Source of the DNA: Candidatus Woesearchaeota archaeon
GTDB lineage: Archaea; Nanobdellota; Nanobdellia; Woesearchaeales; GW2011-AR4
NCBI GenBank assembly: GCA_016181305.1
Contig: JACOZN010000010.1
Coordinates: forward strand, 1 to 64,000
Direction: 5' to 3'
Length of the DNA: 64,000 nucleotides
The notes below the pieces were generated by a model. It saw nothing but the letters and a program-made list of their open reading frames with translations. It did not search any database and was not told where the DNA came from. Each line of letters begins with the position of its first letter. Within the stretch, counting starts at the first letter, position 1. Positions 1 to 64,000 of the stretch are shown piece after piece. The position numbers were made by a program, and so were the translations under genes.

Positions 1-106
1 CAGAAAACATCATAAAAGCAAAAACCAATAAAATAGAGAATAAGAGCAATATATTTATCTTGCCGTCTTGAGAATTAAACAAACTCCTAGTCTCCTCTTT
101 TTTCAT
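1..106 (-). CDS. Truncated small membrane-anchored protein (N-terminus only, runs off the window edge)
   Basis: Reverse-strand ATG at 106-104; translation MKKEETRSLFNSQDGKINILLLFSILLVFAFMMFS... has one hydrophobic helix; RBS-like purines upstream. Confidence 0.5.
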   Translation of the reverse strand, partial: MKKEETRSLFNSQDGKINILLLFSILLVFAFMMFS

Positions 107-289
107 TAATTCACTCCTCTTTATGCGGCGTATATTTAAGGGCTATTGGTTTGGCAGCATATATTTAAATCTTTTGCTTTAGGCATATAGTTTATATACA
201 GCCAGCTTTCCATCCAAGCTTATGCCTGAAAACACCAAACCCCCTTTTCAGGTTGACAAAATGAAATTGTATTTAAACTTTTCGCTATG

Positions 290-538
290 TCAAAAACCAT
301 TAGTCGTAAATTTGAGTAATTTTGCTTATCGCAAACTACCCCAATGGTTTTTGAGCATGCTCAGAAATTTTTGAAATATAGACGGGAAAATACTATTAGT
401 CACTCAATAAAAGTGGTAAAAATTTCTGACATTTAAGGGATAAATATAGAGAACTTTGAATAATCCATTATTTCCACTATTTCATTCAAAGTTCTCTTAG
501 AGAATTTTGACAAAATTGATATATTTCAAAATTCTCTA
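290..538. repeat. Cluster of four long inverted repeats (12-14 bp arms)
   Basis: Perfect arms: 290-301/343-354 (TCAAAAACCATT), 361-372/418-429 (TCAGAAATTTTT), 448-461/484-497 (AGAGAACTTTGAAT), 498-510/526-538 (TAGAGAATTTTGA). Confidence 0.8.
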
Positions 539-576
539 TATAGCCAAACAGCTATTTTGGAAAATATTTTTGGCAA

Positions 577-1026
577 ATGATAAGGAACCAGACAAAAAAT
601 AAGATTATTGCAAGTGATGCAAAACTATGCAGTGATATTTTCTCAAAATCACTTGGCTTGATGTTCTCAAAACAATCAAAAATCGATAAACGATTTTTGG
701 TGCGAGAGAATTCAAAGAATTCTCTGCACACAAAATTCAAGAATTTTGTTGTGCCCAGAAATTCTAAAGAATTTCTCGGGAAGAAAAATAAGGCATTGAT
801 TTTCAAATTCGGCAGGGAAAAAATAATTGCTTTGCACATGGTTTTTGTATTCTACCCGATTGATGTCTTATTTCTAGACAAAAGCAAAATTGTAGTTGAT
901 ATAAAACAAAACTTCAAGCCATTTACATTCTATAAATCAGGGAGAAGGGCGATGTATGCTATAGAACTGCCGAATGGCGTTATTAAAAAAACAAGGACGG
1001 AGATTGGGGATCGAATTAAGTTTTGA
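577..1026 (+). CDS. DUF192 family protein with internal low-complexity insertion
   Basis: SLGLMF...HMVFVFYPIDVLFLDKSKIVVDI...KPFTFYKSGRRAMYAIELPNG...GDRI matches the DUF192 pattern; insertion of ~40 aa after LGLMF. Confidence 0.75.
   Translation: MIRNQTKNKIIASDAKLCSDIFSKSLGLMFSKQSKIDKRFLVRENSKNSLHTKFKNFVVPRNSKEFLGKKNKALIFKFGREKIIALHMVFVFYPIDVLFLDKSKIVVDIKQNFKPFTFYKSGRRAMYAIELPNGVIKKTRTEIGDRIKF
677..780. repeat. Four tandem short hairpins inside the DUF192 coding sequence
   Basis: 677-685/691-699 CAAAAATCG; 705-713/717-725 AGAGAATTC (+GTGC/GCAC flanks); 731-738/741-748 CAAAATTC; 757-765/768-776 AGAAATTCT (+CCC/GGG). Confidence 0.85.
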
Positions 1027-1112
1027 AAAAAATGACTCTGATAAAAATTTATTCAATAACGAATAAAAATCAAACAAAAAGCGGAGCGATAAAAATTGGA
1101 TAATAAAAGATT

Positions 1113-1184
1113 AAAAATCACGATAGCGACTTTTATAAGCCAGCGTGATTAAAGTAATCCGCTTGTGATTGCATTACAAATAAA
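1113..1184 (+). ncRNA. Conserved stem-loop element, copy 1 (candidate structured RNA or cis-regulatory motif)
   Basis: AATCAC-GAT-AGCG-ACTTT-(17 nt)-AAAGT-AATC-CGCT-T-GTGATT then CATTACAAA; same 55-nt length and skeleton as copy 2 at 14963-15034. Confidence 0.55.
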
Positions 1185-1229
1185 AACAACAATCTTTAAA
1201 TAACGACAATTAAAACTATATCTTATTTC

Positions 1230-1404
1230 GGGGACGTCGTATAAAGGAGCAATCCGTACAGCCTGGCTATTATCACCGGCTCCAGCATTGGAGCGATGAG
1301 TCGCAAGACGATGAATTACTGAAGGTGATACCGGTGGATTTTAGTAAGAAATTACTAAGAGCCGAAATTAGGGTTCGAAACAAAGCGAAAATCCCTACGT
1401 CCCC
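1230..1404 (+). ncRNA. Candidate structured non-coding RNA (~175 nt), family unknown
   Basis: Ends pair (GGGGACGT 1230-1237 / ACGTCCCC 1397-1404); internal helices TATCACC/GGTGATA, CTCCA-GCAT-TGGAG, GTC-GCAA-GAC, TTAGTAA-GAAA-TTACTAA; TATA-like CTTTAAATA ~1194-1202; T-rich stretch just after the 3' end. Confidence 0.55.
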
Positions 1405-1406
1405 AC

Positions 1407-2900
1407 TTATTTTTTCCTTCTGCCTATTTTTTCCAGAGCCCTAAACAGCGGCCTGTAGAATTCTATCAGCAGGATTATTGCCAAAGAAATCAAAATTCCA
1501 GTGATGAAATAAGGGTAATAATATTTTAGGATTTCTTTTGAGAATGGAAAATCAAACTTCCATGCTGAAAAAAACAGCAATGAAAAAACTGCAATTAATG
1601 AAATCAAAAACCATTTCAGGCTGAATTTTCTTGTTTTGAACTCTGGTTTTTTGGCTTCCTTTGCTTTCTGCCGGGCTTCCCTGGCAGCCTTCAAAGCCTT
1701 TAATCTTGCTTTTCTTACACGATAATTTTTATACGATGTTTTTATCTTATTTTTTATTTGCCGCCTGAGAATAAACAAAATGACTAAAACAAGCAATAAA
1801 ACATAAATATAGTATTGATAATAAACAAATAATGATTTTACATCTGCAAACTTATTTCTTTTCAAAACAACATCAATATTCTTTGAATACGCAATATCGC
1901 CAAAATTGGCATTTATCTTTATTGTATATGTTCCCTCCGGAACATCATTGCCGGGATTTAAATGCAAGTTTACGCCGCCATACTGCTGCGGGTTCACAGC
2001 AATTTCTTTGGCATCGACAGAAACCCAGTCAGGAGCTTCCAGACTGATTTTGTAGCCTGCCTGCCTGATTCCATCATTTTTTATTTTTATTAAAATGTAC
2101 TCTTCTGAATAATAATTTGTTATTTTTGAATCTGAAACAAAATCAGCCTTGTAGCAGCCGTATTTCGGCACAACCTCAATGGATAATTTTTTTTCCGATT
2201 TTATCGACGGCAGGCTTTTTATTGCGGCGCTTACAAACACGTCAAAAACGCCCTTTGCGCCTGCAGGAATATCCGCATTGAACTCAAATTTCCGACTTCC
2301 GCCCGCATCGATGGAATATTTATTTTCATCCATGCTTATCCAGTTAGGCCCCTGGATGCCAAGCTCAAACTCATTTTCCTCATTGCCCTCATTGGCAATT
2401 TTTCCTGTGTATTTTTTAACTGCACCGCCGCAAACCCTGTCATAGCCCTTTTCAAGCTCCAGGCTCAGTGAGTGGCATTTCTCGACGCTTACGTCAATGG
2501 CAAGGCTTCTTTCAATATTTCCAGCCAAAGAAGCGCCATTTACTTTTATGCTGTATTTACCTTCTGCATCACTGCCGGGATTTAAATTCAGGAATACAAC
2601 GCCGCTCTGCTTTTTTGGCAATGCAAATTCATTGGCATTCAGGCTTGCCCAGCCCGGGCCTGCAGCATCCAAAGAATACCTGCTGCCGATATTTGCCTTG
2701 TTTACAACCATTATCGGGATTGATTTTTCCTCATTCTGGCACATATTGTAAGTGCCGCTGTAAAGCTCAAAATCAATGCTTTTTTCGCCCTGCTTCAAGC
2801 CATAAAATTTTCCTGGGGATAATGAGAAGTCCTGCGCATAAGCCCGGCTAATCAAAAACAAGAATACGAAAAGCACCAGCATCTTTTTTATCTGATTCAT
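1407..2900 (-). CDS. Secreted or membrane-anchored protein with repeated Ig-like domains and C-terminal TM helices
   Basis: Probable start MNQIKKMLVLFVFLFLISRAYAQ (signal peptide); three repeats ending in LNPGxDxxGxYxIK; C-terminal TM helices flanking a Lys/Arg-rich segment. Confidence 0.6.
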   Translation of the reverse strand: MNQIKKMLVLFVFLFLISRAYAQDFSLSPGKFYGLKQGEKSIDFELYSGTYNMCQNEEKSIPIMVVNKANIGSRYSLDAAGPGWASLNANEFALPKKQSGVVFLNLNPGSDAEGKYSIKVNGASLAGNIERSLAIDVSVEKCHSLSLELEKGYDRVCGGAVKKYTGKIANEGNEENEFELGIQGPNWISMDENKYSIDAGGSRKFEFNADIPAGAKGVFDVFVSAAIKSLPSIKSEKKLSIEVVPKYGCYKADFVSDSKITNYYSEEYILIKIKNDGIRQAGYKISLEAPDWVSVDAKEIAVNPQQYGGVNLHLNPGNDVPEGTYTIKINANFGDIAYSKNIDVVLKRNKFADVKSLFVYYQYYIYVLLLVLVILFILRRQIKNKIKTSYKNYRVRKARLKALKAAREARQKAKEAKKPEFKTRKFSLKWFLISLIAVFSLLFFSAWKFDFPFSKEILKYYYPYFITGILISLAIILLIEFYRPLFRALEKIGRRKK

Positions 2901-2919
2901 GAAATTAAATTTGACACAG

Positions 2920-4962
2920 TCAGTAATAAGCCTGCATTTCTTCCTGCGCTTCCTCTTCTGAACCGCTGCCCTGCACAAGCCTCTTGACGCCGAAAAATAA
3001 GGCTACTGCGACAAGCAAAACCACAAAGCCGATGAGCAGCACCCCAAGTATATTTTTTAGGTTGGCTGCCAACAGCCCTTTTCCCTCAACAACATTGGCT
3101 TTCAGCGGGATCTGCTTCAGCTCCCTGTCATTGCTTTTTATGGTTGCCACAAATATCTGCTCGCCTTTTGAAGCAGCTGTTGCGGAAGCATAAACATTAA
3201 TTGTTTTCGACTCTTTTGGCTCGAGCACAAATGTGTTTGAGTCTGAAAGCCTGAATCCTGCCCAGTCTCCGCCGTCAAGCAGCAGCGTGTAGGAATTTGC
3301 GTCAGGGCCATTGTTTGTAAGCATTATAGGGTATATAGCTTCGGTGCCGTCATTTTTCATGCTCTGCTTCAGCACCGGCACGTTGATTAAAAGCCTGTCA
3401 TTTACAATCTGCTTTTCCTGATCGCCTTTGCCGAGGATAAAAACAGGAATCTCCTTTACCTCGCTCTCGCTGCCGAACTGCGATGTTACCTCCGACCTCA
3501 AAGTATAAGTTCCAGTAGGCGTATTGTCAAGTATTTTCAGCACGAACTCCTCGCTTGCCTCTGTGCCAAATCCCTCTATGCTGTCTGCAAATTTTGAGGC
3601 TGAAACTCCAAGCTCGGGAATGCTTACTTTTACATTCACGCCGTCAAGAGGCACTACTCCGCTGTTCCTGAACCTTACCTTTGCAATAAGATTTTTGCCG
3701 GCCTCTGCATTGCTTTCAGGGCTCAATGAGATGCTGCTTATAACGAAAGGAAACCTTTTCTTGCTTATCTTCAGGCCATACACTTTCTCCTCTGAATCGC
3801 CTTCAGCGTCAACAACCCTGACTTTAAGCTTGAAGCTGTTCTGCTCAAAGCTGCCAATCAGCGGAAGCTCGAGCTTCTTGACTGTATTTTCGCCTTCAGA
3901 TATGTCAAAGACTGCTGTTGCATCAGCCACAACATCGCCGTTTTCAAAAGCCAGAACAGCGTCTATATGCGCGTCTTCGATGTCTTCAAGCGATGTCAGC
4001 CTTACCCTCAGGTCCAGCTCCTTCTTGCTTTCCCCTATGACTACAAAATTGTTCTCGTTTTCAGCAACAACCCTGCTTTCAACTTCCACACTGTCTACTG
4101 AAATGTCCAAATTCCTTGAACTGCCGCCACCTGAAACTCCATTGCCGTTGCCATCTTTCATCCTAAGTCCATAGACTTTCTGCACTGAATCTCCTTCAGC
4201 GTCTGCAATCCTTACAGCCAGCTCAAACGAGCTGCTGTCCTTAAGCTTGTCAAGCAGCTCAAGGCTAAGCAAAATCGAGGAGCTTGAATCCTGGCTCAAG
4301 TCAAAATTTGAAGAGGCGTCTGCAACAACATTGCCGCTTCTCAAGTCCTTCAAAATCGCCTCAACACGCGCGTCTTCCAAATCCTCAAGGGCTGTGAATT
4401 CAACCAAAACATCAAAATCATTGCTTTCTTCTATGAAATTGGTTCTTGACTCGGCAACAACCTTATTGTTTACAAATACCCTGTCTATTGAAACGTCAAG
4501 CCTGCCTCTTGTCCTTGTATCCCTTGTCTTTATCCCATAGGTTTTCTGCTCTGAATTTCCCCTGATGTCGACAATCTTTACAGTCAAGTCAAACTCGTCT
4601 TCCCTCTTAAGCCCGTCTGTAAGGACAAGGTTCAGCAATACAATGGAGTTTTGCCCTTCAAACATGTCAAAAGTGCCTGTTGCATCTGACACGACATCGC
4701 CGGACTGTCTCCCCCTCAAAACTGCTTCCACGTGCCCGTCGTCAAGCGCCCTCACGGCTGTAAACTCGGCTATGACTGAGAATGCGTTTGCATCATCCAT
4801 AAGGTTGCTTCTTGACTCTGTCACGACATTGCCATTGGCTGTAACCCTGTCAATTGACACGTCAAAGCCTGAAAAGCTTGATGTGCCTGCATAAGAAATA
4901 CCGCTAAATAAAGATGCAAAAACAAGCAATAATGCCGTTAAAGTGAATAGTTTTTTAGCCAT
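2920..4962 (-). CDS. Secreted protein with three tandem ~115-aa repeats, CARDB/NEW3-like domains and a C-terminal TM
   Basis: Signal peptide; repeats starting FDVSIDRV / LDVSIDRV / LDISVDSV and ending KxYGLK; C-terminal VLLIGFVVLLVAVALFFGV. Confidence 0.65.
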   Translation of the reverse strand: MAKKLFTLTALLLVFASLFSGISYAGTSSFSGFDVSIDRVTANGNVVTESRSNLMDDANAFSVIAEFTAVRALDDGHVEAVLRGRQSGDVVSDATGTFDMFEGQNSIVLLNLVLTDGLKREDEFDLTVKIVDIRGNSEQKTYGIKTRDTRTRGRLDVSIDRVFVNNKVVAESRTNFIEESNDFDVLVEFTALEDLEDARVEAILKDLRSGNVVADASSNFDLSQDSSSSILLSLELLDKLKDSSSFELAVRIADAEGDSVQKVYGLRMKDGNGNGVSGGGSSRNLDISVDSVEVESRVVAENENNFVVIGESKKELDLRVRLTSLEDIEDAHIDAVLAFENGDVVADATAVFDISEGENTVKKLELPLIGSFEQNSFKLKVRVVDAEGDSEEKVYGLKISKKRFPFVISSISLSPESNAEAGKNLIAKVRFRNSGVVPLDGVNVKVSIPELGVSASKFADSIEGFGTEASEEFVLKILDNTPTGTYTLRSEVTSQFGSESEVKEIPVFILGKGDQEKQIVNDRLLINVPVLKQSMKNDGTEAIYPIMLTNNGPDANSYTLLLDGGDWAGFRLSDSNTFVLEPKESKTINVYASATAASKGEQIFVATIKSNDRELKQIPLKANVVEGKGLLAANLKNILGVLLIGFVVLLVAVALFFGVKRLVQGSGSEEEAQEEMQAYY

Positions 4963-5156
4963 TTGCCCCCGCTCTTATTATATACTCTTGTATGTGATAC
5001 TCTGGCAGTAATACTTACCCCTTTTTAAAGTTTTCGTTATTTTATAGTAGTTACATTTATTGGGAAAAGCGGATTCCCTGCATCAATACCCATAAAACCA
5101 CCCGGCACTATATATATAAACCAAAATATATAAACCAAAAACAACTACCAAAATGC

Positions 5157-6245
5157 ATGATAACAATAATAGGAGCAGGCCCTGCAGGCTCTTATCTTGG
5201 CTATTTGCTGGCAAAGCAGGGCAAAAAAGTGGCAATTCTTGAAGAGCATAATATAATAGGCAGCCCTGTGCAATGCACCGGAATAGTCACGCATTCAATT
5301 GAAAAATTCTTCAAGCTGAAAAATGAGGTTATTGCAGAAAAGCTGGACAAAGTTATTGTAGCGGGCAAAAGCAACAGGATAGAAGTGAACGTTGACGAAA
5401 TTGTAATGTGGCGTGACAAATTTGACAAATTCGTTGCAGAGATGGCCGAGGATGCCGGCGCTGAGATTTTATTAAACCATAAATTTATCGGGATTGGCGG
5501 CAGGAATATGATAAAAGCAAGGAACACAAAAAACAACAAAATAAAAGAGATAAAAACTGACGCAATTGTGGGGGCAGACGGCCCTTATTCTGCTGTTGCA
5601 AAGGCAGCAGGAATCAACCCGGCAAGGAGCTATATCGGCATGCAGGCAAAAGTAAAGCTTGCAATGGACACAACTGCGTTTGAGACTTATTTCGGCTCAG
5701 ATTTTCCGAATTTTTTCGGATGGGTTGTTCCAGAGTCAGAAAATACTGCAAGATTGGGCATTGGCTGCTTTGAAAACGCTCAGGAATACTTTTACAGGTT
5801 TCTCAAAAAAAGGACAGGCAAAAAAGATGTGCTTTGTTGGGAATCGGGATTAATACCATTGTACAATCCAAAAAAGCCAATACAAAAAGGCAATGTGTAC
5901 CTGATTGGGGATGCTGCGACTCAAGTCAAGGCAACTACAGGCGGCGGAATCATTCCGTCTCTTAAAGCTGCTCAAACTTTATGCGGCTGCATCGCAAATA
6001 ACAAAGACTACAACAAAGAGTTTAGAAGGCATTCCGGAAGGGAACTCCGCCTGCACTTAATGATAAGGAATATGCTGAACAAATTTTCCGACAGGGATTA
6101 CGACAAGCTTCTTGGACTGATGGCCCAGGAGAAAGTAAGGAAAATATTGAAAAAATATGACAGGGACTCTCCAATACCGCTGGTTGCAAACCTTCTTCTC
6201 AAGGAGCCGAGGTTTTTGTTATTCGGGAAAATGCTTTTTGCCTAA
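5157..6245 (+). CDS. Geranylgeranyl reductase family FAD-dependent oxidoreductase (archaeal lipid saturation)
   Basis: N-terminal GAGPAGSYLGYLLAKQGKKVAILEE Rossmann motif, PVQCTG, YLIGDAATQVKATTGGGI. Confidence 0.85.
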   Translation: MITIIGAGPAGSYLGYLLAKQGKKVAILEEHNIIGSPVQCTGIVTHSIEKFFKLKNEVIAEKLDKVIVAGKSNRIEVNVDEIVMWRDKFDKFVAEMAEDAGAEILLNHKFIGIGGRNMIKARNTKNNKIKEIKTDAIVGADGPYSAVAKAAGINPARSYIGMQAKVKLAMDTTAFETYFGSDFPNFFGWVVPESENTARLGIGCFENAQEYFYRFLKKRTGKKDVLCWESGLIPLYNPKKPIQKGNVYLIGDAATQVKATTGGGIIPSLKAAQTLCGCIANNKDYNKEFRRHSGRELRLHLMIRNMLNKFSDRDYDKLLGLMAQEKVRKILKKYDRDSPIPLVANLLLKEPRFLLFGKMLFA

Positions 6246-6296
6246 CAAAAAGCTTTTAAAACGCACTCTATCCCTCCGAAAAGGTGGTCTGAACTT

Positions 6297-9200
6297 ATGG
6301 AAAGCAAAGAAGATGAAGAGATAACTATAGATGCTAAGAAATCAAAGATTTCTGGCACTAAGCAAATCGGAGATTTGCGAGGTGATCAAAAATCTAAGAT
6401 TTTTGACATCTCCGAAAATTCTGATGAAGAATTTTCGATAGATTTCAGCAAAGTAAAGAGTTTCTTCAAAAGCAAAGGGGAAAAAAAGCCGGATGAGTCT
6501 TCAAAAGAGGGCAAAAAAGATGATGAAGAGATAACTATAGACTTCGGCAGGGTGAAGAACTTCTTCAAAAGCGAAAAAACAGAAGATGCCCATGCTCCGG
6601 CAAAGGAAAAAGATGATGACGAGCTGTCATTTGACTTTGGCAAAATAAAGAAATTTTTCAAATCTGAAGAAAAAGAGGCTGCAGGCGGCGATGACATACA
6701 GGTGAATTGGGGCAAGGTTGCAGATTTCTTCAAAAAATACGGCGTTATATTCATAGCGCTTATCCCGATAATCCTTTCAGTCTATATCAGGATGCAGGCG
6801 GGCTTGCTGCCAATGACAGACAGGTGGGCTGCAGACAGCGTGGTAAACTCCATAAGAGCGCAGATAAGGGCCTCGATTGACCAGCAGTACCCGAATCTGC
6901 CTGACTCAAACAAAAATGCGCTTGTTGACACAGAGCTTCAAAGGGCGATAAGCCAGAACAGCCAGCAGATTGAGCAGCGCATCAGGGAGACCTCAGCTTA
7001 CTTCAAGTCATTTTTTCAGGACGAGAACAACAGAAACTACATGCCGGATATCGACCCGTATTACTGGTTCAGGTACGCAAAAAATATCATTGAGCACGGA
7101 CATCCGGGCGACATACTGAAGGACAACAGGCCGTTTGACACCAGACAGTACGCCCCAAACGGGAGGTTTGTCTTCCCTGACATGTTCCACCCTTATTTCC
7201 TGGCTTATTCCTACAAGGCGCTGCATTTGCTTGTGCCGGACCTGACGCTTATGCGCTCGCTGTTTTACTACCCGATTTTTATCTCAGCATTATGCGTGCT
7301 GCTCGTATTCCTGATCACAAGAAAAATTGCAGGCAACATGGGGGGGCTTTTTGCAGGCGTCATGATGGCAGTCAATTCAGCTTTTCTCGGCAGGACTCTG
7401 TTCGGGCATGCCGACAGCGACGCATGGGTTGTATTTTTCCCTCTTTTGGTGACATGGCTGTTCATCGAGGCGATTGACGGCAAAAAAATAAGAGGGATTG
7501 CGCTTGCAGGATTTTTTACAGGCATGTTTACCTCGACGTGGAGCGGGTGGTGGTATGTTTTTGACTTCCTGATTGCCACTGCTGCAGCCGTTTTGGCCTA
7601 TCTGGCATTGGCTGATTTTTTTGCAGCCAAAAGCATAAAGCCTGCTTTATCCAACCCGGCCATAAGGCGAATGGCGCTTGCAGGAATAGTTTACTTCATT
7701 TCAACTGCCGCATTTGTAACTTTGTTTTCAGGATGGCATACATTCAGCAGCAGCTTTGCAGGCCCCTTCAGCTTTACCTCAATCAAGGCGCCTGTGATTT
7801 CACCGACTGCATTCTGGCCGAATGTGCTGACAACCGTTGCAGAGCTGAACGAAGGCTCGATAAACAACATAATAAACTCCATGGGGGGCATTTTCCTGTT
7901 TTTCATAAGCCTTCTGGGGCTTGTGCTTTCAATATCAAGAAGCGAGGGGATAAAAAAATCTGACTTTGTGTACTTTATCGGAGCTGCCGTTTTCTACGGG
8001 ATTTTATTTATCAGCTTCGGCAGCAGCCCTCCGATATACCAGTCGTTGAAGATATACACGCTGCTGGCATGGATAATGCTGCCTGTTTTAGCCAGAATAG
8101 CGATTTCAATTTACAAAAAAGACTCTTCCTATGATTTCCAGCTTCCCATACTATTGTCGCTTTGGATTGTGTCTACTATGTTCGCAAGCATCAAGGGCGT
8201 AAGGTTTACGCTGCTTTTGGCCCCTGCATTCAGTGTTGCTTTGGGCGTTGCCATCGGAAAAAGCTATACACACCTGTCCAGATGGCTGACAAAGGAATTC
8301 AAAATCCATAAAATAATAAGCAGCGGAATGCTGATTGCGGTGTTGCTGCTGGTTTTTGCCAACCCCATAAAAGGGGCAGTTGCAGCTGCAGGCTCTGACA
8401 TACCGATAGTCAATGACGCATGGTACAATGCATTGAGCACCATAAAGAACAACTCAGGCGAAGATGCCATAATCACGTCGTGGTGGGACTTCGGGCACCA
8501 CTTCAAGGCGCTTACAGGGAGAAGGGTTACTTTTGACGGCACTACCCAGACTGCCACTGCGGCGCATTGGGTTGGCAAGCTGCTGATGGTAAGCGATGAA
8601 AGAGAGGCTATTGGCATTCTGAGGATGCTCGACTGCGGAAGCGACAATGCATTCAACAAGCTGTTTGAAATCACCAATGACTCCCACAAGGTGCTTAAGA
8701 TACTAAACAAGGTTATACTTTTGGACAGGAATCAGGCACAGAAAGAGCTGAAAGCTCTCAAGCTGGATTCAAAGGATATTGAAAAGATACTTTCATTCAC
8801 GCATTGCAGCGAGCCAGAGGCGTACTTTATTGCATCCAACGACATGATAGGCAAAAGCGGGGTATGGGGGCATTTCGGCAGCTGGAACTTTGAAAGGGCT
8901 GACATCTGGCAGAATGCGAGAAAAATGCCGCAGGAGGAGGCTGTCAGCTATATGATTAGGAAGTTCAATCACACAAAAGAGAGGGCAGAGAATATTTATT
9001 TTGAAGTCCAGTCTATAGAAAGCGACAACGAGGCAAATGCATGGATTGCGCCATGGCCCAGCTATGCAGGATTAACCGACTGTGTAAGGAATGACAAAAG
9101 CACCAAAATGTATGTGTGCGGCAACGGGCTGCAGGTGAACTTAAGCAACTATGATGTTTTCGGAATCGGGCAGCAGGGAATTGTAAGGCCGAAGACGGCG

Positions 9201-9569
9201 GCGTTCACGTCAAAAGACGGGCTTTTCAGGAAAGAGTTTGAAGGCGCAACGCTTGACTTTGGAATAACCTTAGTGCCGAAAAGCGAGAATGAGATTACAG
9301 GCATCCTGTCAATGAAGGAACTGGTCGGCGGCATGTTCACGAGAATGTTTTACATGAAAGGGCACGGGCTTAAATATTTCAAAGTGATTGACCATCAGCT
9401 TGTATTTCCCGGCTCCCAGCTTGAAACAGATATTTATGTGTATAAAGTAGACTGGGAAGGCGGAAATGCCACAATAGTGCAGGATTACGCCGATACCTTA
9501 GAGAAGATCAGCAAAGAAGAGAGCAGCGAAGCCACAGAGCCAATAAACAGCGCTGCAGGCAATTCTTAA
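6297..9569 (+). CDS. aglB: STT3/AglB family oligosaccharyltransferase with an N-terminal acidic repeat extension
   Basis: Multiple TM helices, DPYYWFRYAKNIIEHG, GHADSDAW, WWDFGHHF (WWDxG catalytic motif); ~145-aa N-terminal repeat region before TM1. Confidence 0.92.
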   Translation: MESKEDEEITIDAKKSKISGTKQIGDLRGDQKSKIFDISENSDEEFSIDFSKVKSFFKSKGEKKPDESSKEGKKDDEEITIDFGRVKNFFKSEKTEDAHAPAKEKDDDELSFDFGKIKKFFKSEEKEAAGGDDIQVNWGKVADFFKKYGVIFIALIPIILSVYIRMQAGLLPMTDRWAADSVVNSIRAQIRASIDQQYPNLPDSNKNALVDTELQRAISQNSQQIEQRIRETSAYFKSFFQDENNRNYMPDIDPYYWFRYAKNIIEHGHPGDILKDNRPFDTRQYAPNGRFVFPDMFHPYFLAYSYKALHLLVPDLTLMRSLFYYPIFISALCVLLVFLITRKIAGNMGGLFAGVMMAVNSAFLGRTLFGHADSDAWVVFFPLLVTWLFIEAIDGKKIRGIALAGFFTGMFTSTWSGWWYVFDFLIATAAAVLAYLALADFFAAKSIKPALSNPAIRRMALAGIVYFISTAAFVTLFSGWHTFSSSFAGPFSFTSIKAPVISPTAFWPNVLTTVAELNEGSINNIINSMGGIFLFFISLLGLVLSISRSEGIKKSDFVYFIGAAVFYGILFISFGSSPPIYQSLKIYTLLAWIMLPVLARIAISIYKKDSSYDFQLPILLSLWIVSTMFASIKGVRFTLLLAPAFSVALGVAIGKSYTHLSRWLTKEFKIHKIISSGMLIAVLLLVFANPIKGAVAAAGSDIPIVNDAWYNALSTIKNNSGEDAIITSWWDFGHHFKALTGRRVTFDGTTQTATAAHWVGKLLMVSDEREAIGILRMLDCGSDNAFNKLFEITNDSHKVLKILNKVILLDRNQAQKELKALKLDSKDIEKILSFTHCSEPEAYFIASNDMIGKSGVWGHFGSWNFERADIWQNARKMPQEEAVSYMIRKFNHTKERAENIYFEVQSIESDNEANAWIAPWPSYAGLTDCVRNDKSTKMYVCGNGLQVNLSNYDVFGIGQQGIVRPKTAAFTSKDGLFRKEFEGATLDFGITLVPKSENEITGILSMKELVGGMFTRMFYMKGHGLKYFKVIDHQLVFPGSQLETDIYVYKVDWEGGNATIVQDYADTLEKISKEESSEATEPINSAAGNS
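6337..6437. repeat. Four tandem short hairpins inside the aglB 5' coding region
   Basis: AGAAATC-aaa-GATTTCT 6337-6353; GCAAATC-gga-GATTTGC 6362-6378; TCAAAAATC-taa-GATTTTTGA 6386-6406; CGAAAATTC-tgatgaa-GAATTTTCG 6413-6437. Confidence 0.85.
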
Positions 9570-10241
9570 ATGGAAAAAGGCAATATCTGGGCTGTGATTC
9601 CAGCCTATAACGAGGAAAAGAGCATTGCCGGCATAATCAGGAAGACAAGGCAGTATGCAGGCACAGTTGTAGTTGTCAACGACGGCAGCAAAGACAAGAC
9701 AAAAGATGCCGCTGAAAATGCAGGTGCAGTAGTGCTTACACATGTGATAAACTTAGGCAAAGGAGCTGCGCTGAAAACAGGCTGCGACTATGCTGTCAGG
9801 AAAGGCGCCAGGCGCATTGTCGCGCTTGATGCAGACGCGCAGCACAACCCTGAAGACATTCCGAGGTTTGCGGACAAATTAAAAAAATATGACATTGTAT
9901 TCAGCTACAGGAAGGCAAGCAGGAAAATGCCTTTTGTGCTGCGCTTCGGAAACTGGTTCATATCGAATGTTGTGAAGGCATTGTACGGCATAAGCCTCAA
10001 TGACACGCAATGCGGATTCAGGGCTTTTTCAGGAGAGGCTTACAAAAAAATAAGGTGGAACGCACCTGACTACTCGATGGAATCCGAGATGATAACAAGG
10101 GCGGGAAAGCAAAGGTTAAAATATGTGCAAATACCCATCGAGACAATATACTCTGACAAGTACAAAGGCACCACTGTCATAGACGGCATGAAAATTGTGC
10201 TGAACATGTTTTGGTGGAAACTTTTCAAAAACGGGAAATAG
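9570..10241 (+). CDS. GT2 family glycosyltransferase (dolichyl-phosphate sugar synthase-like)
   Basis: VIPAYNEEKSIAGII, VVVNDGSKDKT, LDADAQHNPEDI. Confidence 0.88.
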   Translation: MEKGNIWAVIPAYNEEKSIAGIIRKTRQYAGTVVVVNDGSKDKTKDAAENAGAVVLTHVINLGKGAALKTGCDYAVRKGARRIVALDADAQHNPEDIPRFADKLKKYDIVFSYRKASRKMPFVLRFGNWFISNVVKALYGISLNDTQCGFRAFSGEAYKKIRWNAPDYSMESEMITRAGKQRLKYVQIPIETIYSDKYKGTTVIDGMKIVLNMFWWKLFKNGK

Positions 10242-10247
10242 CGCAAA

Positions 10248-10586
10248 ATGGCGAAAATACTCGGAATCCAGATAGCAGGGATATTGTTTGGGCTGTTCAT
10301 GCTGTATTACTCTTTTCTGAATTACAAAAGAAAAGAGTTTAATGCAAAGGAGTTTGTGTTTTGGATTTTTTTATGGGCTGCGCTTGTTGTTATTGCGCTA
10401 TTCCCTTCTGTACTGGACCCTGTAATAAAGCCATTGGGCTTCTTCAGGGCGCTTGACTTCCTTGTGATGACCGGGTTCCTGTTTCTGACTCTGGCAATTT
10501 TCTATACATACACTGTTGCGAAGAAGAATAGCAAGCAGCTTGAGTCCATCGTAAGGGAGATTGCGATTAAGGGCAGGAAGAAATAA
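10248..10586 (+). CDS. DUF2304-like small membrane protein
   Basis: Small protein with three TM helices directly downstream of a GT2 gene; typical DUF2304 layout. Confidence 0.65.
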   Translation: MAKILGIQIAGILFGLFMLYYSFLNYKRKEFNAKEFVFWIFLWAALVVIALFPSVLDPVIKPLGFFRALDFLVMTGFLFLTLAIFYTYTVAKKNSKQLESIVREIAIKGRKK

Positions 10587-10637
10587 AAAGATTTTTTTGG
10601 TGTATAAGTTTAAATAGCCTCTTATCCTACCAATATT

Positions 10638-11777
10638 ATGGTATTTTTAATCAAATTCATTGACAGGCATGCAGGCAATTTGCTGTGCAGCTTTCTGGCA
10701 CTGTTTAATAAAAAGAAGTTAATTGAAAGTTCAAAGATAAATAAAATCTTAGTTGTCCAGCTTTGGGGAATTGGCGAGACAGTTCTGGTGCTGCCTGCGC
10801 TTGAAGCCCTGCGAAAGAATTTTCCAAATGCCGAGATTACCATTCTGGCAACCGCAAGAAACAAGGACGTTTTTTTTGGCAACAAAAGCATTGACAGAGT
10901 CTGCCTGATAAATCCAAATCCGTTTTCAGTTCTTAACTTTATTTTCAAAAATATAAAAAAGTACGACTTGGCTGTGGACATGGAGGAATACCTCAATATA
11001 TCGGCAATTATCTCTTTTTTTGCGGCAGAAAGGGTTGTAGGGTATTCCCACGGCTCAAGGGCAAATCTGTACACTGACAAAGTCAGGTACAACGACAAGC
11101 AGCATGCTGTGCAGACGTTTTTGGACTTGGCGAGAACTCTTAATATTGTTTATGACACAAGCAAACTGCACAAGCTAAATTTTTCTAAAAATGACAAAAC
11201 TTTCATTGATAAATTTTTAAAAAACAATAAAATTCAAAGCAATGACTTTGTTGTATGTGTTGCCCCGGGGGCTGCCGAGTCGGCAAAAGCAAGAATGTGG
11301 CCGTATGAAAGGTATGCAGAGCTTTGCGACGAGATAATAAGCAGGCACAGGGCGAAGGTAATTTTTATAGGGAATGCCGGCGAAATTAGTCTGGTGGGCA
11401 GCATACAGCAAAACATGGAGAACAAGGAAAAAACTATCAATGCCGCCGGAAAGGTTACATTAAACCAGTTATTCTGCCTCATAAGCAGGTGCAGCCTTTT
11501 CATAGGCAATGACGCCGGGCCAATGCATATTGCAGCAGCGCAAGGCGTGAAAACTATCGGGCTGTTCGGGCCAAATTTGCCTGTGAGGTTCGGGCCTTAC
11601 GGGAAGGGAAACATCGGGCTGTACAAGGGCTACAACTGCGAGTTCAGCCCGTGCATTAACGTGCACAAAGGGGAAGTGCCAGACTGCCTGTATCCCAGGA
11701 ATTCCAACGACTACCAGAAGTGCATGAAGAACATCAGCGTTGATGATGTGCTGAAGGAAGTGGAGAAAGTGATTTAA
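10638..11777 (+). CDS. GT9 family glycosyltransferase (ADP-heptose:LPS heptosyltransferase-like)
   Basis: KILVVQLWGIGETVLVLPALEALRKNFPNAEITIL; CSLFIGNDAGPMHIAAAQGVKTIGLFGP. Confidence 0.88.
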   Translation: MVFLIKFIDRHAGNLLCSFLALFNKKKLIESSKINKILVVQLWGIGETVLVLPALEALRKNFPNAEITILATARNKDVFFGNKSIDRVCLINPNPFSVLNFIFKNIKKYDLAVDMEEYLNISAIISFFAAERVVGYSHGSRANLYTDKVRYNDKQHAVQTFLDLARTLNIVYDTSKLHKLNFSKNDKTFIDKFLKNNKIQSNDFVVCVAPGAAESAKARMWPYERYAELCDEIISRHRAKVIFIGNAGEISLVGSIQQNMENKEKTINAAGKVTLNQLFCLISRCSLFIGNDAGPMHIAAAQGVKTIGLFGPNLPVRFGPYGKGNIGLYKGYNCEFSPCINVHKGEVPDCLYPRNSNDYQKCMKNISVDDVLKEVEKVI

Positions 11778-11877
11778 AATATATATAAAATACCATTAAT
11801 AAGTAGTTACAGAACGATAGATTTATAAATTCTAGTTTCTTTCATATTTTAAATGTGTGGGGTTTTTAGAAAGTAAA

Positions 11878-12519
11878 ATGGAAGTTCAACCAACCAGCAA
11901 GTACGCACTAAAAGCTAAACAATCGGCTGAAAGATTGGGATTGGGTTTTAGAGTATATTCTTATTCTAAAATACTGGAGGCGGTTGCTCCAGAAACAGAC
12001 CCTATCAGAAAGTGCTCTGAAGTAACAGGTACAGAGTTTGGGGAACAACTTAAGTTTGCCCTTGCATCTGATATAAAACTTGACGGAATAGAATATGGGC
12101 ATCCGGCAATTGGAGTTGTAAGCTATAATGACAGAATTGATTTCAGGAAGATGGCTGAAGCGCTGATTAAGAGAGGCATACACCCAAAACTTAAGACAAA
12201 TCAATTTTCCACTCGAAAAGCAGACCCAGCAAAACTGGGAATAGAACCAGGCTATATTGGAATTAATCAAAATGCAGAATATCCTGGAGTTAGTTTTGAC
12301 TTATCTGAGCGACCATATCGAGCGTATGCGCCAGTTCCATACATATTCGATCTTTCAATACAAAACCTGCCTAGAATATGTTTTCCAACAGGAAAGGGCA
12401 AAGCTGATGAATTAGTAGTTGTTTCTTCTAATGCTCCTTTAGAAGACAGATTAAGACTTTTTTTAGCTGGATTTATTGGGGAAGAAAAGTTTATTCTTGA
12501 TGAAATAAGGCAGAGATAG
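11878..12519 (+). CDS. Hypothetical protein
   Basis: Open frame of ~213-220 aa; upstream TTTATAAAT; no family recognised. Confidence 0.45.
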   Translation: MEVQPTSKYALKAKQSAERLGLGFRVYSYSKILEAVAPETDPIRKCSEVTGTEFGEQLKFALASDIKLDGIEYGHPAIGVVSYNDRIDFRKMAEALIKRGIHPKLKTNQFSTRKADPAKLGIEPGYIGINQNAEYPGVSFDLSERPYRAYAPVPYIFDLSIQNLPRICFPTGKGKADELVVVSSNAPLEDRLRLFLAGFIGEEKFILDEIRQR

Positions 12520-12550
12520 CTATACACATTGTTTAATTATTAAATCAGAA

Positions 12551-13303
12551 TTAACCACCGAAATGCATATATTCCCCATATGTAAAAAATCCAACCAACT
12601 GCTTCATTCTCGCCAATTTGGGAAACAGGTCTTTTTCGAGGCTGCTTACGCTCTCAAACAATTCAAATATTTCGGGCTTGAATATATAGATTCCGGCATT
12701 GACGATATTGGTTGAGTAATGCCTTGGCTTCTCCTCAAAATCAACAATCAGGTCCCCGTCAAGTATTGCTGTGCCGTAGCTGCTTGGCTTTTCCCTTGTC
12801 ATCAGGCCCATTGCTGCAAGCTTTTCCGAATCAGAGTGCTTTTTAATCATCTTGAGCATATCAAAATCGTTGTAAGTGTCGCCCGACATGACAACAAAGC
12901 TGCCGCTTATCTTTTCCTTTATGGACTTCAATGCATCCGCATTTCCTCTAGCCTGCCTTTCTATGATTTCTGCATTTATTTTTGCGTCTGAGATTTCGCC
13001 CAAAAGCAGGTTTGTATTTTTGGTGTGCTGCGTGATTATGTACAGGTTTTTTATGCCGTGCCTGTGAAAAAAATCAATCTGCTGCCTTATCAAAGACTTG
13101 CCTTTTACCACCTTTAGTGCAACTGGCTGATGCTCGCCCTTGAGCAGAAGGACTGCTACGCTTACAGACTGCTCCTGAAGCCCTTTTTTGAGGAAGTACT
13201 CAATTGCCTGGCTCCTGCTCCTTATCACAGAGCCATCCACCTTTGAGTCAACGAGCCTGAGCAGTGAGCTGTCAAGCGATATTGCTATTTTTGGCTTTGC
13301 CAT
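12551..13303 (-). CDS. RHH domain fused to a (degenerate) sugar nucleotidyltransferase-like domain; predicted regulator
   Basis: N-term KIAISLDSSLLRLVDSKVDGSVIRSRSQAIEYFLKKGL (ribbon-helix-helix); then NTP_transferase-like core (SGDTYNDFDM, GTAILDGDLIVDFEEKP, NAGIYIFKPEIFE) without GxGTR. Confidence 0.8.
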   Translation of the reverse strand: MAKPKIAISLDSSLLRLVDSKVDGSVIRSRSQAIEYFLKKGLQEQSVSVAVLLLKGEHQPVALKVVKGKSLIRQQIDFFHRHGIKNLYIITQHTKNTNLLLGEISDAKINAEIIERQARGNADALKSIKEKISGSFVVMSGDTYNDFDMLKMIKKHSDSEKLAAMGLMTREKPSSYGTAILDGDLIVDFEEKPRHYSTNIVNAGIYIFKPEIFELFESVSSLEKDLFPKLARMKQLVGFFTYGEYMHFGG

Positions 13304-13310
13304 GGTATTA

Positions 13311-13337
13311 GGTATGAAAAAGTAGTAGAAAGTATGA
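13311..13337. promoter_or_regulatory. Two direct half-sites (GGTATGAA, AGTATGA) spaced 20 bp
   Basis: GGTATGAA 13311-13318 and AGTATGA 13331-13337 lie downstream of the reverse-strand TATA-like GTTTAAATAG, near the predicted TSS of the RHH gene. Confidence 0.55.
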
Positions 13338-13411
13338 CTATTTAAACTTTTGTATTTTATTGACTAAAAATGCCTAAAAAATCGAAAGGTTTAAATATAA
13401 GTTTTAATTAA

Positions 13412-13430
13412 AGTATGAAATATTCATACT
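13412..13430. promoter_or_regulatory. Palindromic operator AGTATGAA-ATA-TTCATACT
   Basis: Perfect 8-bp inverted repeat with 3-nt centre, ~20 bp downstream of TTTAAATATAA and just upstream of gmhA. Confidence 0.65.
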
Positions 13431-13433
13431 AAG

Positions 13434-14012
13434 GTGTTGCTGATGCAGAATAAAATAAAAGCAATGATTGAGGAAAGCGCTGAAACAAAAAAAATGTGCG
13501 CAGAATTGGCGCCGCAAATAGAGAGGGCTGCAAAAATAGTGGTTAAAACATTAAAAAATAAAAAAAAAATCCTTTTGGCAGGCAACGGCGGCTCTGCAAC
13601 ACAAGCTAGTCACATAGCCGCAGAGTTTGTCGGGAGGTACAAGCTTGAAAGAAAAGGTTTGCCTGCAATTGCCTTCACAGCTGACTTGGCAGCGATAACT
13701 TCAATAGGCAATGACTATGGATTTAATGCCGTGTTTGAAAGGCAAATTGAAGCCTTGGGTAACAAGGGGGATGTGTTTATAGCTTTGTCCACGAGCGGAA
13801 ATTCTCAAAACATAATCAATGCTGTCGAGAAGGCAAAAAAAATTGGCATTAAAGTCATCGGGCTTCTTGGAAAGAATGGCGGAAAAATGAAAAATAAATC
13901 TGATGTTGAAATGATAGTTCCATCTGAAAACACTCCCAGAATTCAGGAAGCTCATCTCATGATTTTGCATATTATATGCGAATTGGCTGAAAAGGAGTTG
14001 TTTGGGAAATAA
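13434..14012 (+). CDS. gmhA: SIS-domain phosphoheptose isomerase (sedoheptulose-7-phosphate isomerase)
   Basis: LLAGNGGSATQASHIAAEFVGRYKLERKGLPAIAF, ALSTSGNSQNIINA, PRIQEAHLMILHIICE; GTG or ATG(13443) start. Confidence 0.9.
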   Translation: MLLMQNKIKAMIEESAETKKMCAELAPQIERAAKIVVKTLKNKKKILLAGNGGSATQASHIAAEFVGRYKLERKGLPAIAFTADLAAITSIGNDYGFNAVFERQIEALGNKGDVFIALSTSGNSQNIINAVEKAKKIGIKVIGLLGKNGGKMKNKSDVEMIVPSENTPRIQEAHLMILHIICELAEKELFGK

Positions 14013-14910
14013 AATGCTGGACTTCACAAAAATAAAGACAATCTCTATAAACCAGAGAAAGAATAAGGTTAAGCTAAGTGATTTAGTTAAGCCTGCAAAT
14101 TCCAAGATATTGATTGAGTCAAAAGAATTTGATGATTTGGTAAAAAAAATGATTTCTGCTTACAGGAACAAAAAGCAGATAATTCTGATGATGGGCGCAC
14201 ATGTCGTAAAAGTCGGCATGAGCCTTTTGATAATTGATTTGATGAAAAAAGGGATTATAAAGCATATTGCAATGAACGGCGCAGTCCCGATTCATGACTT
14301 TGAGCTTGCGCTCATAGGAGAAACATCGGAGTATGTTGAAAAGACAATCGAGGACGGCACATTCGGAATGACAGAGGAAACAGGAAGGACATTGAATGAA
14401 GCAATAAAAGAAGGCGCAAAAAACAGCTATGGCATGGGCTATGCAATCGGAAAGAAAATAAACGACTTGAACCTGCCAAATAAGGAGTACAGCATCCTGT
14501 ACAATGCCTACAAGCTTGGAGTTCCGGCAACCGTGCATGTTGCAATCGGCACAGACATAATACACCAGCACCCGAACTGCGACGGCGCTGCCATCGGAAA
14601 GACAAGCTACCACGACTTTAAGGTTTTTGCTGAAAGTGTGAGCAGGCTCGAAGGCGGTGTTATCATTAATGCAGGCTCGGCAGTCGTGCTGCCTGAGGTT
14701 TTTTTAAAGGCTCTTACAATCGCAAGAAACCTTGGATTTAAAGTCGAGAAAATTACGGCTGCAAATTTTGACATGATAAACCATTACCGCCCGAGGGAAA
14801 ATGTCGTCCAGAGGCCGACTTCGCTTGGAGGGGAAGGATTTGTAATAATTGAGAGGCATGAAAAAACCATTCCTACACTGCACAGGAAAATTGTTGAAAA
14901 TATCCGATAA
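14002..14910 (+). CDS. Deoxyhypusine synthase-like family protein embedded in the heptose cluster
   Basis: MNGAVPIHDFELALIGETSEYVEKTIEDGTFGMTEETG resembles the DHS fold family; start may be 14014. Confidence 0.55.
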   Translation: MGNKMLDFTKIKTISINQRKNKVKLSDLVKPANSKILIESKEFDDLVKKMISAYRNKKQIILMMGAHVVKVGMSLLIIDLMKKGIIKHIAMNGAVPIHDFELALIGETSEYVEKTIEDGTFGMTEETGRTLNEAIKEGAKNSYGMGYAIGKKINDLNLPNKEYSILYNAYKLGVPATVHVAIGTDIIHQHPNCDGAAIGKTSYHDFKVFAESVSRLEGGVIINAGSAVVLPEVFLKALTIARNLGFKVEKITAANFDMINHYRPRENVVQRPTSLGGEGFVIIERHEKTIPTLHRKIVENIR

Positions 14911-14962
14911 AATCGTAATAAACAAAGCTGATAAAAATAATTTGCTGACGAAATAAAAAAAT

Positions 14963-15034
14963 AAAAATCACGAGAGCGACCTTTAGATGCTTAGGAGAAG
15001 AAGGTAACCCGCTTGTGATTCCATTACAAACAAA
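14963..15034 (+). ncRNA. Conserved stem-loop element, copy 2, directly upstream of the hldA-like start codon
   Basis: AATCAC-GAG-AGCG-ACCTT-(17 nt)-AAGGT-AACC-CGCT-T-GTGATT then CATTACAAA; same geometry as copy 1; ATG follows at 15035. Confidence 0.6.
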
Positions 15035-16006
15035 ATGAAACAAAGGCTGCTGAAAATTTTGGAGAATTTCAAGAACAAGAAAATACTTGTGATAGGCGAC
15101 ATAATGCTCGACAAGTACCTCTGGGGGGACGTGTCAAGGATAAGCCCCGAGGCGCCTGTACAGGTTGTGAATGTATTGGGGGAAACTTACGAGGCAGGGG
15201 GGGCTGCAAACGTCGCAAGCAACATTTCAGCGCTTACAGGAAAGGCTTTTATGGCCGGAATTGCGGGAAATGATGATGCAAAGGACATTTTATTGGGGGA
15301 ATTAAGCAGGAAGGGCATTAACACAGATGGCATTTTTCTTGACAAGGGCAAGCCCACCACGCAAAAAATAAGGATAATCGGCAAAAGCCAGCAGCTTCTA
15401 AGGGTGGACTACGAGAAGAAAGAGCACGTGCACAAGGAAATTGAAGATTCAATAATAAAATTCCTGGAAAGGACTATAAAGGACGTGGACGTTGTTGTGA
15501 TATCCGATTATGCAAAAGGTGTTATAACCCCGGATGTCTGCAGCAAAGCGATACGGCAGGCCAAAAGCAGCGGCAAAGCCATAATTGTAGACCCAAAGCC
15601 GAAGCACAAAAACCTGTATGAAAATGTAACTTTGATTACTCCAAATAATGCCGAGGCAAGCGAGATGACGGGAATAGAAGACGGCGACGAATCTGTGGCT
15701 GAAATGGGGGAAAAATTGGTGAAAACCCTTAACACAAATGTCTTGATAACAAGAGGCGAGAAAGGAATGTCCCTGTTCGGTCTGGACGGGAAAACCGCCA
15801 GCATACCTGCAAAGGCAAAGGAAGTCTACAGCCTTATAGGAGCCGGAGACACTGTTGTTGCGGCAATAGCGCTTGCAATAGCCTCAGGAGCCAGTTTGGA
15901 GGAGGCAGCCACCATATCCAACATTGCGGCAGGCATCAAGGTAGGGAAGATTGGGACTGCTTCTGTCAGCATCGAAGAGATAAAAATGGAAATTGAGAGC
16001 GTATGA
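15035..16006 (+). CDS. hldA: PfkB-family heptose-7-phosphate kinase (RfaE1/HldA-like)
   Basis: VIGDIMLDKYLWGDVSRISPEAPVQVV, GGAANVASN, VISDYAKGVIT, GAGDTVVAA. Confidence 0.88.
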   Translation: MKQRLLKILENFKNKKILVIGDIMLDKYLWGDVSRISPEAPVQVVNVLGETYEAGGAANVASNISALTGKAFMAGIAGNDDAKDILLGELSRKGINTDGIFLDKGKPTTQKIRIIGKSQQLLRVDYEKKEHVHKEIEDSIIKFLERTIKDVDVVVISDYAKGVITPDVCSKAIRQAKSSGKAIIVDPKPKHKNLYENVTLITPNNAEASEMTGIEDGDESVAEMGEKLVKTLNTNVLITRGEKGMSLFGLDGKTASIPAKAKEVYSLIGAGDTVVAAIALAIASGASLEEAATISNIAAGIKVGKIGTASVSIEEIKMEIESV

Positions 16007-16533
16007 CATCGGCTGTTTTTGTTGACAGGGACGGCGTATTGGTTGAGGACAAGGGCTATGTCCACAAGCTAGAAGACTTCAGGATGATTCCAAATGCGGC
16101 TGAGGGGCTGAGGCTATTAGGAGGTTATAAGCTTTTTATCATAACAAACCAGGCCGGGCTTGGAAAAGGCATATTTACTATGGGAGATTTTAACAAGTTC
16201 AGCAGCCATCTGCTTAAGGAACTTGGAAAGCACAGCATTAAGATTGAAAAAATGTATTTTTGCCCCCACAAGCCCGAGGACAACTGCGAATGCAGGAAGC
16301 CAAAGACAAAGTTTTTGAAGGACGCCGAGATGGAATTTGGCATTAATTTGAAGAAGTCATTCGTCATAGGGGACAGGAAAAGCGATTTTGAGATGGGAAG
16401 AAGCATGGGATGCAGGACTATACACGTGCTTACCGGAGACGGAGTAAAGCACAAAAATGAGGTAACTCCCGATTATTTTGCAAAGGACTTGGTTGATGCC
16501 GCACAATGGATAATTGAAAATGACAAAAAATAA
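16003..16533 (+). CDS. gmhB: HAD-family heptose-1,7-bisphosphate 7-phosphatase
   Basis: FVDRDGVLVEDKGYVHKLEDF, ITNQAGLGKGIF, CPHKPEDNCECRKPK, VIGDRKSDFEMG. Confidence 0.9.
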   Translation: MTSAVFVDRDGVLVEDKGYVHKLEDFRMIPNAAEGLRLLGGYKLFIITNQAGLGKGIFTMGDFNKFSSHLLKELGKHSIKIEKMYFCPHKPEDNCECRKPKTKFLKDAEMEFGINLKKSFVIGDRKSDFEMGRSMGCRTIHVLTGDGVKHKNEVTPDYFAKDLVDAAQWIIENDKK

Positions 16534-17005
16534 GATAAAAACAATCAGCCAGCTGGCCCATATATCCCTGAAACTTAAAAGGCAGAATAAGAAAATTGTC
16601 ACAACTAATGGTGTTTTTGACATACTGCACCTGGGGCACGTAAAATGCCTTGAAGCTGCAAAAAGGCTTGGTGATGTCCTGATTGTCGGGGTTAATACTG
16701 ACGCTTCAGTCAAAAAAATCAAAGGCGACAAAAGGCCGGTTAACGGCGAGAAATCAAGAATTGGGGTGCTGGCAGGGCTTGAAAGCGTTGACTATGTTTT
16801 TCTTTTTGGCGAAAAGGACCCAAGAAAATGGCTGGGCAAAATAAAGCCAAATGTCCATGCAAAGGCTGGCGACTATAAGCTGAATGAAATCATTGAAAAA
16901 GATGTTGTTGAGAAAAACGGGGGGAAGGTTGCATTGATTCCAGTGCTTAAAGGGCACTCAACAACCAGCTTGATAAATAAAATTCTAAAAGCCGAAAATC
17001 AATAG
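16514..17005 (+). CDS. hldC: Heptose-1-phosphate adenylyltransferase (RfaE2/HldC-like)
   Basis: TNGVFDILHLGHVKCLEAAKRLGDVLIVGVNTDASVKKIKG; HAKAGDY; GHSTTSLINKI. Confidence 0.9.
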   Translation: MKMTKNKIKTISQLAHISLKLKRQNKKIVTTNGVFDILHLGHVKCLEAAKRLGDVLIVGVNTDASVKKIKGDKRPVNGEKSRIGVLAGLESVDYVFLFGEKDPRKWLGKIKPNVHAKAGDYKLNEIIEKDVVEKNGGKVALIPVLKGHSTTSLINKILKAENQ

Positions 17006-17036
17006 TTTTTTAAACATTTTGGGGTTTTTCTTGTGT

Positions 17037-17735
17037 ATGCCAAAGCTGTCAGTTATAGTCCCTGTTTATAACGAGGAAAGGACAATCGCAAGGGTTATTG
17101 AAGAGGCAAAAAATACAGAAATAAAAGGCATGGCAAAAGAGATTATTGCAGTTGATGACTTTTCAACAGACAACACAAGGGAAATGCTGAGAAGGGCAAA
17201 AGGCAAGCATGTAAAAATCCTCTTCCATAAAAAGAACATGGGAAAGGGCGCTGCGGTTAAAACAGGCATCAGCAACTCAACAGGCGACATTATACTTATC
17301 CAGGATGCTGACCTGGAGTACAGCCCAAAGGAATACGGCAGGCTGCTTGAGCCGATAATAAACGGAAATGCGGATGTTGTTTACGGCTCAAGGATAAATG
17401 CCATAAGGAAGAACCTCAAAAAAATGTACAAGCTCCACTATATCGGGAACGTGCTTTTGACGCTGCTGACTAATTTGCTTTACAATGCCAATATAACTGA
17501 CATGGAAACAGGATACAAGGTTTTCAGGAAGGAAGCTGTAAACGGCATAAATTTAAGGGCAAGAAGGTTTGACTTCGAGCCTGAGATAACAGCCAAGCTG
17601 CTCAAGAAAGGCTATAAGATACATGAAGTGCCGATAAACTTTTTCGGGAGAAAATTCAGCGAGGGCAAAAAGATAACATGGATTGACGGGCTCAAGGCAA
17701 TATACTACCTTTTCAAATACAGGTTTGCTGATTAA
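17037..17735 (+). CDS. GT2 family glycosyltransferase
   Basis: VIVPVYNEERTIARVIEEA, VDDFSTDNT, IQDADLEYSP, VYGSR; MPKLSV start preferred. Confidence 0.87.
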   Translation: MPKLSVIVPVYNEERTIARVIEEAKNTEIKGMAKEIIAVDDFSTDNTREMLRRAKGKHVKILFHKKNMGKGAAVKTGISNSTGDIILIQDADLEYSPKEYGRLLEPIINGNADVVYGSRINAIRKNLKKMYKLHYIGNVLLTLLTNLLYNANITDMETGYKVFRKEAVNGINLRARRFDFEPEITAKLLKKGYKIHEVPINFFGRKFSEGKKITWIDGLKAIYYLFKYRFAD

Positions 17736-17736
17736 A

Positions 17737-18459
17737 ATGAAGCCGGACATCACAATGTTTTTTCCAGCATATAACGAGGCGGAAAACATCCCAAAATTGG
17801 CCGAGTCTGCGGAAAAAGTCCTGAAGAAAGCTGCAAATAATTACGAGATTCTTGTTGTTGTATATGAAGGCTCGACAGACGGCACGATAGATGTGGTGAA
17901 AGGGCTGGCAAAAAGAAGCAAAAAAATAAGGCTGGTTGTGCAGCCAAGGGACAGGAAGGGAATAGGGTATGCAAATATTATGGGCTTTAAAAATGCGAGA
18001 TATCCGTACATATTTTATGCTGATGCCGACAACCAGTTTGACCTTGGCGAGTTCAGGAAATTTGTGCCTTACATAGGCAAGTACGACATTATAGCCGGGT
18101 ACAGGATAAACAGGCAGGATCCGCTGATGAGGATAGCAGTGTCAAGAATCTACAATGCCATTATGCGGCTTTTGTTTAACGTGAAAGAGCGCGACCTGGA
18201 TTGCGCGTTTCGCCTGGTGAGCAAAAGGGTTATTGACAGCATCAGCCTTAAATGCCGCACAGGGGTTGCAACAACAGAGCTTTTGGCAAAGGCAAGGGCA
18301 ATAGGCTTTAAGATAAAGGAAATCGGGGTGGGGCACTACCCGAGGAGATTCGGGCAGCCTGTGTTTGAAGGCAGGTTTCTGAATTTGCCGAAGCCAAGAG
18401 TCGTCATAGACCTGCTGAAGGAAATAAGAATGCTTTACAGGGATTTGGAGCAAAAATGA
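17737..18459 (+). CDS. GT2 family glycosyltransferase
   Basis: MFFPAYNEAENIPKLAESAEKVLKK, YADADNQFD; start at MKPDIT. Confidence 0.85.
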   Translation: MKPDITMFFPAYNEAENIPKLAESAEKVLKKAANNYEILVVVYEGSTDGTIDVVKGLAKRSKKIRLVVQPRDRKGIGYANIMGFKNARYPYIFYADADNQFDLGEFRKFVPYIGKYDIIAGYRINRQDPLMRIAVSRIYNAIMRLLFNVKERDLDCAFRLVSKRVIDSISLKCRTGVATTELLAKARAIGFKIKEIGVGHYPRRFGQPVFEGRFLNLPKPRVVIDLLKEIRMLYRDLEQK

Positions 18460-19160
18460 GGTACTCCATTGTGATACCTGCACATAACGAATCTGAAAAT
18501 CTGGTGAGGCTGCTGAAAAGCGCCTGTTCTGCACTGCAAAAAACAAATGAAAAATTTGAGATTATAGCTGTAAATGACAACAGCACTGACGACAGCCTTG
18601 AAATGCTGAAAAGCCTGAAAAGGCAGATAAAAGAGGTTGTAATTGTAAACAGGACAAAAAACCCAGGGGTCGGCTATGCAATAAGGGAAGGGCTTGGCAA
18701 TGCAAAAGGCGATGTGATTATAACAATGGACGGCGACTTGAGCCATGACCCTTCTGAAATTCCAAAATTTCTTGGGCTTCTTAACGGCTATGACATGGTT
18801 TGCGGCTCAAGATACATAAAAGGCGGAAAAGCTGACATGGCTTTGGGCAGGGTTGTGATAAGCGGCTTGTTCAACTTTGTTTTCAGGGTTCTTATAGGGC
18901 TTCCAATCAGGGATTTCACATCAGGATACAGGGCATACAAAAGGGAAGTTGTAAAAAAAATAAGGCTGAAAAGCAAGACATTCGGCATTTACATAGAAAT
19001 TCCCATAAAGGCGCACCTTGCAGGGTTCAGGCTTGCAGAGATTCCCATAAGCTATCATAAAAGGGAATTTGGCAAGTCAAACTTGAACTATTTCAGGCAG
19101 GGTCCTGAGTATTTCAAGGTTATTTTTGAGGCGCTGAGAATGAAGTTTTTTTGGAAGTGA
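18456..19160 (+). CDS. GT2 family glycosyltransferase (dolichyl-P-mannose synthase-like)
   Basis: IVIPAHNESENLVRLLKS, AVNDNSTDDS, ITMDGDLSHDPSEI. Confidence 0.87.
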   Translation: MRYSIVIPAHNESENLVRLLKSACSALQKTNEKFEIIAVNDNSTDDSLEMLKSLKRQIKEVVIVNRTKNPGVGYAIREGLGNAKGDVIITMDGDLSHDPSEIPKFLGLLNGYDMVCGSRYIKGGKADMALGRVVISGLFNFVFRVLIGLPIRDFTSGYRAYKREVVKKIRLKSKTFGIYIEIPIKAHLAGFRLAEIPISYHKREFGKSNLNYFRQGPEYFKVIFEALRMKFFWK

Positions 19161-20780
19161 TTATTCTTTTACAAAAACAAATCCTTTATCAGTCTGCTGC
19201 CATTTGCCTTTGACATCGTAAACAAGCCACGAATACCCAATGTAATCGACTGGCTCAAAGTTCTGCTTGAGCCATTGGTAGCAAACCCATTTCTGGAACT
19301 GGAGGCTGTTTGCAGGGACAAGTATTCTGCCTGTGACAGGCTGGCATCCCGGATCAACCAAAACATCTTTATTTTTTTGCACGTATTTTTTTACCGAGTC
19401 CAAGTCCTGCTCCCAATCCAGATTGGAGTCGATTGTGTACTTGTAGCCGTTTTTCACGCCTGTGAATTCGTTGAAATAGGCAAGATGGTGGGGGAACACA
19501 AGCAAAGAGCTTGCCAAGTACCATAAAGCCGAGGCTGCTATTAATGCTGTTACAATTTTATTTTTTGGGATGCCCTCTTTCAGTATCCTGGCTGAAAAGA
19601 GGCAAAGCAAAGGATAGGCTGAAAGCACGTGCCTGTAGCCTATGGCGAGCTTGCTGAAAAAAGTAAGCATGAAAAGTATAAGGAAAATGTATGAAATCAT
19701 GAATATCTCCGGGATTGTGAGCTTCCTGAAATATAAAAACCCCAAAAAGATGAGAACAAAAATTGCAATCGGTGTTTTTATCAACAGGTGCAGGATGTAA
19801 TAGCTCCTGAATCTCTCTGCAATTTTCCCCCAGAAGAAAAATCCCCTTACTTCGTCCTTTGCCTGCCACTGGGCCTGGTCGTGCCCCAGCACATACTGCT
19901 TTGGCAACGGGATTGGAACCCAATTGACTAGATTATTTTCATAAAGATTCCTGAAAGCGGAGCTCATGAATTCCTGCTTGCTGTATTTGCTTAACGGCGT
20001 GAAAGTGCCCTTGAAAAGGTATGCCGTGTTTATTATCAGCAAGCCTATTACAAAAACAATAAATAAAGACAGAACGATATCGGATATTTTTTTTGTATTT
20101 TTATTCTGAAAATTAAACAAAAAATTTGCATTAAAATCCCTGAAAAAATAAATCATTAGGCAGTACAGGATAAATGCCGGGATTAAAAAAACTGAAAGCA
20201 TTTTGGTTATTTGCGCCAAACCAAAGCCTATTCCAGCGATAACAAGATTTTTCTTTGTTGGGTTGCTGATGTACTTCCAGAAAGTGTACATTGAAAGGAA
20301 AATAAACAAAGCTCCCCCAATGTCTGCTGTGACAAGGCTTCCAAAAGCCAGCATGTTTGGAGAAAATGAGTACAAAAACAATGCAAAAAGCCCTGCCTTC
20401 ATCCCATACAAGTCCCTTGCCCAGAGAAAGACAAAATAGCCGAGCAAAACCATGAAGAGCAATGGGATGAGCCTTGCTATAATGAGGAGATTTTTTGGGA
20501 ATAAGCCGGGCTTGCTGTTGATATAATCAATTTGCGTGCCCTTGTCAAAATCAATGAACTTGCTTTTGTCCTTGACGAACAATAAAGGCAAAGCAGCCAA
20601 AGTCGCAGTCAAGGGAGGGTTGTTTATTCCAATGTCCCAAATGCCTGTCGTAAGGTAGCGATAGCCTGAATTAAGATGAAAGGTTACCTCGTCAATTGTC
20701 CTGGATTTAGTAACGGCAATATAAAGCCCTTGCACAAAAACCAAAAAAAGCAATAATGCCACTATGTGTTTTGATTTCAT
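19161..20780 (-). CDS. GT-C type (GT39/PMT-like) membrane glycosyltransferase
   Basis: Multiple TM helices; early acidic motif TIDEVTFH; periplasmic C-terminal domain. Confidence 0.7.
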   Translation of the reverse strand: MKSKHIVALLLFLVFVQGLYIAVTKSRTIDEVTFHLNSGYRYLTTGIWDIGINNPPLTATLAALPLLFVKDKSKFIDFDKGTQIDYINSKPGLFPKNLLIIARLIPLLFMVLLGYFVFLWARDLYGMKAGLFALFLYSFSPNMLAFGSLVTADIGGALFIFLSMYTFWKYISNPTKKNLVIAGIGFGLAQITKMLSVFLIPAFILYCLMIYFFRDFNANFLFNFQNKNTKKISDIVLSLFIVFVIGLLIINTAYLFKGTFTPLSKYSKQEFMSSAFRNLYENNLVNWVPIPLPKQYVLGHDQAQWQAKDEVRGFFFWGKIAERFRSYYILHLLIKTPIAIFVLIFLGFLYFRKLTIPEIFMISYIFLILFMLTFFSKLAIGYRHVLSAYPLLCLFSARILKEGIPKNKIVTALIAASALWYLASSLLVFPHHLAYFNEFTGVKNGYKYTIDSNLDWEQDLDSVKKYVQKNKDVLVDPGCQPVTGRILVPANSLQFQKWVCYQWLKQNFEPVDYIGYSWLVYDVKGKWQQTDKGFVFVKE

Positions 20781-20782
20781 TT

Positions 20783-23113
20783 TTAAATCGTTATGGTTAA
20801 GTTTTTTGAATCACTTAAAGTATTGTTTTTGGTGGTAGCATTAACATTGAACACCCCAGATGCCGTGAAATTATAATCAATATAAATAAACATCTGCTCG
20901 CTCGGCTGCAATATGCTGTTTGAAGTGGCATTTATGACATTGCTGTTTTTAGTGTCAAAAGTCCAGTTGACTCCTGTCAAATTTGTGTTTAAGGAATTTC
21001 TAATTATAAACTCGAAGATTCTTTTGCTGCCTGATTCATTTACAACGCTTAAATTATAAGCCTGTATATGCTTTATGTCTAGTGTTATGGTTTTAGAATC
21101 TGAATATGTTTGGTTTGTAACAGAAGCAATGGGGTTGAATGTTCCGGTTTTGCCATAGTCATAGTTTACAAATATGAATACTGTTTCATTCGGCTTTATA
21201 GAGGTGAATTGCTGGGTTGAGTTTATGATGCTCCCCTCTGCTGTTGTCAATGACCAGTTTACATTTGTTAGGTTTTGCAGCAGATTATTTTGAGCCTGTA
21301 TTTCAAATATTACATTGGTTACATCAATGTTAGCAGCGCTGAAGCTTGTTATTGCCAAATCTCCTACACCAACAGTAGAACTCAAAGAAGATGATATTGT
21401 TGTAGACTGGCTTAATCCAGTTGCATTTGCCTTTACATTGTAGCTGCCTTCATCAGAGAAGTTGTATTGCAAGTAAACAAATGCTCTTTCTCCTGAGGCC
21501 ATAGAGCTTATGTTTGAAGTGCTGTTAATTACATAACTGTTATTTGTATCAAACCACCATTGAACATCTGTAACTGCTGTATCTCCATCGTTCAAAATAA
21601 CAAATTCAAAGATTTTTAATGTTCCATTGGTGTACATTGCGGTTATTGATTCTATAGCCAAAGAAACAACTGTTGGAGGAGTGTTCTGCGCAATGTTGTT
21701 GCTTTCATTGCTTTCATCAACCAGATTGTCAAAGTCAGCAATAGCTGTGAATAGAGAAGTATTTGAGCTATTTGTTGCATTAAATCTATAAGTTATATTT
21801 TCACCAGCACTTAAAAATGCCAAGCTTCTGTTATTGTTATAAGTGATATTGTCAAATACTTCCAAAAATACATTAAATGCTGGAACATTGCCTATATTAC
21901 TTAAATTGATAGTTACATTGGTTGTATTAGTTGTTTGGTTAAATATAATCTCTATAGCTACTTTTAAATCCGGCAATGGCGGCCTTTCGTAATCAGTGTA
22001 AAAGCTCTGGTTTGTAGTGTAAGCATTAAAGATTATATCCTTTGTGTCATTGCCTATGGCAAGCTTTGCAAAGCTTAATACATAAGGACCATTAATTTTA
22101 GTTTTATAGATTTCAGAGCCGTTAATCAAGGTTTGAACTGTCTGATTTCCTAAGGCTAAAGTTTGGGTTTTATTAAGACTTATAACAAAGTTATTGAATT
22201 GGTCATATAAATCGTAAGTTATGTTATAAGTGTCTGCTATTTTGACATTTATAGTAAAGTTGATTTCTAAGAATTCTGACAAGTTGTTAGCATTTGTGTC
22301 TAGTCTACTGTCTGTAATAGATTTAATGTAAGAAGTTTTTGCAAAATCTTCATAGTTATAAATTGAAGTATTTTGATTAAAATCAAATATTTTGTTGCCA
22401 ATAACAATAGTATCTATAGTGAAATTGCTACTATAATGAGTGCTTTTTATTGTTTCATTATCAAAGTCTATGGAAACTACTTGAAAGCCATTGATTAATG
22501 ATTTTTCTTCAGTTTTTGATATTTTTGATGAGTTATAAGCTAAGGTGACGGTTATGTTTGTGGTTATCACTTGAGTTGAATTTATTGTTAAATTAATTCT
22601 GATAAAATTGTTATTTATATTTTCATCTGTTATTTTGGTTATGTTTGTACCTGCTTCGTAATTCAAATAAGTATTTGTTTCAGTTTTATATTTTCTGAAT
22701 ATCAAAGTTCCATTAATATCATTAATTGTTAAAGTATAATTAAACTTATTTTGTGATAAAATTTCTGTACTAAAACTGATAATAGCGTAATTGTTTGTTG
22801 AATTAATGTAGGTTGTAGTATCATTAATTAAAATTATATTTTTATCTATTATTTCTACAATAAAAGTATAATTATCTGAAGTTGCATTATTAGTTGTTAT
22901 ATTTATTATTAGCGTGTCGTTTAAGCCATTGCTATTTTTATCAATCATATAGTCTGTCTGATTAGTGACATTTAAGTTTCCATTGTAGTAGTTATAATCA
23001 AATGAGTCTATAAGTTGTTGAACGGTCATGTTAGCTGCTGAAACTGCTTGTATAGTTATAAATAAGACAATTAAGTACAATATTGGCTTTATTAATTTAT
23101 TAATCATTCTCAA
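20783..23113 (-). CDS. Secreted, sequon-rich protein with CARDB-like repeats
   Basis: Signal peptide; very high NxS/T density; FEFVILNDGDTAVTDVQWWFDT-type repeats. Confidence 0.65.
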   Translation of the reverse strand: MRMINKLIKPILYLIVLFITIQAVSAANMTVQQLIDSFDYNYYNGNLNVTNQTDYMIDKNSNGLNDTLIINITTNNATSDNYTFIVEIIDKNIILINDTTTYINSTNNYAIISFSTEILSQNKFNYTLTINDINGTLIFRKYKTETNTYLNYEAGTNITKITDENINNNFIRINLTINSTQVITTNITVTLAYNSSKISKTEEKSLINGFQVVSIDFDNETIKSTHYSSNFTIDTIVIGNKIFDFNQNTSIYNYEDFAKTSYIKSITDSRLDTNANNLSEFLEINFTINVKIADTYNITYDLYDQFNNFVISLNKTQTLALGNQTVQTLINGSEIYKTKINGPYVLSFAKLAIGNDTKDIIFNAYTTNQSFYTDYERPPLPDLKVAIEIIFNQTTNTTNVTINLSNIGNVPAFNVFLEVFDNITYNNNRSLAFLSAGENITYRFNATNSSNTSLFTAIADFDNLVDESNESNNIAQNTPPTVVSLAIESITAMYTNGTLKIFEFVILNDGDTAVTDVQWWFDTNNSYVINSTSNISSMASGERAFVYLQYNFSDEGSYNVKANATGLSQSTTISSSLSSTVGVGDLAITSFSAANIDVTNVIFEIQAQNNLLQNLTNVNWSLTTAEGSIINSTQQFTSIKPNETVFIFVNYDYGKTGTFNPIASVTNQTYSDSKTITLDIKHIQAYNLSVVNESGSKRIFEFIIRNSLNTNLTGVNWTFDTKNSNVINATSNSILQPSEQMFIYIDYNFTASGVFNVNATTKNNTLSDSKNLTITI

Positions 23114-23304
23114 ATAGTCTCGTCTGCTTTATCGTATCCTGTATTAACTTCCAGATAAGCCGGAATTGGTTTCTGAATAAAAGGTCTCAAAACATAATTG
23201 TTTGTTTTTGGCTCTGATGTCTGGTTGTTGGGGATTCTTTGATTGATCAATCTATTGTAAAGTAAATAGATTTTCTGTTTTTTGATGAAGTTTTTGGCTT
23301 TCAT
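23110..23304 (-). pseudogene. Gene fragment duplicated from the interior of the downstream-numbered S8 protease gene
   Basis: PNNQTSEPKTNNYVLRPFIQKPIPAYLEVNTGYDKADETI vs PNNQISEPKTNNYVLRPFIRNPVKAYLEVKTGYDKADQAI in the 1504-aa ORF. Confidence 0.75.
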
Positions 23305-23307
23305 TTT

Positions 23308-23634
23308 TTAACCCCACTTAAAGGGTATCAAAATTACCAATCCTAAAAAAAACTGAAAAAGTGATAATAGTAGTAAAGTCAAGATTAAGATAATGTATAT
23401 AACAAATAAAAATCCACTAAAAAATATACTAATTTTTCTTAATTTATATTCAAAACATGATATTAATATAATCAATAAAGATAAGTTCAAATTAAATGGA
23501 AATTGGTTTAACAAAACTCTAGTCTCTAAATAAATTATTAATAGTGGTAAACCGCCTAATAATAATACTAATAAAAAATTAAATTTAATAGTATCAACCA
23601 AAGAATTCTTTTTTATTTTTTTTATTAATTCCAT
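23308..23634 (-). CDS. Small hydrophobic membrane protein
   Basis: 108-aa ORF, mostly hydrophobic. Confidence 0.4.
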   Translation of the reverse strand: MELIKKIKKNSLVDTIKFNFLLVLLLGGLPLLIIYLETRVLLNQFPFNLNLSLLIILISCFEYKLRKISIFFSGFLFVIYIILILTLLLLSLFQFFLGLVILIPFKWG

Positions 23635-23638
23635 TTTT

Positions 23639-26600
23639 TCACCCTGTTTTATTTAACAATAAAAACTCATAACTAGTTCTATTTTTACCATTTACTAAAT
23701 CTGTTATAATAGATTTAGTTATAAATGAATCAGCAAGACTTAGTAAACTAACTGGAGCAGCATGAGCACCTATACTTAAATAATAGAACTTTTGATTTGA
23801 ATTTACATTAGAGTATATAGCATCTTCATCTTCTTTTGTAACTACTAAATCTGTTTTGGTGAAATAAATTGATGGAATACCAAATATATTTCCATATGGT
23901 ATTGGTGTGGTTCCCCTAATTAAAACAAATCTATTAACATTAATATTGTTTCCTAGTTGATTGTCAGAGTTACTTTCAATAAAATTAAGGTATTTATCTG
24001 CTAAATTATAAGATATTGCGCCATCGGATAAGGATAAGATTCCAGCTGCCGTTTTACATTCTAAATCGGTACTCGACGATACCTCAAGAAGAGCTTTCCC
24101 TACATCATTTGGAGAAATATGATTTTTAGAAATTAACTTTTGCCTTAATTGATTCGCATATTTCCCCCAACATTTAGAATAAAGTGATTCATTTATAAAA
24201 GCCCCCGGACACCCAACTCCAACAAAAGTATCAACAGGAGTACTAGCCAAATCCATCAACTGGTAACTTCCAGTTGTAGTATCAAAATAATATCCTGCAT
24301 TATTCTTTCCAGCAGACCAATTCTTTAATGAATCTAATGCCACTCTACATCCATTACTGAAGCCAGCGTAATCAAGTTTATTCTGCCCAGAATACTTCTC
24401 TACACCGGCAATCAACGCAGTCCAGTAATAATCCACCAAATCCTCATACTTGTAATTAGGACAGGTGTCACAATCTTGTGTAGGACCTCCTGTTAATTCT
24501 ATTAACCATGTATCTCTTGCGTTTTCTGGGTCAGAAGATAGTTCTTTGCCAAAAGATTCCCATGTTAAAAGATTGCTCCATAACCCTCTTGCTAAAACAA
24601 CAGGTTTTGCATTTTTTACAATTGCATCTTTAAAGTTAGCAGAATAATCTGTGTTTACATTTTTCAGTCTTAAAGTAGTGTTTTGCCCATAAGAAGTACC
24701 ATCTGTTGTTTTTACTGTCTTAATAGCAATCTCAAAATTATTGTCATTCAATATTCTCTCAACAACTGCTTTAAAGTTGTTGCTTCCTCTTTGATTGTAG
24801 AATGGTTTGTTTTCAATGCTATGGAATAAGTCCATCACAGATATTCCAGTCACATCAAAATTATCTAGAATAATGGTTCTCTCATCAAAGGAAGAACTTC
24901 CTTCTGTTAAAAATAATGATTGCGCTGATACCAGCTTTTTAACAGCGGCAATATCACCTTCTATCTCCTTGCCATAAGCTACAACATATCTTCTGTTAAA
25001 GTCATCTTTGTTCCAGAAACCTCCTGCAATCCCAATATAAGGTGTATATCCAATATAAGCGTTATTATATTTGATTGACTTACCATCAAAAAAATAAGGA
25101 TTTTGCATTCTACCAATAGTTTTAGAAGTATAGGGATTTACTTTATCTTTAAAAGTATCACCATTCTTTCCCACTATTATGTTCAGATAATTTGAAGATA
25201 AAGAAGGTTGTTTATCGATAAATAGCTCCAAATAACTTTCTATAGCTTGGTCAGCTTTATCATAACCTGTTTTAACTTCCAAATAAGCCTTTACGGGATT
25301 TCTAATAAAAGGTCTTAAAACATAATTGTTAGTTTTAGGCTCTGATATTTGGTTGTTTGGGTCAACATAGATGTTTAAATAATCAACATTTGTAGTATCA
25401 AGATTTACTACAATTTCTGCTGTAGTATTTGTGTTAGATACAGGTACAATGCTGCTATTTTCTCTTTCAGTTAATCCTGTATTTTTATTCTGACCTCTAA
25501 TTGTAACATTAACATTTGAGTTAATATTTTCAGTATGAATTGTTACATTAATGCCATAAATATTGCCATTGACTTGTCTAACTTTTATATCGCTTAACGA
25601 AATAAATAAGTCAGATGAGTTAACACATATATTGCAGTCAAAAATAATTGTGTCGTTGTCATTTTGGAAATCCAAAGATGATTGCTTTTGTGAAGGAGTG
25701 CATAATTTAGAAGCGTTATGCGAGCAATAAGCTGAGATATTGTATTTTAAGCCACACGCAGCATTTGTGAAGTTTATTTTATGCTCCCCATTATTGTTTG
25801 TAGTCCCATTTTGAAGATTATTGACTTTGATTATATCATTTTCTCTTGGCTTGCCTTTAGAATCAACAGACACAGCATAAATGCTTCCGCTGCACAAAGA
25901 AACGCATGGGTTAGGTACAACTTGATTTTTGAATGAAACTATTTGCCCAGTCAAATCAGGATTACACCGTGTTCCTGAGGAGCAGCTTGGATTAGCATAG
26001 TTAACCCAGTCGTCTGTTGGTGGGTTGCCAGTTATAGAGCCTCTTCCTTGTATTTGATAGGCTAAAGCTCCTTCACATATTGAACGTTTTATGTCAAATA
26101 CATAATAACTTGGTGAGTCTGATGTTGCTATTTGGTCTTGTGCACTAGCACAATAATGGTAAGAAACAACTTCTGCATACCTTGGAAATAGTTGTTGGGA
26201 GGTATTGGCTATGCTATGATTTATCCCTATGCCACCTTCCTGACAAACATCTCCTGAACCACCCTCATTGCAGACTTGATAGAAAGCTCTATAGCTAGAA
26301 GTTGTGCCAAAACTAGATGAAAAAGTAGCACAATCTGTCTTTGCAGTTGCATTTTTATATCTGCATTCATCAAAATCAGGTACGCCGCTTAAATCCGAAT
26401 CATAGTCAAAACATTCTGCATCTAAGCCTGCCTGCTGGTCATAATTATGTACTTTTAAGACTCCATTGAGCCAAACTTTGCCATCAGTTGTTGTTGAACC
26501 ATCTAAACTAAAATCATCATGCAATACGGCAGATGCAGAAAGTAATTTAATTGTTTGATTTTCGCTTATTTTGTAGAGATATTTATATTGGTTACCATCC

Positions 26601-28153
26601 CTGAATATTTTAATCCAATAATAACCATTTGCAAAATCGACGTCATCAACCGTACCATTAGCTGTTTTCCATAATTGATATTGATTTGGATCGCTAAAGT
26701 AATTTGTTATGTTATAGACTTCATAATAGTATGTTTCTCTTATGAAAGTGTAATTTGTTGTATTTAACTTAACCTGCACCAATCCATACCCAAATAAATC
26801 ATCCTTTCCAGATTGTCCTAAATCCAAGGCGTCATTCCTTAATTTTGCCCTTATCTGCTCATTTGTTAAGGATTTATTAAAAGATTTAATCAAGGCTGCA
26901 ACTCCTGCAACATGAGGGGCAGCCATGGAAGTGCCTGATGAAACAGAGTATTGATTGTTTAATGATGTTGAATTAATGTCAACTCCCGGAGCAACTAATT
27001 CCTGCTCAAAGCCATAAGACGAGAAAGAAGCAAGATTGTCATTTGAATCAACTGCTCCGACTGCTATGACTGTATCATATTTTGCAGGATATAAAATATT
27101 GTCTGTTCCTTCATTTCCCGATGCGGCAACTAAAACAATATTGTTATTGTAAGCTTCCTGCAGGACTTCCTTAAATATTTGGGAATAAGAATTGAAGCCG
27201 AAGCTCATGCTTGCAATGTCCATGCTGTTATTTATAGCCCATTCAATGCCTGCAATTGCGTTGCTTAAGTCTCCTATAGAGCCTTGCATTATCTTAACGG
27301 AATATAAGCTTACTTCTGGAGCGACTCCTACCAATCCTTCATCATTCAATAGAGCGGATATAACCCCAGCTACCGATGTGCCATGACCATTGCTGTCAAA
27401 ATAATCGTTGTCAACAAACGAAACTCCCCCAGCAACAGCCAAATCATTATGCGCTCCAATTCCAGTGTCCAAAACAGCAACTTTTACATTAGAGCCCTTG
27501 CTTGAATTCCATGCAGAATCAGCCTTAATCTTCTTAATGTTAAATGGGATATTGTCACCTAAAACTTTCACCTCTTGTTCCAATTCTATAAACTCTATTT
27601 CATTGTCTTCAATCAAATCTTCTATGTCTTCTGCTTCGCCTCTTATCTTAGTTACTTTAAATTTTTCAATTTTCTTCTCTAAAGTAACATTAACCAATTC
27701 ATTCTCATCTATTGAATCCTTGAATTTAATTATATAATTCTTGATTTCTTTTTTGTCTTTAATATTTTTGAGATATTTTTCAGTTTCGTTATTCAGCTTG
27801 TTTTTATTTAACTCGACTATTTTTGTTAAATTTTTTATTGGTATTTCTGGCAATGTTATGTTTGTTGTTTTATTTAATGTTAAGTTGATGCTTTGGTTCG
27901 TAGTTAAATTATCTATCAGTAAGCTTAAATTAGTGCTTTGGTTTATAGAAATATTTTCTGTTGGAATAGTTAAATTTGCTGTTTCATTTATTGTTGTTTG
28001 ATTTAAATTAATTGATTCATTTAAATTTATAAAACTGGAATTATCCGTAGAATTAAGCACCTGTGCACTTACAAAAACAACAGCGCCAAAGAGCAAGGCA
28101 AGTAATGCAACCAAACTCAACTCGCCATTTTTGTTTTTTGACACTTTTGGCAC
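23639..28153 (-). CDS. Large surface subtilisin-like (S8) protease with sequon-rich N-terminus and C-terminal alpha/beta-hydrolase-like domain
   Basis: S8 motifs VAVLDTGIG, NGHGTSVAGV, SGTSMAAPHVAG; C-terminal VVLARGLWSNLLTWESFGKEL and DYAGFSNGCRVALDSL (GxSxG). Confidence 0.85.
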   Translation of the reverse strand: MPKVSKNKNGELSLVALLALLFGAVVFVSAQVLNSTDNSSFINLNESINLNQTTINETANLTIPTENISINQSTNLSLLIDNLTTNQSINLTLNKTTNITLPEIPIKNLTKIVELNKNKLNNETEKYLKNIKDKKEIKNYIIKFKDSIDENELVNVTLEKKIEKFKVTKIRGEAEDIEDLIEDNEIEFIELEQEVKVLGDNIPFNIKKIKADSAWNSSKGSNVKVAVLDTGIGAHNDLAVAGGVSFVDNDYFDSNGHGTSVAGVISALLNDEGLVGVAPEVSLYSVKIMQGSIGDLSNAIAGIEWAINNSMDIASMSFGFNSYSQIFKEVLQEAYNNNIVLVAASGNEGTDNILYPAKYDTVIAVGAVDSNDNLASFSSYGFEQELVAPGVDINSTSLNNQYSVSSGTSMAAPHVAGVAALIKSFNKSLTNEQIRAKLRNDALDLGQSGKDDLFGYGLVQVKLNTTNYTFIRETYYYEVYNITNYFSDPNQYQLWKTANGTVDDVDFANGYYWIKIFRDGNQYKYLYKISENQTIKLLSASAVLHDDFSLDGSTTTDGKVWLNGVLKVHNYDQQAGLDAECFDYDSDLSGVPDFDECRYKNATAKTDCATFSSSFGTTSSYRAFYQVCNEGGSGDVCQEGGIGINHSIANTSQQLFPRYAEVVSYHYCASAQDQIATSDSPSYYVFDIKRSICEGALAYQIQGRGSITGNPPTDDWVNYANPSCSSGTRCNPDLTGQIVSFKNQVVPNPCVSLCSGSIYAVSVDSKGKPRENDIIKVNNLQNGTTNNNGEHKINFTNAACGLKYNISAYCSHNASKLCTPSQKQSSLDFQNDNDTIIFDCNICVNSSDLFISLSDIKVRQVNGNIYGINVTIHTENINSNVNVTIRGQNKNTGLTERENSSIVPVSNTNTTAEIVVNLDTTNVDYLNIYVDPNNQISEPKTNNYVLRPFIRNPVKAYLEVKTGYDKADQAIESYLELFIDKQPSLSSNYLNIIVGKNGDTFKDKVNPYTSKTIGRMQNPYFFDGKSIKYNNAYIGYTPYIGIAGGFWNKDDFNRRYVVAYGKEIEGDIAAVKKLVSAQSLFLTEGSSSFDERTIILDNFDVTGISVMDLFHSIENKPFYNQRGSNNFKAVVERILNDNNFEIAIKTVKTTDGTSYGQNTTLRLKNVNTDYSANFKDAIVKNAKPVVLARGLWSNLLTWESFGKELSSDPENARDTWLIELTGGPTQDCDTCPNYKYEDLVDYYWTALIAGVEKYSGQNKLDYAGFSNGCRVALDSLKNWSAGKNNAGYYFDTTTGSYQLMDLASTPVDTFVGVGCPGAFINESLYSKCWGKYANQLRQKLISKNHISPNDVGKALLEVSSSTDLECKTAAGILSLSDGAISYNLADKYLNFIESNSDNQLGNNINVNRFVLIRGTTPIPYGNIFGIPSIYFTKTDLVVTKEDEDAIYSNVNSNQKFYYLSIGAHAAPVSLLSLADSFITKSIITDLVNGKNRTSYEFLLLNKTG

Positions 28154-28173
28154 CTCTTTTGAATCACCTCCAG

Positions 28174-29631
28174 CTACTTAGTTGCATTAATCATTAATTC
28201 TATAGTCTTAGTTATGTTTGTGCTTGTTATGTTTGACATCTCTAAAATATATAGCACAGGAGTCAGATTAAACATATTCACATGCTGCTCTCCTTTAGTT
28301 ACATAGTTAAATGCCCATGCTTTACTGCCTTTCTTTGCCATTCTATCGAAAGTTCCTTTAGTTTGCCCATTTGATAGATTTCTGGCATAAATCTGCACTT
28401 CTGTGTAGTTAGTGTAGCCACTTAATAAGGCATTTTGAATGCCAGCACCTATTGCTGAATCTCCGCTTGTCTCTAACCCCATTATTGTTAAACTTAAAGG
28501 ACCGCTTGTGCTTTTCCCAGATTCATTCATGTTTCCAGAAGAGTCTTTGCAGCTTAGATAAGCTATAGAATCCTCATAAACCATCTCGTCTTCCGGTTTT
28601 AAATCGCATGCATGCTCAATTGTGCCTTCTCCTGACGTGCAATTCCTCAAGCTACCTATTTGGGTATAGTTCAAGCTGCTAGTTGCTATAGCACAATATG
28701 CAGCTTCGCTTGTATTAAAGTAAAGCGTTGGCGTTGTATCGCTAGTGCTGCAAGGATTTGAGGGATTTGTATTCCAGTTTGTGCATGAAGAGCCTTGATC
28801 GCTATAATTTGTTATAGTAGGTGGTGTTGTGTCTGGGGTTATAGTCACATTTAAGCAATTACTTCCATTATACATGCACATTACATCAGTATCTACTGCA
28901 CAGCTTCTGCTTAATATAACAACATCAGAAAAGTTTAGGTTTTTACCGCCTCCTACATGCGAACCTGATTGGTATTGGACATTAATATGGAATAAACAAG
29001 GTGGCAAGTCAGCGACTGTGATAGTAGTAGCTGCTAATAATACCCCATCTCGCAAGTAGCTTAAATTTGTTCCTCTTAAATTTAAGGTGTGGTGATGCCA
29101 TCCGCCACTAAAGGTATTATTTCCATTAAAAATTTTATCGGCTGTGTTATATTGCAGATTAATATATCCATTTGGTGACTCGCTATGAATTCCCCAATGA
29201 GGTCTTCCTGCTGAATTATCTTTGTCTATACAATTAAACAGCCATTGCTCACTTGGCGCTTCTGCTGCAAAATCAACATCATGCTGAACCCATCCCATAA
29301 CGCAAAAATCCCCCGCAAAACCATAGTCATTAGAATTATTTTGCGACGTCATATATTGATTTGTATGGTCTAAGAAAGCAAATGAGCCATTTGGCGTTGT
29401 ATAAGAGTCTGGAACTGCATATTTAATGTTTGTCCCAGTAATGGTTAAAGATTTTTTAAGCGATGAATAATCAATTTGACTGCCACCTGTTGCATTCATT
29501 CTAAACCATCCCGTAAGATTGCTTTGATTCATATTAGGGACTGCTGATTGATTATTCAAACCAAGAGCATTAACATCGAAAATAAAAAGTATGAAGAACA
29601 ATGCCAAAACCAAAATAATTACCTTTCTCAT
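28174..29631 (-). CDS. Secreted LamG/concanavalin-like domain protein
   Basis: Signal peptide; FAGDFCVMGWVQHD...WHHHTLNLRGTNLSYLRDG resembles LamG. Confidence 0.6.
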   Translation of the reverse strand: MRKVIILVLALFFILFIFDVNALGLNNQSAVPNMNQSNLTGWFRMNATGGSQIDYSSLKKSLTITGTNIKYAVPDSYTTPNGSFAFLDHTNQYMTSQNNSNDYGFAGDFCVMGWVQHDVDFAAEAPSEQWLFNCIDKDNSAGRPHWGIHSESPNGYINLQYNTADKIFNGNNTFSGGWHHHTLNLRGTNLSYLRDGVLLAATTITVADLPPCLFHINVQYQSGSHVGGGKNLNFSDVVILSRSCAVDTDVMCMYNGSNCLNVTITPDTTPPTITNYSDQGSSCTNWNTNPSNPCSTSDTTPTLYFNTSEAAYCAIATSSLNYTQIGSLRNCTSGEGTIEHACDLKPEDEMVYEDSIAYLSCKDSSGNMNESGKSTSGPLSLTIMGLETSGDSAIGAGIQNALLSGYTNYTEVQIYARNLSNGQTKGTFDRMAKKGSKAWAFNYVTKGEQHVNMFNLTPVLYILEMSNITSTNITKTIELMINATK

Positions 29632-30266
29632 TTTCCCACCTCCATCAGAGCCAATTTGCTTAGGTAGAAAGTAGGATCTTCCTCAACAAAGTCTTCTCTG
29701 GAATTCTTATAGAAAACCCTTACTTTATTATCACAAATTTCAAATTTCTGGCAGCTTTTCCCGCCTTTGCAGTCAGTAAACTGCCCTTTAAATGCGCCAT
29801 CCTCATTGGAGACGCAGGTTACAATCAGGCAATTGTTTTCAGTATTTTGTATGCAGGCTCCCCATTGAGAAAAATCGATTTCTTTTTTCTCGACTACAGC
29901 GCCTTTATTGATTGAAACAATAAACTTATCATGAGGCTTGCATTCTGTTAAGTTCCTTGCAAAAGTAATTTCACCTGTTTTGCATTGAAAATTCCAAGTT
30001 GATTGCTGCGGAGAGCAAGCTGTATTTGACCCAGAGGTGTTCAAGCACAGCGTATAGTTGTTGTAATAGGTGCAGTCTCCGTATAATGGCTGAATTTCAT
30101 CATAAAAGCTTGTAGTGCATGTTTCTTGCTGTTCAATGCTTATTGTTGGAGTTGCTTGGCTTGTTTTGCTTACTACACTGGTTATTGGGCTTATCTGGCT
30201 TAATGCAGTTGCCATCAGCAAAACAACTATCACGAACATTAACACAAATAGATTTATTTTTTTCAT
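29628..30266 (-). CDS. Secreted Cys-containing hypothetical protein
   Basis: Signal peptide MKKINLFVLMFVIVVLLMATAL; overlaps the start of the next gene by 4 nt. Confidence 0.5.
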   Translation of the reverse strand: MKKINLFVLMFVIVVLLMATALSQISPITSVVSKTSQATPTISIEQQETCTTSFYDEIQPLYGDCTYYNNYTLCLNTSGSNTACSPQQSTWNFQCKTGEITFARNLTECKPHDKFIVSINKGAVVEKKEIDFSQWGACIQNTENNCLIVTCVSNEDGAFKGQFTDCKGGKSCQKFEICDNKVRVFYKNSREDFVEEDPTFYLSKLALMEVGK

Positions 30267-30468
30267 AGAAAACCACCTCTGGCTTTGATTATAAATTGAA
30301 CAAGATTATTGGGCATATCAAAATTTAGAGAAAATAGCCTATTCAGTATTTCCCTTTTTTTAATGACTAACCACCCTGAAGAACTGCCCTAATCTTGACT
30401 TATTTAAACTTTCCTATTTATTCTCCTATCTGTAGATAATTTTAAATACCTTCTTCATAATCCAGAGC

Positions 30469-31944
30469 ATGGAAATGACACAGCAAAAAGGATTTCCGGT
30501 AACAGACGCTTATGACTCGATGTTCGGAAGCGAGGCTAAGGAAGAGGAGCATTTTTTGCCGCATATACTTCCATTGAGCCTGAACAAGCAGCTAATCCAT
30601 TCAGTGATGGAAAAGGCAGGCAAGGGGAAAAAATGGGTGCTTGCCTTTGTCATAGGGACAAAGCCATGCTTCTACAAATTCTATGGCTCGATTGTGGCTG
30701 CGAACAAGGCAGGAATACCAAATTTCATAATCAACTCCAACCAGCATTATGATGATGTGCTTACAAGGGGCTTGACAGAATTCAATCTGCAGAATCATGT
30801 TGCATGCAACCTTGCAATAAGGGGCGACCTGGCGCAAAAGTCCGCTGAATTGATGATGAAGGTAAGCTGGCTTGCAAGGCACCTGAAAAAAAACTGGCCT
30901 GGGGTTACAGTTGTGCCTGTTGTTTTGGGCGACACGATAATGACTGCGATTGTGCCTGCTGCATGGATGTTCTCAAGGGTTGAAAAAGCAATACAGGTTG
31001 AAGCAGGGCTGAGGTCAATGGCTCCTGAAGTCATGAAGCGCTACAAAAATGTCGACATTCAGACTTTTATAGACCAGCAGTTTTACGGCAAGTGGCTTTT
31101 GCTGAGGAACGAGCCTTTCCCCGAGCAGTGGGATACCTACACTTCTGCTGCAGGCTCTGAATTTTTATTTGCGCCTGTAAGCCTCAACAGGGAGCATTTA
31201 ATCAGGGAAGGCTATCCTGAAAGCAGCATATGGGTTGTCGGGGGAGTTGTAGTGGATGCGCTTGAGCTGAAAAGAAAGGAAAAAGCAGAGAAAAGCGTTT
31301 TTGATGTTTTTCCGCAGCTTGAAAAGGGAAAATGGATTAGGGTGGATATACACCGAAGGGAAAATCTGACTCCGACAAGGTTCAAAGCCATAATAGGCGC
31401 TGTGCAGGAGCTTGTAAAAAAGGGCTATAATGTGAATTTCATAGAGATGAGCGCCACAAGAAACGCCCTTGACTACTACAAGATGAGGGATTTGATAAAC
31501 AGGCTGAAAAAGCAAAAAAATTTCCTGCATACAAACGTGTGGCCCGAGTACTCAAATGTTGTGGAGTTTTTCGAGTCAAAAAACTGCATGGCTGCATTGA
31601 CAGACTCTGGCGGCGTGCAGGAGGAGCTTAACCTGATTGGGAAACCGTGCCTAACATGCAGGATAAGCACAGACAGGCCTGAGACGGTGTTTGATACCAA
31701 AAGCAACATTCTTGTCCCGCCAATAAGCAGCGATTACATATTGAAGCTGATAACCCACATAGCAAAAGATGAAAGCTTGCTCAAGAAAATGGCAAATGCG
31801 AAAAGGCTTTACGGCTCCAATGTGGGCGGCAAGATAATGCTCGTTCTCTCAAAGCTGATGGCGAAAGGGGAAAGGCCTTTCAAATGGTCGCATGAGGCGC
31901 TGGGGTTATGGAAAGAAAAGGACAAGGGTGTGGAATATCTCTAA
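30469..31944 (+). CDS. Divergent UDP-N-acetylglucosamine 2-epimerase family protein
   Basis: VIGTKPCFYKF, VEAGLRS, VDIHRRENLT, LTDSGGVQEELNLIGKPCLT. Confidence 0.8.
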   Translation: MEMTQQKGFPVTDAYDSMFGSEAKEEEHFLPHILPLSLNKQLIHSVMEKAGKGKKWVLAFVIGTKPCFYKFYGSIVAANKAGIPNFIINSNQHYDDVLTRGLTEFNLQNHVACNLAIRGDLAQKSAELMMKVSWLARHLKKNWPGVTVVPVVLGDTIMTAIVPAAWMFSRVEKAIQVEAGLRSMAPEVMKRYKNVDIQTFIDQQFYGKWLLLRNEPFPEQWDTYTSAAGSEFLFAPVSLNREHLIREGYPESSIWVVGGVVVDALELKRKEKAEKSVFDVFPQLEKGKWIRVDIHRRENLTPTRFKAIIGAVQELVKKGYNVNFIEMSATRNALDYYKMRDLINRLKKQKNFLHTNVWPEYSNVVEFFESKNCMAALTDSGGVQEELNLIGKPCLTCRISTDRPETVFDTKSNILVPPISSDYILKLITHIAKDESLLKKMANAKRLYGSNVGGKIMLVLSKLMAKGERPFKWSHEALGLWKEKDKGVEYL

Positions 31945-34171
31945 GCTGAAGATTTTGCTCAAAGAGCACATATACATAATAATCCTGCTTTTATTGTCAG
32001 TCTTGTTTTTTTACAGCATTTTAAGCCACAACAGGATTCTGAACAACATACATTACATCAACGACATGACATTCCTGTCTTATAATGTCAGGGACTCGGT
32101 TTTCAGCCAAAAATCGCTGCATTTGTGGACTCCTTATTTTTACTCAGGGCAGCCTTTGATGGCTATACCGGAGAGCTATCTTTTTGACCTGAATTTCCTG
32201 TTCATTCTGATATTCAGGAACATATACCTTGCAATGAACCTTGCAGTGATATCATATTTTTTCCTTGCCGGACTGGGGATGTACTTATTGATTATAAGCT
32301 TCAAAAAAGGCAGCAGGGCTGCTTTCATCTCTGCATTGGTTTACATGCTCAACGGCTTCATGCATTCCTTTATAATTTCAGGGCATTTGAATATTCTTGA
32401 AAGCTATGCGCTCATCCCATTTGTATTTTTGTTTGTGTACAGGGCCGTCAAAAACGAGAAATGGCTTTCAGACTCCATAATAGCAGGATTGTTTTTTGCC
32501 ATGATGGTTCTTGCAGGAGGCATAATATTTTTTATTTACACCGGGTTTTTGATAGGAATTTTTTTGGCTTTCAGCATTGTAGGGAGAGGCTTCCTGAAAA
32601 GGCTGCTGAAGGTTTTTTTAATCGGGAGCGTGCTGCTGCTGGCATTGGTCGGGTTTGCCGCAATAAAATTGCTGCCGGCTTTGGAATTCGAAGGCATTTC
32701 AAACAGGAACGCCGGAGTTTCATACACGGAATACCTGGGCTATCCGGTCAAATTAGCTGACTCATGGCATGTGTTTGTCTCAAATATAGGCTTTGACGGG
32801 CTTTCAGGGGCGTTGGGGATTGCCGCGTTTATTCTGCTGGCTATGGGCATTTTTTCATATAGGAGCAAAAACGTCATTTTCTTCCTTATTGTGGTTGCTG
32901 TTTCCATAATGCTTGCCTCAGGCTCTTTTTTGGCTGAAATGTTCTACAACTATGTCCCCGGGTTTGGCAAGATGAGGCACATTGAAAGGGCCATGGTCCT
33001 TTTTGTCTTTTCAGCGTCAGTGCTTGCTGCATATGGCTTTGAGAATTTGAACACCAAATTAAGCAAAATTAAATTCAAGAATGCAGCTTATCTCTTTGTT
33101 GTCGCTTTAATAATTATCGAGCTTATTTCACTGCACAAAATGCCTTCTTCTGTCAAGGTTATAGACGCAAAAGACATCCCAATATTGGCGCATATAAGCA
33201 AGGACAAGGATTTCTACAGGACAATTAACATGGGGCTAAAGGAGATTATCGGCGCCGCAGGCTACAACTATAATGCGCAGCTTGGAATACCTGAAGCCAA
33301 GGGCGGCGGAGGCATATGGGTCAACGATTATGCCAGCTATCTGGCAGTTGCGCATCAGTACGCGCCGAGCAAGCTTTTGGGCATCTTGAACGTGAAATAC
33401 GCGATATCCGACAGGGAGCTTGACATTCCGAACTTCAAGCCTGCCGGGAAGTTTGCAGAATGCAGGGAATGCGCTGTGTGGAACGCATTCGGGCCTTACC
33501 TTTACGAGAACCTTGAATTATTGCCGAGGGCTTATTTTGTTGAGAACGCGATTTTGGTTGTCGGCAACAAGGATGCCTCAAGGCAGCTGATTTACTCCTT
33601 AATGCTTGACGGCAAATTCAACCCGAAAAATACTGCTGCAATGCAGGGAAAGGAAAGGATTGAAGGCTATGAAATTAATTTCTTAAAAAATTTTGATGTT
33701 GTTATATTAGCGCCGGGCTCTGTAAGCCAGGAAAGCGTTCCCATTCTCAGGGAGTATGCCCAAAATGGCGGCATTCTGCTGCCTGACATCTTAAGCGGAA
33801 AGAATGCTGTGTCGAGCGAGGAACTGGAAAATGCATTAAGCAAGCTGAAGGGAGGCTATGCAGAAGCCAAGATAACAAAATACTCAAACAATGAAGTAGA
33901 GGTTGATGCAAAAGGCAGGGGCTTCCTTGTATTAAGCGAGGTTTTTGCCCATTACCCCGGATGGAAGGCATTTGCAAATGGAAAGGAAATCGGGCTTTTG
34001 AAGGCGGATAATGCAATAACGGCTGTACTTCTCAACAATTATGATAGTATCATCTTCAAGTACAATCCAAAGTCTTTTAAGCTGGGAAAAGCCATCACTG
34101 CTGCAACAATAATCATTGTGCTGATTTATTTTATAGCAGCATTCTACCTAAAAAGGAAAAATGGACGATAA
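31928..34171 (+). CDS. Polytopic membrane protein, YfhO-like / GT-C
   Basis: ~12 TM helices plus a C-terminal soluble domain; LVLSEVFAHYPGWKAFANGKE near the C-terminus; GTG start near 31928 likely. Confidence 0.6.
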   Translation: MWNISKLKILLKEHIYIIILLLLSVLFFYSILSHNRILNNIHYINDMTFLSYNVRDSVFSQKSLHLWTPYFYSGQPLMAIPESYLFDLNFLFILIFRNIYLAMNLAVISYFFLAGLGMYLLIISFKKGSRAAFISALVYMLNGFMHSFIISGHLNILESYALIPFVFLFVYRAVKNEKWLSDSIIAGLFFAMMVLAGGIIFFIYTGFLIGIFLAFSIVGRGFLKRLLKVFLIGSVLLLALVGFAAIKLLPALEFEGISNRNAGVSYTEYLGYPVKLADSWHVFVSNIGFDGLSGALGIAAFILLAMGIFSYRSKNVIFFLIVVAVSIMLASGSFLAEMFYNYVPGFGKMRHIERAMVLFVFSASVLAAYGFENLNTKLSKIKFKNAAYLFVVALIIIELISLHKMPSSVKVIDAKDIPILAHISKDKDFYRTINMGLKEIIGAAGYNYNAQLGIPEAKGGGGIWVNDYASYLAVAHQYAPSKLLGILNVKYAISDRELDIPNFKPAGKFAECRECAVWNAFGPYLYENLELLPRAYFVENAILVVGNKDASRQLIYSLMLDGKFNPKNTAAMQGKERIEGYEINFLKNFDVVILAPGSVSQESVPILREYAQNGGILLPDILSGKNAVSSEELENALSKLKGGYAEAKITKYSNNEVEVDAKGRGFLVLSEVFAHYPGWKAFANGKEIGLLKADNAITAVLLNNYDSIIFKYNPKSFKLGKAITAATIIIVLIYFIAAFYLKRKNGR

Positions 34172-36140
34172 AAAATATGAGAGGATTGAAGCTATCGCAT
34201 TTGCGCTTGCACTCATTCCATTATTGGTTTATTCTGTCCATGTTACCGACTGGAAAAGCTCGTATCGCGAGATGTGGTATGTGTGCCTTGACTACATGGG
34301 GCAGGGCGCTTTGTACGGCGGGCAGCCGTTCTGCGAGCAGGGCGGTCCTTTTTTGTACCTGCCTCAGCTTATTTTCAAGAAGCTCTTTGGGAATTTCCAG
34401 ATTTTGACTGGTATAATGATTACAGCCCTGTATATAGCTGCTTTCTTTTTAATGACTAGGGTTTCAAAAAAAGAAACCGGAAAGCCAAACTACGCTTTTA
34501 TCGGGCTGCTTGTGCTGGCATGGCTTTACCCATGGAGCAGCTCCTACAACTACCCGTTTGGCGGCATGATTCTGTTTTTCGGATTTTATATTTTGTATTA
34601 TTCTGCCCTTAGATTTAAGGAGGTAACTGCAGGAATCCTGTTCGCAATTGCCGTTTATGTCAATATCGCAATGCTGATGCCCATACTGATAATAGCTGCG
34701 TTCTATGCGTTCAGAGTTGGCTTGGTAAAAATTGAAAGGAACGAATCAAAGAGCTTCAAAGTGTCAATAAGGTACAAAAAAATAGCCAATATTTTCATAA
34801 TATTCATTCCTGTTCTGCTGTTTTCAATCCTGTTCAGGCTGATGTATCCCAATATATTCAAGTACATAATATTCGCGCATCTTGAGGAGCCCGTACTTAC
34901 ATTCTGGCAGGCATTAAAGGACATGGTTCCTTTTGGATATGTAAACCAGTCTGTTTTCATAGTATATGTTGTGCTGGCTTTCTGCTTTCTTTTGTTCATC
35001 AGGACATTCAGCGTGATTCCTGTGCTTGGCGCACTTGAATTCTGGGTGCTGCTGAACGACCACCAGCATTTTGGCGGCCTGTATTTCGGCAGAAACCACT
35101 TCCTGACTTTCCTGTTTATTATACTTACTTTTGCAATACTCAAGGAGAAGGTGAAAAGGGCATCTTTTGAAAGAATTGCATTGTATTGCGGGCTGTTTCT
35201 TGTCATTGTGTATCCTGCGATAGTTCCACTGCCTTTTGCGCATGATTTCATAGGCAAAAAGCTTGATACCGGGATTTCAAACTTCCAGAAAGAGGTCGGA
35301 TATGGAATTAATTTTGTGCCAAAGCAGGATGGCAATATTCTTGCAGAGTATCCCGAGCTGCTTACAGGCTATGATTTTGATTTTGACATGGAAAGGCTTG
35401 ATGTTGCATCTGACACTGAATACAGGATAAACATAGACGAGTTTTCAGGGCCGAGGCTGGCAAAACTGGGCGTTACAAATTTAACAGGCTGGAGCGCCCT
35501 GAAGCTTGACGAAGCCAAGGCAAAGGCAAATGAGGAAAGGCTTGCTGAAATAAGAAGCCTGATGCATGTCAAGAACTACAGCATGATTGCCATTGGCCCA
35601 AGGTCAGGCGCCACTTTGATTGCACAGGCATTTGAGGGCATGCCTCCTGAGTTCAAGGGGCAGTACTGCAAATTGATTGCGCCCAATATGGAGCATCTGC
35701 CTGTAACAAGCATACATATTGCGACGATATACCTAAAAGACATAAAAGACTGCCAGACAACATTTGTCAGAATGGTTGACTACTATGGCAGGATATTTGA
35801 CAGGATATGCAAAAAAAGCAGGTTTGCAGCCAATAATGTTGTCAATATAATCTTAGGGGCTGTCGGAAGGCAGAAAAATTGCGATAAAGGGGGCAATTTT
35901 GTCGATAATTTTAACCACATTGCTTTCTTTCCCGAGCATCTGGCTTTTATTTTTGGAGCAATGGCTTTGTTTTTGATTTTGTACATTCCTGCCCTTAAGA
36001 AGCACAATAAATTCACCAAAAAATCGCGCATGATTTATTATATTATTATCATTGCGATGGTTGCTATTGCGGCTTATCTCGTGATGAAGTCATACTCTGA
36101 TTACAGGGAGTTTTTGGGGATTGTGGGGAGCGTGAGGTGA
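34161..36140 (+). CDS. Polytopic membrane glycosyltransferase-like protein
   Basis: Multiple TM helices with a large extracytoplasmic C-terminal domain. Confidence 0.5.
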   Translation: MDDKKYERIEAIAFALALIPLLVYSVHVTDWKSSYREMWYVCLDYMGQGALYGGQPFCEQGGPFLYLPQLIFKKLFGNFQILTGIMITALYIAAFFLMTRVSKKETGKPNYAFIGLLVLAWLYPWSSSYNYPFGGMILFFGFYILYYSALRFKEVTAGILFAIAVYVNIAMLMPILIIAAFYAFRVGLVKIERNESKSFKVSIRYKKIANIFIIFIPVLLFSILFRLMYPNIFKYIIFAHLEEPVLTFWQALKDMVPFGYVNQSVFIVYVVLAFCFLLFIRTFSVIPVLGALEFWVLLNDHQHFGGLYFGRNHFLTFLFIILTFAILKEKVKRASFERIALYCGLFLVIVYPAIVPLPFAHDFIGKKLDTGISNFQKEVGYGINFVPKQDGNILAEYPELLTGYDFDFDMERLDVASDTEYRINIDEFSGPRLAKLGVTNLTGWSALKLDEAKAKANEERLAEIRSLMHVKNYSMIAIGPRSGATLIAQAFEGMPPEFKGQYCKLIAPNMEHLPVTSIHIATIYLKDIKDCQTTFVRMVDYYGRIFDRICKKSRFAANNVVNIILGAVGRQKNCDKGGNFVDNFNHIAFFPEHLAFIFGAMALFLILYIPALKKHNKFTKKSRMIYYIIIIAMVAIAAYLVMKSYSDYREFLGIVGSVR

Positions 36141-36211
36141 ATTTATCATATAGCAAAATTTAAATATTGCTCGAAAAAGCCTCACTTAATTGATTTTCAA
36201 GGGGTGCTGAA

Positions 36212-37249
36212 ATGAATGTCTTGATAACAGGCGGATGCGGCTTTATAGGCTTCAACCTGTCAATGTTCCTGAAAAAGAAGGGATTCAATGTCATTGCAAT
36301 GGACAATCTTGTAAGAAGGGGCACTGAGATTTCCAGAGCCGTGCTTGAAGACAACGGAGTGGAGTTTGTGCATGGCGATGTAAGGAACAATGAAGACTTC
36401 AGCAATGTTGACAGGAAGATAGACTTGATATTGAACACTGCGGCAGAGCCCTCTGCAATCGAAGGCTACAAAAACCCTTATTTTGACTTCACCAACAATT
36501 CGCTGTCAGTCATCAACATACTTGAGCTTGCGCGAAAGAACAAGATAAAGATAATCCAGTGGAGCACGAACAAGGTTTACTCAGGCGACAAGATAAATGC
36601 CATAAAGACAAAAGAGCTTGGAACAAGGTTTGAGTATGATGACGAGCTTTACAAAAACGGCATTGACGAAAGCTTTCCTATTGACGGTAATGACCATTCC
36701 ATCTATGGCCTGACGAAGCTGACAGCTGACTTGTTCTGCCAGGAATATGCAAACGCATTCAACCTGAACATCATTGTGAACAGATTCAGCTGCCTTGGGG
36801 GAGAATGGCAGTGGGGCCTGCCGAAGCAGGGATGGTTCAGCTGGTGGCCTATTGCATTTGCCTACAAGTTTCCGATAACTTACATAGGGTGGAAGGGCAA
36901 GCAGCTGAGAGACGTGCTTTACATAAAGGACATCTGCGAGCTTGTAATGAAGCAGATAGACAGTATTGATGATTTTAAGGGGGATGTTTTCAATGTCGGC
37001 GGGGGAGTGAAAAACACAATGTCGCTGATTGAAGCTACGAATTACCTTGAAAAAAAGCTCGGCTCAAAGCCCGCCATAAAAACAGAGCAAACACCGAGAA
37101 GGGCTGACCAGTGCGTTTATGTAAGCGACATAAGAAAGGTTTCAAAGACATTCAACTGGCAGCCAAAAGTGAGTCCTGAAGCAGCGTTGGACAGCATCCT
37201 GAAATGGGTGATGGAAAACAGGCAAATGCTTGACAAGGTTTACAAGTAA
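36212..37249 (+). CDS. NAD-dependent epimerase/dehydratase, CDP-paratose 2-epimerase-like
   Basis: GGCGFIGFNLSMFLKKKGFNVIAMDNL; YGLTKLTAD; GGEWQWGLPKQGWFSWW; GKQLRDVLYIKD. Confidence 0.8.
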   Translation: MNVLITGGCGFIGFNLSMFLKKKGFNVIAMDNLVRRGTEISRAVLEDNGVEFVHGDVRNNEDFSNVDRKIDLILNTAAEPSAIEGYKNPYFDFTNNSLSVINILELARKNKIKIIQWSTNKVYSGDKINAIKTKELGTRFEYDDELYKNGIDESFPIDGNDHSIYGLTKLTADLFCQEYANAFNLNIIVNRFSCLGGEWQWGLPKQGWFSWWPIAFAYKFPITYIGWKGKQLRDVLYIKDICELVMKQIDSIDDFKGDVFNVGGGVKNTMSLIEATNYLEKKLGSKPAIKTEQTPRRADQCVYVSDIRKVSKTFNWQPKVSPEAALDSILKWVMENRQMLDKVYK

Positions 37250-37260
37250 AGGTTTCTATT

Positions 37261-37977
37261 ATGAGGCATAGCTTATCTGTCATAGTCGCGTGTTACAACG
37301 AGGAAAAAAACATAGCCCGCACTTTGAAAAGGATAAGCAAGATAGTCCCTTACGCCGAGATTATTGCAGTTGACGACGGCAGCGCTGACAGCACTTCCGA
37401 AGCTGCAAAAAAGGCAGGCATAAAAAATCTCAAAGTTGTATGGTACAGGCAGAACATGGGCAAGGGCTATGCAATAAGAAAAGGGGTTGATGCTGCAAAA
37501 GGGGCTGTGCAGGCGCAGGTTGACGCTGACTCGCAGTTTCCGCCTGAGGAGCTGCCAAGGCTGATAAAGCCGATTCTTGATGATAATGCCGATGTTGTCT
37601 TTGCATCGAGGTTTGTTAAGGGGAGCACTATACAGAAAGGCTCGCTGACAAAAATGAGGAGGCTGGCTAATTTTGTAGTCTCGGGGTTTACGTCAATTTT
37701 GGCTGGAAAAAGGTTTACAGACGTCAATGCAGGGTTCAAGGCATGGAAAACCAGTGCAATAAGGGACATTGATTTTCGGTGCAGGCATTTTGCATACGAG
37801 CCTGAAATTGCGATAAAGGGCATTGACAAAGGCTACAGGTTTGTCGAAGTGCCTGTCAATTACAAGGGAAGGCAGAAGGGCATCAGCAACGTTAAACTTT
37901 TAAGGGACGGGATAATCATACCATTGTATTTATTAAGGCTGAAATTATCGCTTGTGAAAAAAAGGATTTTTGGCTGA
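37261..37977 (+). CDS. GT2 family glycosyltransferase
   Basis: VIVACYNEEKNIARTLKRI, AVDDGSADST, VDADSQFPPEELP. Confidence 0.87.
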   Translation: MRHSLSVIVACYNEEKNIARTLKRISKIVPYAEIIAVDDGSADSTSEAAKKAGIKNLKVVWYRQNMGKGYAIRKGVDAAKGAVQAQVDADSQFPPEELPRLIKPILDDNADVVFASRFVKGSTIQKGSLTKMRRLANFVVSGFTSILAGKRFTDVNAGFKAWKTSAIRDIDFRCRHFAYEPEIAIKGIDKGYRFVEVPVNYKGRQKGISNVKLLRDGIIIPLYLLRLKLSLVKKRIFG

Positions 37978-39619
37978 CATGAAGCTTTCAGGCTTGCTGG
38001 AAAACGCATATTTGATCCTGGTATTCTCAGTCTTATTGCTCATCGGCAATGCAAATTTATGGAATCACCAGCTGTCGCATGATTTTCCTTATGGATACCT
38101 TGCGTCTGACGCGTTCCAGCACCAGATCAGGGCTGACGCAATAAAGGACGCAGGCAATTTCAGATACGAGGCAAGCTACATATCGCATGGCTTTGAGAAC
38201 GCAGTCGGAAGATACCCCCCGGTCATTTATCATCTGGCTGTAATGTTTTCATATCTGTCAGGGCTGCAGGTTTATGATGCAATATACTTCATTGTTTTTC
38301 TTTTTGCGTCCTTAGCTGCAATGCTTATGTATATCATAATTAGAGGCGCTAATAAGAACGCTGCATTGATTGCCCTTCCAATGTCATTGCTGATATTCGC
38401 AAACCCAAACTACCTTGGCTTTGCATGGGGGCACTGGCCTTCAATACTCGGGCAGTTTTTCCTCATAGCCCTCTTCTGGGGCATTCACAGGATTGGCATA
38501 GAAAAATCATTTCTGCTCATCGGGATTTTTTTAAGCGCTATAATCATGACTCATACCTCTGAGATTGTCTTTGCAGGGTTTTTCATTCTTGCTGTTATGG
38601 CGGCAAATTTTCTGCTTAAAAAATTCAATGCCAAGGACATAAAAAAATTGGCATTTGCCGGGATTTTAGCATTGATATTAACAGCCTATTATCTGATAAT
38701 TTTCCTAAACAGCTGGTTTGTTGTACAGCCGTACCAGTTCAGCGTAAAGCCAGTATGGGAGGGCAACCCGGGATTTTACCTTGCAGATTTCAAGATTTTG
38801 CTGGTGTTCATCCTGATTGGGCTGCTGCTTTTTTTTGCCACAATTAAAAACACCAATGCTGCTTTTCTGGCAGGCATAAGCATGCTGGTGATGGGCTACG
38901 GCAACTATTTCGGGTTTGACTGGAGGGCTTTCCAATTGAGGTTTTTATGGCCGATTTATCTCTCTGTATTTTTTGGATTTGCTGTCTATTATATTTTGAA
39001 ATTTTTCATAAAGAACTGGAATCTTATTTATTCAATCCTGGCAAGTGCGGTTTTTCTGGCGCTTTTATTGGGCTTGGTTAATGTTCCTTTTATTCCACAT
39101 TACCAGAAGCTTGAAACTCGGGGCATAATGGATGGATTTCATTGGCAGGCTTTAAGGTGGCTGAGCGAGAATACCCCAAGCAGTGCAAAGATTTATTTCT
39201 TTTACGGCGACATCTACAGCCAGGATGCCCTGCTGAGGAACTCCAAAAGGGTGCATTCTCAGGTTGACCCCAATGATTTTGTAAATGCAATAAACAGCAG
39301 GAAGGTTATGAGGCAGTATGCAACAGAGCTGCCTGGAGACGGAGGGGGGGGCATTGCCTACAGAAAGTCATTTTTATCATTCGGGCTTTATAACAACGAG
39401 GTGCCTGAAGACTATTTTTGGGGAAAAAAGGACATATGCCGGTTTGACTATTTTGTTTTTGACAAAGCGTCAAATCAGCAGGCGCTGGCGCAGTATAATT
39501 TAATTATAGCAAAAAAACTGGTGGAAAAAAAATCCGAGCCGGTTTTTGAAAATCAGATTGTTGCCATATTGAAAAACAACAAAGTAGGAGGCGACTGCAT
39601 TGAGGAAGGAAACTTTTGA
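37970..39619 (+). CDS. Polytopic GT-C-like membrane protein (module A)
   Basis: TM helices; YGYLASDAFQHQIRAD, YPPVIYHL, WGHWPSILGQ shared with the 40280-41830 protein. Confidence 0.55.
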   Translation: MADMKLSGLLENAYLILVFSVLLLIGNANLWNHQLSHDFPYGYLASDAFQHQIRADAIKDAGNFRYEASYISHGFENAVGRYPPVIYHLAVMFSYLSGLQVYDAIYFIVFLFASLAAMLMYIIIRGANKNAALIALPMSLLIFANPNYLGFAWGHWPSILGQFFLIALFWGIHRIGIEKSFLLIGIFLSAIIMTHTSEIVFAGFFILAVMAANFLLKKFNAKDIKKLAFAGILALILTAYYLIIFLNSWFVVQPYQFSVKPVWEGNPGFYLADFKILLVFILIGLLLFFATIKNTNAAFLAGISMLVMGYGNYFGFDWRAFQLRFLWPIYLSVFFGFAVYYILKFFIKNWNLIYSILASAVFLALLLGLVNVPFIPHYQKLETRGIMDGFHWQALRWLSENTPSSAKIYFFYGDIYSQDALLRNSKRVHSQVDPNDFVNAINSRKVMRQYATELPGDGGGGIAYRKSFLSFGLYNNEVPEDYFWGKKDICRFDYFVFDKASNQQALAQYNLIIAKKLVEKKSEPVFENQIVAILKNNKVGGDCIEEGNF

Positions 39620-39959
39620 AATGATGAGAAAGGAATTGGCTAAACTGGGAATTTTATTTCTGCTGTTTATTTTAATATTCAAGATAATATACTTCAATGA
39701 GAGTTTTTTTGTTGTGTTCAGGGCAGTGATTGCAATTTTCTGGATGTTTGCATTGCCCGGCTATTTCCTAATGCTTTACTGGCATGAGAAGCTTGAGTTT
39801 CTGGAGAGATTGATTGCCGGGATTGCATTAAGCGCTGCAGTGATTGGAATCAGCAGCTATTATGCTGGTTTGATAGGGCTAAATATAAAATACCATACGA
39901 TAATTCTGCCTGCTGTGTTGATAGTTTTAGGAATAATCATCAATTTTAGGAAGCAGTAG
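39600..39959 (+). CDS. Small DUF1616-like membrane protein (module A)
   Basis: FALPGYFLMLYW...LEFLERLIAGIALSAAVIGISSYYAGLIGL. Confidence 0.5.
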   Translation: MRKETFEMMRKELAKLGILFLLFILIFKIIYFNESFFVVFRAVIAIFWMFALPGYFLMLYWHEKLEFLERLIAGIALSAAVIGISSYYAGLIGLNIKYHTIILPAVLIVLGIIINFRKQ

Positions 39960-39962
39960 AAT

Positions 39963-40283
39963 TTAACTTTTTTTCATGTATTTCTTAGCCATGAAAGCAA
40001 TTACAATCAATAAAATGAAGGTTATTGCTATTGCAGCCCTCAATGAAATTACCAAGCCAAGCAAATAAACAACTGACGGGAATATGCCGACGCCTATAAA
40101 GAAAGCAAAGACTATTTTTTCCTGCGCAGATAAATCAAAATTGTTTAGTATCAGATAAGCTGGCAGGATAAATAACAAAATTGTTCCTGCTATTGTCCTT
40201 AAGCCTGTTATTCCGAGGGCTGCAAAGAAGAATATTGCTGTTAAAGCCAAAATTATTGCCATGAATATTTTGTTTTCTTTCAT
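39963..40283 (-). CDS. Small DUF1616-like membrane protein (module B)
   Basis: LFILPAYLILNNFDLSAQEKIVFAFFIGVGIFPSVVYLLGLV, paralogous layout to 39600-39959. Confidence 0.5.
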   Translation of the reverse strand: MKENKIFMAIILALTAIFFFAALGITGLRTIAGTILLFILPAYLILNNFDLSAQEKIVFAFFIGVGIFPSVVYLLGLVISLRAAIAITFILLIVIAFMAKKYMKKS

Positions 40284-41830
40284 TTTAGCCTGTAAATCCT
40301 TATGTTATTTTTGTCATAAAGCAAAGTATATTTTTTCAGCTCATTTGATTCAAACTGCCTCAGTTTTTCAATGCCTGCCCTGTCATTCAGAAGGATTAAA
40401 TCAGTGTAGTCAACCATAAGATAATCCTGTGCTGTTGGCAGGTTCTCAAAAAAGCGGTTTAGCCTTTGCGAGAAAACCGCCATCCACGGCAGATGCCTGT
40501 ACAATGGCTCCGGAACCCCGACAACAGAGACATTGGAAGTTGGAGGTATATTGGCTCTTGCCCATTCGCTTGCCTCGTATTGTGATGGGGTAATCCTGCC
40601 AAGCCCTGCATAAGCATTTTTTAATGTTTCAGCGCTTTTTCCATTGATTGAAATTATTAAAACAGCAATTACTATGAATATGCCATACTTGATATAATCT
40701 TTATATTTGGACTTGATAAATGACGCCAAAGACAATGCCCCTATTGCTGTAATAGGCGCAAATATATGCGCGGATGCTGAAAGCGAGCGGTGTAAAAATG
40801 CTGCCTTTCCGATTATGTCGCGGTGCAGGACAAGATACAGGCTGACAAGCCATGCAAGCATGAGCAAGTCATTTCCCTGCCTTCTGAACGCCAAAACAGC
40901 TATGCCCAGAAGCAGGAAAGGCAAAGTCCACAAGCCGTGCATTTCCCCGAATGAGAAGTATGACTCCGGGACAGAGCCTGTGAAATCCTTTGGATTCGGA
41001 GCCCAGTGAACAAGCCTTGAAAGCCCGAAGCCCTTTTTTGCCTCTTCCCCCTTGACACCAAAGCGCGCAAACGTGTTGCCTGTCTGGTATGGGAAGATTG
41101 CGAGCATTACAATTATTATCAAGGCGCACAGAAGAATGTGCTTGAAATTAAACGGCGCTTTTCTTTCCTTGATGAGCAGGAATACGAACAAAACAGCTAT
41201 TCCGAGCAAAGAGTGAAATGCCGCCAACTGGTGCATGTAAAGGTTTATCCCGAATAATATTGCTGTTAAATAAAGATAGACTGTTTTTTCCTTTCCATCA
41301 GCATAGGATGTATAGTATCTGTAAAAGCAGTATAGGATTAAAGGCACATATGCATATGCAAGCCTTTCAGGCCACTGCCCCCACAGGAAAGGCAGGAAAT
41401 CAAGAGGCGAGAACACTAAAAACAAGGCTGAAAGCAAAGCAGGCAAAAACCCGAATAAGGAGTTTATTACAAAATACACTGATATTATTATTGCTGTTGA
41501 GAAAACTGCATTGAGGATGTAAATTGGCACTATTCTTTCGCCTGCTACCGCCTGTATTACTGCAAATGCCGTATGGAATGGCGGGTAGTACCACAATGTG
41601 TGCGGCTTGTAAATGTTGTCTGTGCCGTACCTGAAGTCAATGTAATGGGGCAGGTTCACAAGCGACTTGTCATTGACTGCCATATAATCAGCGACTTCAA
41701 CATGGGATATTGCATCGTACTCTCCGTAAGGCAGCCTGTTTTTCTGCAAAGGCTGGGTCCAGATGTATATTGCCGATAAGTAAAGGGCAATGAATATGAG
41801 TGTTTCAAGCCATGACTTGTTCAGCTTCAT
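40280..41830 (-). CDS. Polytopic GT-C-like membrane protein (module B)
   Basis: LPYGEYDAISHVEVADYM, YYPPFHTA, WGQWPERLAYAY shared with module A. Confidence 0.55.
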   Translation of the reverse strand: MKLNKSWLETLIFIALYLSAIYIWTQPLQKNRLPYGEYDAISHVEVADYMAVNDKSLVNLPHYIDFRYGTDNIYKPHTLWYYPPFHTAFAVIQAVAGERIVPIYILNAVFSTAIIISVYFVINSLFGFLPALLSALFLVFSPLDFLPFLWGQWPERLAYAYVPLILYCFYRYYTSYADGKEKTVYLYLTAILFGINLYMHQLAAFHSLLGIAVLFVFLLIKERKAPFNFKHILLCALIIIVMLAIFPYQTGNTFARFGVKGEEAKKGFGLSRLVHWAPNPKDFTGSVPESYFSFGEMHGLWTLPFLLLGIAVLAFRRQGNDLLMLAWLVSLYLVLHRDIIGKAAFLHRSLSASAHIFAPITAIGALSLASFIKSKYKDYIKYGIFIVIAVLIISINGKSAETLKNAYAGLGRITPSQYEASEWARANIPPTSNVSVVGVPEPLYRHLPWMAVFSQRLNRFFENLPTAQDYLMVDYTDLILLNDRAGIEKLRQFESNELKKYTLLYDKNNIRIYRLK

Positions 41831-41909
41831 GAAAAGCCCTAATTTACAGGTGTTTATAAAGATTTAGCTATCAGAAACCTTTAAATTAAGCCAATATTTC
41901 TTTTTATGA

Positions 41910-42917
41910 ATGAAAATTTTGATAATAAAGCTCGGCGCAATAGGGGACGTGCTGAGGACAACCGCCATATTGCAGGGCTTGAAAGAAAAGTACAGGAATT
42001 GCTATATTAGCTGGGCAACCAAAAAAGAGTCTTTTGGCATTTTGAAGAACAATAAATTCATTGACAGGATATTTTTGATTGGCAATGGGGCAAAAAATGA
42101 GCTAAAAGAAAAAGAATGTGATTTAGTCATAAGCTTGGATGATAATTATGAAGCTTGCGAATTTGCTTCTGGTGTAAATCCAAAAAAATTAGTTGGGGCT
42201 TACCTAAAAGATAATAAAAGAGCCTATACAAAAGACTCTGCCTTGTGGTTTGACATGGGATTGATTTCAAGGTTTGGGAAGAAAAAAGCTGATATCCTAA
42301 AGGCAAAAAACAAAAAAACGTATCAGGAAATAATGTACAAAATGCTCGGGCTGAAGTACAAAAAGCAGGAGCCTATATTGAACTTGACTAAAAAGGAGCT
42401 TGATTTTGGCAGAGAGTTTGCGCAAAAAAATAAAATAGGCAAAAAAGATTTGGTTATCGGCATTAATACAGGTGCAGGGGGAAGATGGCATGACAAGAAG
42501 CTAAGCATTGAAAAGGCTGCTGAGTTGGTTGATGAATTGAATAAAATAAAAAATGCAAGGTTATTGCTTTTTGGCGGCCCTGAAGAAAAGGAAAGAAATG
42601 GGCGGATAAAAAAATTAATTAAAACAAAAATAATTGATGCTGGCTGCAGCAACTCATTGATGGAATTTGCCTCTTTGGTCAATTTATGCAATATCTTGGT
42701 AACTTCTGACAGCCTTGCAATGCACATTGGAGTTGCCCTGAAAAAGAAGGTTGTTGCATTTTTCTGCCCCACAAGCCCCTATGAGATTGAATTATACAAC
42801 AGGGGGATAAAGATAGTGCCGAGAAAAGGGTGTGTCTGCTGCTACAAAGAGAAATGCGATATTACTCCGGAGTATGATGTGGATGAGATTGTGAGGGGTG
42901 TGAAAAAGTTAATTTAA
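41910..42917 (+). CDS. GT9 family heptosyltransferase-like protein
   Basis: MKILIIKLGAIGDVLRTTAILQGLKEKY; GINTGAGGRWHDKKLS; LVTSDSLAMHIGVALKKKVVAFFCPTSP. Confidence 0.9.
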   Translation: MKILIIKLGAIGDVLRTTAILQGLKEKYRNCYISWATKKESFGILKNNKFIDRIFLIGNGAKNELKEKECDLVISLDDNYEACEFASGVNPKKLVGAYLKDNKRAYTKDSALWFDMGLISRFGKKKADILKAKNKKTYQEIMYKMLGLKYKKQEPILNLTKKELDFGREFAQKNKIGKKDLVIGINTGAGGRWHDKKLSIEKAAELVDELNKIKNARLLLFGGPEEKERNGRIKKLIKTKIIDAGCSNSLMEFASLVNLCNILVTSDSLAMHIGVALKKKVVAFFCPTSPYEIELYNRGIKIVPRKGCVCCYKEKCDITPEYDVDEIVRGVKKLI

Positions 42918-44545
42918 CTTTTTTTCTTAAATATAAGCTTATACCAGAAGATTACACCAAATCCAAAAATTACTAATAATGTTGTACCGGCTACAAATTC
43001 CCTGGTCTTTAGTTTTGACAATAACTGGGTTGCACCCCTTCTTGCAATTTGATTTAAACTTTCATTTTTCAATGTTAATCCAGAAGTTTGAGTCGTTTGT
43101 GCTGCTACTTGAGGCTCTATTTTTGCATTCTTCGCTTCGGTTATTGATTCTTCTTCTTTTACTTCACATTTTTTACTAGTTATCAGAGGTTTTGATTCTT
43201 CGGGACATGGAGTTTCCTGTGAATGCTGAGGAACTTTGACGAAGTTGCACTGCCTTGTTTGTAGTCCATCAATGCAATCACTCCATTCACTACATTGCCA
43301 ATCCATATTGCAAACATAACTAATGCCGCTGCCGCCTCCACCACTTCCGCCTCCGCCGCCTCCAGAGCTGCCACCGCCAGAAGAGCTTCCTGAACTGCCA
43401 CCGCTACTATCCCCGCTACTGGCAGGCGCCTCTTGGGTAGTATAGGTGCTAAATTGTGTAACATTAAAAATCAAAGTACCATCTGAATAATTCACTATTT
43501 TGCATATTGTATCTGGGCATTCAATGCCATCTTTCAAAATTTTTGGGGTTGTATTGTATGTTAGATTATATAGATAAAGTGTGGAGCTTTTGTTTAATGA
43601 CGGAATAGCGCTGCTGTTTATTTCAATTCTATTGCTGGAGATTTTTATATATTTACTAATATCTGATACTCCATCCAGACTTACAGCTTCGGCAAATTTT
43701 ATTTTGCCAGAATCAACTTGTTCAAAAGTCAGGTTCTCTATCCTTGACATATTGACTTGGGTAAAATCCGTTGTTTCGCCTGAAAAATTACCTATTACAA
43801 TTAAAGTGAATCTTCTTGTTCCAGTTATGCTTTCAAAACCTGCGGCATCTGTACAAGCAATACTCCAATTATAGTATTGTATACTTTCAATAGTTGTTGA
43901 AATATTTATTTTAATTTCTATCCAATTCATTATTATAGAGAAGTAGTCTGTCTTATTTACTTTGTTATTGAATATTAAAGAACAGTTTGCCAGTGGTGAT
44001 GCATCAGTTATAGAATATGCAAATGTTAATTCTTTTGAAATATTATTTGAAATATTTGAATTATCTACACTAAAAGCGCTATTATTTACTGGTCTATTAA
44101 TATTAGAAATTATTGGGGGGAGTCTATCCAGAGTTATTCTTTTGGATGATACCGCTGTAGTAGAAGCAGTATTATTTATCCTGAAGCTAATGTTATAAAA
44201 ATGCTGGTCTGCATTTGAAATGTTCCAAGGATAAGAACAATTCCCGCTTAAATAATCAGCTGAATAATTTGTAGTAACATTGACAGTAGACCATTCTACA
44301 TTGCAATCACCATCTTCAGCTATACATAACTCGCAAGAGTTATTAGCATTAAAGCCAACCCCAGAGTCTGAAAAATTAGCAAATAATACCAAGTTATCGA
44401 TTGTAGTTATATATGAGGATAGAGATTTATCAATCTCAATGATAGGAATCGCTCTAACGTATAAAACTGACACTAACAAAAATAGCGAGGCAATTAGCAG
44501 CAAGGCTGGTTTCTTCATTAAAATTCTCCTCTTATGGAAAAACAA
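42914..44545 (-). CDS. Secreted sequon-rich protein with Ser/Gly linker, TSP1-like motif and C-terminal TM
   Basis: SSGDSSGGSSGSSSGGGSSGGGGGGSGGGGSG linker; CNMDWQCSEWSDCIDGLQTRQC; C-terminal TM followed by KKKS. Confidence 0.65.
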   Translation of the reverse strand: MFFHKRRILMKKPALLLIASLFLLVSVLYVRAIPIIEIDKSLSSYITTIDNLVLFANFSDSGVGFNANNSCELCIAEDGDCNVEWSTVNVTTNYSADYLSGNCSYPWNISNADQHFYNISFRINNTASTTAVSSKRITLDRLPPIISNINRPVNNSAFSVDNSNISNNISKELTFAYSITDASPLANCSLIFNNKVNKTDYFSIIMNWIEIKINISTTIESIQYYNWSIACTDAAGFESITGTRRFTLIVIGNFSGETTDFTQVNMSRIENLTFEQVDSGKIKFAEAVSLDGVSDISKYIKISSNRIEINSSAIPSLNKSSTLYLYNLTYNTTPKILKDGIECPDTICKIVNYSDGTLIFNVTQFSTYTTQEAPASSGDSSGGSSGSSSGGGSSGGGGGGSGGGGSGISYVCNMDWQCSEWSDCIDGLQTRQCNFVKVPQHSQETPCPEESKPLITSKKCEVKEEESITEAKNAKIEPQVAAQTTQTSGLTLKNESLNQIARRGATQLLSKLKTREFVAGTTLLVIFGFGVIFWYKLIFKKKS

Positions 44546-44652
44546 AAAAAAACCACTTTTTAGTATATAAAATGAACAATTTATTTAAACTTTCCTATAA
44601 AATTTAAGAGGATAACTAAATTTATAAATGCCCATATATGCCATTGAAATAG

Positions 44653-45369
44653 ATGAAAACCTTTGTAATGATTCCAACATACAATGAAAGCGAGAATATA
44701 AAGAATTTGATAAATAAAATTCTAAAATTAAGGATAAATAATTTGCATATTGCTGTAGTTGACGACAACAGCCCTGACGGGACATGGAAAATAGTGCAAG
44801 ACATCTCCAAAGCCAAGAAAAATGTCCATCTTTTATTGAGAAAAAAAGACAAAGGAAGGGGCTCGGCTGGAAAAGACGGCTTTATTTACTGCCTGAAGCA
44901 TGGTGCTGATGCAATAGTCGAGATGGACGCAGACATGTCGCACAATCCCAAATACATTCCCGAAATGCTGAAAGGGATAAAAAACCATGACATTGTGCTT
45001 GGCTCCAGACGGGTTAAAGGCGCCAAAGAGGTCGGAAGGGGCTTTATAAGAAGATTGATAACTTATATTGCAAATTTATACATAAGGCTGATGCTCGGCA
45101 TAAAAGTCAGGGACTGCAACTCGGGATTCAGGTGCTTCACAAGGGAGATCATGGAAAAGATACAGCCTGAAAAGCTTGAGTCAAAAGGTCCCTCGATAGT
45201 GCAGGAAGTCTTATTCAAGGCGCACTTAAAAAACGCAAGGATAAAGGAGATTCCGATAGTTTTTGTCAACAGGACAAAAGGGCATTCAAAGCTTGGGATT
45301 CCGCAATTAGCTACCGGGTATTTCATGGTGCTGAAACTGAAAATGCTGTCAGTAATGGGGAGAATATGA
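44653..45369 (+). CDS. Dolichol-phosphate mannosyltransferase-like GT2
   Basis: MIPTYNESENIKNLINKIL, VVDDNSPDGT, EMDADMSHNPKYIPEML, VLGSRRVKG. Confidence 0.9.
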   Translation: MKTFVMIPTYNESENIKNLINKILKLRINNLHIAVVDDNSPDGTWKIVQDISKAKKNVHLLLRKKDKGRGSAGKDGFIYCLKHGADAIVEMDADMSHNPKYIPEMLKGIKNHDIVLGSRRVKGAKEVGRGFIRRLITYIANLYIRLMLGIKVRDCNSGFRCFTREIMEKIQPEKLESKGPSIVQEVLFKAHLKNARIKEIPIVFVNRTKGHSKLGIPQLATGYFMVLKLKMLSVMGRI

Positions 45370-46382
45370 AGATAGCGATTTTAACCCCGACATTCTCGCA
45401 CTACAGCGGGATAGACAGGGTTGTGCAGCAGCAGGCAGAAGAATATGCAAAAAAAGGGCATAAAGTTGCTGTTTTTGCGCTTGAAGGCGGCATAAAGCCA
45501 AAAAATTTCAGGCTTGAGCTGCTTGGAATGCCAAAAAGCCTGTTTTTGCAGAGATTGTACAGGCTGTTTTTCTTCCTTGATTTCATTAAAATAAAAAAGG
45601 CTGCAAAGAAGCTCAAGAATTACGATATTGCCATATCGCACCAGTACCCGATGAATTTAATAGCCTCGAGGGCAAAAAAGTATTACAAAACAAAGTACAT
45701 TTACCACAACCACGGCATTGGCTATGACTATCTGTTCGGCAGCATTTTTGAAAAATTATACATGAAATTGTTTGGGTGCTTTACAAGGCTTTCCCTGAGA
45801 AATGCCGATTCTGCCTTTTCTGTCAGCAAATTCCTGAGAAACGAGCTGATGGGGGAAACAGGAATTAAGAGCAAAGTTTTATACAATAAAATCAATCCAA
45901 GATACAAAAAAAAACTGGATGGCTCAAAAATAAGAAAAAGGCTGGGCATAAAAAACAATGAAAAATTATTATTCTTTATCGGAAGGCTGTCGCCGCACAA
46001 GAATGTGCACACTTTATTGAAGATTTTTGAACTGGTTAATGAGGAAATGCCAAGCGCAAAGCTGCTTATCATTGGAAAGCCGACTTTCAGGGGCTATTTC
46101 AGGAAATTGAAGGCAATGGCAGGCAGGAATGTAATCTTTAAGGAGTCCATAGAAGACAGTAACCTGCCTTATTGCTATGCTGCATGCGACTTGTATGTGA
46201 CTGCATCTTTATGGGAAGGCTTCAACCTGCCGATTGCAGAGGCGCAGGCATGCGGCAAGAAGGTTGTTGCATTCAGCATCGGCTCGCATCCTGAAGTTGT
46301 TAAAAATGGAGTTTTAGTAAAAGAAGGCGACATTAAAGGATTTGCAAATGCCGCAATAAAAATACTGGAATCTAAACAATAA
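45366..46382 (+). CDS. GT4 family glycosyltransferase
   Basis: KIAILTPTFSHYSGIDRVVQQ; IGRLSPHKNVHTLLKIFE; LWEGFNLPIAEAQACGKKVVAF. Confidence 0.9.
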   Translation: MKIAILTPTFSHYSGIDRVVQQQAEEYAKKGHKVAVFALEGGIKPKNFRLELLGMPKSLFLQRLYRLFFFLDFIKIKKAAKKLKNYDIAISHQYPMNLIASRAKKYYKTKYIYHNHGIGYDYLFGSIFEKLYMKLFGCFTRLSLRNADSAFSVSKFLRNELMGETGIKSKVLYNKINPRYKKKLDGSKIRKRLGIKNNEKLLFFIGRLSPHKNVHTLLKIFELVNEEMPSAKLLIIGKPTFRGYFRKLKAMAGRNVIFKESIEDSNLPYCYAACDLYVTASLWEGFNLPIAEAQACGKKVVAFSIGSHPEVVKNGVLVKEGDIKGFANAAIKILESKQ

Positions 46383-47328
46383 ACTTAGGCTTAAACATAT
46401 ATTTCTCGCTGAAAACTTTTAAAATGTAAGAATCATCTGCTTTTCTGAATTTCTGGGCTTCTTTTCTTTTTTCGAGGATTTTATTGAAATTGAATAATAT
46501 ATAGAATACCGCCTTTATCCTTGCAAAAGCAATAGCAAACTGGAAGCTTAGGATATCCTTTGTTATTGCAATAAGCCTCATAAGCAACGCATAAGGCAAA
46601 TATAGGACTATATGCCTAAAATCCATTATCCTGAAAAATGTAGTAAGCAAATTCCTCTCCATCAGAAATGCCGTAAAGGCTTTGCTTTTTTTCCGGGTTG
46701 TGACTGCATGCATATGGTACATCACAGCCTTCGGCTCAAAGACAGCCTTTTTGCCGCTGAGCCGTATCCTCATCCCCAAATCCAGATCTTCCGCATAGAT
46801 GAAATAATCAGGCTCAAACAAATATCCAAACAAATCAACAAAATCCTTTCTTATCAAGCCGACACCGAGATAAGGAATCTCTCTGGAACTTCCATTTCCT
46901 CTTATATGCCCGTTGTAGAATGCCCTTGAAACCCACGTGCCTCCTGATTTCAGCTTTCTGTCATAAAAATTGACAAGCCTTGGCGCAGCCATCGCAACCT
47001 CTTTATCGGAGTTTATGGATTCAACCAAAAATTTGATGCAGTCCTTGTCAAGCTCCATATCATTATTGAGAAACAGGATATACTCCCCATTGCAATGCTC
47101 CAGGGCAGAATTTATGCCGGAATAGCCAAGATTTTTTCCATTTTCAACGAGCTTTACATTTTTGTAATTCTTTCTGACAAGCTCCTGGCTGCCGTCGCTT
47201 GAGCTGTTGTCTGCAACTATTATTTCATAGTTTTTAAAGGATGATTTTTTAATAGAATCAACAAGCGCCTTCAGAAGCCCTTTGCCGTTGTAGTTAACTA
47301 TTATAATTGAAACTAAGCCTTTTTTCAT
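46372..47328 (-). CDS. GT2 family (rhamnosyltransferase-like)
   Basis: VSIIIVNYNGKGLLKALVDSI, ADNSSSDGS, FLNNDMELD; start MKKGLVS. Confidence 0.85.
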   Translation of the reverse strand: MKKGLVSIIIVNYNGKGLLKALVDSIKKSSFKNYEIIVADNSSSDGSQELVRKNYKNVKLVENGKNLGYSGINSALEHCNGEYILFLNNDMELDKDCIKFLVESINSDKEVAMAAPRLVNFYDRKLKSGGTWVSRAFYNGHIRGNGSSREIPYLGVGLIRKDFVDLFGYLFEPDYFIYAEDLDLGMRIRLSGKKAVFEPKAVMYHMHAVTTRKKSKAFTAFLMERNLLTTFFRIMDFRHIVLYLPYALLMRLIAITKDILSFQFAIAFARIKAVFYILFNFNKILEKRKEAQKFRKADDSYILKVFSEKYMFKPKFIV

Positions 47329-47857
47329 TTTTCTTCTTGACAACCCTGAGCGTGAAGTCTATTTTCACTATTATTTCGCCGAGCAGATAGCTCATTAAAT
47401 GCCTTAAGTCCAAGACATTTGGAAACAATGACTTTGGCACAGGCAGAGGCGGAATAATCCATCCTATTTTTGACGGAATCAATTTGATTTTCTCGAGCCT
47501 GAAGCCCGGGTAAGAGTCGTATTTCCTGTCGGTTTCAGTGAAAAATTTCATGCTGTCGACGTTAAAAAAATAGTAATGGTTTGGATAGAATGCCCCTGAC
47601 GAGTGCCAGTATGGCACAATAAGCCTCACAACAGCTCCGTGCTTTGATATGCGGTGTATTTCCTGCATTGCCATGAACAAATCTTTCAAGTGCTCAATCG
47701 CGTCCCTTCCGTAAACCTCGTCAAAATAATTGCTCGGGAAAGGCCATGGGTACTTGTCAAGGTTGTGCACTATGTCAACCCCTTTTATTTTTGACTTGTC
47801 AAGGTTGATGTAGCCTTTTTTTATGTCTGCGCCGCACCCAAAATTAAGCTTTTTCAT
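47294..47857 (-). CDS. Class I SAM-dependent methyltransferase
   Basis: KLNFGCGADIKKGYINLD; YFDEVYGRDAIEHL. Confidence 0.75.
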   Translation of the reverse strand: MKKLNFGCGADIKKGYINLDKSKIKGVDIVHNLDKYPWPFPSNYFDEVYGRDAIEHLKDLFMAMQEIHRISKHGAVVRLIVPYWHSSGAFYPNHYYFFNVDSMKFFTETDRKYDSYPGFRLEKIKLIPSKIGWIIPPLPVPKSLFPNVLDLRHLMSYLLGEIIVKIDFTLRVVKKKNEKRLSFNYNS

Positions 47858-48255
47858 TTTATTAATTCTGCAGGGTAAGTGTCCGGGTTTTTTGGATTGT
47901 AGGGCGTGTCAACATAGTACAGCAGGTAAAGCATATCCTTGCCTATGTTCTTGAACCCGTGCGCTGTTCCTGCCTTTATCCTGACCAGCTTCAGTTCATC
48001 TTCACCAAATATGGCTTCCTGCATTTTGCCTGTTTTCATGTCCTTCAAAACCAGCTTCATCTTTCCCTTAATGACGCAATACCACTCGTTTTTCTTCCTG
48101 TGGTAATGGTTTGCCTTGCACACGCCAGGATGCGCTGTTGTTATGTTAACCTGCCCAAACTTGCTGCCAATAATTTCAGGCTTGAATATTTCAGCAAGCC
48201 ATCCCCTGCCGTCCCTATGCACTGCAATGCTTTTTGTCTCCAAGCTCATTTTATT
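47854..48255 (-). CDS. Cupin sugar epimerase-like (WxcM/CapF C-terminal-like)
   Basis: RGWLAEIFKPE, KANHYHRKKNEWYCVIKGKMKL, GTAHGFKNIG. Confidence 0.65.
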   Translation of the reverse strand, partial: NKMSLETKSIAVHRDGRGWLAEIFKPEIIGSKFGQVNITTAHPGVCKANHYHRKKNEWYCVIKGKMKLVLKDMKTGKMQEAIFGEDELKLVRIKAGTAHGFKNIGKDMLYLLYYVDTPYNPKNPDTYPAELIK

Positions 48256-48968
48256 CTGTACTTTTTCCATCTTTTTGTCGAAAGGCTCATGTCAACTGTC
48301 AATGGCGGGCCGTTGTACTCTTTCAGCGCCATCCTGCCGACATTCCTTGAGCCGGCAAGCAGCGCCAATTCGTACATGCTCATTCTCTTGCCGCCTGCAA
48401 TATGGATGATGCCTATTGGCTTTTTTTTGCAGACATCACTGATGCCTTTTGCCACCCCCTCAGCAAACAGATAAGTCCCGAACCTGTCAGTGAACGCCTT
48501 TGGGTACTTCCACTGCTGCTTTGGCGCAAAATTTGTCCTTATGATGCATGTATTGCCGTATTGCCTTGTTGCAATCTCGCCGCATAACTTTGTAAGGGAG
48601 TAGTAATTTTTCGGGCTCGGAACATCGTCTTCTGTGTAGAATTTATTGTGTTCTCCTGCAAAAACGCATGCTGTTGACATATAAATAAGGTAGCAGTTGT
48701 TGTCCAGTTTTTTTAGTGTGTTGACTATATTTTGCGTGCCCTCTACATTTACAGCCCATGCTTTCTGCTTGTCTTCCTCGCACTCTCTTATGCCGACTAA
48801 TGCTGCCGCATGTATCAAAATGTCTGGCTTGTAGCTTAAAATTACCTTATTGACAGACTTTGGATTAGCTATATCCATTTCTTTATGTGTCGGGCAGAAT
48901 GAATTCCTGAATACTTTTTTTAGCGACTGCCCAAGGGCTCCTGAAGCGCCTGTTACTAAGACTTTCAT
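48246..48968 (-). CDS. RmlD-like NAD-dependent sugar dehydrogenase
   Basis: MKVLVTGASGALGQSLKK; YKPDILIHAAALVG; YYSLTKLCGE; start at 48968. Confidence 0.75.
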   Translation of the reverse strand: MKVLVTGASGALGQSLKKVFRNSFCPTHKEMDIANPKSVNKVILSYKPDILIHAAALVGIRECEEDKQKAWAVNVEGTQNIVNTLKKLDNNCYLIYMSTACVFAGEHNKFYTEDDVPSPKNYYSLTKLCGEIATRQYGNTCIIRTNFAPKQQWKYPKAFTDRFGTYLFAEGVAKGISDVCKKKPIGIIHIAGGKRMSMYELALLAGSRNVGRMALKEYNGPPLTVDMSLSTKRWKKYRIK

Positions 48969-49214
48969 GGCACGAAGTACTTTGGTGCCATATTTAAAGC
49001 TTATCTTAGAAGTGGCTTTGTGTAGAAAGTATGTTTTGCCATCTTTATTTGTGAGCATCTTTAACAAATGTTATTCAGCAAAAAGGAAATTGCAATGGGA
49101 ATTTTTGCAATAAATAATCTGCTTAACATGCGAACTGATGGCAAAACCGATTTAAAGCGACTTTTACACAAAGCCTTAGAAACGTTTATAAATCAAGGAC
49201 ATGTCTTTTGCCGA

Positions 49215-50498
49215 ATGAAAACCATAACAATAGTGGGCCTGGGCTATGTCGGCTTGCCTGTGGCATGCCTGTGCGCAGAAAAGGGCAACAAGGTTTACGG
49301 GCTGGATGTGGACAAGAGCAAGATAGAGCTAGTCAACAAGAACCAAAGCCCTATTGATGACGAGTACCTGATCAGCAAATTAAAAAACCTGAAAAAAGGC
49401 ATATCGGCAACAGCCAACCCGGCTGAATGCATACCGAATTCTGATGTCATCATAGTATGCGTGCCAACCCCTGTAGACAGGAACAATTCGCCTGACTTGA
49501 CAGCCTTGATGGAGTCTGTTTCAGCAGTCTCGAAGTTCATCAGGCAGGGCACACTTTTAGTAATAGAATCAACAATTTACCCCGGCACGATTGAGGAAAT
49601 TGCCGTTCCGATACTGAAAAAGCAGAAGTTTGACGCTTATAAAAACGACATTTTTGTGGCGCACTGCCCTGAAAGGATTGACCCGGGCAACAGGAAATGG
49701 AATGTTGAAAACCTGCCAAGGGTTGTTGGAGGAGTAACAAAGGAAGCTGGAAAGAAGGCTGCCGAGTTTTACAGGAGCATAATAGATGCAGAGGTTGTTG
49801 AGCTTAGCAGCGTCAAGGCTGCTGAAGCAACCAAGATAATGGAAAACACATTCAGGGATGTGAACATAGCATTTGTCAACGAGATGGCGCAGAGCTTTGA
49901 CAGGGCAGGCATTGACGTAATTGAGGTCATTAAAGGCGCTTCAACAAAGCCGTTTGCATTCATGCCGCATTATCCGGGAGCTGGGGTAGGGGGGCACTGC
50001 ATAAGCATTGATCCTTACTATCTGATTGAAAAAGCGAAGCAGCTTGGATTCAACCACAGGTTCTTAATGCTCGCAAGAGAGATTAACAGCAGCATGCCGC
50101 ACTATACAGTTGAGCTGCTGGAAAATGAAATGAGAAAACTGAAAAAAACAATCAAGGGCGCAAAAGTCGGGGTGCTTGGCATAGCGTACAAAGCGAATGT
50201 TGATGACATCAGGGAAAGCCCTGCATTTGAAATCATAAATATACTGAAAACCAAAGGCGCTGATGTTTTTGTCTTTGACCCGCATGTGGGCAAAGGAAGC
50301 AACGTAAAAGATATGAACGAGCTGCTGAACAAAAGCGACTATATTATCCTGGCAACAGACCACATTGAGTTCAAAAACATGGACTTAAGCTTGTTAAAGA
50401 AAAACAGGGTATTGGCAGTTATAGACGGCAGGAATTGCCTGGACAAGGAGAAGATAAAGGAAATGGGCATACTTTACCACGGAATTGGAAGGGGCTAA
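49215..50498 (+). CDS. UDP-sugar 6-dehydrogenase (WecC/UDP-ManNAc dehydrogenase-like)
   Basis: ITIVGLGYVGLPVACLCAEKG; ESTIYPGTIEE; YPGAGVGGHCISIDPYYL; GIAYKANVDDIRESPA. Confidence 0.9.
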   Translation: MKTITIVGLGYVGLPVACLCAEKGNKVYGLDVDKSKIELVNKNQSPIDDEYLISKLKNLKKGISATANPAECIPNSDVIIVCVPTPVDRNNSPDLTALMESVSAVSKFIRQGTLLVIESTIYPGTIEEIAVPILKKQKFDAYKNDIFVAHCPERIDPGNRKWNVENLPRVVGGVTKEAGKKAAEFYRSIIDAEVVELSSVKAAEATKIMENTFRDVNIAFVNEMAQSFDRAGIDVIEVIKGASTKPFAFMPHYPGAGVGGHCISIDPYYLIEKAKQLGFNHRFLMLAREINSSMPHYTVELLENEMRKLKKTIKGAKVGVLGIAYKANVDDIRESPAFEIINILKTKGADVFVFDPHVGKGSNVKDMNELLNKSDYIILATDHIEFKNMDLSLLKKNRVLAVIDGRNCLDKEKIKEMGILYHGIGRG

Positions 50499-50501
50499 TA
50501 G

Positions 50502-50858
50502 ATGAAAAACTTAGCACCAGATTTAACTAGGCAGAGATTGTTAATAGAAGGATTCTATAAAATAAAAGTGGATAGAAAAATAATAGGGAATTATTTTAAG
50601 CATATTACAAAATCATTAAAGTTAAGGATATATGGTAAACCAATAATTTTTTCTCCAGGGGGCATTGGAAAAGAAGAAAATCAAGGCTATGATGCTTTTG
50701 TACCGTTAATTGATTCTGGTATTGCAGTTTATATATGGTCAAATGCAAAGTTTTTCTCAATAGTGATTTATACATGCAAAAGTTTTAATGATAAAGAAGC
50801 TATAGCTGCCACAAAGAGGTTTTTCAAATCAAGTAAGGCAGTTTTTAAGAGTTTTTAA
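50502..50858 (+). CDS. Small protein distantly resembling S-adenosylmethionine decarboxylase (SpeD-like)
   Basis: LLIEGFYKIKVD...FVPLIDSGIAVYIWSNAKFFSIVIYTCKSFNDKEAIAATKRFFKS resembles the SpeD core but lacks HTWPE. Confidence 0.35.
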   Translation: MKNLAPDLTRQRLLIEGFYKIKVDRKIIGNYFKHITKSLKLRIYGKPIIFSPGGIGKEENQGYDAFVPLIDSGIAVYIWSNAKFFSIVIYTCKSFNDKEAIAATKRFFKSSKAVFKSF

Positions 50859-50868
50859 TATAATTAAA

Positions 50869-51774
50869 TCAATTATTCTTCATACTCTCTAGAATCTTCT
50901 TAATCCCTTCCCTTACCATTGTCTTTGGCTGCCATCCGAGGCTTTTCATTTTTGAGATGTCGGGAATCCTGTACTCTATCTCCCTTTCTTTCAGCCTTGT
51001 TTCCTTCCCGAACCCTACTTTGACAATTTCGGACTTGCTTTTTGCCAGTTCCTTTATAATCTGCGCCAATTCAAGTATTGTTGTCGGCTGGCTGTTGCCT
51101 ATGTTGTACGCTTCGCAATTTTTTCCTTTTTCTAAGACTTTCATGACTCCGTCTGCAATATCCCCGACATAAGTGAAGCATCTTGTCTGGGCGCCGTTGC
51201 CAAAAACCTTTATCGGCTCGTTTTTCAATGCCTTGTTCAAGAAAATTGGAACAACCCAATTGCTCTCCTGCCCAGGACCGTAGACATTGAAGAACCTCAC
51301 AATCCTAATGTTCGTGTTGAACTCCTGATTGAAGGCTTTTGCATAAATCTCAGCAGCAAGCTTTGATACTCCGTAAGTTGACACAGGGCCTTTCACGCTG
51401 TCTTCTTTTATCGGAAGCTCTCTCGGCTCGCCGTACACTTCAGACGAGGACGAGTAAATCATGCTTTTGACTCCCGCATCAATTGCCGACTTGAATACAT
51501 TGACAGAGCCCTCAAGGTTTATCTTCATGGTTTCCAGGGGCTTTTTGTCGGAGTTGTCAACTCCAAGCAGCGCGGCAAAATGAAAAACTGCGTCGCATCC
51601 CCTGATGTCATCGGCTATTTTATCAAGAATTGACTTCTTCACGAACTCGAGTCTTTTATGCCTTATCCCGGGCTCTTTCAAATCAAGAATTTTCACGCTA
51701 TGCCCGTTTTCAAGAAGATGGCCTGTTATGCAAGTGCCTATAAACCCAGAGCCCCCAGTTACTAATATTTTCAT
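50869..51774 (-). CDS. NAD-dependent epimerase (UDP-glucose 4-epimerase-like)
   Basis: MKILVTGGSGFIGTCITGHLLENGH; YGVSKLAAE; RCFTYVGDIADG. Confidence 0.82.
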   Translation of the reverse strand: MKILVTGGSGFIGTCITGHLLENGHSVKILDLKEPGIRHKRLEFVKKSILDKIADDIRGCDAVFHFAALLGVDNSDKKPLETMKINLEGSVNVFKSAIDAGVKSMIYSSSSEVYGEPRELPIKEDSVKGPVSTYGVSKLAAEIYAKAFNQEFNTNIRIVRFFNVYGPGQESNWVVPIFLNKALKNEPIKVFGNGAQTRCFTYVGDIADGVMKVLEKGKNCEAYNIGNSQPTTILELAQIIKELAKSKSEIVKVGFGKETRLKEREIEYRIPDISKMKSLGWQPKTMVREGIKKILESMKNN

Positions 51775-51861
51775 TGGCACGGCAAACTTTGGATTATTTA
51801 TAAACTTATCGAGGGGATTTTCTTGAATAGATTTATAAATTGATATTTTTTACAGGGTATA

Positions 51862-53028
51862 ATGAGATACCTGAAATATGCATTGCACGGGCTGAAGCCC
51901 TCGAATTTCTACAGCATCAGTTCAATTTCCCTGAAAAATTTCCTGAATAAAAAATACAATGCTTATTCAAGCGACGTGCATATAAAAGCAGCCATGGAGT
52001 GGCTTGTCAATGCGCAAAATGTGGCAGGAGATGGAGGGGTAAGCGCAATGTACTCCCTGGTTGGGGGCTGGGCTCCCTCGTATGTTGAAACAACAGGCTA
52101 CATAATATCAACATTCTTCAATTACGCGGAAATCTCAAAAAATCCTGCATACAGGAAAATGGCAGTAGAGATGGCTGAGTTTGAGCTGAAAAACCAGCTG
52201 CCAAGCGGGGCTTTTCCTGGGGCAGGCAGGAAAGATACCCCAATTGTGTTCAACACAGGGCAGGTTATTTTCGGGCTGTGCAGGTCTTACCAGGAGACAA
52301 AAGACGAGAAGTACAAAAAGGCTGCTGAAAAAGCAGCTGACTGGCTTGCATCAGTAATGGACAATGACGGCTGCTGGAGAAAAAATGACTATCTTAATCG
52401 CATACACACTTACAACACCAGAACAGCGTGGGCGCTTCTTAATGCGCACAAGATAAGCGGCAATGAAAAATACAAAGAAGCTTCGATAAAAAACATTGAT
52501 TGGGCATTGGCACAGCAGCTTGAAAACGGATGGCTAAGCAACAACGGATTTTTTCCGGAGCAGGAGCCGCTGGTTCACACAATAGCTTATTCCATAAGGG
52601 GTATTTTGGAGTCTGCAATATACCTGAGGAAAAAGAAATATCTTGAGTCTGCAATAAAGGCGGCAAAGCCGCTTGCAGAAGCCCAAAGGGAGGACGGCTC
52701 GCTGGCCGGGAGCTTCAACAAAGAGTGGGAAAGCAGCGTAAAATGGAGCTGCCTGACAGGGAATTCGCAGATGTCAATAATCTGGCAGAAGCTGCACATG
52801 ATAACAAAAGATGAAAAATTTCTGGATGCTGCCAAAAAAAGCAATGCTTTCATGAAAGGCATGCAGGACATAAATTCTACAAATCCTGCAATAAGGGGCG
52901 CTATCCCGGGCGCTTTCCCGATTTACGGGTGGTATGCCCCGCTATGCTTCCCGAACTGGGCTGCCAAGTTCTTTGCAGATGCCTTGATGCTGGAAAGCAA
53001 CAGGAAAATAGCTGAAAAGCTTGCCTAG
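51862..53028 (+). CDS. Alpha/alpha-toroid (six-hairpin/prenyltransferase-like) protein
   Basis: Repeating helical-hairpin pattern with GxxxxL/W motifs (AAMEWLVNAQN, AADWLASVMDNDGCW, IDWALAQQLENGWLSN). Confidence 0.55.
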   Translation: MRYLKYALHGLKPSNFYSISSISLKNFLNKKYNAYSSDVHIKAAMEWLVNAQNVAGDGGVSAMYSLVGGWAPSYVETTGYIISTFFNYAEISKNPAYRKMAVEMAEFELKNQLPSGAFPGAGRKDTPIVFNTGQVIFGLCRSYQETKDEKYKKAAEKAADWLASVMDNDGCWRKNDYLNRIHTYNTRTAWALLNAHKISGNEKYKEASIKNIDWALAQQLENGWLSNNGFFPEQEPLVHTIAYSIRGILESAIYLRKKKYLESAIKAAKPLAEAQREDGSLAGSFNKEWESSVKWSCLTGNSQMSIIWQKLHMITKDEKFLDAAKKSNAFMKGMQDINSTNPAIRGAIPGAFPIYGWYAPLCFPNWAAKFFADALMLESNRKIAEKLA

Positions 53029-53918
53029 CCTTTTGTGCTGTAGATTGTGATATTTTTCTTTGCCAACCTTTCCATGCAGTCTGCAACATCCCTTGCCTTT
53101 ATGACCCTCAATTCTGTGCCGAAAAATGGGAATATTCCCATGAGATTTTCCTCCAGAAAGTGCTTTTCAAGCATGTTGTTGTCCCTTATCCTGTACAGAT
53201 TCGGCAAATGCCACCTTGCATAGATTACTTTTTTGCTCCCGTTATTGAAAGTGACAAGAACTTTGTTCGGCTTTGTCCAAACCTTGAACGGAAACTTTTT
53301 GTACCTGTCCTCGACGATGTGGATTGAGGAGTTTGCAAGCTGGTCAACTCCTATAAGGAAGATTTTTGCATCCAATTCATAAAGCCTGTAGAACGGGCTT
53401 TTGCCTGCATAAGGGCTGCTGCATTTTTCATGCCCGCCTGCAAACCATTTTGCATTTTTGCCCTTGGCTATCAATGAGTGTGTCGGGGACACGCTCCTGA
53501 AAACATTTTTCATATGCCTGAATGTCTCGGGAACGCTGCCTGTGTAGCAAGGGGTTTTTTTAACGTCAAAAACATACATTTTCTTTTTTTTGTCATAATG
53601 CAGGGCTGAGAATGCAGGCATAACCAATAATCCTTTGCTGCCTATTACATCAAGAAAAGAGTCAATAAGGGCTTTTGCGCCGCCGTCAATGTAGCCAATC
53701 CTGCTCAATGACGAATGCACTATGACTGCATCGCCTTTTTTAAGCCCTGCCTTTTGCAGCTCTTTCTTTATGCCTTCTTTTGTTATTTTGCCCTGAAGCT
53801 GTATCCTGAGCAGCCTTGCTTTTTTTACAATGTTGCCGTAAAGGAACTTCTGGACTGCAAAAGGGAGAAAATGCTTTATCCGTGCCTTTATCCTGCTTTC
53901 TCTTACTTTGCTTTCCAT
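53025..53918 (-). CDS. AAC(3)-family N-acetyltransferase
   Basis: GLKKGDAVIVHSSLSRIGYIDGGAKALIDSFLDVIGSKGLLVMPAFS; HSLIAKGKNA; IGVDQLANSSIH. Confidence 0.8.
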   Translation of the reverse strand: MESKVRESRIKARIKHFLPFAVQKFLYGNIVKKARLLRIQLQGKITKEGIKKELQKAGLKKGDAVIVHSSLSRIGYIDGGAKALIDSFLDVIGSKGLLVMPAFSALHYDKKKKMYVFDVKKTPCYTGSVPETFRHMKNVFRSVSPTHSLIAKGKNAKWFAGGHEKCSSPYAGKSPFYRLYELDAKIFLIGVDQLANSSIHIVEDRYKKFPFKVWTKPNKVLVTFNNGSKKVIYARWHLPNLYRIRDNNMLEKHFLEENLMGIFPFFGTELRVIKARDVADCMERLAKKNITIYSTKG

Positions 53919-54036
53919 ATAGCCTGCAAATTGCGCCTTATTTTTAAAATTTCCTAATAGGGCAAATGAGGTTCTGGTGCGTTAAAGGTTGATTTGCCCT
54001 AAAATCAACAAAATGGTGCGTTATGGTTGGTAAGAA

Positions 54037-54306
54037 TTAGAGTTGTGAAACATCATTCACTTCATTAATAATTCTTGAGACTTCTTTCATTTTGTGAGGA
54101 TTAATTGCCAACTCCTTGTTATTATTAGAACTTTTTGATTGGAGAAGGAAGTTGTTGATAAGATATTTTAAGGCTATTTCAGTGAGACCCCAACGCTTGA
54201 GTTGCGTTATCTCAACATGGATTCCTCCAATCCTATGTTTATTTATTAGTTTTCTAAGTATGTGTTTCATAGAAGCTAAATCATTATTATCTATAACCAT
54301 ACGCAC
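54037..54306 (-). CDS. Hypothetical passenger protein
   Basis: 89-aa ORF inside the mobile element. Confidence 0.4.
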   Translation of the reverse strand: MRMVIDNNDLASMKHILRKLINKHRIGGIHVEITQLKRWGLTEIALKYLINNFLLQSKSSNNNKELAINPHKMKEVSRIINEVNDVSQL

Positions 54307-54406
54307 ACAACACCTGTTATTATATATAAAGTTTTCCTATTATTTTATACAACATTGCTTAAATTAAATAGAAATATTTAAATAGTAGTATGTTAATACC
54401 ACCTGT

Positions 54407-54859
54407 ATGTCAAAAAAAACAATACAAGTAGATACTTCTCTTTTCATTAAGGCAGTGGGAGATTGCATTAGAAATAAGATTTTAGAATTTTTTATTGAAG
54501 GTAGAGAATTTGACTACCCTATAAAATATTTGGCAGAAGAAATAGGAGTCAATAGGAATACCCTATATAAGGCAATAGACGAATTATTATCAAGTAAATT
54601 GATAGCTTTTTCAAGAAGAATTGGGTCATCAAAATTTTACAAATTAAATTTATCCGACCCGATTGCTTTGGACTTTGTTAAATTATTTGACAAAATTATC
54701 AATATAGAAATGGAGAAATATATTGAAAGAGAGAAACCCATCTTTGGTAATGATATAAACTTTACATTGATTACTAAAGATTATCCTGAAATGGGCGAAT
54801 CTAACATAAAATATTGTAACATTAAAGAAGGATTGATAGAAATAAGAGAAACGGCTTGA
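54407..54859 (+). CDS. Winged-HTH transcriptional regulator (passenger)
   Basis: DYPIKYLAEEIGVNRNTLYKAIDELLSSKLIAFSRRIGSSKFYKLN; TATA-like TATTTAAATAG upstream. Confidence 0.7.
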   Translation: MSKKTIQVDTSLFIKAVGDCIRNKILEFFIEGREFDYPIKYLAEEIGVNRNTLYKAIDELLSSKLIAFSRRIGSSKFYKLNLSDPIALDFVKLFDKIINIEMEKYIEREKPIFGNDINFTLITKDYPEMGESNIKYCNIKEGLIEIRETA

Positions 54860-55185
54860 TGTGTATTGAAATGAAAAAGGAAAAACAGGAAAACAAAAAA
54901 GAAGAAAAGCCAGATATGTTAAGGCCTCAAAACCACGTTAAAATTTATGCAACAAATTCTTTCTTAGGATGTAGCAAACAGGATTTCAGAATAAACCTAT
55001 GTAATGAAAAAATAAGGAATGAAAAAAATACTAAATGGGGGTATATTATAGATGCTACAGTAATCCTCACACCAATGGGTGCGAAGAAAACATTTAACTC
55101 TTTAAAGAAATGCTTAGAAGAGTTTGAAAAGGAGCATGGTAAAATAGATATAGACCAAGAAGAAGACAAAATAAAATTTGATTAA
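54856..55185 (+). CDS. DUF3467-like protein (passenger)
   Basis: HVKIYATNSFLGCSKQDFRINL...ATVILTPMGAKKTFNSLKKCLEEFEKEHGKI resembles DUF3467. Confidence 0.55.
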   Translation: MMCIEMKKEKQENKKEEKPDMLRPQNHVKIYATNSFLGCSKQDFRINLCNEKIRNEKNTKWGYIIDATVILTPMGAKKTFNSLKKCLEEFEKEHGKIDIDQEEDKIKFD

Positions 55186-55358
55186 TTTTTAAAAATAAAT
55201 TAGAGCTAATGACTTCTGCTTTTAGGAATTACTACAATTTCATAAGACCTCATTCAACTTTAGGAATAACGCCAACACTTAAAGCTGGGATTGGCGTTGA
55301 AATGGAAGGCAACAGATGGATGGCTCTTTTGAAAAAGAGTTTTGATAGCATGGGGTGA
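55182..55358 (+). pseudogene. C-terminal remnant of an IS6-like DDE transposase
   Basis: Frame 55209-55358 reads MTSAFRNYYNFIRPHSTLGITPTLKAGIGVEMEGNRWMALLKKSFDSMG*; YNFIRPHxxLxxTPxxxAGI is a DDE transposase C-terminal signature. Confidence 0.8.
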
Positions 55359-55363
55359 TTATA

Positions 55364-55879
55364 ATGAATGAACAAGCAGATTACTATCTTAAAAAGGATG
55401 ATTATACTTTCATATTTAAAGATATTTTTGATATAATTAATGATAAACATTTAGAATTAAGAAAAAAATTGCTTACTGGAGAAATTTCCAAAAGTAAGTA
55501 TGATGAGGAATATTCTAAAGGAATTGATATTATTGGAAAAGCGTCAAAGTCGAAAAACACGAAAAAAGAATTTATCAATGAGTATTTAAAGTTTAAATTT
55601 CCTGAAAAAATAGCCAAAGAACAATGGAAGCACGAAAGAGAGCATTATAATAAAATAAAACAGAAAGGAAACAAAGCTGAAATTAGAATTATTTATCTTA
55701 TAATAAGGGAAAATTTACAGAAGGTTGGTTTAATTCCAGTAACTCTGGATTGGAGCTTTGACTCATTAGAAGGGTGGTCATTAGATAAGTTTAGAGAACA
55801 TTCTTTAGAACTTTTAGATGTTAAATCTTTAAGTGATATGGATATAAAACAAAAAGAAGTATTAAGCAACCAACCATAA
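55364..55879 (+). CDS. Hypothetical passenger protein
   Basis: MNEQADYYLKKDDYTFIFKDIFDII..., 171 aa, ends at the right TIR. Confidence 0.45.
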   Translation: MNEQADYYLKKDDYTFIFKDIFDIINDKHLELRKKLLTGEISKSKYDEEYSKGIDIIGKASKSKNTKKEFINEYLKFKFPEKIAKEQWKHEREHYNKIKQKGNKAEIRIIYLIIRENLQKVGLIPVTLDWSFDSLEGWSLDKFREHSLELLDVKSLSDMDIKQKEVLSNQP

Positions 55880-55971
55880 TGCAACAAAAAGGCAAAAAAT
55901 GACAAAACAACCGCTTACGCACCAGAACCGCAAATGAAAAATTTTATAAACCGACCTGATTACTTCGGGCT

Positions 55972-56832
55972 ATGGCAAAAATAACAATTGTGGTGCCTGT
56001 TTTCAACGAGGAAGAGGCGATAAAGAGCGCTATAGATGATGTAAAGAATTCGCTGAAGGGCCTCAAGGATGATTTTGAGATAACAGCAGTGAATGACGGA
56101 TCAACAGACGGCACAGGAAAAATACTGCATTCCATAAAAGGCATAAAAATCATCGAGAACAGCGAAAACAAAGGCTATGGGTCCTGCCTCAAGCGCGCCA
56201 TAAGGGAGTCAAATTCAGACTATATTCTCATAATAGACGGGGACGGCACCTACCCGGCAGGCAAAATACCGGAGCTTGCAGGAAAGTCAAGGCAGAATGA
56301 CATGGTTGTCGGCGCAAGGACAGGCAAATACGTGAAAATGCCTTTTTTCAGGAAGCCTGCAAAATGGCTTCTGAAGCACTTTGCCCAGTACCTGACAAAG
56401 ACAAAAATACCGGACTTGAACTCAGGGATGAGAATATTCAGGAGGGAGATTGCAGCGAGGTACATGAACTTGTTTCCGGACGGGTTTTCGTTCACGACAA
56501 CCCTTACAATGATTTGCCTTACAAACGGGTTAAAGGTCGAGTACGTGCCGATAAACTACTACGATAGAAAAGGCAAGTCAACAATCCACCCAATCAGGGA
56601 TTTCATCGGCTTCAGCAACCTCATATTCAGGCTTACAATTTTCTTCAAGCCGCTGAATGTCTTTATCCCAATCAGCGCTGTTTTATTTCTGGGAGGCGTT
56701 GCAAAGCTTACAAGGGACTTCATCCTGCTCAACCAGTTCGGGCTTGGGGGGGCGCTGCTCATACTAACCTCTATCCAGATTGCATTTTTGGGCATACTGG
56801 CTGAATTGGTGATTAAAAGGACATCTGTTTGA
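55972..56832 (+). CDS. GT2 family glycosyltransferase
   Basis: IVVPVFNEEEAIKSAIDDV, AVNDGSTDGT, IDGDGTYPAGKIPEL; C-terminal TM helices. Confidence 0.88.
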   Translation: MAKITIVVPVFNEEEAIKSAIDDVKNSLKGLKDDFEITAVNDGSTDGTGKILHSIKGIKIIENSENKGYGSCLKRAIRESNSDYILIIDGDGTYPAGKIPELAGKSRQNDMVVGARTGKYVKMPFFRKPAKWLLKHFAQYLTKTKIPDLNSGMRIFRREIAARYMNLFPDGFSFTTTLTMICLTNGLKVEYVPINYYDRKGKSTIHPIRDFIGFSNLIFRLTIFFKPLNVFIPISAVLFLGGVAKLTRDFILLNQFGLGGALLILTSIQIAFLGILAELVIKRTSV

Positions 56833-56838
56833 ATTAAA

Positions 56839-58722
56839 ATGTGCGGCATCTGCGGCTTTAATTTCGAAGACAAAAGGCTTCTGAAAAGCATGGCTGATGA
56901 AATAAGGCACCGGGGCCCAAATGCAGCAGGCTATTTTACCAGTAAAAATGTATCGCTCGGCAGCAGAAGGCTGAGCATAATTGACCTGTCAAAGGCAGGC
57001 AACCAGCCAATCTACAATGAAGACAAGTCCATTGCCCTTGTCTACAACGGGGAGATTTTTAATTTCATTGGGATAAGGGAGGATTTGGGAAAAAAACACC
57101 GATTTATATCAAATACAGATTCTGAAGTCGTAGTGCACGCGTATGAGGAGTACGGCATTGACTGCCTGAGCCATTTCAACGGATTCTGGGGATTTGCATT
57201 GTACGATAGCAAAAGGAAAATTCTTTTTCTTGCAAGGGACAGGCTTGGCATAAAGCCATTGTATTATTACTATGACGGAAAGAAGCTTGTTTTTGCGTCT
57301 GAAATTAAGGCTATATTAAAGGATCCCGGCATCAAAAGAAAAGTCAATTACAAAGCGCTCAGCGACTTCATTACATACAGGTATATTCCGTCTGATTTGA
57401 CAATATTCGACGGCATAAAAAAGCTGAAGCCCGGGCATTATGCATTGCTTGACCTGAAAACCGGAAAGCTGAAGGTTGAAAAGTACTGGGATGTTCCATT
57501 AAAAACCAAAAGCAGGGGCAAAGCTATTGTTGAGAAGGACATCATAAGCCTCTTAAGGGACTCTGTGGAAAAAAGGCTGATAAGCGATGTCCCTCTTGGA
57601 GTTTACCTAAGCGGAGGCATAGACTCTTCAAGCATAGTTGCCATGATGAAATATTTTACTAACGAGATAAGCACCTTCTCGCTTGCATTCGAGCATGACA
57701 AGATAGGCAATGAGCTGGGCTATGCCAAGAAAGTTGCAGAGCATTTCGGAACAAGGCACAAAGAAATTACAATAAGCACGAACATTGTGAAAGACTTGCC
57801 GAAGATTGTGTGGCACCTTGACGAGCCTATGGCAGACCCTGCTGCTGTGCCGGTCTACTATCTGTCGAAAGAGGCGAAAAAGAGCGTGACTGTGATACTG
57901 ACCGGGGACGGCGCTGACGAGCTTTTTGCAGGCTATGACCAGTACAAATTTCTGGCTTTGGGGCATAAGATGAGGTTTTTGCCGCATCCGATCAAGAAAA
58001 TGCTGCCAGCATCTGCAAAGATGATTCCAAAATCCATGCTGGACAAAATCTACAGGTATTCGTCTGCAACAGGCGAGCAGATGTTTGGCAGGATGGGCAG
58101 GATGCTGCTGAGCATCAAAACCAACAAGGCAAAAGCCTATGCAGAGGTGGTTGGTGTTTTTGACGATGATGAAAAAAAAGAACTGCTTAATTTTGATTTT
58201 AGAGATAATTACAATGCAATAAACAGGGGGTTCTTCTCCAAAGGTGATTTTTTAACACAGCTGGCCTATTATGACGTGAAGAATTACCTGGCAGAGGACC
58301 TGCTTATGAAGCCTGACAAGATGTGCATGGCGCACAGCATAGAGGCAAGAGTCCCTTACCTTGACTACAGGCTTGTTGAGTATTCTTTCAGCATACCTTC
58401 CAGTTTAAAGCTCAGGAACAGCAAGACAAAATACATACTGAAAAGTGCGCTGAAAAATTATCTTCCAAAAGATATTATTTACAGGAAAAAGCAGCCGTTC
58501 CAGATGCCACTGGATGAATGGTTTTCAAAAGAACTGAAGAGCTATTTTTTAGACTTGCTTGAAGAGCCAATAAATTCAAAGCTGTTCAACAAAAGATACA
58601 TCAAGAAGGTATTTGACAATTATGAAAGCTCAAAGCTCTATTACGGAAGGCAGCTGTGGAGCCTTGGGATGTTTAACCTTTGGCATAAGATTTTTATTGA
58701 TGGGGAGAAAATCAACGCTTAA
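56839..58722 (+). CDS. asnB: Asparagine synthase (glutamine-hydrolysing)
   Basis: MCGICGFNF (Cys2 nucleophile), RRLSIIDLSKAGNQPIYNED, PLGVYLSGGIDSSSIVAMM, GDGADELFAGYDQYK. Confidence 0.92.
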   Translation: MCGICGFNFEDKRLLKSMADEIRHRGPNAAGYFTSKNVSLGSRRLSIIDLSKAGNQPIYNEDKSIALVYNGEIFNFIGIREDLGKKHRFISNTDSEVVVHAYEEYGIDCLSHFNGFWGFALYDSKRKILFLARDRLGIKPLYYYYDGKKLVFASEIKAILKDPGIKRKVNYKALSDFITYRYIPSDLTIFDGIKKLKPGHYALLDLKTGKLKVEKYWDVPLKTKSRGKAIVEKDIISLLRDSVEKRLISDVPLGVYLSGGIDSSSIVAMMKYFTNEISTFSLAFEHDKIGNELGYAKKVAEHFGTRHKEITISTNIVKDLPKIVWHLDEPMADPAAVPVYYLSKEAKKSVTVILTGDGADELFAGYDQYKFLALGHKMRFLPHPIKKMLPASAKMIPKSMLDKIYRYSSATGEQMFGRMGRMLLSIKTNKAKAYAEVVGVFDDDEKKELLNFDFRDNYNAINRGFFSKGDFLTQLAYYDVKNYLAEDLLMKPDKMCMAHSIEARVPYLDYRLVEYSFSIPSSLKLRNSKTKYILKSALKNYLPKDIIYRKKQPFQMPLDEWFSKELKSYFLDLLEEPINSKLFNKRYIKKVFDNYESSKLYYGRQLWSLGMFNLWHKIFIDGEKINA

Positions 58723-59659
58723 ACCTGTTTTCCATGTACCACTCGCACAATATCCTGAGCCCCTCCTCAACTTTTGTTTTTGGGCTGTAGCCGAGAAGCT
58801 TTTTTGCCTTTGAAATGTCTGCATAGGTTTGCTTGACATCACCGGGCTGCATTTTTTCCTTTACAATCTTTGCTTTTTTGCCGAGGTTTTTCTCGATTAT
58901 GCCTATGAATTCCCTCAGCTCCACAGGATTTCCGCAGCCCAGGTTTATAATTTCATATTGGGCATCCAAATCCATGCTTTTCATGATTCCGGAAACAACA
59001 TCCGCTATGAAAGTGTAGTCCCTTCTTGTTGAGCCGTCGCCGTACATTTCTATCTGCCTGCCGTTGGCAATGCTGTCAACAAACTTGTAAGGAGCCATGT
59101 CAGACCTGCCGCAAGGCCCGTAAACTGTGAACAGCCTAAGGCACACGCTTGGAATCCTGTAAAGCGAGCTGTATGTGCAGCACAACAGCTCCCCTGCTTT
59201 TTTTGTAGCAGCATAAGGGGATATCGGGGAATTTGTAATGTCATCTTCAGAAAACGGCACTTTGTCCCTGTTGCCGTATACGCTTGAGCTTGATGCAAAA
59301 ACAAATTTTTTAATTTTATTATGCCTCGCAAGCTCCAGCAGGTTCAGGGTGCCCCTCACATTGACTTCCTCGTAAATGAAAGGGTTCTGTATGCTTGGCC
59401 TTACGCCAACCATGGCAGCAAGATGTACTATCTTGTCAATCTTGTTCTCGGAAAATATCTTCTGCAGGCCTGCAAAATTCCTTATGTCCTCCCTGTAAAG
59501 CCTGACTTTAACATCCTTTATGTTCTGCTCCTTGAATTCGGGATTGTAATAATCGTTGAAGTTGTCCACTCCGACAACGCTGTGCCCCTGTCTGACAAGC
59601 TCTTTTGAAGCCCGGCTGCCTACGAATCCTGCTGCCCCTGTAACCAGTATTGCGCTCAT
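58712..59659 (-). CDS. NAD-dependent nucleotide-sugar epimerase (UDP-glucuronate 4-epimerase-like)
   Basis: VTGAAGFVGSRASKELVRQGHSVVGVDNFNDYY; YAATKKAGE; STRRDYTFIADVV. Confidence 0.85.
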   Translation of the reverse strand: MSAILVTGAAGFVGSRASKELVRQGHSVVGVDNFNDYYNPEFKEQNIKDVKVRLYREDIRNFAGLQKIFSENKIDKIVHLAAMVGVRPSIQNPFIYEEVNVRGTLNLLELARHNKIKKFVFASSSSVYGNRDKVPFSEDDITNSPISPYAATKKAGELLCCTYSSLYRIPSVCLRLFTVYGPCGRSDMAPYKFVDSIANGRQIEMYGDGSTRRDYTFIADVVSGIMKSMDLDAQYEIINLGCGNPVELREFIGIIEKNLGKKAKIVKEKMQPGDVKQTYADISKAKKLLGYSPKTKVEEGLRILCEWYMENRFKR

Positions 59660-61164
59660 TTTCTTTTGTAGATTACGACATTAGTTTCGTTGTTTTCATA
59701 AACCTTTTGGAAATAAGGCAGGTAGTAAGCCATTGCGTCCTTTTTTATCGGACTGTGGACTTTGCTGTTGATGTCCAGAATATAGCCTATTTTTTCCATG
59801 GGGGGCTCAAGGCTTGGCACAAGGTTGTAGCCTGTGCCTCTTGCAGGAAATGACTGCCTTCCAATCCTGTAGCCAAGGCACTGCCCGGGAACAATAAACA
59901 ATGCGTTCTTGCCAGTGTTTTCCTCAACCCACTCAAAATCCTTGTCAAGATTTTTCCATTGATGGGTTATTACTGCGGATTTGACGGCCTCTGAAACAGA
60001 AAATACAAAAATGAATAAAACCAGAAAAGCAACTGCAATTGTCTTATTCAGCTTGAGCAGCCTCTTGATTCCGAATGCCCACAAAATGCCGAGAAACGGC
60101 ACAGCTGTGAGCATGTACCTTGTTGATGTGTTGCCGTAATTGAACTGGTAAAAGTAGAGGAAGAACAGGTAGGGCAGCACAACCCAGAGCGCAAGCCGGA
60201 AATTTTTATTTCTGAAGCACTTCTTTTTGAAAATGAATAAAAGCGGCACCAAGGATATGATTGTAAAAACAACCCACAGGGCTATCCCGGTACTGAACAG
60301 ATTATTTCTGAACAAAAACAGATTTTCGTATTTTCCATCCGGGACTCCAAACAATGCAAGATGAACCTCTATGTAAGCGTCCTGCACATTAAGCATGTAA
60401 GCAAGCTTGTCGGGCTTGAAGTCGTGGGCTGACTTGTAATAGCCGCCAAAAAAGGAATTGAGAAACGGCCAGACCGGGTTGTGCAGCAGCGTGTAATTTC
60501 TTGCATACCATGGAGATGCAACCAAAAATCCTATCATGAAAAAAACGAGAAATTTGCCAAAAAAATTTTTCCTGTATTTTCTGAAGATAAGGTAGGCAAG
60601 GGCAGGCGCCATGAACAAGGAGTTTATCCTGCCAAGCAATGAAAGCCCGAATGCAATGGACGAGAAGTAAAACCTGCCAATAAGCAAAAGGTAAAAGCTA
60701 AGCAAGGCGAAAAACGCGCCTGCCATGTCTATGTGCGCTGTTGTCGAGTGGTAGGTGCTCAAAGGCAGGAATGATGTGAATATTACTGCAAGCAACGCTG
60801 TGTATTTGTCAAAAAGCCTTCTTGAAATCAGGAATGCAAGCACGACCATGCCGCTCCCGAACAAAGGGCTCACCATGCCTATCCCAAGGCTGCCTTTGCC
60901 GAATATCCCGAATAAATTGTAGAGAACTGCCCCTGCAACATGGAACAACGGCTCATGCGCAAATATCTCCCTCCCGATGTAGTCAAAAAGCGGGAACCTC
61001 AGATTCTTGGCGAGGAAGCTTGCCGCAGAGGCGTGGTAGCAGGGATCGCCGCCCTCGATTGTGTAGGAAGCGATGGCAAACCTCAGGATAACGGCAAAAA
61101 TGATTATGGATATAGTTAATTTCGAAATGAAATCTTGCTCTCTGAAATTTTTTATTATATTCAT
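59656..61164 (-). CDS. GT39/PMT-like membrane glycosyltransferase
   Basis: Polytopic; EGGDPCYHASAASFLAK early motif, IGREIFAHEPLFHV, STTAHIDMAGAFFALLSFYL. Confidence 0.75.
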   Translation of the reverse strand: MNIIKNFREQDFISKLTISIIIFAVILRFAIASYTIEGGDPCYHASAASFLAKNLRFPLFDYIGREIFAHEPLFHVAGAVLYNLFGIFGKGSLGIGMVSPLFGSGMVVLAFLISRRLFDKYTALLAVIFTSFLPLSTYHSTTAHIDMAGAFFALLSFYLLLIGRFYFSSIAFGLSLLGRINSLFMAPALAYLIFRKYRKNFFGKFLVFFMIGFLVASPWYARNYTLLHNPVWPFLNSFFGGYYKSAHDFKPDKLAYMLNVQDAYIEVHLALFGVPDGKYENLFLFRNNLFSTGIALWVVFTIISLVPLLFIFKKKCFRNKNFRLALWVVLPYLFFLYFYQFNYGNTSTRYMLTAVPFLGILWAFGIKRLLKLNKTIAVAFLVLFIFVFSVSEAVKSAVITHQWKNLDKDFEWVEENTGKNALFIVPGQCLGYRIGRQSFPARGTGYNLVPSLEPPMEKIGYILDINSKVHSPIKKDAMAYYLPYFQKVYENNETNVVIYKRK

Positions 61165-61192
61165 CTATCCTCGGCATTGGCGCATGTTTTAT

Positions 61193-61210
61193 AATGTTTT
61201 CGGAAACATT
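61193..61210. promoter_or_regulatory. Inverted repeat AATGTTT-TCGG-AAACATT at the FkbH-like gene promoter
   Basis: Perfect 7-bp arms; the right arm abuts the TATA-like TTTAAATAG. Confidence 0.4.
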
Positions 61211-61239
61211 TAAATAGTAAACTCTATACTTTTCGGCTG

Positions 61240-62298
61240 ATGAAGAGGATAAAGGTTGTTGTGTGGGACGGCGACAACACGCTCTGGAACGGGACTGTTT
61301 TCTATAAGGACAAGGAGAATGTAAGCCTGAAGCCCGGCACAAAAGAGGCTTTGAAGGAGCTTGACAAAAGAGGCATAAAAAGCACGATATGCAGCAAAAA
61401 TTATTATGAGGACGTTGAGTCGATTCTTAAAAAATTTGAGATTGCAAAATATTTCCAGCACCCCCAAATTGGGTGGGGGCTGAAATCAGACGCGATAAAG
61501 AATCTCGCAGGAACGTTCAATGCGCAGTTTGACGAGATGATCTTTGTCGACGATGACCCGTTCCAGCGCGCAGAGGTTGCATCGCAAATACCGGGCATAA
61601 ACATAGTGCCGATTGACGACCCGATAGACATACTCGGACTGGAGGGGGTCATGCCCCTGAATGCAAGCGAAGAGGACAGGAAAAGGGTGCAGCTACTGAA
61701 AGAGCAGAGGAACAGGGAGGAGGCTGAAAAAAATTTCAAAGGGGATTACAGGGATTTCCTGAAGCAGTGCAGCATGGTCATGACCGTTAGGCCGATAGAA
61801 GAGGAAGACTGGACAAGGGTAACCCAGTTGCTGAACAGGACAAACGAATTGAATGCGACGGCAAACAGGTACACCCTGGAGCAGCTAAAGGGGTCTTATG
61901 AAAAAAATAACGATGTCATAATGGTTGTTGAATTAAAGGACGTGTTTGGGGACTACGGAATCATTGCAGAGACTATACTGGAAAACAGGGATTACGGGTG
62001 GTTTGTAAGGGACTTGGCGGTTTCGTGTAGAACAATGGGCAGGGGCATTGGAAGCGCATTGGTTGTTGCTGTGCTGAACTATGCAAAGGAAAACGGCATC
62101 AAAAAAGTTGTCGGGAGGCTTGTCGAAACAGAGTCAAACTGGCGCATCAGGCCGCTTTACGAAAAGCGCAATTTCAGGAAAATCTCGTCTGACGACAAGG
62201 CAACATCGTATGAGTTTGACCTGTACAAAGACGAGATGCCCGAGTACCCCCCGTGGATGAAGGTTAATTTCCTTATGAAAGAGATTGCGAAGGAATAG
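61240..62298 (+). CDS. FkbH-like HAD-IIIC protein with C-terminal GNAT domain
   Basis: KVVVWDGDNTLWNG; ICSKNYYEDVESIL; FQHPQIGWGLKSDAI; MIFVDDDPFQRAEV; GNAT-like DLAVSCRTMGRGIGSALV. Confidence 0.88.
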   Translation: MKRIKVVVWDGDNTLWNGTVFYKDKENVSLKPGTKEALKELDKRGIKSTICSKNYYEDVESILKKFEIAKYFQHPQIGWGLKSDAIKNLAGTFNAQFDEMIFVDDDPFQRAEVASQIPGINIVPIDDPIDILGLEGVMPLNASEEDRKRVQLLKEQRNREEAEKNFKGDYRDFLKQCSMVMTVRPIEEEDWTRVTQLLNRTNELNATANRYTLEQLKGSYEKNNDVIMVVELKDVFGDYGIIAETILENRDYGWFVRDLAVSCRTMGRGIGSALVVAVLNYAKENGIKKVVGRLVETESNWRIRPLYEKRNFRKISSDDKATSYEFDLYKDEMPEYPPWMKVNFLMKEIAKE

Positions 62299-62503
62299 TT
62301 TTGTTTTTTATTCTATTATTTTAATTTTTATTTGGGTATCGCGCACCTCACATTGATGCAAATAAGCTTGTAAAAATTAGTTTATACAATTGAAAATATG
62401 CCAAAAAACAAGAGATAGTATTATTTGATAGTATTATTTATTTTCTATATTGTAAATTACTCTAAAATCCGATTTATTTTCCATATTGTTTTCAATATTG
62501 AAG

Positions 62504-63598
62504 TTAATTTAACTTGCTTGTAAGAACCTTAAAAATCCTTTCTGCTGCTTTGCCGTCCCAAAACTGCGGTATTTTGGCTTTAACGGCATCTCCTTTGATA
62601 AGCCTTTGGCATACCCTGGTAATTTTTGCCTTATCTGTGCTTACTACCATGTTAGTGCCTTGGCTTATGGTCACGGGCCTTTCCGTGTTGTTCCTTAAAG
62701 TCACGCAGGGCACTCCAAGAACAGTAGTTTCTTCCTGAATGCCTCCTGAGTCAGTAAGCACAAACCTGCTGCCTGACATGAGGCACAAAAAGTCAAGATA
62801 ACCCAATGGCTTTGTTATTATGAGATTATCGATGCTTCTGATTCTTTTGTCCAGCCCAAATGACTCCAGGTTTTTTTTTGTCCTTGGATGCAAAGGAAAT
62901 ACTATTTTTATTTTTGCGCCTATGGCTTCCAGAATATCCAGTATGTTTTCAAAGGACTTCCTATTATCTACATTGCTTGGCCTGTGCAGGGTTAAAACAC
63001 AATAACCTTTTTTACGCAGCTTTAACTGCCCAAGTATTTTGGATTTTTCAGCTTTTTTCCTGTGGCTCAGTAAAGTGTCAATCATCACATTGCCGACAAA
63101 AAAGATTTTGTCCCTGCTTATGCCTTCATTTAAAAGGTTTTTATTCGCGCTTTTTTCAGTTGTAAACAAAAAATCGCTTATTTTGTCCGTGCGTATGCGG
63201 TTGATTTCCTCGGGCATGGTGTTGTCAAAGCTCCTTAATCCTGCCTCAACATGCGCAACCTTAATGCCCAATTCATGCGCTGCCTCTGCCCCGGCAACTG
63301 TTGAATTTACATCCCCCACAACAATAACTAAGTCGGGCTTTTGCCTTTCAAGCGCAACTTTGATTATTTTTTTAAGAAAGCTTCTTTGCTCATCCACTCC
63401 AATGCCCGTTTGGCAGACTAAGTGTTCATCCGGTTTTGGCAATCCAAGCTCCTCAAAAAAAAGCCTGCTCATGGAAAAATCATAGTGCTGCCCGGTATGA
63501 ATCAAAACATGCCCTATTTTATGCCTCTTGAACTCAGTAACCAGCGGAGCTATCTTCATAAAATTCGGCCTTGTGCCGACAATGCTTGCAATTTTCAT
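62504..63598 (-). CDS. wecB: UDP-N-acetylglucosamine 2-epimerase (non-hydrolysing)
   Basis: MKIASIVGTRPNFMKIAPLVTEF; HTGQHYDFSMSRLFFEELG; VEAGLRSFDNTMPEEINRI; LTDSGGIQEET. Confidence 0.92.
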   Translation of the reverse strand: MKIASIVGTRPNFMKIAPLVTEFKRHKIGHVLIHTGQHYDFSMSRLFFEELGLPKPDEHLVCQTGIGVDEQRSFLKKIIKVALERQKPDLVIVVGDVNSTVAGAEAAHELGIKVAHVEAGLRSFDNTMPEEINRIRTDKISDFLFTTEKSANKNLLNEGISRDKIFFVGNVMIDTLLSHRKKAEKSKILGQLKLRKKGYCVLTLHRPSNVDNRKSFENILDILEAIGAKIKIVFPLHPRTKKNLESFGLDKRIRSIDNLIITKPLGYLDFLCLMSGSRFVLTDSGGIQEETTVLGVPCVTLRNNTERPVTISQGTNMVVSTDKAKITRVCQRLIKGDAVKAKIPQFWDGKAAERIFKVLTSKLN

Positions 63599-63648
63599 CG
63601 GGAAAAGCAACCCAAATATATTTAAATAGTTTCCTATTGCAGGATAGC

Positions 63649-64000
63649 ATGAAAAAAACCAGGATAGCGAGCGTAATCCCGCCTCATGTAACAACGCAGT
63701 CATTTGTAAACCTCTCAAAAGTCTATTCCTACATCTCAAAAAAATACAATGCCGAGATAACGGTGTTTGCTGATGACAAGCTGGATTACAAGCCAAAAAG
63801 CCTGAAAACAAGGAGGGTTTTCGGGATTGACGGCCATTTCGGGCTGTACAAGATTTTGTTTTTTCTTGGCTTGCCCAGGTTTTATTATCCAAGGCTTGTA
63901 GAGGAGCTTGATGGCTTTGATGTCATAGAGTCAAGCACTCCGGAGTTTTACATCTATGCCCTGCAGGCTTACCATGCAGCAAAGAGATATAAATCGAGGC
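63649..64000 (+). CDS. N-terminal part of a GT4-like glycosyltransferase (truncated by the window)
   Basis: MKKTRIASVIPPHVTTQSFVNLSKVYSYISKKYNAEITVFADDKLDYK... open to the window end. Confidence 0.55.
   Translation, partial: MKKTRIASVIPPHVTTQSFVNLSKVYSYISKKYNAEITVFADDKLDYKPKSLKTRRVFGIDGHFGLYKILFFLGLPRFYYPRLVEELDGFDVIESSTPEFYIYALQAYHAAKRYKSR

Follow-up and report, generated by a model that had tools for sequence, protein, structure and literature searches.

Predicted repression of ADP-heptose synthesis in Woesearchaeota by a fusion of an RHH domain and a degenerate sugar nucleotidyltransferase

Gene content of the locus

We analyzed a window of 64,000 nucleotides (contig JACOZN010000010.1 of assembly GCA_016181305.1, positions 1 to 64,000) from a 1.07-Mb assembly of 22 contigs, whose close relatives are Candidatus Woesearchaeota. 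The gene under study encodes a protein in which an RHH domain is followed by a nucleotidyltransferase (NTase) domain, and it belongs to a group of such proteins that is referred to here as branch A. Divergent from this gene lies an operon encoding GmhA, a GSU2086-family protein, HldA, a GmhB-like protein and HldC. The main genes are as follows:

10638-11777, plus strand: GT9 heptosyltransferase-like protein, the usual neighbor on the other side of the RHH-NTase gene
12551-13303, minus strand: gene of the predicted RHH-pseudo-nucleotidyltransferase (branch A), an open reading frame of 250 aa with an ATG start
13443-14012, plus strand: GmhA, sedoheptulose-7-phosphate isomerase (TIGR00441, 218.9 bits, cutoff 209)
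14002-14910, plus strand: GSU2086-family protein, deoxyhypusine-synthase-like (421 bits, cutoff 250)
15035-16006, plus strand: HldA-type heptose-7-phosphate kinase (TIGR02198, 367 bits, cutoff 345)
16003-16533, plus strand: GmhB-like heptose-bisphosphate phosphatase (GmhB families below their own cutoffs)
16514-17005, plus strand: HldC-type heptose-1-phosphate adenylyltransferase (TIGR02199, 186 bits, cutoff 181.5)

GmhA, HldA and HldC scored above NCBIfam cutoffs of the equivalog type for ADP-heptose synthesis, as did the GSU2086-family protein above its subfamily cutoff. The latter was regularly present in archaeal heptose operons, an SDR epimerase-like gene occupying its place in other genomes. 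A small cupin-like protein replaced GmhA as the first gene of the operon at several loci (L041-L045, L049, L050, L053-L055 and L221), and some branch-A operons had no HldC. Between the GT9 gene and the RHH-NTase gene of the window lies a 220-aa open reading frame (11857-12519) that had no Pfam match and no clustered relative at this position among the loci read. Genes for an archaeal STT3-type oligosaccharyltransferase and for GT2 and GT9 glycosyltransferases flank the heptose operon (6297-19160), which suggests that heptose may enter protein glycans.

Domain architecture of the protein

The original prediction had described the N-terminal ~45 aa of the protein as RHH-like and the remainder as a sugar-1-phosphate nucleotidyltransferase fold, and both assignments held in profile searches and structure prediction:

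13169-13303, minus strand: predicted DNA-binding domain of the RHH type, residues 1-45 (KIAIS at residues 5-9 as recognition strand; helices 12-20 and 30-44)
12554-13162, minus strand: nucleotidyltransferase-fold domain, residues 48-250 (Pfam, AlphaFold model and structural matches)

As a single sequence, the window protein matched Pfam RHH_1 below threshold (E=0.0086), and 22 of 56 relatives matched this family at E<=0.01. When a profile of 25 N-termini of the family was compared with PDB sequences, E. coli NikR was matched at E=5e-7, P. horikoshii NikR at 7.5e-5 and the Rv0298 antitoxin at 6e-4, with a weak match to CopG (0.19); the N-terminus was assigned to RHH because of this match of the family profile to NikR. 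An AlphaFold model of the single chain, based on a 56-sequence alignment, had a mean pLDDT of 93.6 and a pTM of 0.84, with the expected RHH helices (12-20 and 30-44) and a well-modeled NTase fold. Thus, model and profile agreed on the strand-helix-helix N-terminus that is a feature of RHH (MetJ/Arc/CopG) proteins. Residues 60-220 matched Pfam NTP_transferase (PF00483, the family of HddC and RmlA) at E=6e-24 over profile positions 22-193, the first 21 positions, which correspond to the signature, being unmatched. The PDB neighbors of the model were GDP-mannose pyrophosphorylases (VTC1, GMPPA/GMPPB) and HddC, which bears out the comparison with HddC/RmlA that the original prediction had proposed.

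Lost and retained parts of the active site

The following active-site features were located, and which of the canonical residues bind what was assigned according to the RmlA/HddC family:

13097-13150, minus strand: LLLKGEHQPVALKVVKGK at residues 52-69, in place of the signature loop (GxGTR...PK in intact sisters)
12878-12880, minus strand: Asp142 of the GD motif, kept in all 16 members of the branch-A alignment
12728-12733, minus strand: retained Glu191-Lys192 of the E-K-P sugar-phosphate motif (from alignments)
12563-12565, minus strand: His247, replacing the second Mg-binding Asp (invariant in the 16-member branch-A alignment)

The GxGTRLxPxT...PK signature loop of PF00483 enzymes was absent from the window protein, just as had been noticed for its GxGTR part: the loop reads LLLKGEHQPVALKVVKGK, at a position where intact sister proteins read, for example, ILAGGKGTRLRPITYEIPKALI. 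This loss was common to every branch-A member read, in which a K-G-x-x-Q-type replacement motif was conserved. Sequencing decay or a pseudogene could be ruled out, since the altered loop is common to the branch-A members read. A second alteration, which goes beyond the signature loss of the original prediction, was found in the C-terminal Mg-binding Asp motif, which is WxDxG in most intact sisters and GEYxH in branch A, with His247 in place of the Asp; the second Mg-binding Asp was present in most members of sister branch B.

On the other hand, residues G120, G141-D142, K192, G204 and Y206 of the pocket were kept in at least 90% of the 56 members, and branch A retained the base loop G-N-A (120-122), S-G-D (140-142), E-K (191-192), N202, G204 and Y206. 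Judged by these residues, the putative pocket is one whose triphosphate/metal side is gone and whose base and sugar-phosphate side remains. Because both signature motifs are gone throughout branch A and are intact in most of branch B, a loss that comparison of the branches documents, the window protein appears to have lost catalysis, in support of the pseudo-enzyme that had been proposed. Residual or different chemistry may persist in branch A, since the first Mg ligand and the E-K-P motif are retained.

Distribution of branch A

We sampled 288 genomes from the order and found branch A in 50 of them, with roughly 35-82% identity to the window protein. A search of contigs with the branch-A alignment gave 49 loci, all from Woesearchaeota/Nanoarchaeota-type archaea, and six distant matches to plain NTases elsewhere. 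RHH-NTase fusions also occurred in other orders of the class. Thus, comparison establishes the fusion as widespread in these archaea, and a lone oddity was ruled out; as for the original question of whether such an architecture belongs to a well-described family, none was found in the open-access literature.

Heptose genes were divergent from the branch-A gene, within six genes, in 36 of the 43 loci with enough sequence. HldA above the cutoff was found in 39 of the 50 branch-A genomes and in 9 of the 238 others (Fisher 1.5e-29, a kind of value that overstates independence, as the genomes are metagenome assemblies related to each other). At one locus (L077), a separate intact NTase was divergent from the branch-A gene.

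Predicted operators and promoters

The intergenic region between the regulator gene and the heptose operon contains two predicted operators and two promoter-like elements, the TATA and start positions being predicted by eye or simple consensus:

13312-13337, unstranded: predicted operator O2, two GTATGA half-sites (13312-13317 and 13332-13337) immediately downstream of the TATA box of the RHH-NTase gene
13339-13346, minus strand: TATA-like element TTTAAATA of the RHH-NTase gene (by eye)
13383-13399, plus strand: BRE/TATA-like element CGAAAGGTTTAAATATA of the heptose operon (by eye; spacing computed)
13412-13430, unstranded: predicted operator O1, the palindrome AGTATGAAatATTCATACT, where transcription of the heptose operon is predicted to begin

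Branch-A intergenic regions repeatedly carried GTATGA-N5-TCATAC, and short half-sites that are repeated or palindromic at the regulated promoter are a further feature of RHH (MetJ/Arc/CopG) proteins. In 41 branch-A upstream regions, 95 half-sites were observed and 5.1 were expected from mononucleotide shuffles. The median palindrome centre in such regions was 25 bp downstream of the TATA-like centre, which is the expected start site. The exact site occurred nowhere in the 1.07-Mb home genome except at the RHH-NTase/heptose locus, the next best match having 2 mismatches, and the palindrome would be expected 0.05 times in the window even with one mismatch allowed. A broad regulon in the home genome was ruled out, given the single exact site and a count of loose matches (<=3 mismatches) of 39 per strand vs 57 for a reversed-pattern control.

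Across the 288 genomes we found 62 exact sites, 38 of which were at a branch-A gene or a heptose operon, whereas the reversed-pattern control matched in only about a dozen genomes. A site at the regulator or the heptose operon occurred in 37 of the 50 branch-A genomes and in none of the 238 others; likewise, none of the nine genomes with HldA and no branch-A gene had a site near the heptose operon. The exact site was missing near gene and operon in 13 of the 50 branch-A genomes, some of which had one-mismatch forms (e.g., L026) and others of which may have none.

In five genomes, probably six, the regulator gene is not next to the heptose operon, and the site sits at the operon. The site was upstream of the heptose operon, with the regulator on another contig, in G018 (C61 vs C4), G097 (C10 vs C2), G121 (C113 vs C184) and G180 (C66 vs C81, where the assembly may have split a single locus); the regulator was 25 kb away in G067; and in G193 the site was at an HldA/GSU2086-like operon annotated only by weaker similarity. 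Thus, comparison of genomes documents an association of operator, gene and operon both in cis and in trans, and the association in trans is the strongest single argument that the RHH-NTase, and not mere adjacency, explains the site. Control of the divergent ADP-heptose operon, which had been put forward from the window alone, gains support from the conserved divergence, the palindrome at predicted starts and its uniqueness in the home genome, and further from the restriction of the site to branch-A genomes and its persistence at the operon when the regulator is elsewhere.

Sister branches

At least four RHH-NTase branches could be distinguished, each with different activated-sugar pathway neighbors. 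Branch B (MKERVTLTI...) usually preceded a phosphomannomutase/phosphoglucomutase gene and had a mostly intact signature, and its promoters carried the GTATGA/TCATAC half-site, often as direct repeats (TCATAC-N4-TCATAC). Most branch-C genes were read divergently from a gene of the UDP-glucose 6-dehydrogenase type, which was followed by an ordinary NTase gene, and branch C had its own half-site, TCYTAC. Branch D (three loci) was divergent from genes for a dTDP-4-dehydrorhamnose epimerase-like protein and a dTDP-glucose 4,6-dehydratase and adjoined a GDP-mannose 4,6-dehydratase gene, with sites GTAATAC/GTATTAC; at L188, L192 and L186, it lay between the dTDP-rhamnose-type and the GDP-mannose dehydratase genes, with an operator-like GTTACTTnAGTAATAC. 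Thus, GTATGA/TCATAC was common to branches A and B, whereas C and D differed, each half-site being enriched upstream of its own branch. Proteins with a degenerate site required at least three changes on a quick tree with many weak forks, on which the order of events is tentative.

Branch-B-like sites (GTATGAT-NNN-ATCATAC) were also observed just upstream of class II fructose-bisphosphatase-like (glpX) genes in G006, G227 and G270 and of a GAPDH-like gene in G130, and in G042 a glpX gene was divergent from the branch-B gene (L195; the loci of the sites are L225, L226, L229 and L230). Branch B may also control gluconeogenesis. The branch-C paralogue of the home genome (G000:C21:32684-33448; L002, L198) begins at the end of a tRNA-splicing-endonuclease-like gene, and neither a promoter nor an operator of its own could be recognized.

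Comparison with known systems

One-component regulators of the ROK, DeoR and RpiR/MurR families have a sensor derived from, or resembling, a sugar-metabolizing enzyme and lie beside the genes that they control. They share the enzyme-like sugar sensor and the position next to the target genes, both as predicted, with the RHH-NTase proteins, but they have HTH instead of RHH domains, and their sensors are of the kinase or isomerase type and not of the nucleotidyltransferase type. A one-component regulator with an enzyme-derived sensor is thus a known kind, and the domain combination and the lineage are new. In the open-access literature, we found no description joining RHH and a sugar nucleotidyltransferase, and nothing on point for pseudoenzyme nucleotidyltransferases or for heptose in DPANN archaea.

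E. coli NikR, which binds GTATGA-N16-TCATAC (PMC7055735), is the nearest RHH protein among PDB sequences and shares with branch A both the half-site and the order of an N-terminal RHH and a C-terminal sensor (a putative one in branch A). However, its sensor domain binds Ni, its half-sites are 16 bp apart (vs 5 in branch A) and it has no nucleotidyltransferase domain; the C-terminus of the window protein is an NTase fold in place of the Ni-binding domain. Although the half-site is identical, the predicted DNA contacts of branch A must differ from those of NikR and branch B, because its recognition strand is KIAIS and theirs is RVTxT. PutA, in which an RHH is fused to a metabolic enzyme of proline catabolism and represses its pathway autogenously (PMC5293562), is closest in idea to branch B, where the catalytic motifs are mostly kept. 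It is an active flavoprotein/dehydrogenase, whereas branch A has lost the catalytic motifs, is archaeal and adjoins a biosynthetic nucleotide-sugar pathway. GMPPA, a non-catalytic paralogue of GDP-mannose pyrophosphorylase, binds GDP-mannose and regulates (PMC11228364); it resembles the predicted branch-A sensor in being an inactive NTase fold that binds a nucleotide sugar for feedback and, with GMPPB, was among the top fold matches, but it is eukaryotic, lacks a DNA-binding domain and acts by protein contact on its enzyme paralogue. With HddC/RmlA, branch A shares the fold and the retained base and sugar-phosphate motifs, and differs in having lost the signature loop and the second Mg Asp and gained the RHH. 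Judged by these motifs, the window protein is neither a member of NikR nor a catalytically competent HddC.

Proposed mechanism and alternatives

We consider it quite likely that RHH-NTase proteins are a family of nucleotide-sugar-pathway repressors and that the window member is a pseudoenzyme sensor, acting as a one-component repressor for ADP-heptose synthesis. RHH dimers, two per palindrome, would bind the GTATGA half-sites of both operators in the 130 bp between the divergent genes. At O1, the bound protein would cover the point where transcription of the gmhA-GSU2086-hldA-gmhB-hldC operon starts, and at O2 that of the regulator gene itself, so that it would block initiation of the ADP-heptose pathway and of its own gene. 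The NTase domain would be non-catalytic, its NTP-phosphate loop and one Mg ligand being gone, and would serve as sensor through the base and sugar-phosphate side of its pocket. We infer DNA binding and ligand binding, and also repression, the last because the predicted sites lie at the predicted starts. The ligand would most likely be ADP-heptose, the end product of the pathway, as a feedback co-repressor, heptose-1-phosphate as an inducer being the alternative. ADP-heptose is preferred because the predicted pocket has lost the triphosphate side and kept the base and sugar sides, and because the non-catalytic NTase GMPPA senses GDP-mannose in this way.

The degenerate NTase domain might instead be a scaffold for dimers or tetramers without any ligand, regulation being constitutive or set by protein level. 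Many RHH repressors need just an oligomerization domain, the catalytic loop is lost, and negative autoregulation via O2 would suffice. However, conservation is among the highest at the G120-N121-A122 base loop and at the GD, E-K and N-A-G-x-Y motifs, none of which a scaffold would need, and a different nucleotide-sugar pathway is tied to each sister branch, so that a ligand-free domain appears unlikely. We regard as very unlikely that the protein is a still-active HddC-like NTase of the heptose pathway that also represses its genes, in the manner of the trifunctional PutA. HddC is among its structural matches, HldC is absent from some branch-A operons, and branch B, which mostly keeps the full signature, may be such a true enzyme-regulator; nevertheless, all branch-A members read lack both GxGTR...PK and the second Mg Asp, an HldC-type adenylyltransferase is already encoded in the home operon, and L077 carries an intact NTase besides its branch-A gene.

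Other alternatives concern the mode of action at the palindrome. An activator turned on by a pathway intermediate would make both genes respond together, and activators with this fold are conceivable, but the sites lie downstream of TATA-like boxes at predicted starts, where a bound protein would block the initiation complex; we give this reading little credence. That the palindrome belongs to another regulator, e.g., one of the NikR type, and has nothing to do with the RHH-NTase is suggested by the identical half-site of E. coli NikR with its 16-bp spacing. This seems extremely improbable, as sites near the heptose operon were confined to genomes with a branch-A gene (0/9 of the HldA-positive genomes lacking it), and the half-site recurs in direct repeats at the promoters of the branch B genes themselves, C and D having different ones.

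Implications

Beyond the repressor proposed for the window, we lean towards a broader history, in which a sugar NTase was fused once to an RHH domain in archaea, gave first an enzyme-regulator (B), and then, through duplication, pseudoenzyme sensors each specific to one pathway (ADP-heptose in A, UDP-glucuronate-type in C and dTDP-rhamnose/GDP-deoxymannose in D) and each with its own operator; with such a transcription-factor family, host-dependent archaea would regulate their surface sugars by sensing activated sugars directly. Taken together, branch B, apparently an active enzyme-regulator, and the pseudoenzyme regulators A, C and D would make up a natural series, of interest for the question of how transcription factors arise from metabolic enzymes. 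Regulation in DPANN archaea is poorly understood, and here a protein family, its predicted operators and its putative target pathways are given at once, which would allow testing in vitro without growing the organism. Our results also point to surface sugars being controlled pathway by pathway, a bacterial-type ADP-heptose route included, in archaea that are thought to live on other cells.
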